This document shows positions 1 to 34,478 of a stretch of DNA of 34,478 nucleotides, in pieces (the first letter of the stretch is position 1; the number at the start of each line of letters is the position of its first letter). A program made the translations under genes and the position numbers. Source of the DNA: Clostridiales bacterium (GTDB lineage: Bacteria > Bacillota > Clostridia > Caldicoprobacterales > DTU083); the NCBI GenBank assembly GCA_012837325.1, contig DURK01000002.1, positions 1 to 34,478 on the forward strand, written 5' to 3'. Below the pieces are notes generated by a model. That model saw only the letters and a list, made by a program, of their open reading frames with translations, was not told where the DNA came from and did no database searches.

Positions 1-349
1 CAGACTCACCCCGTGCCTGGGCAACCAGCATTTCCCGCATCAATTCCTTTGTTTCAGCAGCTGTAAACGGCCTGCCGATGGCATCCTCACTGCTGAATCC
101 TTCCCCTGTATCCTCCGTATCTACCTTTGCTGCTTCTTCGCCCACATGAAGATAACGGTAGTAATAATTACGGATGGTATTGGACTTCAGGCCAGAACGC
201 CGGGCGATCTCCTCAAAGGCCCGGATGATGGGGATCCTGCTTTCTCTTGCCTTTCCTACCTCCTCCTTCATAATGGATATCAACTCTGGCTGCAGCTCCT
301 GCTTTTGACCGGTTGTTGTATCCTGGTAAAGAGCTTGTCCTTTCACCAT
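1..349 (-). CDS. Putative helix-turn-helix DNA-binding protein (5' part, runs off left edge)
   Basis: The reading frame is open from an ATG at 349 to the window edge (116 codons seen, no stop), behind a strong AGGAGG six bases upstream. The visible part starts with a polar stretch. A basic helical segment at about residues 38-67 (RIPIIRAFEEIARRSGLKSN, then TIRNYYYRYL) looks like a helix-turn-helix with its recognition helix at SNTIRNYYYRYL. It is followed by an acidic linker and the start of another helical region (AAETKELMREML). I do not recognise the family. A DNA-binding regulator is an inference from this helix pattern. The terminator at 461-503 separates it from the upstream operon, so it should have its own promoter in 350-460, where no good -35/-10 pair was found. 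Confidence 0.6.
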   Translation of the reverse strand, partial: MVKGQALYQDTTTGQKQELQPELISIMKEEVGKARESRIPIIRAFEEIARRSGLKSNTIRNYYYRYLHVGEEAAKVDTEDTGEGFSSEDAIGRPFTAAETKELMREMLVAQARGES

Positions 350-460
350 ATTCTGGTTCCTCCTTTGCATCATTTCATTTTTCCATAATATGCTATGTAT
401 ATTATTCTCAGGAACCATAAGGTTTATTCTTCGTATATTCATATTTATGAAATATATTAT

Positions 461-503
461 AAAAAAACAGAGGCTTTTCCGGTGGAAACCAGCAAAGCCT
501 CTG
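461..503 (-). terminator. Rho-independent terminator of the sigma/anti-sigma operon
   Basis: The arms CAGAGGCTTT (468-477) and AAAGCCTCTG (494-503) pair perfectly over 10 bp. Read on the minus strand they are followed by seven T residues (461-467). The hairpin starts 25 bases after the anti-sigma stop. Confidence 0.9.
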
Positions 504-527
504 GTGAATACACATGAGAACCAGTTG

Positions 528-1328
528 CTACTCGAATATCATTTGTATGGTTATGCTGTCCTGCCCTGTGTTTCGGCCGGAGTATTCCACCCGGCCCAGC
601 TCGGTAAGCCGTTCCAGAAAGGCATCGGCTTGTGCTTCCTTGTCGATTTGCAGAATCATCTGATTGTTTTGCTGCAGCACTGCTTGTATATGATAATCAG
701 CTGCCATGGCGGCGATTTCATCCGGAGTATTTCCGGCTTTGGAGACGTATAGATAGACTTTAGCCGGCAGCCCTGCATCAGAGATCTTCTCATCCGCCAG
801 CTCTGCTTCCAAATCGGCGGATACACCACCTTGCCGCACCTCAGCGTTTGAATCAAGAGGTGAAGTACCGGCCATCGGGCTTTCCATGCCTTCAGAGTAG
901 ATACCATTCTCCGCTGATTCCTCAGGCGCATTGTCCTGAGCGGTCAAATTCCCATCATTTCGGGGATTCACAAATCCAGGAGGCCGAATCAGATAGACGG
1001 TTAACAGCAATGCTGATACAGCTGCCGCACCGGCACCCCATTTTATCCATCTGTTTCGTCTGAAAATCCATGCTGAATCAGAGTATGACCTTGCCTTCGT
1101 TTTCTGATAAGCCTGCTGCAAGCGCTGATACAGCCGCTGTTCAAAGCCTTCAGGAAGCTCTTCCTGTTCCAGATCGGACACCAGCCTTTGCATTTGACGC
1201 AGCTCTTCAATATACAGGGCACAGGAGGGACAGTTGTCCATGTGGAGCTGCAGCTTCTTTTTTCCCTGCTCAAACAAGGTGCCGTTCAGGTATTCATCTG
1301 CCCATTTTTTTGTATGTTTACAACGCAT
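528..1328 (-). CDS. Membrane anti-sigma factor with zinc-binding (ZAS-type) N-terminus
   Basis: This is the likely partner that holds the adjacent ECF sigma factor inactive at the membrane. The N-terminus has the anti-sigma zinc pattern H29-x3-C33-x2-C36 (LHMDNCPSC). A single membrane segment follows at about residues 97-115 (WGAGAAAVSALLLTVYLIR). The outer part of about 150 residues has a low-complexity acidic/Ser linker and a folded C-terminal domain (about 190-266) that may be the sensor. The topology fits RseA/RsiW-type anti-sigma factors, but the extracellular domain is not one I can name. The ATG at 1328 is preceded by AGGAGG, which overlaps the end of the sigma gene; the gap is 13 bases, so translation is probably coupled. 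The signal sensed is unknown. Confidence 0.85.
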   Translation of the reverse strand: MRCKHTKKWADEYLNGTLFEQGKKKLQLHMDNCPSCALYIEELRQMQRLVSDLEQEELPEGFEQRLYQRLQQAYQKTKARSYSDSAWIFRRNRWIKWGAGAAAVSALLLTVYLIRPPGFVNPRNDGNLTAQDNAPEESAENGIYSEGMESPMAGTSPLDSNAEVRQGGVSADLEAELADEKISDAGLPAKVYLYVSKAGNTPDEIAAMAADYHIQAVLQQNNQMILQIDKEAQADAFLERLTELGRVEYSGRNTGQDSITIQMIFE

Positions 1329-1341
1329 ACCATTCGGCCTC

Positions 1342-1902
1342 CTATAAAAATGAGCGGACAGCTTCCCGAAGGGCTGCCCTTCCTCGGTTGATATGGGATT
1401 TTACCGTGCCCAGGGGTAGATTGAGAATTTCAGCAATTTCTTCATAGCTGTGCTGTTGAATGTCTCTGAGGACAATAACCGTACGATATTTGGGCTTTAA
1501 TCGGCTGATTGCCTCCAACAGATATTTCTGCTGCTCCCTGCGAAGGGTCTGCTGTTCCGGTGACGGGTCGTCTGCCGGCACATCCAGTTCCCGCTCGTCA
1601 TCCGGTCCTTTGGGCTGAGAAAGGGAGATGGCAGCAATTTTTGATTTTCTATACCGGTCGATGCATACATTATGTGCAATCCGGTAAATCCAGGTAGATA
1701 ATTGGCTGTTTCCCTTGAATTTATTTAAATTTTTATAGACTCTGACAAAAACCTCTTGGGTCAAGTCCTCTGCATCCTCACGGTTGTTGGTCATGCGCAG
1801 ACAGTAATTATATATCTTTTTTTCATATGACAATACAAGCTCTTCAAAAGCCTTCAAGCTTCCTGCCCTGGCCTGCTCTATCAGCCGGGTCTCCCCAATC
1901 AT
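1342..1902 (-). CDS. ECF RNA polymerase sigma factor (SigW/RpoE-like)
   Basis: An extracytoplasmic-function sigma factor directs RNA polymerase to a small stress regulon. The 186 residues hold only the two expected regions. Region 2 (about 20-90) includes the core-binding/-10 segment NREDAEDLTQEVFVRVYKNL and STWIYRIAHNVCIDRYRK. Region 4 (about 125-182) is a helix-turn-helix with YRTVIVLRDIQQHSYEEIAE and GTVKSHINRGRAALRE. The ATG at 1902 has a GGGGGA ribosome site. The cognate anti-sigma factor follows at once, and the large secreted protein precedes it by 47 bases with no terminator between, so the three are probably one operon. I did not find a convincing ECF-type promoter upstream of it, so autoregulation is not shown. 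Confidence 0.93.
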   Translation of the reverse strand: MIGETRLIEQARAGSLKAFEELVLSYEKKIYNYCLRMTNNREDAEDLTQEVFVRVYKNLNKFKGNSQLSTWIYRIAHNVCIDRYRKSKIAAISLSQPKGPDDERELDVPADDPSPEQQTLRREQQKYLLEAISRLKPKYRTVIVLRDIQQHSYEEIAEILNLPLGTVKSHINRGRAALREAVRSFL

Positions 1903-1949
1903 GATTCATCCCCCTGACATACGGTACTGCAGGAATAAAAAATCACTGC

Positions 1950-3812
1950 CTAGCTGCTTCGAGTGGTCTTGTTCTTCTTTCTGCGGAAGGGAAACCGGAG
2001 GGAACCTCTCAGGGTATAGACCAATACACCGATAATCAACACACAAATCAGGATCACAACGATCAATATGACCCGCAAAATGCTGAATTTTCCGGACAAG
2101 CCGCTTTCAGCGACTTCTATTGTCAGCGGCTGGCTTTTGGCGGTAAATTTCTGCTGATCTCCTCCCAGGCCGTTGGCCTCCACCACAAAGGTTTCCGTTT
2201 CCTCCACCAGAACAGCAGGGATGGTGAAGGTCTTATCTTCTCCCGGTTCCAGCACAGATAGACTGCCTATCGTCATATCACGATCCAGCAAGGTTAGTAC
2301 CAGGTTGTATAACGGTTCCTGCCCGGTGTTTACTACAATGCATTCCAGCTCCACCTTACCCGGTTTGGTTAAGGATTCCTTATCGCTCTGCAGCAGGATC
2401 GACAAAGCCTGTCCAGGGGTGTCTTCGACAGAACCTCCAATTGCAAACTCCATTTCGGATGACTCATAGCTGTATTCCTTATCGGTTTCCGCATCTCGGG
2501 CTGTGAGTATGGTTTTGCTGTACTCATTTTTGTCCAGCACCAGTTCCTTTGTAAATTCGGCTTCCCCGCCGGCAGGAAGGTGATCCAGCCTGGTGATTTC
2601 ACCGAAAGAGGTTTCTGTTACGATGATATCCTTCAGATCAACATTTCCAATATTTCGAACTACGTAGTTCAATACAAAGGGCTGGCCTGCCTGGATACGA
2701 TCAACGGAAACCGTACGGTGAATTTCCACCTGAGGATTCAGCTTTTCTAAAACAGCAGACCATGTAGACTTGATCAACTGATTGCTGTTTTCCACTCTTG
2801 CCTGCACCTGCAGCTCATACTCGGTGTCGGGTTTGACCTCACCTGTAAAGGCTGCCTTTACCTCTTCGCCCGGTTGGAGGGCATCATAGGTAAAAAACTC
2901 CTTTCCGTTCCAGTCCAGGCATTTCAGCTCTCTTAAAATGGTATTCCCTGTATTTTTAACAAGCAGCTCAAAGGCAACATTGGTAGCCCCGGGTATCTTG
3001 GACTTGTCGGCTTTTCCGCTTAACTCCATGGAGGAAACCGGTTCCTCATCCCGCACCTGTAATTCCAGACTGGTTTTCACATTCTTTTGAACCGGATTTC
3101 CCAAGCCCAGGGGGTCATCATAGATGATGACCAGGTTGCCTGTGGTGCTTCTCTCAATAGGCAGGGTTTTTTCCACCGTTGCAGCTGCACCCGGTGCAAG
3201 AACATCGATAAAACCGATTTCCTCCCCCAGATCATTGTCAAAAACGGTCAGATTGTAGAGTGTTACGTTGGAAATAGCCTGTACGACTGCCTGCAGCTTT
3301 ACCTGTTCTCCCTTGAAAACCGGGCTTTGCGCCTGGGAGGTATAGGTTACATTGAATTCAGCCTCAATCACATGCACATAGACAGGCTGCCCCGTCATCA
3401 GCTGTTCCTGTTCCCCTTCTTCCTTTTGTACCGTATACTTGACCTGGTACTCTACCACATTGGGATTTACGTCAGGTCCTCCATAAAAGGTGTTGCCCTG
3501 CCGGGTTGGCAGCGACTCTCCGGGCTGCAGCCTGGTATTGATCTTCACAGATTTCGTTTCATTGCTGCCCGAAGCCTTCTCCAATATCTCAATAACATGG
3601 ATCTCAGTCTGACTGTTGTTTTTTATATTGTAATTGATTGAGTAGGCACCCATGGCTGATACAAAAGGCATACCATTAATGGAAGTTACCATACCTGTAA
3701 CCCCGGTGGTGACCTCAATTTCACCCTGAGCCAATACCGCACTACCTGCAGAAAGGATTTGCAGGGTAATCAGCAGCATGCATAACAGAACGCTTGTCAG
3801 ACGTTTTTTCAT
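1950..3812 (-). CDS. Large secreted, membrane-anchored protein with repeated CARDB/DUF11-like beta domains
   Basis: The 620-residue protein starts with a clear signal peptide (about 1-29: basic MKKR, hydrophobic core, ending AVLAQG). It ends in a membrane segment (about 578-600) and a very basic tail (RRKKNKTTRSS). In between are several all-beta modules of about 100-110 residues that repeat phrases such as VKNTGNT, VRNIGNVDL and VVNTGQEPL with LQPGE/LAPGA turns. This is typical of CARDB/DUF11 or COG1361 surface proteins. It should sit outside the cell with a single anchor. No LPxTG-type sorting signal precedes the C-terminal helix, so it is not an obvious substrate of the sortase at 33 kb. 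It is first in the operon with the sigma/anti-sigma pair, so it may be part of the envelope signal (inference). The ATG is preceded by GGGGGAGAG. Confidence 0.8.
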   Translation of the reverse strand: MKKRLTSVLLCMLLITLQILSAGSAVLAQGEIEVTTGVTGMVTSINGMPFVSAMGAYSINYNIKNNSQTEIHVIEILEKASGSNETKSVKINTRLQPGESLPTRQGNTFYGGPDVNPNVVEYQVKYTVQKEEGEQEQLMTGQPVYVHVIEAEFNVTYTSQAQSPVFKGEQVKLQAVVQAISNVTLYNLTVFDNDLGEEIGFIDVLAPGAAATVEKTLPIERSTTGNLVIIYDDPLGLGNPVQKNVKTSLELQVRDEEPVSSMELSGKADKSKIPGATNVAFELLVKNTGNTILRELKCLDWNGKEFFTYDALQPGEEVKAAFTGEVKPDTEYELQVQARVENSNQLIKSTWSAVLEKLNPQVEIHRTVSVDRIQAGQPFVLNYVVRNIGNVDLKDIIVTETSFGEITRLDHLPAGGEAEFTKELVLDKNEYSKTILTARDAETDKEYSYESSEMEFAIGGSVEDTPGQALSILLQSDKESLTKPGKVELECIVVNTGQEPLYNLVLTLLDRDMTIGSLSVLEPGEDKTFTIPAVLVEETETFVVEANGLGGDQQKFTAKSQPLTIEVAESGLSGKFSILRVILIVVILICVLIIGVLVYTLRGSLRFPFRRKKNKTTRSS

Positions 3813-3902
3813 ATTCTCTCCCCCAAATTATGGTTTATCCATATCTGTTTTATACTTATTCCCATCAGATGGTTTTGATTCCCCAACTCGTTCATGCACA
3901 TC

Positions 3903-3931
3903 ATTATATCATAAGCTTGTCACAGGAAAAA
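3903..3931 (-). promoter_or_regulatory. Candidate sigma-A promoter for the secreted protein/sigma operon
   Basis: A perfect TATAAT (minus strand, 3903-3908) lies about 90 bases upstream of the ATG at 3812. The -35 at 17-bp spacing is only TTTTTC, so the call rests mainly on the -10. Confidence 0.4.
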
Positions 3932-4142
3932 GCAAAACAACCGGCGGGAAGTTAATTCTTTGTCACAATTCAGTAATACTTTCCCCCTTATAAAGCATGA
4001 AAAAACAGATTGCGCCCATCCTGCACAGAGGTGCAGCGGATGCTTACAGCCGGATGAGAGAAGCAGAGAATGCGTAGGAGAATGATTCCATACGGGATTT
4101 CGCATACTAACATCAAGTAAAATCGAAGAAGGTGTCTGTATT
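3932..4142. other. Intergenic stretch between divergent genes
   Basis: The whole divergent gap is 330 bases. Outside the minus-strand promoter it holds no gene I can support. A 26-codon ORF at about 3998-4078 has no ribosome site. No terminator or good plus-strand promoter was found; TATAAA at about 3980 is a possible -10 without a matching -35. Confidence 0.4.
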
Positions 4143-5591
4143 TTGGATAAAAGGAATGCAGGGAAACTGGCGGCTATGGCTGCCCTTGGCACAGCCGGCC
4201 TGCTTGGTGCAGCAGCGGGAGCAAAATACCTGGGTCGGTTTGTTATAGACAAGGTTCATGATCGATTCCTGAAAATTATAACCACCGACCTGTATGATGA
4301 AAACCTCTGGGAGGCGGTCTCCTCCACGATGCGAATTGGTCCCCAGGTGGTATTGGAGACCGAGCTGCGGGCAGACCGGGCCAAGCTGGTAGAACGGCCT
4401 ATGGGGCCGGTCAATCAGTTTCCCGGTTTGGATGATCTGAAGTTCAATTTCGCTCAATTGAATACACTTCCCACTGAAATCGACACGGAAATTGACTTTT
4501 CCCTTACCATCGGCAAATATGCAAAAAAGCCCCTGCGGTTGAACCAGTTTATGATGCTGGCTCCTATGGCTTATGGAATTGCCATGAGCAAGTCTGTAAA
4601 AATTGCCATGGCAAAAGCCTGTGGTGCAGCCGGGGCTGCCTACCATACCGGTGCCGGGGCTGCCATTATGGAGGTTATGAACCTGGCTGACAAGGTCATA
4701 TTCCAATATGATCGGGGAAACTGGCCCAAGTCCCATCAGGCTCTGCTGAAAAGCCATGCAGTGCAAATCCAGCTGGGTCAGGGAGCTTATGGCGGCGTAG
4801 GATCTATGATGAAATCAAACATGATAGACAATCCGCTCCGGAAAGAATTCAAAATCTCCAAGGATCAAGATCTGATCACTCATTCCCGGCAGCCTGAGGT
4901 GCAAAGCCCGGAGGATTTGAAGCAGCTGGTGGATAAGCTGCGTAACTTTACCGACGGGGTGCCGATCGGAGTGAAAATTGCAGCTGGAAAGTATCTGGAA
5001 GCAGACCTGTACTGGGCATGCACCAGTGGTGTGGATTTTGTCGTAGTGGACGGAGCCGAAGCTGCCACCAAGGGATCTCCTCCGATTTTACAGGATGATT
5101 TTGGAGTGCCCACGGTTTTTGCAATCGACAGGGCAGCCAAATGGATGGAGAAGCATGGGTTTAAGGACAGGATTTCTCTTATTGCTTCCGGGCGGATTCG
5201 GACTCCCGGCGATGCATTGAAGGTCAGGGCCCTGGGTGCAGATGCCTGCCAGATCGGTGCAATTGCGCTGGTTGCCTTATCCCACAACCAGGTTCACAAG
5301 CCTCTGCCCTTTGAACCGCCAACTGCATTAACCTGGTATGGCGAGGTCTTTGCCGATCGGTTTGATATCAAGACCGGTGCCAAGTCATTGCAAAACTTTT
5401 TCGAATCCTGCAAGCTGGAAATGGCAGAGGGGATTCGTGCACTGGGCAAAACCTCTCTCTCTCAAGTAAACCGGGAGGACCTGATGACAACAAATGAAAT
5501 GTTTGCCAAAGGATTGGGGATCCCTATGGTTTATGACGCCTTTGATCCGACCCAGCCGCAACCGCCTAAGGTAAGGAAATTGAAGCTGTAA
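4143..5591 (+). CDS. FMN-binding glutamate synthase-family protein with N-terminal hydrophobic segment
   Basis: The protein belongs to the FMN (alpha/beta barrel) domain family of glutamate synthase. Visible family features are the gly-rich KPLRLNQFMMLAPMAYGIAM segment, VGSMMKSN near residue 220, GVKIAAGKYLEAD, FVVVDGAEAATKGSPP, and the C-terminal phosphate-binding turns IASGRIRTPGDALKVRALGA and CQIGAIALVAL. There is no glutaminase domain, and the cysteine cluster that binds [3Fe-4S] in true glutamate synthases is not visible after the last barrel strand. Glutamate synthase activity is therefore unproven. Residues about 9-30 are hydrophobic and could anchor it. The start is a TTG at 4143 with an AGAAGG site about 10 bases upstream; an in-frame ATG twelve codons on is the alternative. 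Confidence 0.8.
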   Translation: MDKRNAGKLAAMAALGTAGLLGAAAGAKYLGRFVIDKVHDRFLKIITTDLYDENLWEAVSSTMRIGPQVVLETELRADRAKLVERPMGPVNQFPGLDDLKFNFAQLNTLPTEIDTEIDFSLTIGKYAKKPLRLNQFMMLAPMAYGIAMSKSVKIAMAKACGAAGAAYHTGAGAAIMEVMNLADKVIFQYDRGNWPKSHQALLKSHAVQIQLGQGAYGGVGSMMKSNMIDNPLRKEFKISKDQDLITHSRQPEVQSPEDLKQLVDKLRNFTDGVPIGVKIAAGKYLEADLYWACTSGVDFVVVDGAEAATKGSPPILQDDFGVPTVFAIDRAAKWMEKHGFKDRISLIASGRIRTPGDALKVRALGADACQIGAIALVALSHNQVHKPLPFEPPTALTWYGEVFADRFDIKTGAKSLQNFFESCKLEMAEGIRALGKTSLSQVNREDLMTTNEMFAKGLGIPMVYDAFDPTQPQPPKVRKLKL

Positions 5592-5606
5592 ATTGTCTGA
5601 CCTTCA

Positions 5607-5635
5607 TTGACTTTCAGGTTAAAGCATGTTACACT
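5607..5635 (+). promoter_or_regulatory. Sigma-A promoter for the YugP-type peptidase gene
   Basis: TTGACT (5607-5612), a 17-base spacer and TACACT (5630-5635) lie 40 bases upstream of the ATG and just after the stop of the preceding gene. Confidence 0.7.
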
Positions 5636-5674
5636 GTTAACAGTAGGAAACCCCAATGAAAGTGAGCTGTTGTC

Positions 5675-6382
5675 ATGTTATTTCCATTTTATATTGATCC
5701 AACCTATCTATTGCTGATCCCGGCTATCCTGCTGGCACTTTATGCGCAGACCAAGGTGCAGACCACCTATTCCAGATATTTAAGAGTGCCCTCCAGAAGG
5801 GGCATAACCGGAGCGGATGCAGCCAGAGAGCTGCTCCGCCAGAATGGAGTCTATGATGTGAACGTAGAGCGAGGCAGCGGCCGTCTGTCCGATCACTATG
5901 ACCCCCGCTCCAAAACTCTGCGGCTTTCTCCTGAAGTATACGGTTCTTCATCCCTGGCCGCTTTGGGTATTGCTGCTCACGAAGCAGGGCATGCCTTTCA
6001 GCATGCCAGTGAATACTTTCCTCTGAAGCTGCGAAGTGCCATTGTCCCCTTCGCCAATATCGGGTCCACCCTGGCCTTTCCCCTTCTGCTGCTTGGCATC
6101 CTTCTCGGCCGTCCGAATCTGGCTTTAATTGGTATCGCTGCTTTCTCTTTGGCCGTGTTGTTTCAGCTCATCACCCTGCCGGTAGAGTACAATGCCAGTC
6201 ATCGCGCCATCGCTGCACTGGAATCAGGCGGAATCATCTATCGGGATGAAGCCGGTCCGACCCGTAAGGTTCTGAGTGCTGCAGCGCTTACCTATGTTGC
6301 CGCCACCCTTATGGCAGTTCTACAGCTTCTGCGTTTACTGCTAATATCCGGGCTGCTGGGCGGTCGACGCAGACGATATTAA
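5675..6382 (+). CDS. Membrane zinc metallopeptidase, YugP family
   Basis: The 235-residue protein matches the YugP/neutral zinc metallopeptidase family in length and layout. It has an N-terminal helix (about 10-25), then a cytosolic-type segment with GxxAARELL and LSPEVY. The zinc motif HEAGH is at residues 102-106 (His102, Glu103, His106). Two or three membrane helices follow (about 125-170 and 205-230), and the conserved LPVEYNASHRA supplies the likely third zinc-ligand region. The C-terminus is Arg-rich (GGRRRRY). The natural substrate of this family is not established. The ATG at 5675 has only a weak ribosome site (GTGAG), although its promoter is good. It converges on the HAD phosphatase gene with 12 bases between stops. 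Confidence 0.88.
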   Translation: MLFPFYIDPTYLLLIPAILLALYAQTKVQTTYSRYLRVPSRRGITGADAARELLRQNGVYDVNVERGSGRLSDHYDPRSKTLRLSPEVYGSSSLAALGIAAHEAGHAFQHASEYFPLKLRSAIVPFANIGSTLAFPLLLLGILLGRPNLALIGIAAFSLAVLFQLITLPVEYNASHRAIAALESGGIIYRDEAGPTRKVLSAAALTYVAATLMAVLQLLRLLLISGLLGGRRRRY

Positions 6383-6394
6383 GCACGCAGGAAA

Positions 6395-6916
6395 TTATAT
6401 TATTATGTGCAGGATGTCATCCAGATTTGCAACAGAATAATCGGCAGCTGCATCCCATTTGCCAACCCGTATGGTTTTGATCCCATAGCTGCGCCCGGCC
6501 TCCATGTCCTCGTCCGAATGCCCCACCATATAGGAGTTTGCCTTGTCGATCGGGTGATAAAGCTCGGCCGTCATCAGCAAGCCCGGGCTGGGTTTCCTGC
6601 AGCTGCAGCCATCCTGAATATCATGAGGGCAATAAAAGATATGGTCAAAGGGACAATCGTTTAATTCCAGTACGTATTGCATTTGATCATGAATCTCAAG
6701 CAGCTGCTGCTCCGTCATCAGCCTGCCGGCGATTGCGCTTTGATTGGTTGTCAATATGGTCAGATAACCTCTTGATTTGATGAACCTCAGAATACGAAAA
6801 ACATCAGGGATAAACCGGAATTCCTTCCAAGTGGTTACAACCCTGTCCCCGGATAACCTTTCATTTATGATGCCGTCGCGATCGAAGAAAACCGCTTTGC
6901 ACTTTCTGTACGACAT
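6395..6916 (-). CDS. HAD-IIIA family phosphatase (GmhB/HisB-N-like)
   Basis: This is a HAD-superfamily phosphatase of the small IIIA type that includes D-glycero-manno-heptose-1,7-bisphosphate phosphatase and histidinol phosphatase. Motif I is FFDRDGIIN with nucleophile Asp12 and Asp14. Motif II is TTNQSAIAGR (57-65). The zinc loop CPHDIQDGCSC (Cys96, His98, Cys104, Cys106) precedes RKPSPG with motif III Lys108. Motif IV reads GHSDEDMEAG, where the usual first Asp after Gly is His, leaving Asp135/Asp137 to bind magnesium. The 173-residue length is normal. The neighbours give no heptose or histidine pathway, so the substrate is open. The ATG at 6916 is preceded by GGGGGTTTGAG. It lies 48 bases downstream of tyrS and may be co-transcribed with it. 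Confidence 0.85.
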   Translation of the reverse strand: MSYRKCKAVFFDRDGIINERLSGDRVVTTWKEFRFIPDVFRILRFIKSRGYLTILTTNQSAIAGRLMTEQQLLEIHDQMQYVLELNDCPFDHIFYCPHDIQDGCSCRKPSPGLLMTAELYHPIDKANSYMVGHSDEDMEAGRSYGIKTIRVGKWDAAADYSVANLDDILHIII

Positions 6917-6963
6917 CTCAAACCCCCATCCAAACCTCCAATAGGACTGATTTCCGGCTTAAA

Positions 6964-8196
6964 TCATTCTACCGTTACCTTGTGATAAACCTTTTTCCCT
7001 TTGCGAATCATCAGGCTGCGGTCTTTTAAGTCGCTGTCGGTCAGGGTGTGGTCTATGGCTTCAATTCGTTCATCGTTTACATAAATGCCGCCTTGCTGGA
7101 TCAGCCTTCTACCCTCTCCTTTTGAGGGGATCAGCTTGATCAAGTGAAGCAAGTCAATGATGTTGCGGTGATCCTGGAATTCCTTCTCGGTGATGGTGGA
7201 TCCGGGCACCTCAGCATCTGCCCCGCCGCTTCCAAAAAGCGCTTGCGAGGCAGCCTCTGCCTTTTTCGCTTCTTCTTCACCGTGAATCACCTTGGTAACC
7301 TCATAAGCCAGCACCTTCTTGGCATCATTTATTTTCTCATCCTTCAGGCTGCCCAGCCTCTCCACTTCCTCCATAGGCAGGAAGGTGAGCAAAGCAAGGC
7401 ACTTTTTCACATCGTCGTCATCGATATTGCGCCAGTATTGATAAAATTCATAGGGAGAGGTTTTGTCCGGATCCAGCCATAAGGCACCGGCTTCGGTCTT
7501 GCCCATTTTTTTCCCTGCACTGGTGGTAAGCAGGTTGAAGGTCATTCCATAAGCCGGGCTTCCCTCCACCCTGCGAATCAAATCCACGCCTCCCAGGATA
7601 TTGGACCACTGGTCGTCACCGCCCAGCTGGAGCTTGGCCTGGTACTTGCGGTACAGGGCAAGAAAATCATAGCTTTGCATTAACATATAGTTGAATTCCA
7701 GGAAGGACAGGCCCTTTTCCAGCCGGGACTTGAAACATTCTGCGGTCAGCATGCGATTTACCGAAAAATGAACACCCACTTCCCTTAAGAATTCCACGTA
7801 ATTCAAATCCAGCAGCCAATCCCCGTTGTTTACCAGAAGGGCTTGTCCCTCGGAAAAGTCAAGGAATCGGGAAAGCTGCTTCTGAAAGGCACGGCAATTG
7901 TGATCTATGGTTTCCTTTGTCATCATTTTTCGCATATCGGTTTTCCCCGAAGGATCGCCCACCATGCCGGTACCGCCTCCTATCAAGGCTATGGGCCTGT
8001 GACCGGCTTGTTGCATATGCATCATAACCATAACCTGAATAAAATGACCTACGTGCAGACTGTCGGCTGTGGGATCAAAGCCAATATAAAAGGTAACGGA
8101 CTCACTGCCCAGCAAATCACGAACCTCATCCTCATGGGTTACCTGAGCCAGATAACCTCTTTCTTTCAATACATCAAAAACATTTCTCTTGTTCAT
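6964..8196 (-). CDS. tyrS: Tyrosyl-tRNA synthetase
   Basis: It attaches tyrosine to tRNA-Tyr in the cytosol. The 410 residues match bacterial TyrS. The class I HIGH motif is HVGH (48-51) within [14 protein letters not shown]. The tyrosine-binding [10 protein letters not shown] is at 191-200, the KMSKS equivalent KMGKT at 230-234, and an S4 RNA-binding domain occupies about 345-405. The start was set at the ATG at 8196, because the upstream in-frame TTG (8211) lies inside its GGAGGG ribosome site. Many clostridial tyrS genes have a T-box leader. Here the divergent gap to the next gene is under 180 bases and no T-box sequence was seen, so tRNA-dependent control is unlikely. Confidence 0.97.
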
Positions 8197-8229
8197 TTCA
8201 ATTCCCTCCAAGCAATCCGATCATGCTTT

Positions 8230-8258
8230 ATTGTATCCTTTTGATTTGGATTTTTCAA
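8230..8258 (-). promoter_or_regulatory. Sigma-A promoter of tyrS
   Basis: On the minus strand TTGAAA (8253-8258), a 17-base spacer and TACAAT (8230-8235) stand 34 bases upstream of the ATG. Confidence 0.8.
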
Positions 8259-8324
8259 GCATCCAATATTTTATGGCCTTTGGTGGAGCAAATGTCTGTT
8301 ATTCACACAATATACAATACTTTA

Positions 8325-8333
8325 TGCTATTAT
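8325..8333 (+). promoter_or_regulatory. Extended -10 promoter for the SGNH lipoprotein
   Basis: TGCTATTAT (8325-8333) matches the extended -10 pattern TGnTATAAT with one change. It lies 41 bases upstream of the ATG at 8374. There is no good -35 at standard spacing; TTCACA is slightly too far. Confidence 0.45.
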
Positions 8334-8373
8334 ATATATGATTCGTTTTATACACATAAGGGGGTTTATACAA

Positions 8374-9348
8374 ATGAATCCAATCAGGCTCCTTGCCTTA
8401 TTGATGCTGTTCTCTATGCTGTTTTTCATCGGTTGCAGCAATCAAGCCTCTTTATCCCCTCAGGCAATGGAGACCCACACACAGGAAAATGATCATTCTG
8501 CACAGCAGAATTCAGCATCTCCATCTCCTTCTCCCGCGCCCCTGGTCATTCAAGACTCTTCATATGCTCCTCAGTCTAAACCAGTCCCATCTGCCTTACC
8601 TGTACCCGTTGTGTCTCCCATACCGCCAAAGCAGGTGCCTCCTCCTACACCAGAAGCTGAAGAGACTGCAGCCGTATCCACTGCACCGCATCTGGACACA
8701 GCACCAACAGCGGAAATCCAAAACAAGTCGATGGGGGTACCGGAAAGCAGCCCTGTAAGGATGAGTTATTTTGATGATGCCCTTTTTATAGGCGACTCCA
8801 ATACCTGGCGGTTTAAAAATTTTATACATAAAAAGCGAAAATCAGACAGCGATTATATGGGTAAAGCCGTATTCCTTTCCAAGAAAGGGTACGGATTGCG
8901 TCATGCTGTTAAAGATAAACCTATCGAAGATGAGCACGGTAACGAGTGGCAGATTATCGAGTATCTTGAAGAGCATCGTTTCAACAAGATCTACATCATG
9001 CTGGGTACCAATGATATAGAACATGGTGTGAATAAGGCAGTGGACAATTATCTGCAGCTGATCAGCCGGATCAGGGAGGTCAGCGATGCGGATCTATACA
9101 TCCAATCGGTTCTGCCAATGTGCAGGGATACCCAGGAAAAAGGCCTGAATAATGAAAACATAGATAAATTCAACAAGAAAATGTATGAACACAGCAAATC
9201 ACTTCATTGCTACTACTTGGATGTTGCATCCTGTATGAAGGATAGTAAGGGAAATCTTCCTACAAAGTACTCCAGTGATAATCATGTGCACATTCACAAC
9301 AGGGCATTCCCTCTGTGGGTCGATTATTTAAGGACACATACCAAATAG
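8374..9348 (+). CDS. SGNH/GDSL-family hydrolase-like lipoprotein
   Basis: The protein appears to be exported, lipid-anchored and esterase-like. The N-terminus is a lipoprotein signal with lipobox FIGC (Cys21). About 100 residues of Pro/Ser/Gln-rich spacer follow. The C-terminal 200 residues carry SGNH block I (FIGDSN, Ser142) and block III (MLGTNDIEHG, Asn213). The C-terminal segment SDNHVHIHN should supply the Asp/His pair (Asp302, His304 or His306), although the spacing is not the usual DxxH. The substrate could be an acetylated wall sugar or polymer, which is inference. The start is the ATG at 8374 behind AGGGGG; an upstream in-frame ATG at 8338 has no ribosome site and lies just after the -10. 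Confidence 0.8.
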   Translation: MNPIRLLALLMLFSMLFFIGCSNQASLSPQAMETHTQENDHSAQQNSASPSPSPAPLVIQDSSYAPQSKPVPSALPVPVVSPIPPKQVPPPTPEAEETAAVSTAPHLDTAPTAEIQNKSMGVPESSPVRMSYFDDALFIGDSNTWRFKNFIHKKRKSDSDYMGKAVFLSKKGYGLRHAVKDKPIEDEHGNEWQIIEYLEEHRFNKIYIMLGTNDIEHGVNKAVDNYLQLISRIREVSDADLYIQSVLPMCRDTQEKGLNNENIDKFNKKMYEHSKSLHCYYLDVASCMKDSKGNLPTKYSSDNHVHIHNRAFPLWVDYLRTHTK

Positions 9349-9377
9349 TTGTGATTTAGTTTTCCTTCCATTCTAAA

Positions 9378-9392
9378 TGATAATGTTTATCA
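9378..9392. promoter_or_regulatory. Fur/PerR-family 7-1-7 operator upstream of sodA
   Basis: TGATAATGTTTATCA matches the Fur-box consensus TGATAATnATTATCA at all but one defined position. It also contains the perfect inverted pair TGATAA/TTATCA. It ends 66 bases before the sodA ATG and contains a possible -10 (GATAAT), so binding would be expected to repress. Fur versus PerR cannot be separated from sequence alone; the outer TGA/TCA favours Fur. Confidence 0.65.
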
Positions 9393-9458
9393 ATTGAAAT
9401 GTCGGGTATGAATAAAGCAGAGAATCATTTCACTTAGATAGACAAAGGAGAGAATAAA

Positions 9459-10064
9459 ATGGCTTTTAAACTACCCGAACTGAATTATGCGTACGACGCA
9501 TTGGAACCACATATTGATAGAATGACAATGGAAATTCACCATACCAGGCACCATCAAGCTTATATAGATAACCTGAATAAAGCACTGGAGGGACATGAGA
9601 AATATCAGAACATGAAGATCCGCGAATTGATTGCAAATCTCAACTCTCTGCCGGATGATATCAAGACCGCAGTAAGAAATCACGGCGGAGGCCATCTGAA
9701 TCATGAGATGTTCTGGAATACCATGTCGCCAAATGGCGGCGGGAAACCGGCAGGCCAGGTTGCCAGGAAGATAGAAGAGGATTTTGGCGGCTTCGAGAAT
9801 TTCAAAAGCGAATGGAAGAAAGCTGCACTTGGCAGGTTTGGCAGCGGATGGGCATGGCTGATCAAGGATGAAGGAGGAAAGCTGGCGATTGTCTCCACCG
9901 CAAATCAAGACAACCCGGTTTCAGAAGGCAAGAATCCACTTCTGGGCATTGATGTATGGGAGCATGCATATTATCTAAAGTATCAAAACAAAAGAGCGGA
10001 TTATATCGATGCATGGTTCAATGTAGTTGACTGGGACAAGGTAGAAGAAAACTATAACAAGTAA
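9459..10064 (+). CDS. sodA: Superoxide dismutase, Mn/Fe family (Mn-type signature)
   Basis: It converts superoxide to oxygen and hydrogen peroxide in the cytosol. The 201 residues are full length. Metal ligands are His27 (MEIHHTRHH), His82 (HLNHEMFW), Asp165 and His169 (DVWEHAYY). The GGG before HLNHEMFW (76-78) and Gln150 in TANQDNP are the pattern of manganese enzymes, since iron enzymes place the active-site Gln in the N-terminal half; cambialistic use is possible. It has an AAGGAG ribosome site, a Fur-family operator upstream and a terminator immediately downstream, so it is a single-gene unit. A superoxide reductase gene lies 5 kb away, so this organism has both ways of removing superoxide. 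Confidence 0.96.
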
Positions 10065-10085
10065 AAGCAGGGCTGTAAATAAGAC

Positions 10086-10120
10086 GGATGACTTCACTGA
10101 TGATGAAGCCATCCTTTTTT
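10086..10120 (+). terminator. Rho-independent terminator of sodA
   Basis: GGATGxCTTCA (from 10086) pairs with TGAAGxCATCC (to 10114) with one A-C mismatch, followed by six T residues (10115-10120). Confidence 0.85.
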
Positions 10121-10121
10121 A

Positions 10122-11285
10122 TCAAGACTCTTCTTCTGTATTCCCCGCTGTGCGGCGAGGGGGTCTGGGACCGTAAAACTGATAATAATCCACTTGAATC
10201 CTGCCATTGTACAATTTGCGTTTCCGATCCGCCTTTCGACCGAACAAGCTCTCAAAGCTTTTATGGGGGGTTAGAACATAAAAGGACCAGGTGTCCAGCT
10301 TTTTGCAGACTTCACCCATTTCACGATAGAGTGATTCCGCTTCCCGCTGTTCACCCAATCTTTCGCCATAAGGCGGATTGGTAATCATACAGCCATACTT
10401 CTTTTTCGAGCTGATTTCCTGCAGGGGCAGGGTTTGAAAAGCAATGAAATCCTCTACTCCTGCCAGCTCTGCATTATACCTGGCAGTTCTCAGCACCCTG
10501 CCGTCTAGATCAGAGGCCAAAATTCGAAACTCTCTGCTTTTGTCGATTGCCTCCCTTGCTTCCTCCCGCGCCTTGTTCCAAAGAGAACTGGGCATAAAAG
10601 GCCACTCCTGTGAAGCGAACCGGCGCATCAGCCCCGGTGCCATATTCCTGCCTATCAAAGCCGCTTCAATGGCTATGGTTCCCGAACCGCACATTGGATC
10701 CAGCAGCACCCGGTCCGGATTCCAGAAGCTTAAATCCACCATTGCCGCTGCCAGGGTTTCCTTCAGCGGTGCATCCCCTGCTGTCCGGCGATACCCCCGC
10801 TTATGCAAGCCCGCTCCGCTGGTATCAATTGTGAGCGTAGCGATGTCCTTGAGCAGCCCCACCTCAATGGCAAACCTGGGTCCATCCTCCTCAAACCAAT
10901 CCCTTTTGTATTTCAGCTTCATCTTTTCGACGATGGCCTTCTTTACAATGGCCTGGCAGTCGGGCACACTAAACAGCTTAGATCTTACGGATTTCCCCTG
11001 TACCGGAAAATTGGCATTCTCAGGCAGAATGTCTCCCCAGGGCAGGGCTTTGGTGCGCTCAAAGAGCTCTTCAAAGCTATGGGCAGGAAACTCTCCCATT
11101 CTGATAAAAACCCGGTCAGCCGAACGAAGCCAAAGGTTGCAGCGGCAGATTGCCTCTTCATCGCCCTGAAAAATCACCCTTGCATTCTCTGTTGTAACAT
11201 TCTCGTACCCCAGCCTTCTGACCTCTCTGGCTACAATGGATTCCAGTCCAAAAGTTGCAGTAGCAATCAAATCGTATACTCCCAC
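10122..11285 (-). CDS. THUMP-domain class I RNA methyltransferase (RlmL-N/YpsC family)
   Basis: This is a SAM-dependent RNA guanine-N2 methyltransferase of the YpsC/RlmL-N type, probably acting on 23S rRNA. The N-terminal half (about 1-155) is the ferredoxin-like plus THUMP RNA-binding part. The catalytic half has the SAM-binding motif LLDPMCGSGTIAIEAA (195-209), the acidic SAM site LASDLDGRVL (256-265), and the amino-methylation motif NPPYG (303-307). The length of 387 is normal for the single-domain enzyme; E. coli RlmL is a longer fusion. The start is a GTG at 11285 with AGGAGG six bases upstream. It converges on sodA, and the sodA terminator abuts its stop codon. Confidence 0.9.
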   Translation of the reverse strand: MGVYDLIATATFGLESIVAREVRRLGYENVTTENARVIFQGDEEAICRCNLWLRSADRVFIRMGEFPAHSFEELFERTKALPWGDILPENANFPVQGKSVRSKLFSVPDCQAIVKKAIVEKMKLKYKRDWFEEDGPRFAIEVGLLKDIATLTIDTSGAGLHKRGYRRTAGDAPLKETLAAAMVDLSFWNPDRVLLDPMCGSGTIAIEAALIGRNMAPGLMRRFASQEWPFMPSSLWNKAREEAREAIDKSREFRILASDLDGRVLRTARYNAELAGVEDFIAFQTLPLQEISSKKKYGCMITNPPYGERLGEQREAESLYREMGEVCKKLDTWSFYVLTPHKSFESLFGRKADRKRKLYNGRIQVDYYQFYGPRPPRRTAGNTEEES

Positions 11286-11347
11286 CGTATTCCTCCTGTT
11301 AGTTCAAAAAAAATATTGCTTCAATTCAGTATTTTTCCACTTGGCCT

Positions 11348-11378
11348 ATTATATCATCCTTTTTCCTTGTATATCCAA
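11348..11378 (-). promoter_or_regulatory. Candidate promoter of the RNA methyltransferase gene
   Basis: A perfect TATAAT (minus strand, 11348-11353) has TTGGAT at a long 19-base spacing (11373-11378). It lies 62 bases before the GTG start. Confidence 0.45.
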
Positions 11379-11420
11379 CAAATAATGGGATATCATCTGG
11401 TTATTGAAACCTGATATCTA

Positions 11421-11450
11421 TTGACAGGCCAAAACCTTAAGTGATACAAT
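11421..11450 (+). promoter_or_regulatory. Sigma-A promoter of the TetR/ABC transporter operon
   Basis: TTGACA (11421-11426), an 18-base spacer and TACAAT (11445-11450) form a near-consensus promoter. The operator half-sites begin at the last base of the -10. Confidence 0.85.
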
Positions 11451-11480
11451 TAGACCAGATGGACTAGACCAACTGGTCTA
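11450..11480. promoter_or_regulatory. TetR-type operator with three half-sites
   Basis: TAGACCAACTGGTCTA (11465-11480) is a perfect 16-bp palindrome. An extra half-site, TTAGACCAG (11450-11458), lies 15 bp upstream and can also pair with the outer CTGGTCTAA. The cluster covers the transcription start region, so the TetR protein encoded in the operon is the obvious repressor (inference). Confidence 0.8.
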
Positions 11481-11504
11481 ATACTTGTAAAGGAGGATTT
11501 TTCA

Positions 11505-11630
11505 ATGGAGTGGTGGCATTGGGTACTGATTGGTATCGGAGTCGTTCTGATCGGATGGATCAAAATCTCGGTTTTTAGAATGATGAAGCAAAACAAAACA
11601 CAAAAGAAACGGTTTGAAGACGAGTATTAG
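11505..11630 (+). CDS. Small membrane protein of 41 residues leading the TetR/ABC operon
   Basis: The ORF has an excellent AGGAGG eight bases before its ATG and is the first coding unit after the promoter and operator. It starts with a Trp-rich N-terminus (MEWWHWV) and continues into one hydrophobic helix (about 6-24). The tail is highly charged (about 25-41, ending RFEDEY). It stops 25 bases before the TetR start. I recognise no family. A membrane peptide that works with the transporter, or a leader ORF that couples translation to TetR, are both possible. The good ribosome site and helix-plus-basic-tail layout argue for a real protein. Confidence 0.65.
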   Translation: MEWWHWVLIGIGVVLIGWIKISVFRMMKQNKTQKKRFEDEY

Positions 11631-11655
11631 TATAGCAAAAGGAACAGGTGATTTT

Positions 11656-12300
11656 TTGAAGAAGCAGTTTAACTACCGGCAATTACTGGGGGAGAACAAC
11701 CCGCTATTGCGCTTTCCAGCTCTGCATGAAGCTTCTCTGGATGAATTTTCCCAGAAGACCTATGAGGAAGCCTCTTTGAATGATATCCTCAAAAAGGGTA
11801 AAATGAGCAAAGGCAGCTTCTACCACCATTTTGGAGACAAATTCGGCTTGTATCTAGCAATGCTGGACCTGATCCTTAAAAAGAAGTATTCCTTTTTTAT
11901 GCCCATATTAGCAGAGAAGAGCAATAGCGGAGATTTTTTCGGTGTCATACGATCCGTCATTCAAGCTTCATATGAGTTTATGATGGTTGATCCACGCATG
12001 TATCACCTATCTAATCACTTCTTGGAGACAGATGAAAGAACCAGAGAGAGCATTCTGGTTTATTTTTCATTTGACTACGGACAAGGCTTTGGATCCCTGA
12101 TCACATCAGCCATTCATTCGGGTCAGATCGACAGGCATTTTTCAGCAGATTTTCTCATTGGGGTGCTTGCACTCTTCTTTTCCAATATTCATAAGCTGCT
12201 TCCACCTCACAGCAGCTCAACGGAAGCACTGACAACCCTGGATCAAATAATTGACTTAATACAATATGGAATTTTGTCTAAAAAGGGGGAAACTGAATGA
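11656..12300 (+). CDS. TetR/AcrR family transcriptional regulator
   Basis: This is likely the repressor of its own operon. The N-terminal DNA-binding domain is seen in FPALHEASLDEFSQKTYEEA followed by SLNDILKKGKMSKGSFYHHF, the classic TetR helix-turn-helix ending GDKFGLY. The remaining 140 residues form the all-helical ligand/dimer domain. The start is placed at TTG 11656 with AGGTG five bases upstream, giving 214 residues. An in-frame TTG at 11614 lies inside the preceding small ORF and lacks a ribosome site. The stop overlaps the ABC ATPase start (ATGA), so translation is coupled. The palindromic operator just upstream supports autoregulation. The inducer is unknown. Confidence 0.9.
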   Translation: MKKQFNYRQLLGENNPLLRFPALHEASLDEFSQKTYEEASLNDILKKGKMSKGSFYHHFGDKFGLYLAMLDLILKKKYSFFMPILAEKSNSGDFFGVIRSVIQASYEFMMVDPRMYHLSNHFLETDERTRESILVYFSFDYGQGFGSLITSAIHSGQIDRHFSADFLIGVLALFFSNIHKLLPPHSSSTEALTTLDQIIDLIQYGILSKKGETE

Positions 12301-13157
12301 GCACGGCATTTTCTGTTGAGGATTTGCATTTTACCTATCCGAGCTCAAAAACCGAAACAATAAAAGGCATTTCCTTTACAGTTCAGGAAGGGGAAATTTT
12401 TGGTCTACTTGGACCTTCCGGTGCAGGTAAATCCACAACCCAAAAGATTTTAATTAAGCTGTTGGAAAACTACAGCGGTCGTATCCTTTATTTTGGAAAA
12501 GACATCCATTCCTTGGGCAGCAGCTTCTATGAGGAGATCGGTGTGGGATTTGAAATGCCAGTACACTTTACCAAAATGACTGCCGCAGAAAATTTAAATT
12601 TTTTCTCAAACTTTTACCAAAACAAGGCAGATGTTCAGGGACTCATGGAACGAGTCGGATTATGGGAATACCGAGATATTCGAGTAGGTGAATACTCCAA
12701 GGGTATGAAGGTACGACTGAATTTCGTGAGGGCAATGCTAAACCGTCCGCGCGTGCTGTTCCTGGATGAGGTCACCAATGGCCTAGATCCAAAAAATGCT
12801 CGTATTATCAAAGATATGATCGTTGAATACCGAAGTCAGGGGGGAACCGTATTTCTGACCACCCATTTAATGAATGATGTAGAGCAGCTTTGCAACCGGG
12901 TTGCCTTTTGTGTCGATGGCCGTCTTCATGAAATTTCCACTCCACGGGAATTAAAGATGAAATATGGTAAGCGTGAAATCAAGGTTGAATACAGGGAGAA
13001 GGAAAATACAAGAAGCGCCGTATTTCCAATGGCAAGCATTGGAGAAAATGAGGCATTCCTGAATCTGCTGAAAAGCAAAGAAATTGAAACTATACACAGC
13101 GGTGAAACCTCTATGGAAGATATTTTTATTACTGTGACAGGAGTGGGTGTAAAATGA
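12297..13157 (+). CDS. ABC transporter ATP-binding protein
   Basis: This is the ATPase subunit of an exporter-type ABC system. It has Walker A GPSGAGKST (39-47), the ABC signature as the variant EYSKGM (132-137), Walker B VLFLDE (153-158), and the switch His190 in TTH. A C-terminal extension of about 75 residues is present. The length of 286 is typical of drug/bacteriocin-type exporter ATPases. It overlaps both its neighbours by 4 bases (ATGA junctions), so the ratio to the two permeases is probably set by coupling. TetR control suggests export of a toxic compound, but the cargo cannot be read from the sequence. Confidence 0.93.
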   Translation: MSTAFSVEDLHFTYPSSKTETIKGISFTVQEGEIFGLLGPSGAGKSTTQKILIKLLENYSGRILYFGKDIHSLGSSFYEEIGVGFEMPVHFTKMTAAENLNFFSNFYQNKADVQGLMERVGLWEYRDIRVGEYSKGMKVRLNFVRAMLNRPRVLFLDEVTNGLDPKNARIIKDMIVEYRSQGGTVFLTTHLMNDVEQLCNRVAFCVDGRLHEISTPRELKMKYGKREIKVEYREKENTRSAVFPMASIGENEAFLNLLKSKEIETIHSGETSMEDIFITVTGVGVK

Positions 13158-13873
13158 AAACAACTGTCAAGCTTCTTCTGGGTGAGCTGAAAAGGCTGAT
13201 TCGGTACAAGATACTGCCAGTTAGTCTGGTTACTGCCCTTTTATGGTTTGCTCTTTTTTTATTTCTTTCCCGGGAGGAGTCTTTCTTTATTGCGCCCCTG
13301 CTAATTTATGTAGACAGCACGATTATGGTAATATTGCTGGTGGGAGCATTCAACCATCTGGAACGACAGGATGGAACCATCTCTACCATGATGGTTTTAC
13401 CGGTATCTATCGGCAGCATATTGACTGCCAAAGCAGCCGCTTCTATGATGCTGGCCCTATCTTCAATGGTGGTAACAGCAGCTGCGCTTTATTTTATTCA
13501 TAATCTGGTTTTTGATTATGCAGCCCTCTTCCTGTTTATACTGTTAACCGGTGTGTCTCATGGAGCAATTGGATTCTTTCTAGCCTTGAATACCAGAAAT
13601 TTCAGCAGCATGCTGGGGCTGTTGATGGCATATATTGTTGTTTTTACCCTGCCCACTATCTTGTTTACATTTGGTATACTGGATGCACGCTATGACAAAC
13701 TGTTAATGATTTCACCCTCTCACAGCGCTGAAACCCTGATTCGTTCCGCTGTTACCGGCATGTACAATGCTGGGATCATTCTCGCTGCCTGTGCCTGGTT
13801 GTTGGGGTTAACCTTTGTCCTTTACCGCTTTGCGATTTATCCCAAGTTCAAACGTTGTGGAGTCAGGGGGTAA
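13154..13873 (+). CDS. ABC transporter permease subunit, first
   Basis: The 239-residue integral membrane protein has about six hydrophobic segments (near 23-38, 48-63, 92-113, 118-140, 146-168 and 205-228). A cytoplasmic loop follows segment 2 (NHLERQDGTISTMMVLPV), the position where exporter permeases contact the ATPase. It resembles the fluoroquinolone/drug export permeases of Firmicutes in general layout. It begins in a 4-base overlap with the ATPase and is followed 4 bases later by the second permease, so the transporter is probably a heteromer of the two. Confidence 0.85.
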   Translation: MKTTVKLLLGELKRLIRYKILPVSLVTALLWFALFLFLSREESFFIAPLLIYVDSTIMVILLVGAFNHLERQDGTISTMMVLPVSIGSILTAKAAASMMLALSSMVVTAAALYFIHNLVFDYAALFLFILLTGVSHGAIGFFLALNTRNFSSMLGLLMAYIVVFTLPTILFTFGILDARYDKLLMISPSHSAETLIRSAVTGMYNAGIILAACAWLLGLTFVLYRFAIYPKFKRCGVRG

Positions 13874-13877
13874 TATT

Positions 13878-14669
13878 ATGATAAAGTATTTGAATCTGCT
13901 GAAATATGAATTCAAAACCATTCTGCGGGACCCTGTAAATCTTTATATGTGTATTTTCCCGCTTATCATCCTTGCCTTGTCGTCCTATGTCTTTCCCGTA
14001 ATCCTGAAGTCCGTGGAGTCGGGACAGGAAACTGCACAAAAGATCACCATGCTCTTGCTTTTGTTTATCGTTCTGGCCTTCAGTGGTTTTCTCCTTGCAG
14101 CCATGGCTACCTTCCTTCTCCTGGAACATAAGGATGAATCCACACTTCATACCATCGCCGTCACCCCAGTGCAGGCTTCCGGCTATATCCGATTTAAAAT
14201 GGCCTACTTATATTTCATGTCGGTTATCAGCGGCATCGTAGTACTTTGGGGCACCAAGGTAATCGCTGGCCAGGAGTATTCTCTCGGAGGCGTATCTTTA
14301 TTTGATCACCTGAGTCCGGCCTTTATCTTATGTTATGCGTTGGTAAGCAGCTTGTTCCCTCCTGCCCTGGCACTGTTTCAGGGTGCATTTGCCAGAAACA
14401 AGGTGGAGGGCTTTGCCTTTATCAAGGGCACCGGCATTCTTGCCATGGTACCCGCCTTGATGATTCTGGATGCCTTTCAGGGGGGGATGCAGTATGTTCT
14501 TGGGATCTTTCCAAACTTTTGGGCAATAAAGGGAACTCTGCTGCAGCTGCTTCCAAACAGCGACAGCGCCAATTTGAGCACTGCAACCTATTTTCTGATT
14601 GGTGTTGCCTACAATCTGTTCATTTTGTTTGCGGCCTATCGTTTATTCCTCAGAAAAGCCCAGTACTGA
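13878..14669 (+). CDS. ABC transporter permease subunit, second
   Basis: This is the second membrane subunit of the same exporter. The start was set at ATG 13878 with CAGGGGG eight bases upstream; the frame is open back to 13815, but that part lies inside the preceding gene. The 263 residues have about six membrane segments, the first near 19-42. A loop (LEHKDESTLHTIAVTPVQAS) is equivalent to the ERQDGTISTMMVLPV loop of the first permease, so the two are distant paralogues. The last helix ends with FLRKAQY. No clear terminator follows; the superoxide reductase gene begins 82 bases later. Confidence 0.87.
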   Translation: MIKYLNLLKYEFKTILRDPVNLYMCIFPLIILALSSYVFPVILKSVESGQETAQKITMLLLLFIVLAFSGFLLAAMATFLLLEHKDESTLHTIAVTPVQASGYIRFKMAYLYFMSVISGIVVLWGTKVIAGQEYSLGGVSLFDHLSPAFILCYALVSSLFPPALALFQGAFARNKVEGFAFIKGTGILAMVPALMILDAFQGGMQYVLGIFPNFWAIKGTLLQLLPNSDSANLSTATYFLIGVAYNLFILFAAYRLFLRKAQY

Positions 14670-14683
14670 ACGTCTCTCGCTTC

Positions 14684-14714
14684 TTGTTTCAGCCCGTTCA
14701 CAAGCGGGTATACT
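14684..14714 (+). promoter_or_regulatory. Weak promoter candidate for superoxide reductase
   Basis: TTGTTT (14684-14689), a 19-base spacer and TATACT (14709-14714). Short arms CTTGT and ACAAG lie within it. Read-through from the ABC operon is the alternative. Confidence 0.3.
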
Positions 14715-14751
14715 GTATCTTAGAGAATAAAACAGGTAGGAGGAATATGGA

Positions 14752-15126
14752 ATGGATACATTGGGTAAATTTTTACAATCCGGGGACTGGAAGGGCGAGA
14801 AACATGTACCGGTTATTCATGTACCGGAAAAGGTAAATGCTGAAGAAGGCTTTGAGCTGAGGGTTTCCATCGGCGATGCCGTCAAGCATCCCAACACATT
14901 GGAGCATCATATTGTATGGTTCAAGGTGTTCTACAAGGAAGACGGGGGCAAATTCCCGGTTGAGCTGGCAGATTTCAATTTCAGCGCACACGGAGAAGCT
15001 GGTGCCTTCACTGAGCCCGTTGGAGTCACTCAGGTGAAGCTGAACAAATCCGGTAAAATATTTGCCATCAGCTATTGTAACATTCACGGCCTGTGGGAAA
15101 ACAGCGTAGACATCATTGTAGAGTAA
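14752..15126 (+). CDS. Superoxide reductase (neelaredoxin type, class II)
   Basis: It reduces superoxide to hydrogen peroxide without making oxygen, using rubredoxin or a similar donor in the cytosol. The 124 residues match the single-iron-centre class, without the N-terminal desulforedoxin domain. The Fe(His)4Cys site is visible: His18 (GEKHVPV, with Glu16 as the usual sixth ligand), His46 and His52 (KHPNTLEHHIVWFKVFY), Cys109 and His112 (SYCNIHGLWE). It has an AGGAGG site. It stands alone between the ABC operon and a strong hairpin. Together with sodA it marks an anaerobe that meets oxygen. Confidence 0.95.
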   Translation: MDTLGKFLQSGDWKGEKHVPVIHVPEKVNAEEGFELRVSIGDAVKHPNTLEHHIVWFKVFYKEDGGKFPVELADFNFSAHGEAGAFTEPVGVTQVKLNKSGKIFAISYCNIHGLWENSVDIIVE

Positions 15127-15138
15127 ACAAAAGCATAA

Positions 15139-15199
15139 CCTGCGAAAGCGCAGGAGCCCTTTGCCTGCCGGCATAACCGAGCCCGGCAGGCAAAGGGCT
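15139..15199. terminator. Tandem hairpins between convergent genes (superoxide reductase and acyltransferase)
   Basis: The first hairpin is CCTGCG-AAAG-CGCAGG (15139-15154). It abuts a very strong second one with a perfect 17-bp stem, arms 15155-15171 and 15183-15199 (AGCCCTTTGCCTGCCGG and its complement) around an 11-base loop. The plus side is followed by TCTTTGTT, a modest T-tract. The minus side has the small hairpin and then a T-rich stretch. It is probably a bidirectional terminator. Confidence 0.7.
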
Positions 15200-15250
15200 T
15201 CTTTGTTGCAGGCAAGCCGGCAAAAACCTGCCAGGGCTTATTTGTACAGT

Positions 15251-15922
15251 TCAAGCTTGCCAGTCTATCCCTTCCTGAATAATTCGCATAGGGTTGCCCG
15301 CTGCCAGGCAGTTTGGAGGAACATCCCTGTTTACCAGGGTGTTGGCACCAATGACAGCATTGTCACCAATGGTAACCCCTTTCAGTATCGTGGTGTTGCA
15401 TCCAATCCAAACCTTGTCGCCGATTCGAACCGGACTGGTTAATTCATTCTGTGTTCCGTCAGCATAATAAATATGATGGAAATCCGTATCCATTATGCTG
15501 GTACCCCAGGCAATGGCACAATCCCTTCCAATCTCGATTTCGCGGGCACAATAGACTACGGAGGAAGCCGTGATATAGGTGTTGTCACCGATGGTCAGCT
15601 TTGCATTGGGTCCGGTAACCACCCCTACCCCCGGGCCCAGCTTCACCCGTCCCTTCACATGAAATACCGAATCCTGGTACATCCGGATGGTGGATCTGGC
15701 TTGTTTCATATCTCCGATGTATTTCCCGCCCAGATACAATCTTTTATCGATGATTAATTTGGCTCTGGCTCCCTTGGTAATGGTGCTGCCAAAATCGGCA
15801 AATACCTTGAAGCGATAAAAATTTCGGATCGAATGAAAGAGGTTTAGAAAAAAACTATATATCATATTCAAAATCAGCTTCGGATTCATTCGAAGTGCAT
15901 TTCGCATTTTTCGATTAAACAT
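15251..15922 (-). CDS. Acyltransferase with left-handed beta-helix (hexapeptide repeats)
   Basis: This is an O-acetyltransferase of the LbH/MaA-like type used on surface sugars. From about residue 60 it has hexapeptide repeats (LTIGDNTYI, IEIGRDCAI, VRIGDKVWIG, VTIGDNAVIGA), the catalytic-His loop FHHIYYADG and the closing AAGNPMRII. The frame is open to an ATG at 15982, but that ATG overlaps a TATAAT -10, so it would not be transcribed from this promoter. 15922 is the first ATG downstream of the promoter. A GGAGG lies 20 bases ahead of it, and an ATT/CTG codon 5-8 bases after that GGAGG could be the true start. The amidohydrolase gene lies about 100 bases upstream on the same strand; a link is not evident. 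Confidence 0.8.
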   Translation of the reverse strand: MFNRKMRNALRMNPKLILNMIYSFFLNLFHSIRNFYRFKVFADFGSTITKGARAKLIIDKRLYLGGKYIGDMKQARSTIRMYQDSVFHVKGRVKLGPGVGVVTGPNAKLTIGDNTYITASSVVYCAREIEIGRDCAIAWGTSIMDTDFHHIYYADGTQNELTSPVRIGDKVWIGCNTTILKGVTIGDNAVIGANTLVNRDVPPNCLAAGNPMRIIQEGIDWQA

Positions 15923-15955
15923 GGGGATATCCAGAATCACCACCTCCGAAATCAA

Positions 15956-15972
15956 AATATTCGTCGAATATT
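15956..15972. promoter_or_regulatory. Perfect 17-bp palindrome at the acyltransferase promoter (candidate operator)
   Basis: AATATTCG-T-CGAATATT is a perfect 8-1-8 inverted repeat. It begins 8 bases downstream of the -10 and so covers the expected transcription start. It does not match the Firmicute LexA, Fur or CtsR boxes. The regulator is unknown. Confidence 0.6.
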
Positions 15973-15980
15973 GCATGGTC

Positions 15981-15989
15981 ATTATACCA
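15981..15989 (-). promoter_or_regulatory. Extended -10 promoter of the acyltransferase gene
   Basis: TGGTATAAT on the minus strand is a perfect TGnTATAAT extended -10. The -35 at 17 bases (TAGTAA) is poor, as is common for this promoter class. Confidence 0.6.
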
Positions 15990-16084
15990 TAAGCCCCAAT
16001 CCATTACTACAATGGGTTTGCATGCGTACAACCCTGAACTTCTTTATCTGCCTGCATTAAAGACACCAACTTCTATACGCTGCA

Positions 16085-17251
16085 TCACGGTTTTGATCTT
16101 TCATACACCAATGTGCCCTTTATGTAAACCATCTCCACTTTAGAATCCATATCCAGAGGATGGCCGTTCATGACCACAATGTCCGCATCCTTTCCCCTCT
16201 CCAAGGTTCCTGTCTGATCATCGATGTTTAAAATATTAGCAGGGTTAACGGTTATGGCCTCCAATGCGATTTTTTCATTCAAGCCCTCCTGATGTGCAAT
16301 AATGGCTGCCAGCCTCAAATGTTCAATGGAGTTATATGGATGATCGGTAATCAGGGCAATTTTAACCCCGGCTTCGGCCAGCTCCCTGGCCGTGTCATAG
16401 GAACGGTTTTTCAGCTCCATTTTATCCCGAGGTGTCAGCATTGGTCCAACGGCAACTGCTACATTTTTTTCTCTAAGAAAATCCCGTATCAGATACCCTT
16501 CCGTTCCATGCTCAATCACCAGCCTTAACTGAAATTCGTCTGCCAGCCGGACAGCTGTAACGATATCATCAGCACGATGGGCGTGCACACGAATGGGGAT
16601 TTCCCTGTTCAAAGCAGCCAGTACCGCCTCCATAGGCAGCTCCCGATATTCCAGTTTTCCGGTGTCCCGCAGCGTTTGGTAATCCTGTGCACGATAAAAC
16701 ATCTCCCGGATCAGGGCAACCGTTCCCATTCGGGTAACCGGTGCATGGTTTGAAGAACCATGGGTTGCCATGGGGTTTTCACCCAGTGCAAGCTTCAAGC
16801 CGGCGGGGTTTTTTACAACCATTTGATCAATGATCCTGCCCGCTGTTTTCACCGCCATATTCAGCCCGCCTACCGGGTTGTTGCTTCCCGGGCCGGTCAT
16901 AACCGTAGTGACCCCGGCACGAAGGGCATCCTGAAATCCTGCATCATAGGGATTCACACCATCCAAGGCACGAAGGTGTGGTGCCACGGATAGAGAGGTT
17001 TCATTGTTGTCCTTACCGATTTCGCCTGTTTGCTCCTCCAAAATCCCAAGGTGTGTGTGAGCATCAATCAAACCCGGCAAAATATGCTTTCCCATGCAAT
17101 GGTGTTCTTCCCTGTCCCGAAGCATTTCTTCCGAAGGACTTCCCTTCCCCATATCATAAATCTTTCCATTTTTAAAAATGATATACCCTTTCTCTATGGA
17201 CTCCGAGCAAATCGGATAAATGACCCCGCCTGAAAGGATGGTCTCAGCCAT
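16085..17251 (-). CDS. Metal-dependent amidohydrolase (imidazolonepropionase-like)
   Basis: The 388-residue amidohydrolase-superfamily enzyme hydrolyses a C-N bond in an unknown small substrate in the cytosol. Metal-binding features are in order: DAHTH (His65, His67), the HAH pair His223/His225 (RVHAHRADD), EHG with His248, and TDHP (Asp303). KLALGENP at 153-160 may bring the bridging Lys. The flanking beta-sandwich is seen at the ends (GYIIFKNGKI, and GTLERGKDADIVVMNG near the C-terminus). The layout is close to imidazolonepropionase and related amidohydrolases, but no histidine-degradation neighbours are present. The ATG at 17251 sits after GGGTGG; the GTG 15 bases upstream would include the ribosome site. 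Confidence 0.87.
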   Translation of the reverse strand: MAETILSGGVIYPICSESIEKGYIIFKNGKIYDMGKGSPSEEMLRDREEHHCMGKHILPGLIDAHTHLGILEEQTGEIGKDNNETSLSVAPHLRALDGVNPYDAGFQDALRAGVTTVMTGPGSNNPVGGLNMAVKTAGRIIDQMVVKNPAGLKLALGENPMATHGSSNHAPVTRMGTVALIREMFYRAQDYQTLRDTGKLEYRELPMEAVLAALNREIPIRVHAHRADDIVTAVRLADEFQLRLVIEHGTEGYLIRDFLREKNVAVAVGPMLTPRDKMELKNRSYDTARELAEAGVKIALITDHPYNSIEHLRLAAIIAHQEGLNEKIALEAITVNPANILNIDDQTGTLERGKDADIVVMNGHPLDMDSKVEMVYIKGTLVYERSKP

Positions 17252-17375
17252 CAAAACACCACCCACTATCCAAATATTCCTAACTGGTCTTACAAAATAT
17301 CATGATCCTATCCATAAAAATGATGCATTTGATTTCAAATACCGGATGGAATTCCAATCAGGCCGGCGGCAAATC

Positions 17376-17403
17376 TTGATAAAAAATTGTACCCTGATAT
17401 AAT
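17376..17403 (+). promoter_or_regulatory. Sigma-A promoter of speD
   Basis: TTGATA (17376-17381), a 16-base spacer and a perfect TATAAT (17398-17403), 48 bases before the ATG. Confidence 0.75.
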
Positions 17404-17451
17404 GAAAGAGTGAGAAGCAAACCTTGATTTTGGTATCGGAAGGAGAAGGCT

Positions 17452-18267
17452 ATGGAGATCAAGCTCATAAAGAAGCTTAAGCTTTATGGATTCAATAACT
17501 TGACCAAAACCCTGAGCTTCAATCTCTACGATATCTGCTATGCAAAAACTCTGGAACATCGCACGGGTTATATTGAATACATCGACGAGCACTACAACGC
17601 TGACAGGCTGACAAATATTCTTACAGACGTAACCGACATCATAGGGGCCAATGTCTTAAACATTGCAAAACAGGATTACGATCCCCAGGGAGCCAGTGTA
17701 ACCATCATGATATCTGAAGAAAAGCCGAATACGGAAGAAGGTCCGCAAGATCGCGGTGAGAGCCCCGGACTGCTTCCCAACAGCATAGTGGGACATTTGG
17801 ACAAGAGTCATATTACCGTTCATACCTATCCGGAAAGTCACCCTGATGACGGCATCAGTACCTTTCGGGCAGATATCGATGTTTCCACCTGCGGCCATGT
17901 CACCCCTTTGAAGGCACTGAATTACATGATCCATACCTTCCAGCCGGATATCGCCACCATTGATTATCGGGTCAGGGGTTTTACCCGGGATGAAAATGGA
18001 AAGAAGCATTATATTGATCATAAGATCAACTCCATACAAAACTATCTTGACCCGGAAACCAGAGACCGCTACCAGATGATAGATGTCAACGTCTATCAGG
18101 AAAAAATCTTTCATACCAAAATGCTGTTAAAGGAGTTCAATCTGGACAATTATCTCTTTGGTACCGGCAAAAATGAATTGCGTCCGGGGGAAGCAAAAAG
18201 AATCAGAAGCAAATTGAAGCGGGAAATGCACGAAATTTTTTACGGACAAAATATTACGAATGCATAA
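17452..18267 (+). CDS. speD: S-adenosylmethionine decarboxylase proenzyme (long, E. coli type)
   Basis: It makes the aminopropyl donor for spermidine synthesis. It is a pyruvoyl enzyme that cuts itself. The cleavage site is LDKS with Ser119 becoming the pyruvoyl group, followed by the conserved [12 protein letters not shown] (catalytic His124). Cys147 in [13 protein letters not shown] is the proton donor. At 271 residues it matches the long SpeD class rather than the short Bacillus/Thermotoga class of about 125 residues. AAGGAG precedes the ATG. No spermidine synthase gene lies next to it in this window. Confidence 0.95.
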
Positions 18268-18330
18268 ATATGAGCAAAAGCTGGCTTGATTTGCAGTTTT
18301 TGTCATAAAAAACCATAAATATTATTGAAT

Positions 18331-18349
18331 AAAGCAGGAATCCTGCTTT
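18331..18349 (+). terminator. Hairpin downstream of speD, possible terminator
   Basis: AAAGCAGG-AAT-CCTGCTTT is a perfect 8-bp stem with a 3-base loop 63 bases after the speD stop. Only CTTTGG follows, so termination may be weak. Confidence 0.4.
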
Positions 18350-18432
18350 CTTTGGCGAATGTTAATTCAGGATCGCTTTATATTTTTGTATTATCAACTT
18401 TTGTCCAGCTTCAAACAGGGGGGAGTCATCTT

Positions 18433-19083
18433 ATGGTTGATATGAAGGAGATAGACCACTACCAAAAACTTCTGAACAAGATCCCGGGTATTATCAATAC
18501 GAGAATCATTGTCGATGATAATGGAAATCTTACGGAGGTTCATGTCTTATCAGATCTCAGTCGGGGACCCAAGCAAATTGTCCGAGATATCCAATCCGCC
18601 CTTATTGCGAGTTATAATCTATCAGTGGACCACAAAATTATAAGCGTTGCCCAGGTTGGAGGCAGCAACATCGGCATGCGCGACTTCAGGCTGAATATCG
18701 ACAGTGTTCAGATATTCAGCAGGCAGGGTATGGTCGAAGCCCGCGTCCTTCTAAAAAAAGATCATCGTGTATATGAAGGAGTCTCTTCCGGCGGCAATTC
18801 CGCTCAAGGGCGGTTACGAGTCGTAGCAGAAGCAGCCCTGCGGGCAGTCCATCAGTTTACCAACAAGGATTTCCAGTTTGTTTTATCCGATGTGGTTCGA
18901 ATCAGCCTTGCTGATCGGAACGCCATCGCGGTATCCATTCTCCATTTTACCGGGCAAGGCGAAGAATACCTGAGCGGTTCGGCCTTTGTCCACAACGATG
19001 AAAGTGTAACCGTGGTAAAAGCGACATTGAATGCGATAAACCGGAGACTGCCGACTTGCTGTGAAGACAGCACTGACCTTTAA
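18433..19083 (+). CDS. Conserved-looking protein of unknown function, 216 residues
   Basis: I do not recognise this protein. It appears to have two alpha/beta parts. The first (1-75) contains KIPGIINTRIIVDDNGNLTEV and SRGPKQIVRDIQSALIASYN. The second (80-210) has a strand-rich segment (DSVQIFSRQGMVEARVLLKK) with GGNSAQGRLRVVAEAALRAV. This strand/helix rhythm suggests a compact soluble, possibly ligand-binding or dimerising fold. It has no signal peptide, membrane helix or catalytic motif I can name. The start is ATG 18433 behind AGGGGGGAG. The frame is open upstream to 18325, but that part overlaps the speD terminator hairpin and lacks a ribosome site. Confidence 0.75.
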   Translation: MVDMKEIDHYQKLLNKIPGIINTRIIVDDNGNLTEVHVLSDLSRGPKQIVRDIQSALIASYNLSVDHKIISVAQVGGSNIGMRDFRLNIDSVQIFSRQGMVEARVLLKKDHRVYEGVSSGGNSAQGRLRVVAEAALRAVHQFTNKDFQFVLSDVVRISLADRNAIAVSILHFTGQGEEYLSGSAFVHNDESVTVVKATLNAINRRLPTCCEDSTDL

Positions 19084-19127
19084 ACCTGTATAAAAAGCCA
19101 AAACATCATAATAAAACTAGCGAAGCG

Positions 19128-19180
19128 GATATAGCCTGCTCTATTAGCGAAAGGCAGAGAACAATATTGGAGGCTATATC
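19128..19180 (+). promoter_or_regulatory. Stem overlapping the ribosome site of the 34-residue ORF
   Basis: GATATAGCC (19128-19136) pairs perfectly with GGCTATATC (19172-19180), extendable by a G-U pair. The right arm takes the last two bases of the TTGGAGG ribosome site (19167-19173) and all but one base of the gap to the ATG. A short inner CTCT/AGAG pairing is possible. In RNA this would hinder translation initiation. Confidence 0.55.
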
Positions 19181-19181
19181 T

Positions 19182-19286
19182 ATGAAGAAAATTTGGGCAT
19201 CTTTCGTAGCACTGTTGATGAGCTTGATTTCCCTGCTGCTTGCTGGCGGCGCATTGTTTTCAATCAAAGAGATAATCAAGAAATAA
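19182..19286 (+). CDS. Small hydrophobic peptide of 34 residues
   Basis: The ORF has TTGGAGG eight bases before its ATG. It encodes a lysine-ended single-helix membrane peptide: MKK at the N-terminus, a hydrophobic core at about residues 5-27 (ASFVALLMSLISLLLAGGAL) and the tail IKEIIKK. It lies inside the inverted-repeat cassette, upstream of a membrane HD-GYP protein. The composition resembles small membrane proteins and type I toxin peptides. I know no named family that it matches. Translation is supported by the ribosome site only. Confidence 0.55.
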   Translation: MKKIWASFVALLMSLISLLLAGGALFSIKEIIKK

Positions 19287-19360
19287 ACTCTCAATTGGAA
19301 TAAAACTCACACTCTTCATGATGTTTTGGCTTTTTTTAACCATTTAAGGAGACTTGCAGC

Positions 19361-20740
19361 ATGAGCAAACGGTTGAAATTTGTTATTTCTCTACTAAGCT
19401 TATTGAGTTTTATTTTTATTGGTTATAGTATCCCCCGTCTGGAGATCAGAGAAATTCCTTATCTATTGTTCTGGATCTTTCTTGGAGCTCTTTTCGAGTC
19501 ACTTCCCATCTATTACGCCAAAGGCCGGACAGTAAGCGTTACCTTTGCCATTACCCTGGCTGCCCAGCTAAGCCATGGTGTTTATTTCGCTGCTATTGTG
19601 GCTGCCTTTACTGCAATTCTGGCTATCTTCAAAGACAGCAAAGGTACCTATAAGCATTTATTCAATCTGCCAATCTCGGTCAGTCTGATCAATCTGTCAA
19701 ACTATACCATCTCCATGTTTTTGGCAGGATGGTTTTATCACTACCTGGAGCGCATTTGGTCCTCCTTCTCCAGTATACCGGTTATGCCGATTGCAACCTT
19801 GGCGTATGTGATCTTGGTTTTTCTTTTAAACTCCCTTATCATGTCACTTTACACATCCCTGATGACCGACAACCCCTTTTTGAAGACATGGGTCAGTGGG
19901 ACACTCTGGGCCTTGCCAAACTTTATTGCCATTGCTCCAATCGGATTTTTTATATATAAGATGTACTTTCTCCCCTCCGGAATCATATATATCATCATGT
20001 TACTCGGTCCATTGCTCCTGGCCAGGTATTCCTTCAAGCTGTATTTGGATTCCAAGGAGCAATACTACAACATTATCCAAACTCTGACTGCAGCCATCGA
20101 GGCAAAGGACAAATATACCGAAGGCCATTCCAGAAGAGTAGCGTATTATGTAGAGAAAATTGCTGAAAAAATGAAGCTGTCTCACAGGCGCATCGAGTCC
20201 TTAAAGGTGGCCGCCTTACTTCATGATATCGGGAAAATAGGCATAGAGGATTCCATTCTCCGAAAGCCGGGAAAACTGACAAGTGATGAATGGGAGAAAA
20301 TCCAACAACACCCGCACATCGGCATACGAATTCTGGATGAGGTTGCCTTCACCAGCGAAATAAAGGATGCCATTCTTCATCATCATGAAAGATATTCCGG
20401 CGGCGGCTATCCCGATGCCCTGGATGGAAGCAGAGTATCGATAAATGCCTTTATTTTGGGAGCTGCAGACGCCTATGATGCCATGACTTCCACCCGCCCT
20501 TATCGAAAGGCCTTGTCCAGAAGGGAAGCCATTGACGTGCTCAAAAAAGAAAAAGGAAGCCAGTTTCATCCCAGAGTAGCGGACATTTTAATCTCCATCC
20601 TGGAAAAGGAAGAGAGAGACGAATTGTTGAATGAAACGGAAGCAGATGAAAAAAGTCCGGAATATATAGAGGGTTTGCAGTTTATGGAAGAAGCCGCCGT
20701 GATGGAAGAACCAAATGTAAGCTACAACAAACCGGATTGA
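19361..20740 (+). CDS. HD-GYP domain cyclic-di-GMP phosphodiesterase with membrane sensor
   Basis: The N-terminal 225 residues form a hydrophobic module of about six to eight membrane helices, possibly a MASE-like sensor. An HD-GYP catalytic domain follows (about 235-420). Key residues are His256 (TEGHSRRV), the HD pair His288-Asp289 (LLHDIGKIGI), His340/His341/His342 (LHHHERYSGGGYP, the GYP signature at 349-351 preceded by GG) and Asp370 (GAADAYDAMTS). All metal ligands are present, so hydrolysis of c-di-GMP is expected. The C-terminal 40 residues are acidic and probably disordered. AAGGAG precedes the ATG. The DUF5317 membrane protein follows after 52 bases. Confidence 0.92.
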   Translation: MSKRLKFVISLLSLLSFIFIGYSIPRLEIREIPYLLFWIFLGALFESLPIYYAKGRTVSVTFAITLAAQLSHGVYFAAIVAAFTAILAIFKDSKGTYKHLFNLPISVSLINLSNYTISMFLAGWFYHYLERIWSSFSSIPVMPIATLAYVILVFLLNSLIMSLYTSLMTDNPFLKTWVSGTLWALPNFIAIAPIGFFIYKMYFLPSGIIYIIMLLGPLLLARYSFKLYLDSKEQYYNIIQTLTAAIEAKDKYTEGHSRRVAYYVEKIAEKMKLSHRRIESLKVAALLHDIGKIGIEDSILRKPGKLTSDEWEKIQQHPHIGIRILDEVAFTSEIKDAILHHHERYSGGGYPDALDGSRVSINAFILGAADAYDAMTSTRPYRKALSRREAIDVLKKEKGSQFHPRVADILISILEKEERDELLNETEADEKSPEYIEGLQFMEEAAVMEEPNVSYNKPD

Positions 20741-20792
20741 TTTGCTCATCGGATTATCCATTTTACCAGATTACCAAAGAAAGGTCTGAAAT

Positions 20793-21362
20793 ATGTTACT
20801 TGCAGCTACATTGGCAGCAGCTGTTATTCTCGGACTGATCCGGGGCGGCAGATTAACCAACTTAACAAGAGTAAAGCTGATGCACCCCTGGCTGGTCTTT
20901 TTATCCGTATTGCTGAGTGCACTGCTGCTGTTTTTGTCCATGTTTGATGTTGCTCTCATCCGTCCTCTTGTGATGGCTGCTCTTCTGTTACAATATTTGC
21001 TGCTGCTGCTGTTTATTTGGTACAACCGACATCTTCACTACACCTGGGTCATCGCTCTGGGCAGTTTTCTAAATGGCCTGGTTATCCTGTTAAACGGCGG
21101 CACCATGCCCCTGGCCGATTTGAGCTCTTATGTGGCATCTGATTCGGAATTGGCCAACCAGTTTTTAATCAGCGGAAATCTTCCTCTGTACCATATCGTT
21201 CATGAAAATACACTGCTGTGGTTTCTCGGTGATGTGATTCGAATCCCACATCCCTTTTCCAGCATGATCAGCATTGGAGATATTATTTTGTATGCCGGTG
21301 TCTTTCTTTTACTTCAACACCTGGTTGCCGGAACAGCACAGAAAAAAAAGCAGCCTCTATGA
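20793..21362 (+). CDS. DUF5317-type integral membrane protein
   Basis: The 189 residues have about five hydrophobic helices, with the family-like opening RGGRLTNLTRVKLMHPWLVF and a central NGGTMPLA segment after LNGLVILL. The function of this family is unknown. It often sits beside HD-GYP genes in clostridia, as here, so a shared signalling role is plausible but unproven. Its ribosome site (AAAGG) is moderate. Its 3' end carries the A-run and hairpin that act as the hsp20 terminator on the other strand, so the last codons (KKKQPL) are shaped by that element. Confidence 0.8.
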   Translation: MLLAATLAAAVILGLIRGGRLTNLTRVKLMHPWLVFLSVLLSALLLFLSMFDVALIRPLVMAALLLQYLLLLLFIWYNRHLHYTWVIALGSFLNGLVILLNGGTMPLADLSSYVASDSELANQFLISGNLPLYHIVHENTLLWFLGDVIRIPHPFSSMISIGDIILYAGVFLLLQHLVAGTAQKKKQPL

Positions 21363-21369
21363 GGCTGCT
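21342..21369 (-). terminator. Rho-independent terminator of hsp20
   Basis: On the minus strand AGCAGCCTC-ATA-GAGGCTGCT (21349-21369) is a perfect 9-bp stem followed by eight T residues (21342-21349, sharing the base at 21349). It overlaps the last codons and stop of the DUF5317 gene. Confidence 0.92.
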
Positions 21370-21386
21370 GCATTTACCCTGCAGAT

Positions 21387-21842
21387 TCAGTTGATATCAA
21401 TTCGATGTTGCTTTTTGGCCTCTATCTCTGACTTGGGCAGCTCGATTACCAATACACCATTGTCAAACCTTGCCTTGATGTCTTGAGGCTGTACATTCTC
21501 AACCTGGAAGCTTCTGCTCATAGAGCTGGTTCTCCGCTCTTTGTGAATGTAGTTTTCTCTTTCCTCTTCGGTTATTTCATTTCTTTGCACACCAATGGTT
21601 AAAATATCATCCCGTAATTCAACATTGATTTCACTCTTGTCCACTCCGGGCAGTTCCGCTTCAATGACATAGTTCTTTTCATTGTCCTTGATGTCTACCT
21701 TCATTTGATGGTCGAATCCATAGAATGTCGGTCGAAAAGCACTCCTGAAGAAGTTGTCAAACCAGGAATCCAAATCAAACAAGTCCATTGACCTTCTTGT
21801 ACCCAATGAGTTTCTTCTGTTAATCGGTGTTAATCCAAACAT
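21387..21842 (-). CDS. Small heat-shock protein, Hsp20/alpha-crystallin family
   Basis: It is an ATP-independent holdase that binds unfolding proteins. The 151 residues carry an N-terminal arm (MFGLTPINRRN), an alpha-crystallin domain at about 45-140 (MKVDIKDNEKNYVIEAELPG, the A-x-x-x-G-V-L motif as RFDNGVLVIELPK), and a short tail IDIN in which the I-x-I motif docks to a neighbouring subunit. AGGAGG precedes the ATG. A CtsR-type box overlaps the transcription start region, so it belongs to the CtsR heat-shock regulon in this organism (inference from the operator). Confidence 0.95.
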   Translation of the reverse strand: MFGLTPINRRNSLGTRRSMDLFDLDSWFDNFFRSAFRPTFYGFDHQMKVDIKDNEKNYVIEAELPGVDKSEINVELRDDILTIGVQRNEITEEERENYIHKERRTSSMSRSFQVENVQPQDIKARFDNGVLVIELPKSEIEAKKQHRIDIN

Positions 21843-21883
21843 ATTAAAACCTCCTGTATAAATGAATGTTCATGTAGTATTTA

Positions 21884-21901
21884 CCTTGACTTTCTTTGAC
21901 C
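21884..21901 (-). promoter_or_regulatory. CtsR heptad-repeat operator
   Basis: GGTCAAAGAAAGTCAAGG on the minus strand matches the CtsR consensus RGTCAAAnAnRGTCAAA except for one base. It begins 9 bases downstream of the -10. A third heptad-like AGTCAAG precedes it. Confidence 0.85.
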
Positions 21902-21909
21902 TTGACTAT

Positions 21910-21937
21910 ATTATACCACAATTAAAGCTTATTACAA
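21910..21937 (-). promoter_or_regulatory. Sigma-A promoter of hsp20
   Basis: TTGTAA (21932-21937), a 16-base spacer and a perfect TATAAT (21910-21915) on the minus strand. Confidence 0.8.
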
Positions 21938-22073
21938 CAGATTATTTTTGCTAGAACCGGCCATTATTCACATTTAAATGAGATTATCTCACCATACCTC
22001 CCCATTATTAACCATATCGCCTGATTTCTCATGTATTCCATTTTATTCGGGCGATATAAAGGAAATTGATTGG

Positions 22074-22096
22074 AAAAAGGAAGCCTATCGGCTTCC
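22074..22096 (-). terminator. Rho-independent terminator of the zinc-ribbon gene
   Basis: GGAAGCC-GATA-GGCTTCC on the minus strand (22079-22096), followed by five T residues (22074-22078). It starts 4 bases after the stop codon. Confidence 0.9.
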
Positions 22097-22099
22097 CTT

Positions 22100-22288
22100 C
22101 TATTTCAGCTTCTTCAGGTACTTGGAATTAACCGCACGTTCTTCAATATATCCGCAGCCTGAACACATATATTTGATGGTCGGAGTGGCACCGGACATAC
22201 CGTCTTCCCGCCAGCCCACAAACATGCCCTCACTTTGACCCCTGATCATACTGTCTCCGCATCTTGGGCAGATTCTGCCTGCAATCAT
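22100..22288 (-). CDS. Small zinc-ribbon protein, 62 residues
   Basis: Two Cys pairs, CPRCG (residues 7-11) and CSGCG (42-46), form a zinc ribbon typical of small nucleic-acid-binding or unknown-function Firmicute proteins. The middle contains a Gly/Trp segment (MFVGWREDGMSG) and the end is lysine-rich (KYLKKLK). It has AAGGGGG upstream of the ATG and its own terminator, so it is a single-gene unit. It has no functional link to the PTS genes further upstream on the same strand that I can see. Confidence 0.8.
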   Translation of the reverse strand: MIAGRICPRCGDSMIRGQSEGMFVGWREDGMSGATPTIKYMCSGCGYIEERAVNSKYLKKLK

Positions 22289-22334
22289 GTTGCTCTTCCC
22301 CCTTACCCTATCTACATGAATATCCGTTACTATA

Positions 22335-22364
22335 TATATATTCCATGATATCGATAAGGTGCAA
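22335..22364 (-). promoter_or_regulatory. Weak promoter candidate for the zinc-ribbon gene
   Basis: TTGCAC (22359-22364), an 18-base spacer and TATATA (22335-22340) on the minus strand. The AT repeat here allows other -10 choices. Confidence 0.3.
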
Positions 22365-22517
22365 TTGAAGAGCGAGCTTCATTATTTTTATTGCTACAAG
22401 ACAACGTAATCCTTGACTTCACTACATTCTACCGTTGTAGATACCGTGTGTGCTGTTGAAGTTACCAATTCTAAAATGTACAATATCATACACTAGTATC
22501 ATTACCAGCCTTTCACC

Positions 22518-22775
22518 TCACTCTGACTGTTGAACAAAGTCAACCAGAGCATCTACCGCTTGAGCTTCGTCTTCACCCTCAGCTGTAATGACTATTACAG
22601 AACCCTTTCCAGCACCAAGTGCCATTAATCCCAGAATACTTTTTGGGTCTGCACTCTTTCCGTTGTATGAAACTAAAAGCTTAGATGTAAACCTCTTTGA
22701 TAATTGTACAAACTTGGCTGCAGGCCTTGCATGCAATCCACTTTCCAACTTGACCATTGTCTCTTTTGATATCAT
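22518..22775 (-). CDS. HPr-family phosphocarrier protein
   Basis: It carries phosphate from Enzyme I to the EIIA of the sugar PTS. The 85-residue length is standard. The active-site His15 is in SGLHARPAAK. Ser46 (PKSILGLMALGAGKGS) is kept, so HPr kinase could still regulate it. The start was set at ATG 22775 behind AGGAG; the frame runs on upstream for 13 codons without a ribosome site. It is the last gene of the PTS operon, 71 bases after ptsI, and no clear terminator follows. Because it sits with a sugar-specific operon it may be a dedicated copy (compare FPr-like proteins); whether a housekeeping ptsH exists elsewhere cannot be seen. Confidence 0.93.
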   Translation of the reverse strand: MISKETMVKLESGLHARPAAKFVQLSKRFTSKLLVSYNGKSADPKSILGLMALGAGKGSVIVITAEGEDEAQAVDALVDFVQQSE

Positions 22776-22846
22776 GCTTCTTTCTCCTAACTTAATTTCT
22801 TTTGGCTGAACCAAATATAATCGTTGGCTTCGCTTTATGCTGCAAT

Positions 22847-24562
22847 CTACTTTTTTAATATCCTTTCAATATCAGATGCTGTATTAAGCTGCAAAACCCT
22901 TTCCGACATTCTTTTACACTCTTCGTAATTCAGGCTGCTTATGAGCTTACGTATCTTCAATATGGAGGATGAACTCATAGAAAATTTCTTTAACCCAAAT
23001 CCCAAGAACAACGGAACCAAAGTCGGGTCTCCAGCAGCCTCCCCACACATACCGCACTCTATACCAGCCTTTTCAGCTGCACTTATTGTTGATGCAATAA
23101 GTTTAAGAACTGCAGGATGAAAGGTTGTATATACATCAGCTACATTTGGATTGCCTCTGTCGGCTGCCAGCGTATACTGAACAAGATCGTTGGTTCCGAT
23201 TGAAAAGAAATCCACATGCTCTGCAAAGCAATCTGCCAATATCGCTGCCGCAGGAACTTCTACCATTATGCCCACAGACAGCTTCTTCCTGTGTGGGACC
23301 CCTGCTGCAGACAATTCTTCAGCCGCTTGTTCAAGAAGTATTTTGGCTCTTCTCAGCTCGTCAAGCGAGGATATCATAGGAAACATAATTTTTAGGTTGC
23401 CATAGACACCTGCTCTCAGCAACGCTTTAAGCTGTGTTTTAAATAGAGACGGGGTGTTAAGGCAGATTCGAATTGCCCTGTAGCCTAAAAAGGGATTTTC
23501 CTCCTGAGGTAGTGTCAGACCAGGAAAGCTTTTATCGCCGCCAGCATCCAAGGTTCTGAAAATGACAGGCTTGTCACCCATTTCTTCTAAGATTCTCTTA
23601 TATGCCTCAAACTGTTCCTGCTCTGAGGGTAATTCTTTTCGCTCCATATACAGAAATTCGGTACGCACCAATCCTATGCCTTCAGCATCATTATCAATAG
23701 CTGTCTGTACGTCGCTTACTGTACCAATATTTGCTTCCAGTCTGACCTGTCTTCCATCGAGTGTAATACTCCGTCTGCCGGAATATTCACGCAGCTCGTT
23801 TTTTTGCTTAATATATTCATCCTTTCGCTTCTGATATTCTTCAACTTCTTGTTTATCAGGGTTAACAGCAATCTTACCAGTTTCGCCGTCCAAAACAATA
23901 AAATCGCCATCCTTAACATGTTCGAGCAAGCCAACAGCTCCAACAACAGCCGGCAGCTCCAATGTCCTGGCCAGTAAAGCGGTATGACTGGTCGTACCCC
24001 CGGATTGAGTTACAATCCCTTCAACCTTATCGAAATTTAGTTTTGCAGTATCGGAGGGAGCAAGGTCGTAGGATACAATTATCTTTTTTTCGCTATATAA
24101 GTTATCCTTCATGAACGGTTTTTGGATTCCTAAAATATTTGCCACAACCGAGTCGCGTAAATCTTCAGCATCTGCAGCCCGTGCCTGCATATATTCATTG
24201 TCCATTGAACGAAAAATATCCACTATAGAATTAAGAACATGAGCAACAGCCCTCACAGCATTTTCCGACTTTTCTCTAATTCTTTCAATAACAGGCATGA
24301 CAAACCCGGCTTCATCCTCTAGTATTTCCTTATGCGCCATGAAAACCTCAGCTGCCTCGCCTGCACCATCTTTCATCATCTTGTCAAACAGGGCAGTCAC
24401 TTCACAAATTGATTCATGCCGAGCAGATTGAAATTTTTTTATTTCGGCATCCACATCCTCTGGGATGGTATCCGGTATGCTTATTTCAAATTTTTGATAA
24501 ATGACAGCATATCCCATAGCAAGACCCGGCGATGCCCCAATCCCTTTTATTTCCATTTTCAT
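22847..24562 (-). CDS. PTS Enzyme I (phosphoenolpyruvate-protein phosphotransferase)
   Basis: It takes phosphate from phosphoenolpyruvate and passes it to HPr. The 571 residues are full length. The N-terminal HPr-binding domain carries the phospho-histidine in GGTTSHTALLART (His193). The C-terminal PEP-binding barrel has the expected GIGLVRTEFLY and FRTLDAGGDKSFPG segments, SIGTNDLVQYTLAADRGN and the active Cys in CGEAAGD. The start overlaps the aldolase stop by 4 bases (ATGA), which shows it is an integral part of the operon. The conventional name is ptsI; I leave it unnamed because a separate housekeeping copy may exist. Confidence 0.96.
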   Translation of the reverse strand: MKMEIKGIGASPGLAMGYAVIYQKFEISIPDTIPEDVDAEIKKFQSARHESICEVTALFDKMMKDGAGEAAEVFMAHKEILEDEAGFVMPVIERIREKSENAVRAVAHVLNSIVDIFRSMDNEYMQARAADAEDLRDSVVANILGIQKPFMKDNLYSEKKIIVSYDLAPSDTAKLNFDKVEGIVTQSGGTTSHTALLARTLELPAVVGAVGLLEHVKDGDFIVLDGETGKIAVNPDKQEVEEYQKRKDEYIKQKNELREYSGRRSITLDGRQVRLEANIGTVSDVQTAIDNDAEGIGLVRTEFLYMERKELPSEQEQFEAYKRILEEMGDKPVIFRTLDAGGDKSFPGLTLPQEENPFLGYRAIRICLNTPSLFKTQLKALLRAGVYGNLKIMFPMISSLDELRRAKILLEQAAEELSAAGVPHRKKLSVGIMVEVPAAAILADCFAEHVDFFSIGTNDLVQYTLAADRGNPNVADVYTTFHPAVLKLIASTISAAEKAGIECGMCGEAAGDPTLVPLFLGFGLKKFSMSSSSILKIRKLISSLNYEECKRMSERVLQLNTASDIERILKK

Positions 24563-25389
24563 GCCTTTCCTGCGCTCCCAAAAACCTTCATAAAATGCAT
24601 TGCCTTCTCTTTGTAACCCATGTATAAGGTGGGTAGTAAATTATATATCCTGTTTCCTGCCATGCCGTCTTTTTCGACTGCATTAAATGCACTTCTGTAC
24701 AGGTCGTTCACAATATTTACCTTGCTGATTCCCAGTCTGCATGCTTTTGCAAGATTCTCATCACCTGAGCCTGAACCACCGTGGAGGGCAAGAGGTATAC
24801 TGACTTTGCTTTCCAGCTCCTGCAACAATTCAAACTGCAGCTTTGGTTCACCTTTATAAGCACCGTGAGCGGTGCCAATTGAAACCGCAAGGCATTCAAT
24901 ACCCGATTCCTCAACAAAGCTCACAGCTTCTTCAGGCACCGTAAAAACCAGATCGAAATCAGCATCCGAGTCGTCTTCAAAACCAACACAGCCTAACTCA
25001 GCCTCAACTTCTATGTCAACTGCATGGGCAATTCTAACCAGTTCCTTCACCTGCGCAAGATTCTCCTTGTATGGAAGCGAGGATCGATCAACCATGATTG
25101 AATTAAAACCCGCTCGAATTCCAGCTATTGCGGACTCAAAGGTGGGCGTGTGATCCAGCATCGTTGCAATCGGTACTTTTGCCTGTAAAGCCAAATCGTT
25201 CAGGATTCTTCCAAAATAGTTTAAGTCCTTATTTCCGTTGTGCATACAAAGAATGATTATTGGAGACATCATTTCCTCAGCGGCATCTATACAAGCCCGC
25301 AGCGTCATCTCATCAGCTGCGCCAAGTGCAGGAACGCCATATGATCCCTTTTTTGCATACTTGAGTATTTCAGACATTTTTGTCAGCAT
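24559..25389 (-). CDS. Class II (zinc) ketose-bisphosphate aldolase, divergent
   Basis: This aldolase of the FbaA/GatY/KbaY type splits a ketose phosphate into dihydroxyacetone phosphate and an aldehyde. Zinc ligands and the catalytic acid are in place: Asp79 and His80 (TMLDHTP, where most members read HLDHG), Glu131 (EAELGCVG), His175 (IGTAHGAYKG) and His203 (LHGGSGSGDE). The N-terminal phosphate-site segment reads GVPALGAADEMT instead of the common AFNxxN pattern, so the substrate may differ from fructose-1,6-bisphosphate. The ATG at 25389 follows GGGAG. It lies between the dehydrogenase (19-base gap) and Enzyme I (4-base overlap), which ties it to the transported sugar. Confidence 0.88.
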   Translation of the reverse strand: MLTKMSEILKYAKKGSYGVPALGAADEMTLRACIDAAEEMMSPIIILCMHNGNKDLNYFGRILNDLALQAKVPIATMLDHTPTFESAIAGIRAGFNSIMVDRSSLPYKENLAQVKELVRIAHAVDIEVEAELGCVGFEDDSDADFDLVFTVPEEAVSFVEESGIECLAVSIGTAHGAYKGEPKLQFELLQELESKVSIPLALHGGSGSGDENLAKACRLGISKVNIVNDLYRSAFNAVEKDGMAGNRIYNLLPTLYMGYKEKAMHFMKVFGSAGKA

Positions 25390-25408
25390 TGTCTACTCCC
25401 TCTCCAGC

Positions 25409-26455
25409 CTAAAATTTAATGACTACGCGATACGATCCTGGAGTTACTGCCATTTCAAATGCTTCACTCCCCTGAGTATAATCATAAATACCCGATATTA
25501 ACTTCTCTGGATTGATAAGATTCTTTGATAAAAGGTTTATAGCAGCTTCAAATGAGTGCACGCTCGGACTGACCGCACCTGTTATGATGGCTTCTGAGTG
25601 ATGAAGCCAATTAGCACTTATCTGAATTGGAATGTCGGGGTGCTGCGAACTGTACATGACACAACGTCCAACATTTCCAGTCATCTGTACAGCTTGTTCA
25701 GCTACAGCTGCAATAGGTGTTGTGTTAAAAACAACTTCCGCGCCTCTGCCATGGGTCAACTCTTTGACTACCTGAACAGGGTCTTCTTTTAAAGGATCGA
25801 TCACAACATCACAGCCAAGCTCTGCAGCCATTTTTCTACGATTCTCGTCGGGCTCACTCATTATGGTGCGTGCACCGCGCAGCTTTGACAGCATCAAGTG
25901 CAGCAAGCCCATGACTCCGCCGCCTATTATTACAACGTCATCGCCCAGCTTGGGATCACCATTTTCAATACTATTTACAACGCAGGCAATCGGCTCTGCA
26001 AACGTAGCTTTTTCAAAAGATATGTCATCAGGAAGCTTCCAGACCTGGGTCGTATCAGCGACAATGTATTCACCTAATCCGCCGATACCTGATATCCCTG
26101 GTTCTGTAACTGTTGACCTGTTTATTTCAACACAAAGATTCTCTTTCCCACGGCGGCAGTAATAACATGAGCCGCACTTATATAATACTCTTACAGCAAC
26201 CTTGGTACCTATTTTGTAGCTCTCTGGATCGATTCCGCCTCCGATTTGATCGATCACTCCGGTAAACTCATGCCCTCCTACAAAGGGCAGAGGCATTTTT
26301 TTTGTTCCGTTGTATACTCTTTGCTCATAGGTGCATAATGCACAAGCTTTTACTTTTACAAGTATCTGCCCCTGCTTGGGCACAGGCTTTGTCATCTCAA
26401 TAATATTGATTTCTTCCCTGCCTACAACAGCTACTGCTTTCATCATATCTCTCAT
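25409..26455 (-). CDS. Zinc-dependent MDR-family (polyol/sugar-phosphate) dehydrogenase
   Basis: This medium-chain NAD(P) dehydrogenase resembles GatD, SorE and sorbitol dehydrogenase. The catalytic zinc region is Cys41 (ALCTYEQR) and His62-Glu63 (GGHEFTG). The structural zinc lobe has four cysteines (94, 97, 100, 108; CGSCYYCRRGKENLC). The nucleotide-binding turn is IIGGGVMG. The likely job is to interconvert a hexitol phosphate and a ketose phosphate made by the PTS. The ATG at 26455 follows AAAGG; in-frame ATGs lie three and four codons further on. It is 90 bases from the EIIC-EIID gene, without a terminator between. Confidence 0.9.
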   Translation of the reverse strand: MRDMMKAVAVVGREEINIIEMTKPVPKQGQILVKVKACALCTYEQRVYNGTKKMPLPFVGGHEFTGVIDQIGGGIDPESYKIGTKVAVRVLYKCGSCYYCRRGKENLCVEINRSTVTEPGISGIGGLGEYIVADTTQVWKLPDDISFEKATFAEPIACVVNSIENGDPKLGDDVVIIGGGVMGLLHLMLSKLRGARTIMSEPDENRRKMAAELGCDVVIDPLKEDPVQVVKELTHGRGAEVVFNTTPIAAVAEQAVQMTGNVGRCVMYSSQHPDIPIQISANWLHHSEAIITGAVSPSVHSFEAAINLLSKNLINPEKLISGIYDYTQGSEAFEMAVTPGSYRVVIKF

Positions 26456-26545
26456 TTCTATACCTTTCTTTCTGTTGAATTCAAGTAAATCAAGGCGAGG
26501 CGCTGGGTATCCAGCACCCCACCTTCCTATGATTCTGACTCCTGC

Positions 26546-28153
26546 TTAAAATACACCAATCAACCCACCGACTATTCCAATGGCAGCTACGATCAATATT
26601 ACCTTCAGGGATGAAACCTTCTTCTTTAATAACCAATAACAGAACATTGTCAATGCAAGAGCAAGTATTCCCGGCATTATTTTATCAAACAGCTCAGTCT
26701 GCAAAACAAAAACATTGTCCGCAGATTGTGTTATTTGGATAGCTGTTTGAACGTTTACATAGTTGGCAACAAGCCCTCCAATAACGCCATTGCCAATAAT
26801 CCCAGCCCCGGCAATAACCTTTTTCAGAGTTCCGCTTTCCATAAACTCAAGAATTTTTTCGCTGCCTTTCTCATATCCAAGCTTCATCAGCCAATACCCA
26901 ACACCATAATAAATAGCAAAGAATACTATGGAATAAAGTATCGGAGCGGCTACACTTCCTTCAATCGCCATTCCCAGGAAGAATACTATGAGCAGTGGTA
27001 TAGCAACACCTTGCCACAGAGGATCACCAATGCCGGCCAGAGGTCCCATCAAGCCGGTTTTAATCGAGGTAAAGGACTCATCATCCAAGTCTGCTCCTTG
27101 TGCCTTCTGCTCCTCCATAGCTGCTGTCAATCCAATAATTGCAGAACCAAAAGCATTTTCGGTATTGATGAATTGCACATGGCGCTTCATTGCCTTGCTT
27201 CTCTCTTCTGGATTGTCCTTGTAAAGTCTCTTGATTAAATGGGACATGGAATGCAGAAAGCCCACACCCTGCATTCGTTCATAATTGTAGCATGATTGGA
27301 AGTAATACATCCAGATGAGCCACGATTTGACCAAATCCTTTTTCGTCAAGAGCGACTCATTCTTTGGTTCCGCAGAAACAGCTTCCTCCACAAATTCCTT
27401 TTTTACTTCTTCAGCTTTTTCCTGAAGCTGCATGTAAATAATTGTTATGCAAAGGAAGAGTAAGCTGAGTGGTAGAATAGGAATATTGAAGTAGGCTGCG
27501 AGAAGGAATCCGAAGAAAAAGAAAATTCTGGCCTTGCCTTTGAATATGGCCAACAGGGTCAATGCAATACCGACAGCGGGAAGCATTCCACCGATGATAC
27601 TGAGAATCCTCAACACATTTCCACCCAAAGCATTGATGAAACCTTGAATGTATGCTCCACCGAAGTACGCTGCAAGGAAACTCGGAAAGAATGTCAGAGC
27701 GAACTTAATCAGCTGTGGAAGCAAAACATTTGGAATCCAAACCTTGTCTGCCTTACCCTGTTCAGCCAGTTTATCAGCTAATGGAACAAAGGCTGTGCAT
27801 ATCGTCATGCTTCCAACCCAGAAAATCGCACCTACTAAGCCTAATGGAACAGCTATGGCGAGAGCGGCTTCCGTCTCTAAACCTCCTGTAATAGCCAAAG
27901 CAGTGCCTAAAATACCTGCTAATGACATATCACTGGGCATCGAGCCTCCAGCACTGATAAAACCGATGTACATCAGGTTAATCGTCGCACCAATAATCGT
28001 ACCCTGCACCGGGTCTCCAAGAATTAGACCGACCACAAAGCCGCCTATCATCGGGCGATACAATATAGCATAGTTGCCCAATCCACCGAACGGCCATGGG
28101 CTGTTAGAAAGATAATATACCAGACCAATCAGTATCGCTTGAAAAATACTCAC
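26546..28153 (-). CDS. PTS mannose/fructose/sorbose family EIIC-EIID fusion protein
   Basis: It is the sugar-transporting membrane part of the PTS. Residues 1-243 are a complete EIIC (ManY/SorA-like: GGFVVGLILGDPVQGTIIGA, then ISAGGSMPSD, several membrane helices). Residues 244-267 are a charged linker (EKAEEVKKEFVEEA). Residues 268-535 are a complete EIID (ManZ/SorM-like: LVKSWLIWMYYFQSCYNYER, then GLMGPLAGIGDPLWQG). In almost all members known to me IIC and IID are separate chains, so the 535-residue fusion is unusual. The frame is continuous and there is no ribosome site at the junction. It starts 13 bases after EIIB. It should form the translocation channel together with the partner EIIB. 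Confidence 0.92.
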   Translation of the reverse strand: MSIFQAILIGLVYYLSNSPWPFGGLGNYAILYRPMIGGFVVGLILGDPVQGTIIGATINLMYIGFISAGGSMPSDMSLAGILGTALAITGGLETEAALAIAVPLGLVGAIFWVGSMTICTAFVPLADKLAEQGKADKVWIPNVLLPQLIKFALTFFPSFLAAYFGGAYIQGFINALGGNVLRILSIIGGMLPAVGIALTLLAIFKGKARIFFFFGFLLAAYFNIPILPLSLLFLCITIIYMQLQEKAEEVKKEFVEEAVSAEPKNESLLTKKDLVKSWLIWMYYFQSCYNYERMQGVGFLHSMSHLIKRLYKDNPEERSKAMKRHVQFINTENAFGSAIIGLTAAMEEQKAQGADLDDESFTSIKTGLMGPLAGIGDPLWQGVAIPLLIVFFLGMAIEGSVAAPILYSIVFFAIYYGVGYWLMKLGYEKGSEKILEFMESGTLKKVIAGAGIIGNGVIGGLVANYVNVQTAIQITQSADNVFVLQTELFDKIMPGILALALTMFCYWLLKKKVSSLKVILIVAAIGIVGGLIGVF

Positions 28154-28166
28154 TTTGCACCCTCCT

Positions 28167-28646
28167 TTAAATTAATTTTTTTACATCTTCTGCCCTTTCT
28201 TCGGGAACAAGTTGGTAGAACATTTCAACCCCTCTTGCCAGGATTCTTCTGATGGTTTCAACTTCTTCCGGACTTGCAGAGACATTTCTATTAAATCGAT
28301 TCCTCCCTTCCTTCGCTCCCATACCGCCGAGGATAACCTTATCCATCATCACGCCTCCATCAAGCAGTGCCTCAATGTATTCAGGCGCTTTAACCAGCAG
28401 GATGATGGTTTCTCCTTCTACGGCCTCTCCGCTCAGGTAATTAACTCCATCCTCTCTGGTTAATATTTGAACGGTTATATCCTGTGGAGCGGCAGCTCTG
28501 AGCAGCCTCTGCATAAAGGTGTTCTTCGTCAAGGGGTCATCCACGATTACAATGTTTGTGGCATTGGTATGCTTTACCCAGGATGTTACCACCTGACCAT
28601 GTATCAATCTGTCGTCAATTCTGGCAAGTACAATATTCTTCATCAT
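28167..28646 (-). CDS. PTS mannose/fructose/sorbose family EIIB subunit
   Basis: It receives phosphate from EIIA and gives it to the incoming sugar. The 159 residues match the single-domain EIIB of the mannose-sorbose family. The phosphorylated residue is His16 in RIDDRLIHGQVVTSW. The family segment IVIVDDPLTKNTFMQRLL follows, and GGMGAKEGRNRFNRNVSAS is near the C-terminal third. The ATG overlaps the EIIA stop codon (ATGA). Unlike E. coli ManX, IIA and IIB are separate chains here. Confidence 0.95.
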   Translation of the reverse strand: MMKNIVLARIDDRLIHGQVVTSWVKHTNATNIVIVDDPLTKNTFMQRLLRAAAPQDITVQILTREDGVNYLSGEAVEGETIILLVKAPEYIEALLDGGVMMDKVILGGMGAKEGRNRFNRNVSASPEEVETIRRILARGVEMFYQLVPEERAEDVKKLI

Positions 28647-29047
28647 TCCATCTCCTCAAGAAATTTGTTGACGTGTATAATGGTATCCTTCTTTATCTCC
28701 ATAACATTTTTGCAAATCTCTTCCACACTCATTTCCCCTCTTGACATCAAAATTTCTAACAGCAAGGGCAGGTTGATTCCAGTAATATGGTGAAATGAAT
28801 TTTCCTGCATGAGAGCAGCAGCAGCGTTAAAGGGACTTCCCGAGAACATGTCAGTCAGCACAAGTACATCTTTATCCACCTGTACCTTCATCAACTCGTT
28901 TGCAACAGACTCTTGCAACTGATCAACACTATCACCCAAGTAAAAACCGAAGGTGGTGACATTGCTTTGCTGACCTAAAATGAGTTCAGCACTCTCAATC
29001 ATTGCTTTCGCATAATCACCATGGGATATAAGTATTAAATGAGTCAA
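28643..29047 (-). CDS. PTS mannose/fructose family EIIA subunit
   Basis: It takes phosphate from HPr at His9 (LILISHGDYAKAM). The 134 residues match the EIIA-Man fold; TDMFSGSPFNAAA is the conserved subunit-contact segment. The start was set at the TTG at 29047, which has GAGGTG five bases upstream. The in-frame TTG at 29062 includes that ribosome site and overlaps the regulator stop. With this start it follows the regulator gene by 11 bases and overlaps EIIB by 4, in a tight operon. Confidence 0.93.
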   Translation of the reverse strand: MTHLILISHGDYAKAMIESAELILGQQSNVTTFGFYLGDSVDQLQESVANELMKVQVDKDVLVLTDMFSGSPFNAAAALMQENSFHHITGINLPLLLEILMSRGEMSVEEICKNVMEIKKDTIIHVNKFLEEME

Positions 29048-29058
29048 AATATCACCTC

Positions 29059-30012
29059 TCAAGTTTTTTCAATTATCAGGCTTGCCGTATTGCTGTCCGT
29101 AATCAGTATGTTGAAGAAACCCTGCCGAGCTGCAGTGATGATTCCCTCTACCTTGGCAGCTCCTCCAGCTAAGCAGACTACCTTTTTTATGTTCTTTAAT
29201 TTCTTTACAGAAAAAAATGTCTGTTCATATGTTCCTCTGAAATCAAACAATGTGCCGTCCTGGTAAAAAAACTGACATAGGATATCGCCGAGGGTATTAC
29301 TTCTTGCAATGGCTTCCTTATATTCTTTTGACACTTCACTGACCAAGAACTCGCCAACGTTAGGCGAAACACCTAACCCAATAATTGCTGCGTCAAGGCT
29401 TTTCCAGTATTGTTTAATCTTGTTAAACCGTTCAATCTCAATCTGAGCCAGTTGTGAATCCTTTTCCCTGATTGCCGGTATGTTTATATAATAGCTGTCC
29501 GCACCAAACTTCTCAGCAAAACGATCAACTATCGCATTTATTTGTAAAAACGGGTTGTTCTCCCCCGAAATTCCCACTAGAGGTACAAATGTTGCATCAA
29601 TACTGTCACAATAAGGCAGCTGCAGAGATGTCTGATACATTGTATATCCCCATCCAACGCCTATGGTATGGCACCCTCTTAGCAATTTTGGAAGGTTTTG
29701 AGCGGCAGCTGTTGCAATATTCATCGAAATTTTCTTACTCAGATTTTTGGTTTCCATCGGGGCCTGTGCCACAATAACATCCTGTAAGCCTAATCTTTTT
29801 TTAAGGATCTTTGCTGTCTTTTCAACCTGAAGTTTTTCCGGCAAGGTTACATTAATTTCCACAATCCCGACCTGACGTGCCTTCTCAAGCAGCCTTGACA
29901 CATGTGGACGAGACATATGTTCCTTCAATGCAATTTCACTCTGTGACATGTTGTCGATGTAATAGTATTTAGCGATGCGGTAAAGCATGGTGTAATCTGT
30001 GTTATCCTGCAT
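29059..30012 (-). CDS. SorC/DeoR-family transcriptional regulator (SorC-type sugar-binding domain)
   Basis: It is the first gene of the PTS operon and its probable regulator. The N-terminal helix-turn-helix is MLYRIAKYYYIDNMSQSEIA then LKEHMSRPHVSRLLEKARQ. The C-terminal 250 residues are a phosphosugar-binding domain (IGVGWGYTMYQTSLQL, VGISGE, AIIGLGVSPNVG, AGGAAKVEGIITAA). Members normally respond to a phosphorylated sugar intermediate. The start was set at ATG 30012, giving 317 residues, normal for the family. The longer frame to a TTG at 30051 has no ribosome site. The promoter lies 65 bases upstream, with direct repeats and a palindrome that suit an oligomeric SorC-type protein. Confidence 0.92.
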   Translation of the reverse strand: MQDNTDYTMLYRIAKYYYIDNMSQSEIALKEHMSRPHVSRLLEKARQVGIVEINVTLPEKLQVEKTAKILKKRLGLQDVIVAQAPMETKNLSKKISMNIATAAAQNLPKLLRGCHTIGVGWGYTMYQTSLQLPYCDSIDATFVPLVGISGENNPFLQINAIVDRFAEKFGADSYYINIPAIREKDSQLAQIEIERFNKIKQYWKSLDAAIIGLGVSPNVGEFLVSEVSKEYKEAIARSNTLGDILCQFFYQDGTLFDFRGTYEQTFFSVKKLKNIKKVVCLAGGAAKVEGIITAARQGFFNILITDSNTASLIIEKT

Positions 30013-30076
30013 TGTAATTCCCCATCTCAGTCGATTTTGACTTTTATTCAATACAAATCTGAAGGATTACAACATT

Positions 30077-30105
30077 ATTATATGCCCACAAACAAACCGA
30101 ATCAA
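30077..30105 (-). promoter_or_regulatory. Sigma-A promoter of the PTS operon
   Basis: TTGATT (30100-30105), a 17-base spacer and a perfect TATAAT (30077-30082) on the minus strand. Confidence 0.8.
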
Positions 30106-30136
30106 TATATTCGAATCAATATGTACATATGTACAT
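30098..30136. promoter_or_regulatory. Direct repeats and palindrome at the PTS operon promoter (candidate SorC-type operator)
   Basis: CGAATCAATAT occurs twice, at 30098-30108 and 30112-30122, with a 14-bp period; the first copy contains the -35. Next to it ATGTACATATGTACAT (30121-30136) is a perfect 16-bp palindrome. This layout, upstream of and over the -35, suits activation or repression by the adjacent SorC-type regulator. No further gene is seen in the remaining divergent gap up to 30307. Confidence 0.6.
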
Positions 30137-30307
30137 GAAAAAGTTACATATTGATTATTTATTAACAAAGTCGTATTCAATCAGCATAAACCGATATGAT
30201 CTTTCGTCATCTATCTTCCAAAATGTTCTTTCTTATGATACTATTTTTACGTTAGTTACATTTAAAATGGCCTTTATGGAGCTTTTTTATTTAGAGGAGT
30301 GCAGACG

Positions 30308-31438
30308 ATGAAAGAATATGGCATAGGTATGATCGGTTTTGGATTTATGGGAAAAGCCCATACATATGGTTACAAAACCATTCCACTTTATTACGAAAAC
30401 ATTCCCTTTCGCACCAGACTGATGGGAGTGTGTACGGCTCATCAGAGAACAGCGGAAAAGGCAAGGGACTTAAACGGTTTTGCATTTGCAGCAACAGACC
30501 CGGATGAACTTTTCTCTCACAAAGATATTGATATGATTCATATCTGCACACCCAATGCTTTCCACAAGGAAACGGTGATCAAGGCACTAAAGGCAGGAAA
30601 GCATGTTTATTGCGAGAAACCCCTGACCACCAGTTATGCAGATGCCTTGGAGATCCTTGATGTATTGGACAGTCATTCCGATCTGGTAACCCAAATGACC
30701 TTCCAGAATCGTTTTTTCCCTGCCGTGATACGAGCAAAGCAGCTGATTTCAGAAGGCAGGCTGGGAAAGATTCTATCTTTTCATGCTGCCTATCTGCACT
30801 CCGGTTCCGTTGACCCGAATAAACCGATAGGATGGAAGCAGGACAGTGCACAGGGCGGCGGGGTGCTCTTTGACTTGGGTTCCCATGTACTGGATTTGAT
30901 TTACTATTTAATCGGAGAATATCACAGCATTTTGGCAAGCAATACCATTCTGTATCCCCGCAGACCTGCACCGGATGGCAGCATGGTTGATATAACAGCC
31001 GAAGATCAGTCTTTGATGATTGTCAAAATGAAAAATCAAAGCAGCGGGACACTTGAAATATCCAAAATTGCAACCGGTACCAATGATGAACTGAGATTTG
31101 AGATTTATGGCGATAAGGGTGCGGTAAAATTCAATCTCATGGATCCCAGCTATCTTGACTTCTATGACAACACCAAGCCGGATCAACCCATCGGTGGAGA
31201 AAAAGGGTTTACCCGCATTGAAACCGTCCAGCGCTTCCCAGCACCAGGAGGCATGTTTGTGTCTCCCAAGGCATCCATCGGCTGGATTCGGGGACATGTC
31301 CACTCCCTATACAATTTCCTGACATGCGTCCACGAAGGTCGTCAGGCTGATCCATCCATAAGGGATGGAGCCTATATCCAATATGTGATGGAAAAAGCTC
31401 ATGAATCAAATAAAAAAGCCTGCTGGATCACTCTATAG
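30308..31438 (+). CDS. Gfo/Idh/MocA family NAD(P)-dependent oxidoreductase
   Basis: It is an oxidoreductase acting on a sugar, inositol or related polyol. The 376 residues have the two family parts: an N-terminal Rossmann fold (GIGMIGFGFMGKAH) with the conserved EKP motif in HVYCEKPLTTSYADAL, and a C-terminal alpha/beta substrate domain with GGVLFDLGSHVLDLIYYLIG, which carries the catalytic Asp/His pair. The start at ATG 30308 follows GAGGAG. It diverges from the PTS operon across a 295-base gap with the SorC-type operator, so co-regulation is possible but unproven. Its precise substrate cannot be told from the sequence. Confidence 0.92.
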   Translation: MKEYGIGMIGFGFMGKAHTYGYKTIPLYYENIPFRTRLMGVCTAHQRTAEKARDLNGFAFAATDPDELFSHKDIDMIHICTPNAFHKETVIKALKAGKHVYCEKPLTTSYADALEILDVLDSHSDLVTQMTFQNRFFPAVIRAKQLISEGRLGKILSFHAAYLHSGSVDPNKPIGWKQDSAQGGGVLFDLGSHVLDLIYYLIGEYHSILASNTILYPRRPAPDGSMVDITAEDQSLMIVKMKNQSSGTLEISKIATGTNDELRFEIYGDKGAVKFNLMDPSYLDFYDNTKPDQPIGGEKGFTRIETVQRFPAPGGMFVSPKASIGWIRGHVHSLYNFLTCVHEGRQADPSIRDGAYIQYVMEKAHESNKKACWITL

Positions 31439-31447
31439 CCAGCAGGC
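31418..31447 (-). terminator. Hairpin overlapping the end of the oxidoreductase gene
   Basis: GCCTGCTGG (31418-31426) and CCAGCAGGC (31439-31447) form a perfect 9-bp stem around a 12-base loop that includes the stop codon. The run of T's exists only on the minus strand (six, 31412-31417), so it has a terminator shape for minus-strand transcription, although no minus-strand gene ends here. Confidence 0.5.
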
Positions 31448-31521
31448 ACTCTATGACAAATTATACTCACTCTTCTTTACCGGCTGTGTTTATTTTCCTA
31501 TCCTTGGTTTATAATTGATGA

Positions 31522-31527
31522 TATAAT
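31522..31527 (+). promoter_or_regulatory. -10 element of the DegV gene promoter
   Basis: A perfect TATAAT, 35 bases upstream of the ATG. No convincing -35 is seen at 17 bases (TATCCT). Confidence 0.45.
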
Positions 31528-31562
31528 GAATTTTATAAAGCCTAGGAGAGAGAAGGGATTTT

Positions 31563-32396
31563 ATGGATTATAAAATCATAGCTGACAGCTGCTGTGATGT
31601 ATCAGAGGAAATGAAAAAAGAAACCGGTGTGGAATTGGTTCCCTTAACTCTGCGAATTGACGATAAGGAATACGTTGATGACGATACCCTGGACATCAAG
31701 GCCTATTTGCAGGCCATGAAGGAAAGCAAAAATGCGCCGAAATCTTCCTGTCCCTCCATACAGGATTTTTTAAATCACTTCAAGGACAGTGATAATATTT
31801 TTGTGGTCACCGTTTCTTCCAAGCTGAGCGGTACCTATAACAGTGCCATGCAAGCCAAGTCCATTATTCTGGAGGAATTCAAAAACAAGTTTATTCATGT
31901 ATTTGATTCCATGAGCGCTGTAGCGGGGGAAACTCTGGTTCATTTGAAGATCCATGAATCCTTGAAGAACAACCTGAAGCATACCGAAGTGGTAGAGAAG
32001 GTGACCAGTTACATCAAAGAAATGAAAACATTTTTCCTATTGGAAAACCTCGACAACCTGGCCAAATCAGGCAGGATGAACCCTCTTGTAGCAAAAGCGG
32101 CTAGCATCCTATCCATCAAGCCAATCATGGGAGACGACAATGGTACCATTCGTTTGGTAGACAAGGTTCGAGGCTATGAACGAGCCTTTCAACGCTTTGT
32201 GGAGATCATCGGCGAGGAAGGCAGCCACTTGGAAGAGAAAATTTTGGGGATCGCCCACTGCAATTGCATTCAGCGAGCCTTGAAATTCAAGGAACAGGTC
32301 ATGAAGCGGTACTCCTTTAAGGATATCGTTGTAGTGGAAATGGGCGGTGTCAGTTCAACCTATGCCAATCAGGGTGGATTGGTCATTGCATTCTAG
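31563..32396 (+). CDS. DegV family protein (fatty-acid-binding, FakB-like)
   Basis: DegV-family proteins bind a fatty acid; some (FakB) present it to fatty acid kinase. The 277 residues have the conserved opening IIADSCCDVSEEM, the lipid-head motif VTVSSKLSGTYNSA (SxxxSGTY) and the C-terminal segment with HCNCIQRALKFKEQ. AGGAGAGAGAAGGG precedes the ATG. It is a single-gene unit closed by a bidirectional terminator. No fatty acid kinase gene is in this window. Confidence 0.93.
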   Translation: MDYKIIADSCCDVSEEMKKETGVELVPLTLRIDDKEYVDDDTLDIKAYLQAMKESKNAPKSSCPSIQDFLNHFKDSDNIFVVTVSSKLSGTYNSAMQAKSIILEEFKNKFIHVFDSMSAVAGETLVHLKIHESLKNNLKHTEVVEKVTSYIKEMKTFFLLENLDNLAKSGRMNPLVAKAASILSIKPIMGDDNGTIRLVDKVRGYERAFQRFVEIIGEEGSHLEEKILGIAHCNCIQRALKFKEQVMKRYSFKDIVVVEMGGVSSTYANQGGLVIAF

Positions 32397-32410
32397 AAAG
32401 CTTGCAGGTA

Positions 32411-32460
32411 AAAAGCAGTCATTCCTTCAAAAGCTGTCGGAATAACTGCTTTTATTTTAT
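32411..32460. terminator. Bidirectional terminator between DegV and sortase genes
   Basis: AAAAGCAGT (32411-32419) pairs with ACTGCTTTT (32445-32453), and ATTCC with GGAAT inside, separated by one mismatch. T-runs follow on the plus strand (TTTTATTTTAT). On the minus strand the left arm ends in TTTT followed by TACC. Confidence 0.85.
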
Positions 32461-33254
32461 GGAACTCTCCTGGCGTGAACAACAAATCGGGCATCGTCAT
32501 ATTCGTAGGTACAGGTAGACAAGGTTAAAATCTGATCCTCCTCTGAGAGGTCAATATCCTTATCAAAAATGGATCTGTCCTTTATCCTGTCCAGGAAATC
32601 AAGGTATTCCTTATCGGAAGAGAAGGTTGTTTGTATATAAGGAAAGTCGGCCTCTGTTATGTACACGGAAAATACTTCCCATTTCATTTCATCGAATAAG
32701 GTGTCAAACCGGATCAAACCATTTTCCTGAAAAAACTCCTGCTCTTTGTATTTTACCAGGTCCTTGAACATGGAACCATTTCGCATATGGTGACCATACA
32801 GAATGGTGTTCTTGCCTTTTCCCAGCTTGTCACTTCTGTAATCCATGAATATCGTACCCGCTCTGGCTGATTTTCCGTGAATATCCCGCCTGAGATAATA
32901 GTCATTGTCCCTGGCCTGCACAACAGGATAATCGATTACCGTGCCGGGTACGGAAATCCAGCCCACTACATCCTCGTTCATTTCAAGCAAGGACGTGTAT
33001 CTTGCCATCGCCTCTTTTTTGCCTGGCGAGTTCTCTTGCTCCGGTGTACTCACCGGCTGGGCAGGTTTTTCCCCTTCTGACTCCTGCTGCCCTTCGAACT
33101 GCAGCTGTTCCTGATAAAGCTTTCGAACTTCATCATAAGTTGACTTGCTCTTAAAGGCTTCGTAATAGTAGGTAAAGATCTCATATGAAGAATAAAGAAA
33201 AACCCCAAGCAATACAACTATCAATACTTTACGCCATCTCATGCTTTTTGCCAT
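32457..33254 (-). CDS. srtB: Class B sortase
   Basis: It is a membrane-tethered transpeptidase that attaches a surface protein to the cell wall. The N-terminal anchor is at about 9-28, then a stalk of about 60 residues rich in Gln/Glu/Pro. The catalytic domain has His155 (NTILYGHHM), Cys248 (TLSTCTYEY) and Arg256 (DARFVVHARRV). The long region between the active-site His and Cys, with an extra helix, is typical of class B. No substrate with a class B sorting signal lies in this window. The start is uncertain: AGAGG directly abuts the ATG at 33254, so an ATG four codons on (33242) may be the true start. Confidence 0.92.
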   Translation of the reverse strand: MAKSMRWRKVLIVVLLGVFLYSSYEIFTYYYEAFKSKSTYDEVRKLYQEQLQFEGQQESEGEKPAQPVSTPEQENSPGKKEAMARYTSLLEMNEDVVGWISVPGTVIDYPVVQARDNDYYLRRDIHGKSARAGTIFMDYRSDKLGKGKNTILYGHHMRNGSMFKDLVKYKEQEFFQENGLIRFDTLFDEMKWEVFSVYITEADFPYIQTTFSSDKEYLDFLDRIKDRSIFDKDIDLSEEDQILTLSTCTYEYDDARFVVHARRVP

Positions 33255-33295
33255 CCTCTATCATTTGGAAATCAAAAATTTCTCTGAATAGTTTC

Positions 33296-33324
33296 ATTAT
33301 ACATCTGTCTGGTTTGTTCAACAA
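33296..33324 (-). promoter_or_regulatory. Sigma-A promoter of the sortase gene
   Basis: TTGTTG (33319-33324), a 17-base spacer and a perfect TATAAT (33296-33301) on the minus strand. Confidence 0.7.
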
Positions 33325-33491
33325 CCCTTCACCAAAACAGCTGTATGTTATTCCTATACCCCAACTGCTTCATTTGAACCTCTCGCCACGAAAGAATCAT
33401 TTGTTTTTATTATTTTGTTATATATATGCAAATATACCGACTGTTCTCTGTCATGGCTGAATCCGTTCTATGATACAGGTTCTCTTATCCC
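33325..33491. other. Intergenic stretch between divergent sortase and kinase genes
   Basis: The full divergent gap is 411 bases. Outside the two promoters it is AT-rich with T-runs and a TATATATA stretch near 33420. No ORF with a ribosome site, no RNA gene and no strong hairpin was found. Confidence 0.4.
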
Positions 33492-33519
33492 TTGCCAAAT
33501 ATTGTGTCTATGGTACAAT
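33492..33519 (+). promoter_or_regulatory. Sigma-A promoter of the kinase gene
   Basis: TTGCCA (33492-33497), a 16-base spacer and TACAAT (33514-33519) preceded by TGG (extended -10). It is 146 bases before the ATG. An overlapping TATAAT begins 5 bases later. Confidence 0.6.
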
Positions 33520-33665
33520 ATAATACAGTATTTGGAATTACAATCCACCCCAATGAGTAATATTATACCAATGCAGGCAGTAGAGATGTTAACCAAGACG
33601 CTCACTACGCAGCAATACAAATGATAATAATAAAGCTATAGCAATATACACGAAAGGAATATGGC

Positions 33666-34478
33666 ATGAAAATCGATTGTGTTTACTGCTTGGAACCAAT
33701 CAATGAAAACGAACCAAAATGTCCGCATTGCGGAAAAGAGTTACACTACGATACACCAACACATCATATTACCCCGGGTACAATTCTGAATAACAAATAT
33801 CTGATCGGTACTGCTCTTGGTCAAGGTGGTTTTGGAATCACCTACATAGGCAGAGATGTGAACTTGGATATCCGCGTGGCTGTTAAAGAATATTTTCCAA
33901 GCGGGTATGTGAATAGAAACAATACCGTTTCCATGTCGCTTCAGGAAAGTGCAACAAAAAGCAGGAAAGACTTTTTTGAAAAGGGCAAGGAATGATTTTT
34001 AAGCGAAGCAAGAATGCTGGCCCGTTTTTTAGGAGAACCAGGCATTGTTGGCGTACGAGATTTTTTCGAAGAAAACAACACAGCCTATATTGTCATGGAG
34101 TATCTCGATGGACAAACACTGAAGGACCATTTAAAGGAAAAGGGAACTCTTTCCCCTGAACAGACACTCCGCCTTCTCATGCCCGTTATGTTGTCTCTGA
34201 GATCGATACACAAGAATGGACTGATTCATAGGGATATAAGCCCGGACAATATCATGCTGATTGATGATCAAGCGAAGCTTCTTGACTTCGGTGCGACCCG
34301 CAATATTTCTACGGACGGACAAAAAAGTTTGTCTGTATTGCTTAAGCCCGGCTAAGCACCAGAAGAGCAGTATCGCAGTAAAGGCATGCAAGACCCGTGG
34401 ACCGATGTTTATGCCTTATGTGCAACGATTTACAAATGCATTACCGGTATCACACCTGACGATTCTGCTCAGAGATTA
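33666..34478 (+). pseudogene. Zinc-ribbon serine/threonine protein kinase interrupted by two in-frame stops (3' end beyond window)
   Basis: A single frame from ATG 33666 (AAAGG upstream) encodes a kinase that stays intact to the window edge apart from stops at 33993-33995 (TGA, codon 110) and 34353-34355 (TAA, codon 230). The N-terminus is a CxxC-x10-CxxC zinc ribbon (Cys5, 8, 19, 22). Kinase motifs follow: glycine loop LGQGGFGITY (51-60), VAVK with Lys74, HRDISPDN (188-195) and DFG (207-209). After the second stop comes [10 protein letters not shown], the APE motif region. The TGA sits where relatives would have Arg or similar (GKE-stop-FLSEARML). The TAA sits in KPG-stop-APEEQ, where Tyr is expected. 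Two single-base changes would explain both; sequence error or recoding are the alternatives. Confidence 0.8.

What the first reader, a model, noticed from the sequence alone, without database searches (positions are those of the whole stretch)
19092..19335. Inverted-repeat cassette with a 34-residue membrane peptide, possible type I toxin-like mRNA or miniature element
Seen: an 18-bp perfect inverted repeat separated by 208 bases. The right arm runs into seven T's, and inside lie a ribosome-site stem and a Lys-ended hydrophobic ORF with a good TTGGAGG. The right arm has no local partner, so its only pairing is the left arm 208 bases away. TATAAA at 19089-19094 could start an RNA whose 5' end pairs with its 3' end. 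Known: long-range 5'-3' pairing and a hidden ribosome site are hallmarks of type I toxin mRNAs such as hok and aapA. Inference: a new type I toxin family, a structured regulatory RNA, or a MITE carrying a peptide. No antisense promoter was identified.
Basis: partly seen in the sequence, partly recalled or inferred. Interest (0 to 1): 0.6.

Follow-up and report, generated by a model that had tools for sequence, protein, structure and literature searches.

The report
Structured RNA enclosing a conserved micro-gene
A short stretch between two bacterial genes makes an RNA whose two ends pair with each other around a hidden gene for a tiny membrane peptide; the same arrangement, always next to the same sensor-like gene and nearly always a signal-degrading enzyme gene, recurs across a whole bacterial phylum and matches no described RNA family, so it looks like an undescribed signalling module rather than a stray repeat or a toxin.

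Summary
In detail: an 18-bp perfect inverted repeat encloses a SD-hiding hairpin and a 34-codon ORF. It is neither a MITE nor, on present evidence, a type I toxin. It is one copy of a structured RNA plus micro-gene found once per genome in 39 of 391 class genomes (one a chance match) and 34 of 398 phylum genomes sampled, own genome included. Three helices show compensatory change: long-range arms (P0), SD stem (P1), hairpin (P2). Two stretches, AGCGRAG and a UAGCG loop, are nearly invariant and unpaired. The peptide (usually 25-30 aa: basic N-terminus, hydrophobic stretch, LAGGA, often Trp near the end) is under purifying selection (pN/pS 0.27). All 73 loci have the same upstream gene (predicted LeuA-regulatory-like fold); 67 have an HD-GYP gene downstream, most others being contig ends. 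The HD-GYP N-terminus resembles ECF S-components. No Rfam, Pfam or NCBIfam family matches the RNA or peptide. Best explanation: an intra-operon cis-regulatory RNA controlling translation of a membrane micro-protein that works with the adjacent c-di-GMP phosphodiesterase. RNA, micro-gene and linkage are well supported; ligand, peptide role and direction of control are inferred.

The parts
18433..19083 (+). upstream gene, 216 aa, no Pfam family of its own; ferredoxin-like N-domain plus LeuA/CimA-regulatory-like C-domain; precedes the RNA in every locus
   Evidence: homolog in all 73 loci; AF2 pLDDT 92; 3f6h Z 10.1, rmsd 3.8 over 119 residues
19092..19109 (+). 5' arm of long-range helix P0
19119..19128 (+). 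AGCGAAGCGG, nearly invariant stretch with no consensus pairing partner (AGCGRAG core)
19128..19137 (+). 5' strand of P1 (pairs with the SD region)
19138..19141 (+). 5' strand of hairpin P2
19145..19151 (+). UAGCGAA, conserved P2 loop
19152..19155 (+). 3' strand of P2, followed by conserved AGAG
19167..19173 (+). Shine-Dalgarno TTGGAGG of the micro-ORF, partly inside P1
19171..19180 (+). 3' strand of P1
19182..19286 (+). micro-ORF, 34 aa (family usually 25-30 aa; this copy extends five residues past the usual end)
19318..19335 (+). 3' arm of P0, overlapping a T-run (19331-19337) kept in a minority of relatives
19361..20740 (+). HD-GYP c-di-GMP phosphodiesterase-type gene with N-terminal S-component-like membrane domain
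   Evidence: Pfam HD_5 2.5e-38; AF2 pLDDT 94; ECF S-components are the top PDB matches, best E 2.2e-3

Best explanation
A cis-acting structured RNA inside an operon. SHOWN by comparison: the stretch between the upstream gene and the HD-GYP gene is closed by helix P0 (5' arm with 3' arm); within it, P1 traps the SD of a conserved micro-gene and P2 presents a UAGCG loop next to an unpaired AGCGRAG. INFERRED: the two conserved unpaired motifs bind something (a metabolite, or the always co-encoded LeuA-regulatory-like protein) and set whether P1 opens, so the micro-protein is translated only under that condition. P0 holds the cassette as a compact domain, insulates the micro-ORF from ribosomes of the upstream gene and brings that gene's end close to the HD-GYP start, which lies shortly after the 3' arm. 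The micro-protein (N-terminus inside, one membrane pass, small-residue LAGGA face, aromatic end outside) inserts in the membrane and modulates the S-component-like sensor of the neighbouring HD-GYP protein, thereby controlling c-di-GMP breakdown.
For: P1+P2: 94% of cells paired, 11 of 15 pairs with double changes in 45 loci, covariation 0.414 vs 0.212 shuffled and at most 0.12 slid; 73 loci 93%, 13 of 15, 0.488 vs 0.223. Structure-blind MAFFT alignment: P2 96.8% paired, 0.576 vs 0.288; P1+P2 88.7%, 0.402 vs 0.217. P0: 65 of 70 loci beat the 99th percentile of shuffled flanks, mismatched partners only 7.5%; 63 distinct 5' arms in 68 loci, each with its own complement. Micro-ORF: pN/pS 0.27, ATG/GTG/TTG starts with frame kept. 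Linkage: upstream homolog 73/73, HD-GYP motif 67/73; the upstream gene in 15 of 99 class genomes, the module beside all 15. In the own genome only one of three HD_5 genes has it. Peptide SD less accessible than HD SD, 47/68, p 3e-4. The S-component fold is a known receptor fold (PMC11109136).
Against: No transcript or protein data. In GC-rich relatives P1 is weak (e.g. L084, L101), so SD occlusion may be built differently there. Some peptides are short and carry charges (L084, L091, L101, L104), which fits poorly with a simple membrane span. No ligand, no binding data; the regulatory direction is unknown. The SD accessibility difference is modest, and absent in the window's own copy (0.21 vs 0.09).
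Confidence: 0.5

Rival explanations
1. Peptide pheromone: the micro-ORF encodes a signal-peptide-like precursor whose few C-terminal residues after AGGA (e.g. NLSWW, HQTWL, LFSIR) are released and sensed by the S-component-like HD-GYP receptor; the RNA limits its synthesis.
For: MKK + hydrophobic stretch + small residues suits signal peptidase; the end is the most variable part but keeps aromatics; weak, sub-threshold hits to pheromone precursors NprX and Phr.
Against: All those hits are far below the curated cut-offs; some members have charged, non-signal-like N-terminal parts; no dedicated protease or exporter gene was seen beside the RNA (only the two immediate neighbours were examined).
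Confidence: 0.2
2. Leader/attenuator of the HD-GYP gene: translation of the micro-ORF decides whether the 3' arm pairs with the 5' arm and terminates transcription or blocks the HD-GYP start; the peptide itself is incidental.
For: The window copy and close relatives carry a T-run at the 3' arm; the stop codon lies a median 12 nt before the 3' arm; a terminator-like hairpin stands between peptide and HD-GYP in L058.
Against: 5 or more T's at the 3' arm in only 18 of 70 loci; peptide selected at amino-acid level; no codon run typical of leader peptides.
Confidence: 0.15
3. Type I toxin mRNA with hidden antisense antitoxin.
For: Small hydrophobic peptide, trapped SD and 5'-3' pairing as in hok and aapA (PMC6733600).
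Against: No antisense promoter-like site in the element; always single copy and fixed in one operon across the phylum; no multiplication or loss pattern typical of toxin-antitoxin pairs.
Confidence: 0.05
4. MITE or other mobile inverted-repeat element.
For: Inverted repeats flank a short cassette.
Against: One copy per genome and constant position between the same two genes in all loci; arms diverge together with compensation instead of staying identical copies.
Confidence: 0.01

Closest known systems
aapA/IsoA and hok/Sok type I toxin mRNAs
   Same: small hydrophobic peptide; SD trapped in local hairpins; 5'-3' long-distance pairing (PMC6733600)
   Different: in aapA3 the long-distance pairing itself masks the SD with an anti-SD; here P0 does not contain the SD; no antisense RNA seen; fixed operon position; conserved unpaired motifs
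Staphylococcus aureus RNAIII (delta-hemolysin mRNA)
   Same: structured RNA carrying a ~26-aa membrane-active peptide with its ends paired (own knowledge)
   Different: RNAIII is an independent regulatory RNA under agr control; this one sits in an operon next to HD-GYP, and no trans-pairing loops were identified
icaR mRNA 5'-3' UTR pairing
   Same: pairing of distant ends of one bacterial mRNA controls translation (PMC3868564)
   Different: there the 3'UTR pairs with the SD itself and makes an RNase III site; single gene, no micro-ORF
c-di-GMP riboswitches (GEMM-I/II)
   Same: cis-regulatory RNA next to c-di-GMP enzymes
   Different: no Rfam match at gathering score for any family in the window or 15 diverse loci, and different sequence core
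5TMR / S-component-fold receptors
   Same: the HD-GYP N-terminal membrane domain has this fold by prediction (PMC11109136)
   Different: HD-GYP output is not mentioned in that paper; the co-encoded micro-protein is an addition here
LeuA / CimA regulatory domain
   Same: the upstream protein's C-terminal half matches it in fold and weakly in sequence
   Different: no catalytic domain; fused to a ferredoxin-like domain

Membership tests
Type I toxin-antitoxin system | small hydrophobic (membrane) peptide | tested here: met
   ORF and family alignment
Type I toxin-antitoxin system | antisense RNA antitoxin overlapping or near the toxin mRNA | tested here: inconclusive
   no antisense promoter-like site within the element; nearest is a weak 9/12 match at 18992-18963; no RNA data
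Type I toxin-antitoxin system | peptide toxic on overexpression | not testable with these tools
   needs an experiment
Type I toxin-antitoxin system | SD sequestration with 5'-3' long-distance pairing | tested here: met
   P0, P1, P2 covariation
MITE | multiple dispersed copies with target duplications | tested here: not met
   single copy in own genome; one match per genome, fixed synteny
Structured cis-regulatory RNA (riboswitch-like) | helices supported by compensatory changes | tested here: met
Structured cis-regulatory RNA (riboswitch-like) | conserved unpaired core with a fixed gene context | tested here: met
   AGCGRAG and UAGCG nearly invariant; same neighbours in 73 loci
Structured cis-regulatory RNA (riboswitch-like) | ligand or protein that binds it | not testable with these tools
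   no binding data
Any Rfam 15 family, including c-di-GMP-I/II | covariance-model score above gathering threshold | tested here: not met
   0 matches; only chance-level matches
Intrinsic-terminator attenuator | stem followed by conserved U-run | tested here: not met
   18 of 70 loci only
Known peptide pheromone precursor (Phr, NprX, PhrK) | NCBIfam curated cut-off | tested here: not met
   best 16.3 bits against cut-off 75

The most novel reading that the evidence does not exclude
A phylum-wide, previously undescribed four-part signalling module: an amino-acid-sensor-like protein, an RNA that senses a signal and gates translation, the membrane micro-protein it encloses, and an S-component-fold HD-GYP receptor on which the micro-protein acts as a built-in peptide ligand or subunit.
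Probability: 0.35. Interest if true: 0.9.

Novelty: new variant of a known kind. Interest (0 to 1): 0.78.

Why it matters
The RNA, the micro-protein and the upstream protein have no named family that I could find (the upstream protein shows only weak LeuA_dimer similarity), yet they travel together across a phylum. The module offers a testable link between an RNA switch, a peptide of about 25 residues and c-di-GMP breakdown in bacteria where c-di-GMP receptors and their signals are poorly known. It also shows toxin-like mRNA architecture (trapped SD, paired ends) in a setting that looks regulatory rather than toxic.

Tried and rejected
MITE: rejected by copy number and synteny. Known RNA: Rfam at gathering on the window and 15 diverse loci, and with E up to 10 on the element, gave nothing. 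Intrinsic terminator as main role: T-run not conserved. Peptide families: Pfam and NCBIfam nothing above cut-offs. Genome-contig search with the HD-GYP protein gave only a distant archaeal hit. Dedicated promoter directly upstream of the 5' arm: none found; the best promoter-like site (11/12) lies before the speD-like gene at 17376. Literature searches for HD-GYP with small peptides, pheromones, candidate structured RNAs or LeuA dimer domains gave no description of this module. L075 is a chance match. No structure prediction was made for the peptide or for a complex.

Full report
WHAT IS THERE. Positions 19092-19109 and 19318-19335 form an 18-bp perfect inverted repeat 208 nt apart. Between them lie a hairpin that traps TTGGAGG, and an ORF at 19182-19286 for MKKIWASFVALLMSLISLLLAGGALFSIKEIIKK. 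The strand folds better than all 200 shuffles (z -3.2). The element occurs once in its 2.2-Mb genome.

CONSERVATION IN THE FAMILY. The peptide is found once each in 10 of 12 other genomes of the same family. In all of them both arms, the SD hairpin and the ORF are present, after the same upstream gene and, where the contig continues, before the same HD gene. Two genomes (L009, L012) change GCC to GTC in the 5' arm and GGC to GAC in the 3' arm, a compensatory change. Synonymous changes dominate in the ORF (pN/pS 0.27 over 55 pairs). Conservation stops near residue 29; the window's copy extends five residues further.

BEYOND THE FAMILY. A profile of the peptide finds further members in other families of the order, with the whole architecture but different arms. 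A covariance model of the 5' part (R1) finds 39 of 391 class genomes, one match each; one of these, L075, is a chance match. A second model (R2) finds 34 of 398 genomes of the phylum, mostly outside the class. Both counts include the window's own genome.

HELICES. On the R1-fitted alignment of 45 loci, P1 and P2 have 94.1% of cells paired, 11 of 15 pairs with double changes, covariation 0.414 against 0.212 in shuffles and at most 0.12 when slid. On 73 loci: 93.2%, 13 of 15, 0.488 against 0.223. Because a fitted alignment leans toward its structure, I repeated the count on a MAFFT alignment that knows no structure: P2 96.8% paired, 0.576 against 0.288; P1 plus P2 88.7%, 0.402 against 0.217. For P0, which is not in the models, I searched each locus for the best pairing between the 80 nt before the core and about 130 nt around and after the stop codon. 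65 of 70 loci exceed the 99th percentile of shuffled flanks, against 7.5% of mismatched partners, some of which come from the same family. The five below include L096, L101 and L102, whose arms are 8 bp, all G-C, and L084 with a 10-column pairing. Sixty-three of 68 5' arms differ, each with its own complement, for example TTGACCGGCATTTT/AAAATGCCGGTCAA, AATAGGCCAAACCA/TGGTTTGGCCTATT, CAATGCAGTAAACCCGAAT/ATTCGGGTTTACTGCATTG. Unpaired AGCGRAG before P1 and UAGCG in the P2 loop are nearly invariant.

NEIGHBOURS. All 73 loci have a homolog of the upstream gene (second-round E 6e-65 or better). 67 of 73 have an HD-GYP motif in the next gene; of the other six, L009, L061, L087 and L089 are at or near contig ends, L091 was not resolved, and L066 has a 466-aa ORF without the exact G.GYP string. 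Conversely, the upstream gene is found in 15 of 99 class genomes and all 15 carry the module: 13 by R1, G056 by R2 (E 4.9e-8) and G090 only by a sub-threshold R2 score (E 0.15) plus micro-ORF and arms read by eye. The own genome has three HD_5 genes, only one with the RNA. The upstream protein is predicted with pLDDT 92: a ferredoxin-like N-domain and a C-domain like the LeuA/citramalate synthase regulatory domain (3f6h, Z 10.1, rmsd 3.8 over 119 residues; Pfam LeuA_dimer in 11 of 58 members, best 8.7e-6). The HD-GYP N-terminus (pLDDT 94) has ECF S-components as its best PDB matches (Foldseek E 2.2e-3, target TM about 0.6-0.7). That fold is shared by bacterial receptors (PMC11109136), though that paper mentions no HD-GYP protein.

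HOW IT MAY WORK. Shown by comparison: P0, P1, P2, the conserved unpaired motifs, a selected ORF, operon-like linkage. Supported modestly: the micro-ORF SD is less accessible than the HD-GYP SD in 47 of 68 loci (p 3e-4), but not in the window's own copy. Inferred: a factor binding the two AGCG motifs opens P1 and lets the micro-protein be made; P0 closes the domain and insulates it within the operon; the micro-protein acts on the S-component-like sensor of the HD-GYP enzyme. The upstream protein is a candidate for the RNA-binding or ligand-sensing partner because it is never missing, but nothing here shows binding.

RIVALS. A pheromone precursor is possible: the end after AGGA is variable with aromatics, and sub-threshold pheromone-profile hits exist. 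An attenuator is weakened because only 18 of 70 loci have a T-run at the 3' arm. A type I toxin shares the mRNA architecture (hok, aapA; PMC6733600) but lacks the expected distribution, and no antisense promoter was found. MITE is excluded.

NOVELTY. No Rfam family matches the window or 15 diverse loci. The peptide has no Pfam or NCBIfam match above cut-off. Papers held in the library do not describe the module; the library is incomplete and holds no preprints. I rate it a new variant of a known kind (structured mRNA controlling a small peptide), with the four-part signalling module as the more novel reading.

Noticed in passing
window 18433-19083: Upstream gene is an unnamed family (ferredoxin-like plus LeuA-regulatory-like domain) that stood beside this RNA in all 15 class genomes where it was seen.
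   Followed up: partly
window 19361-20740: HD-GYP protein carries an S-component-like membrane domain that Pfam does not recognise.
   Followed up: partly
window 20793-21362: DUF5317 gene follows the HD-GYP gene; its conservation in the other loci was not checked.
   Followed up: no
window 17452-18267: SpeD-like S-adenosylmethionine decarboxylase precedes the upstream gene; the best promoter-like site of the scanned region (17376-17403, 11/12) stands before it.
   Followed up: no
window 19269-19286: The window's peptide runs five codons (EIIKK) past the position where most close relatives stop.
   Followed up: no
L084, L091, L101, L104: In some GC-rich relatives the peptide is 19-22 aa with internal positive charges and no clear membrane span, while a glycine-rich stretch and a final aromatic-x-Trp-like end are kept.
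   Followed up: no
L079, L083, L085, L088, L092, L093: Distant members carry ACCGUA between P2 and the SD, able to pair with GCGG(U) of the 5' motif; possible extra helix or switch not present in the window's family.
   Followed up: no
L048, L054, L058, L121: A CCUU-like stretch just after P2 can pair with the AAGG of the SD (CCCAT/ATGGG in L058), a possible second SD-hiding hairpin.
   Followed up: no
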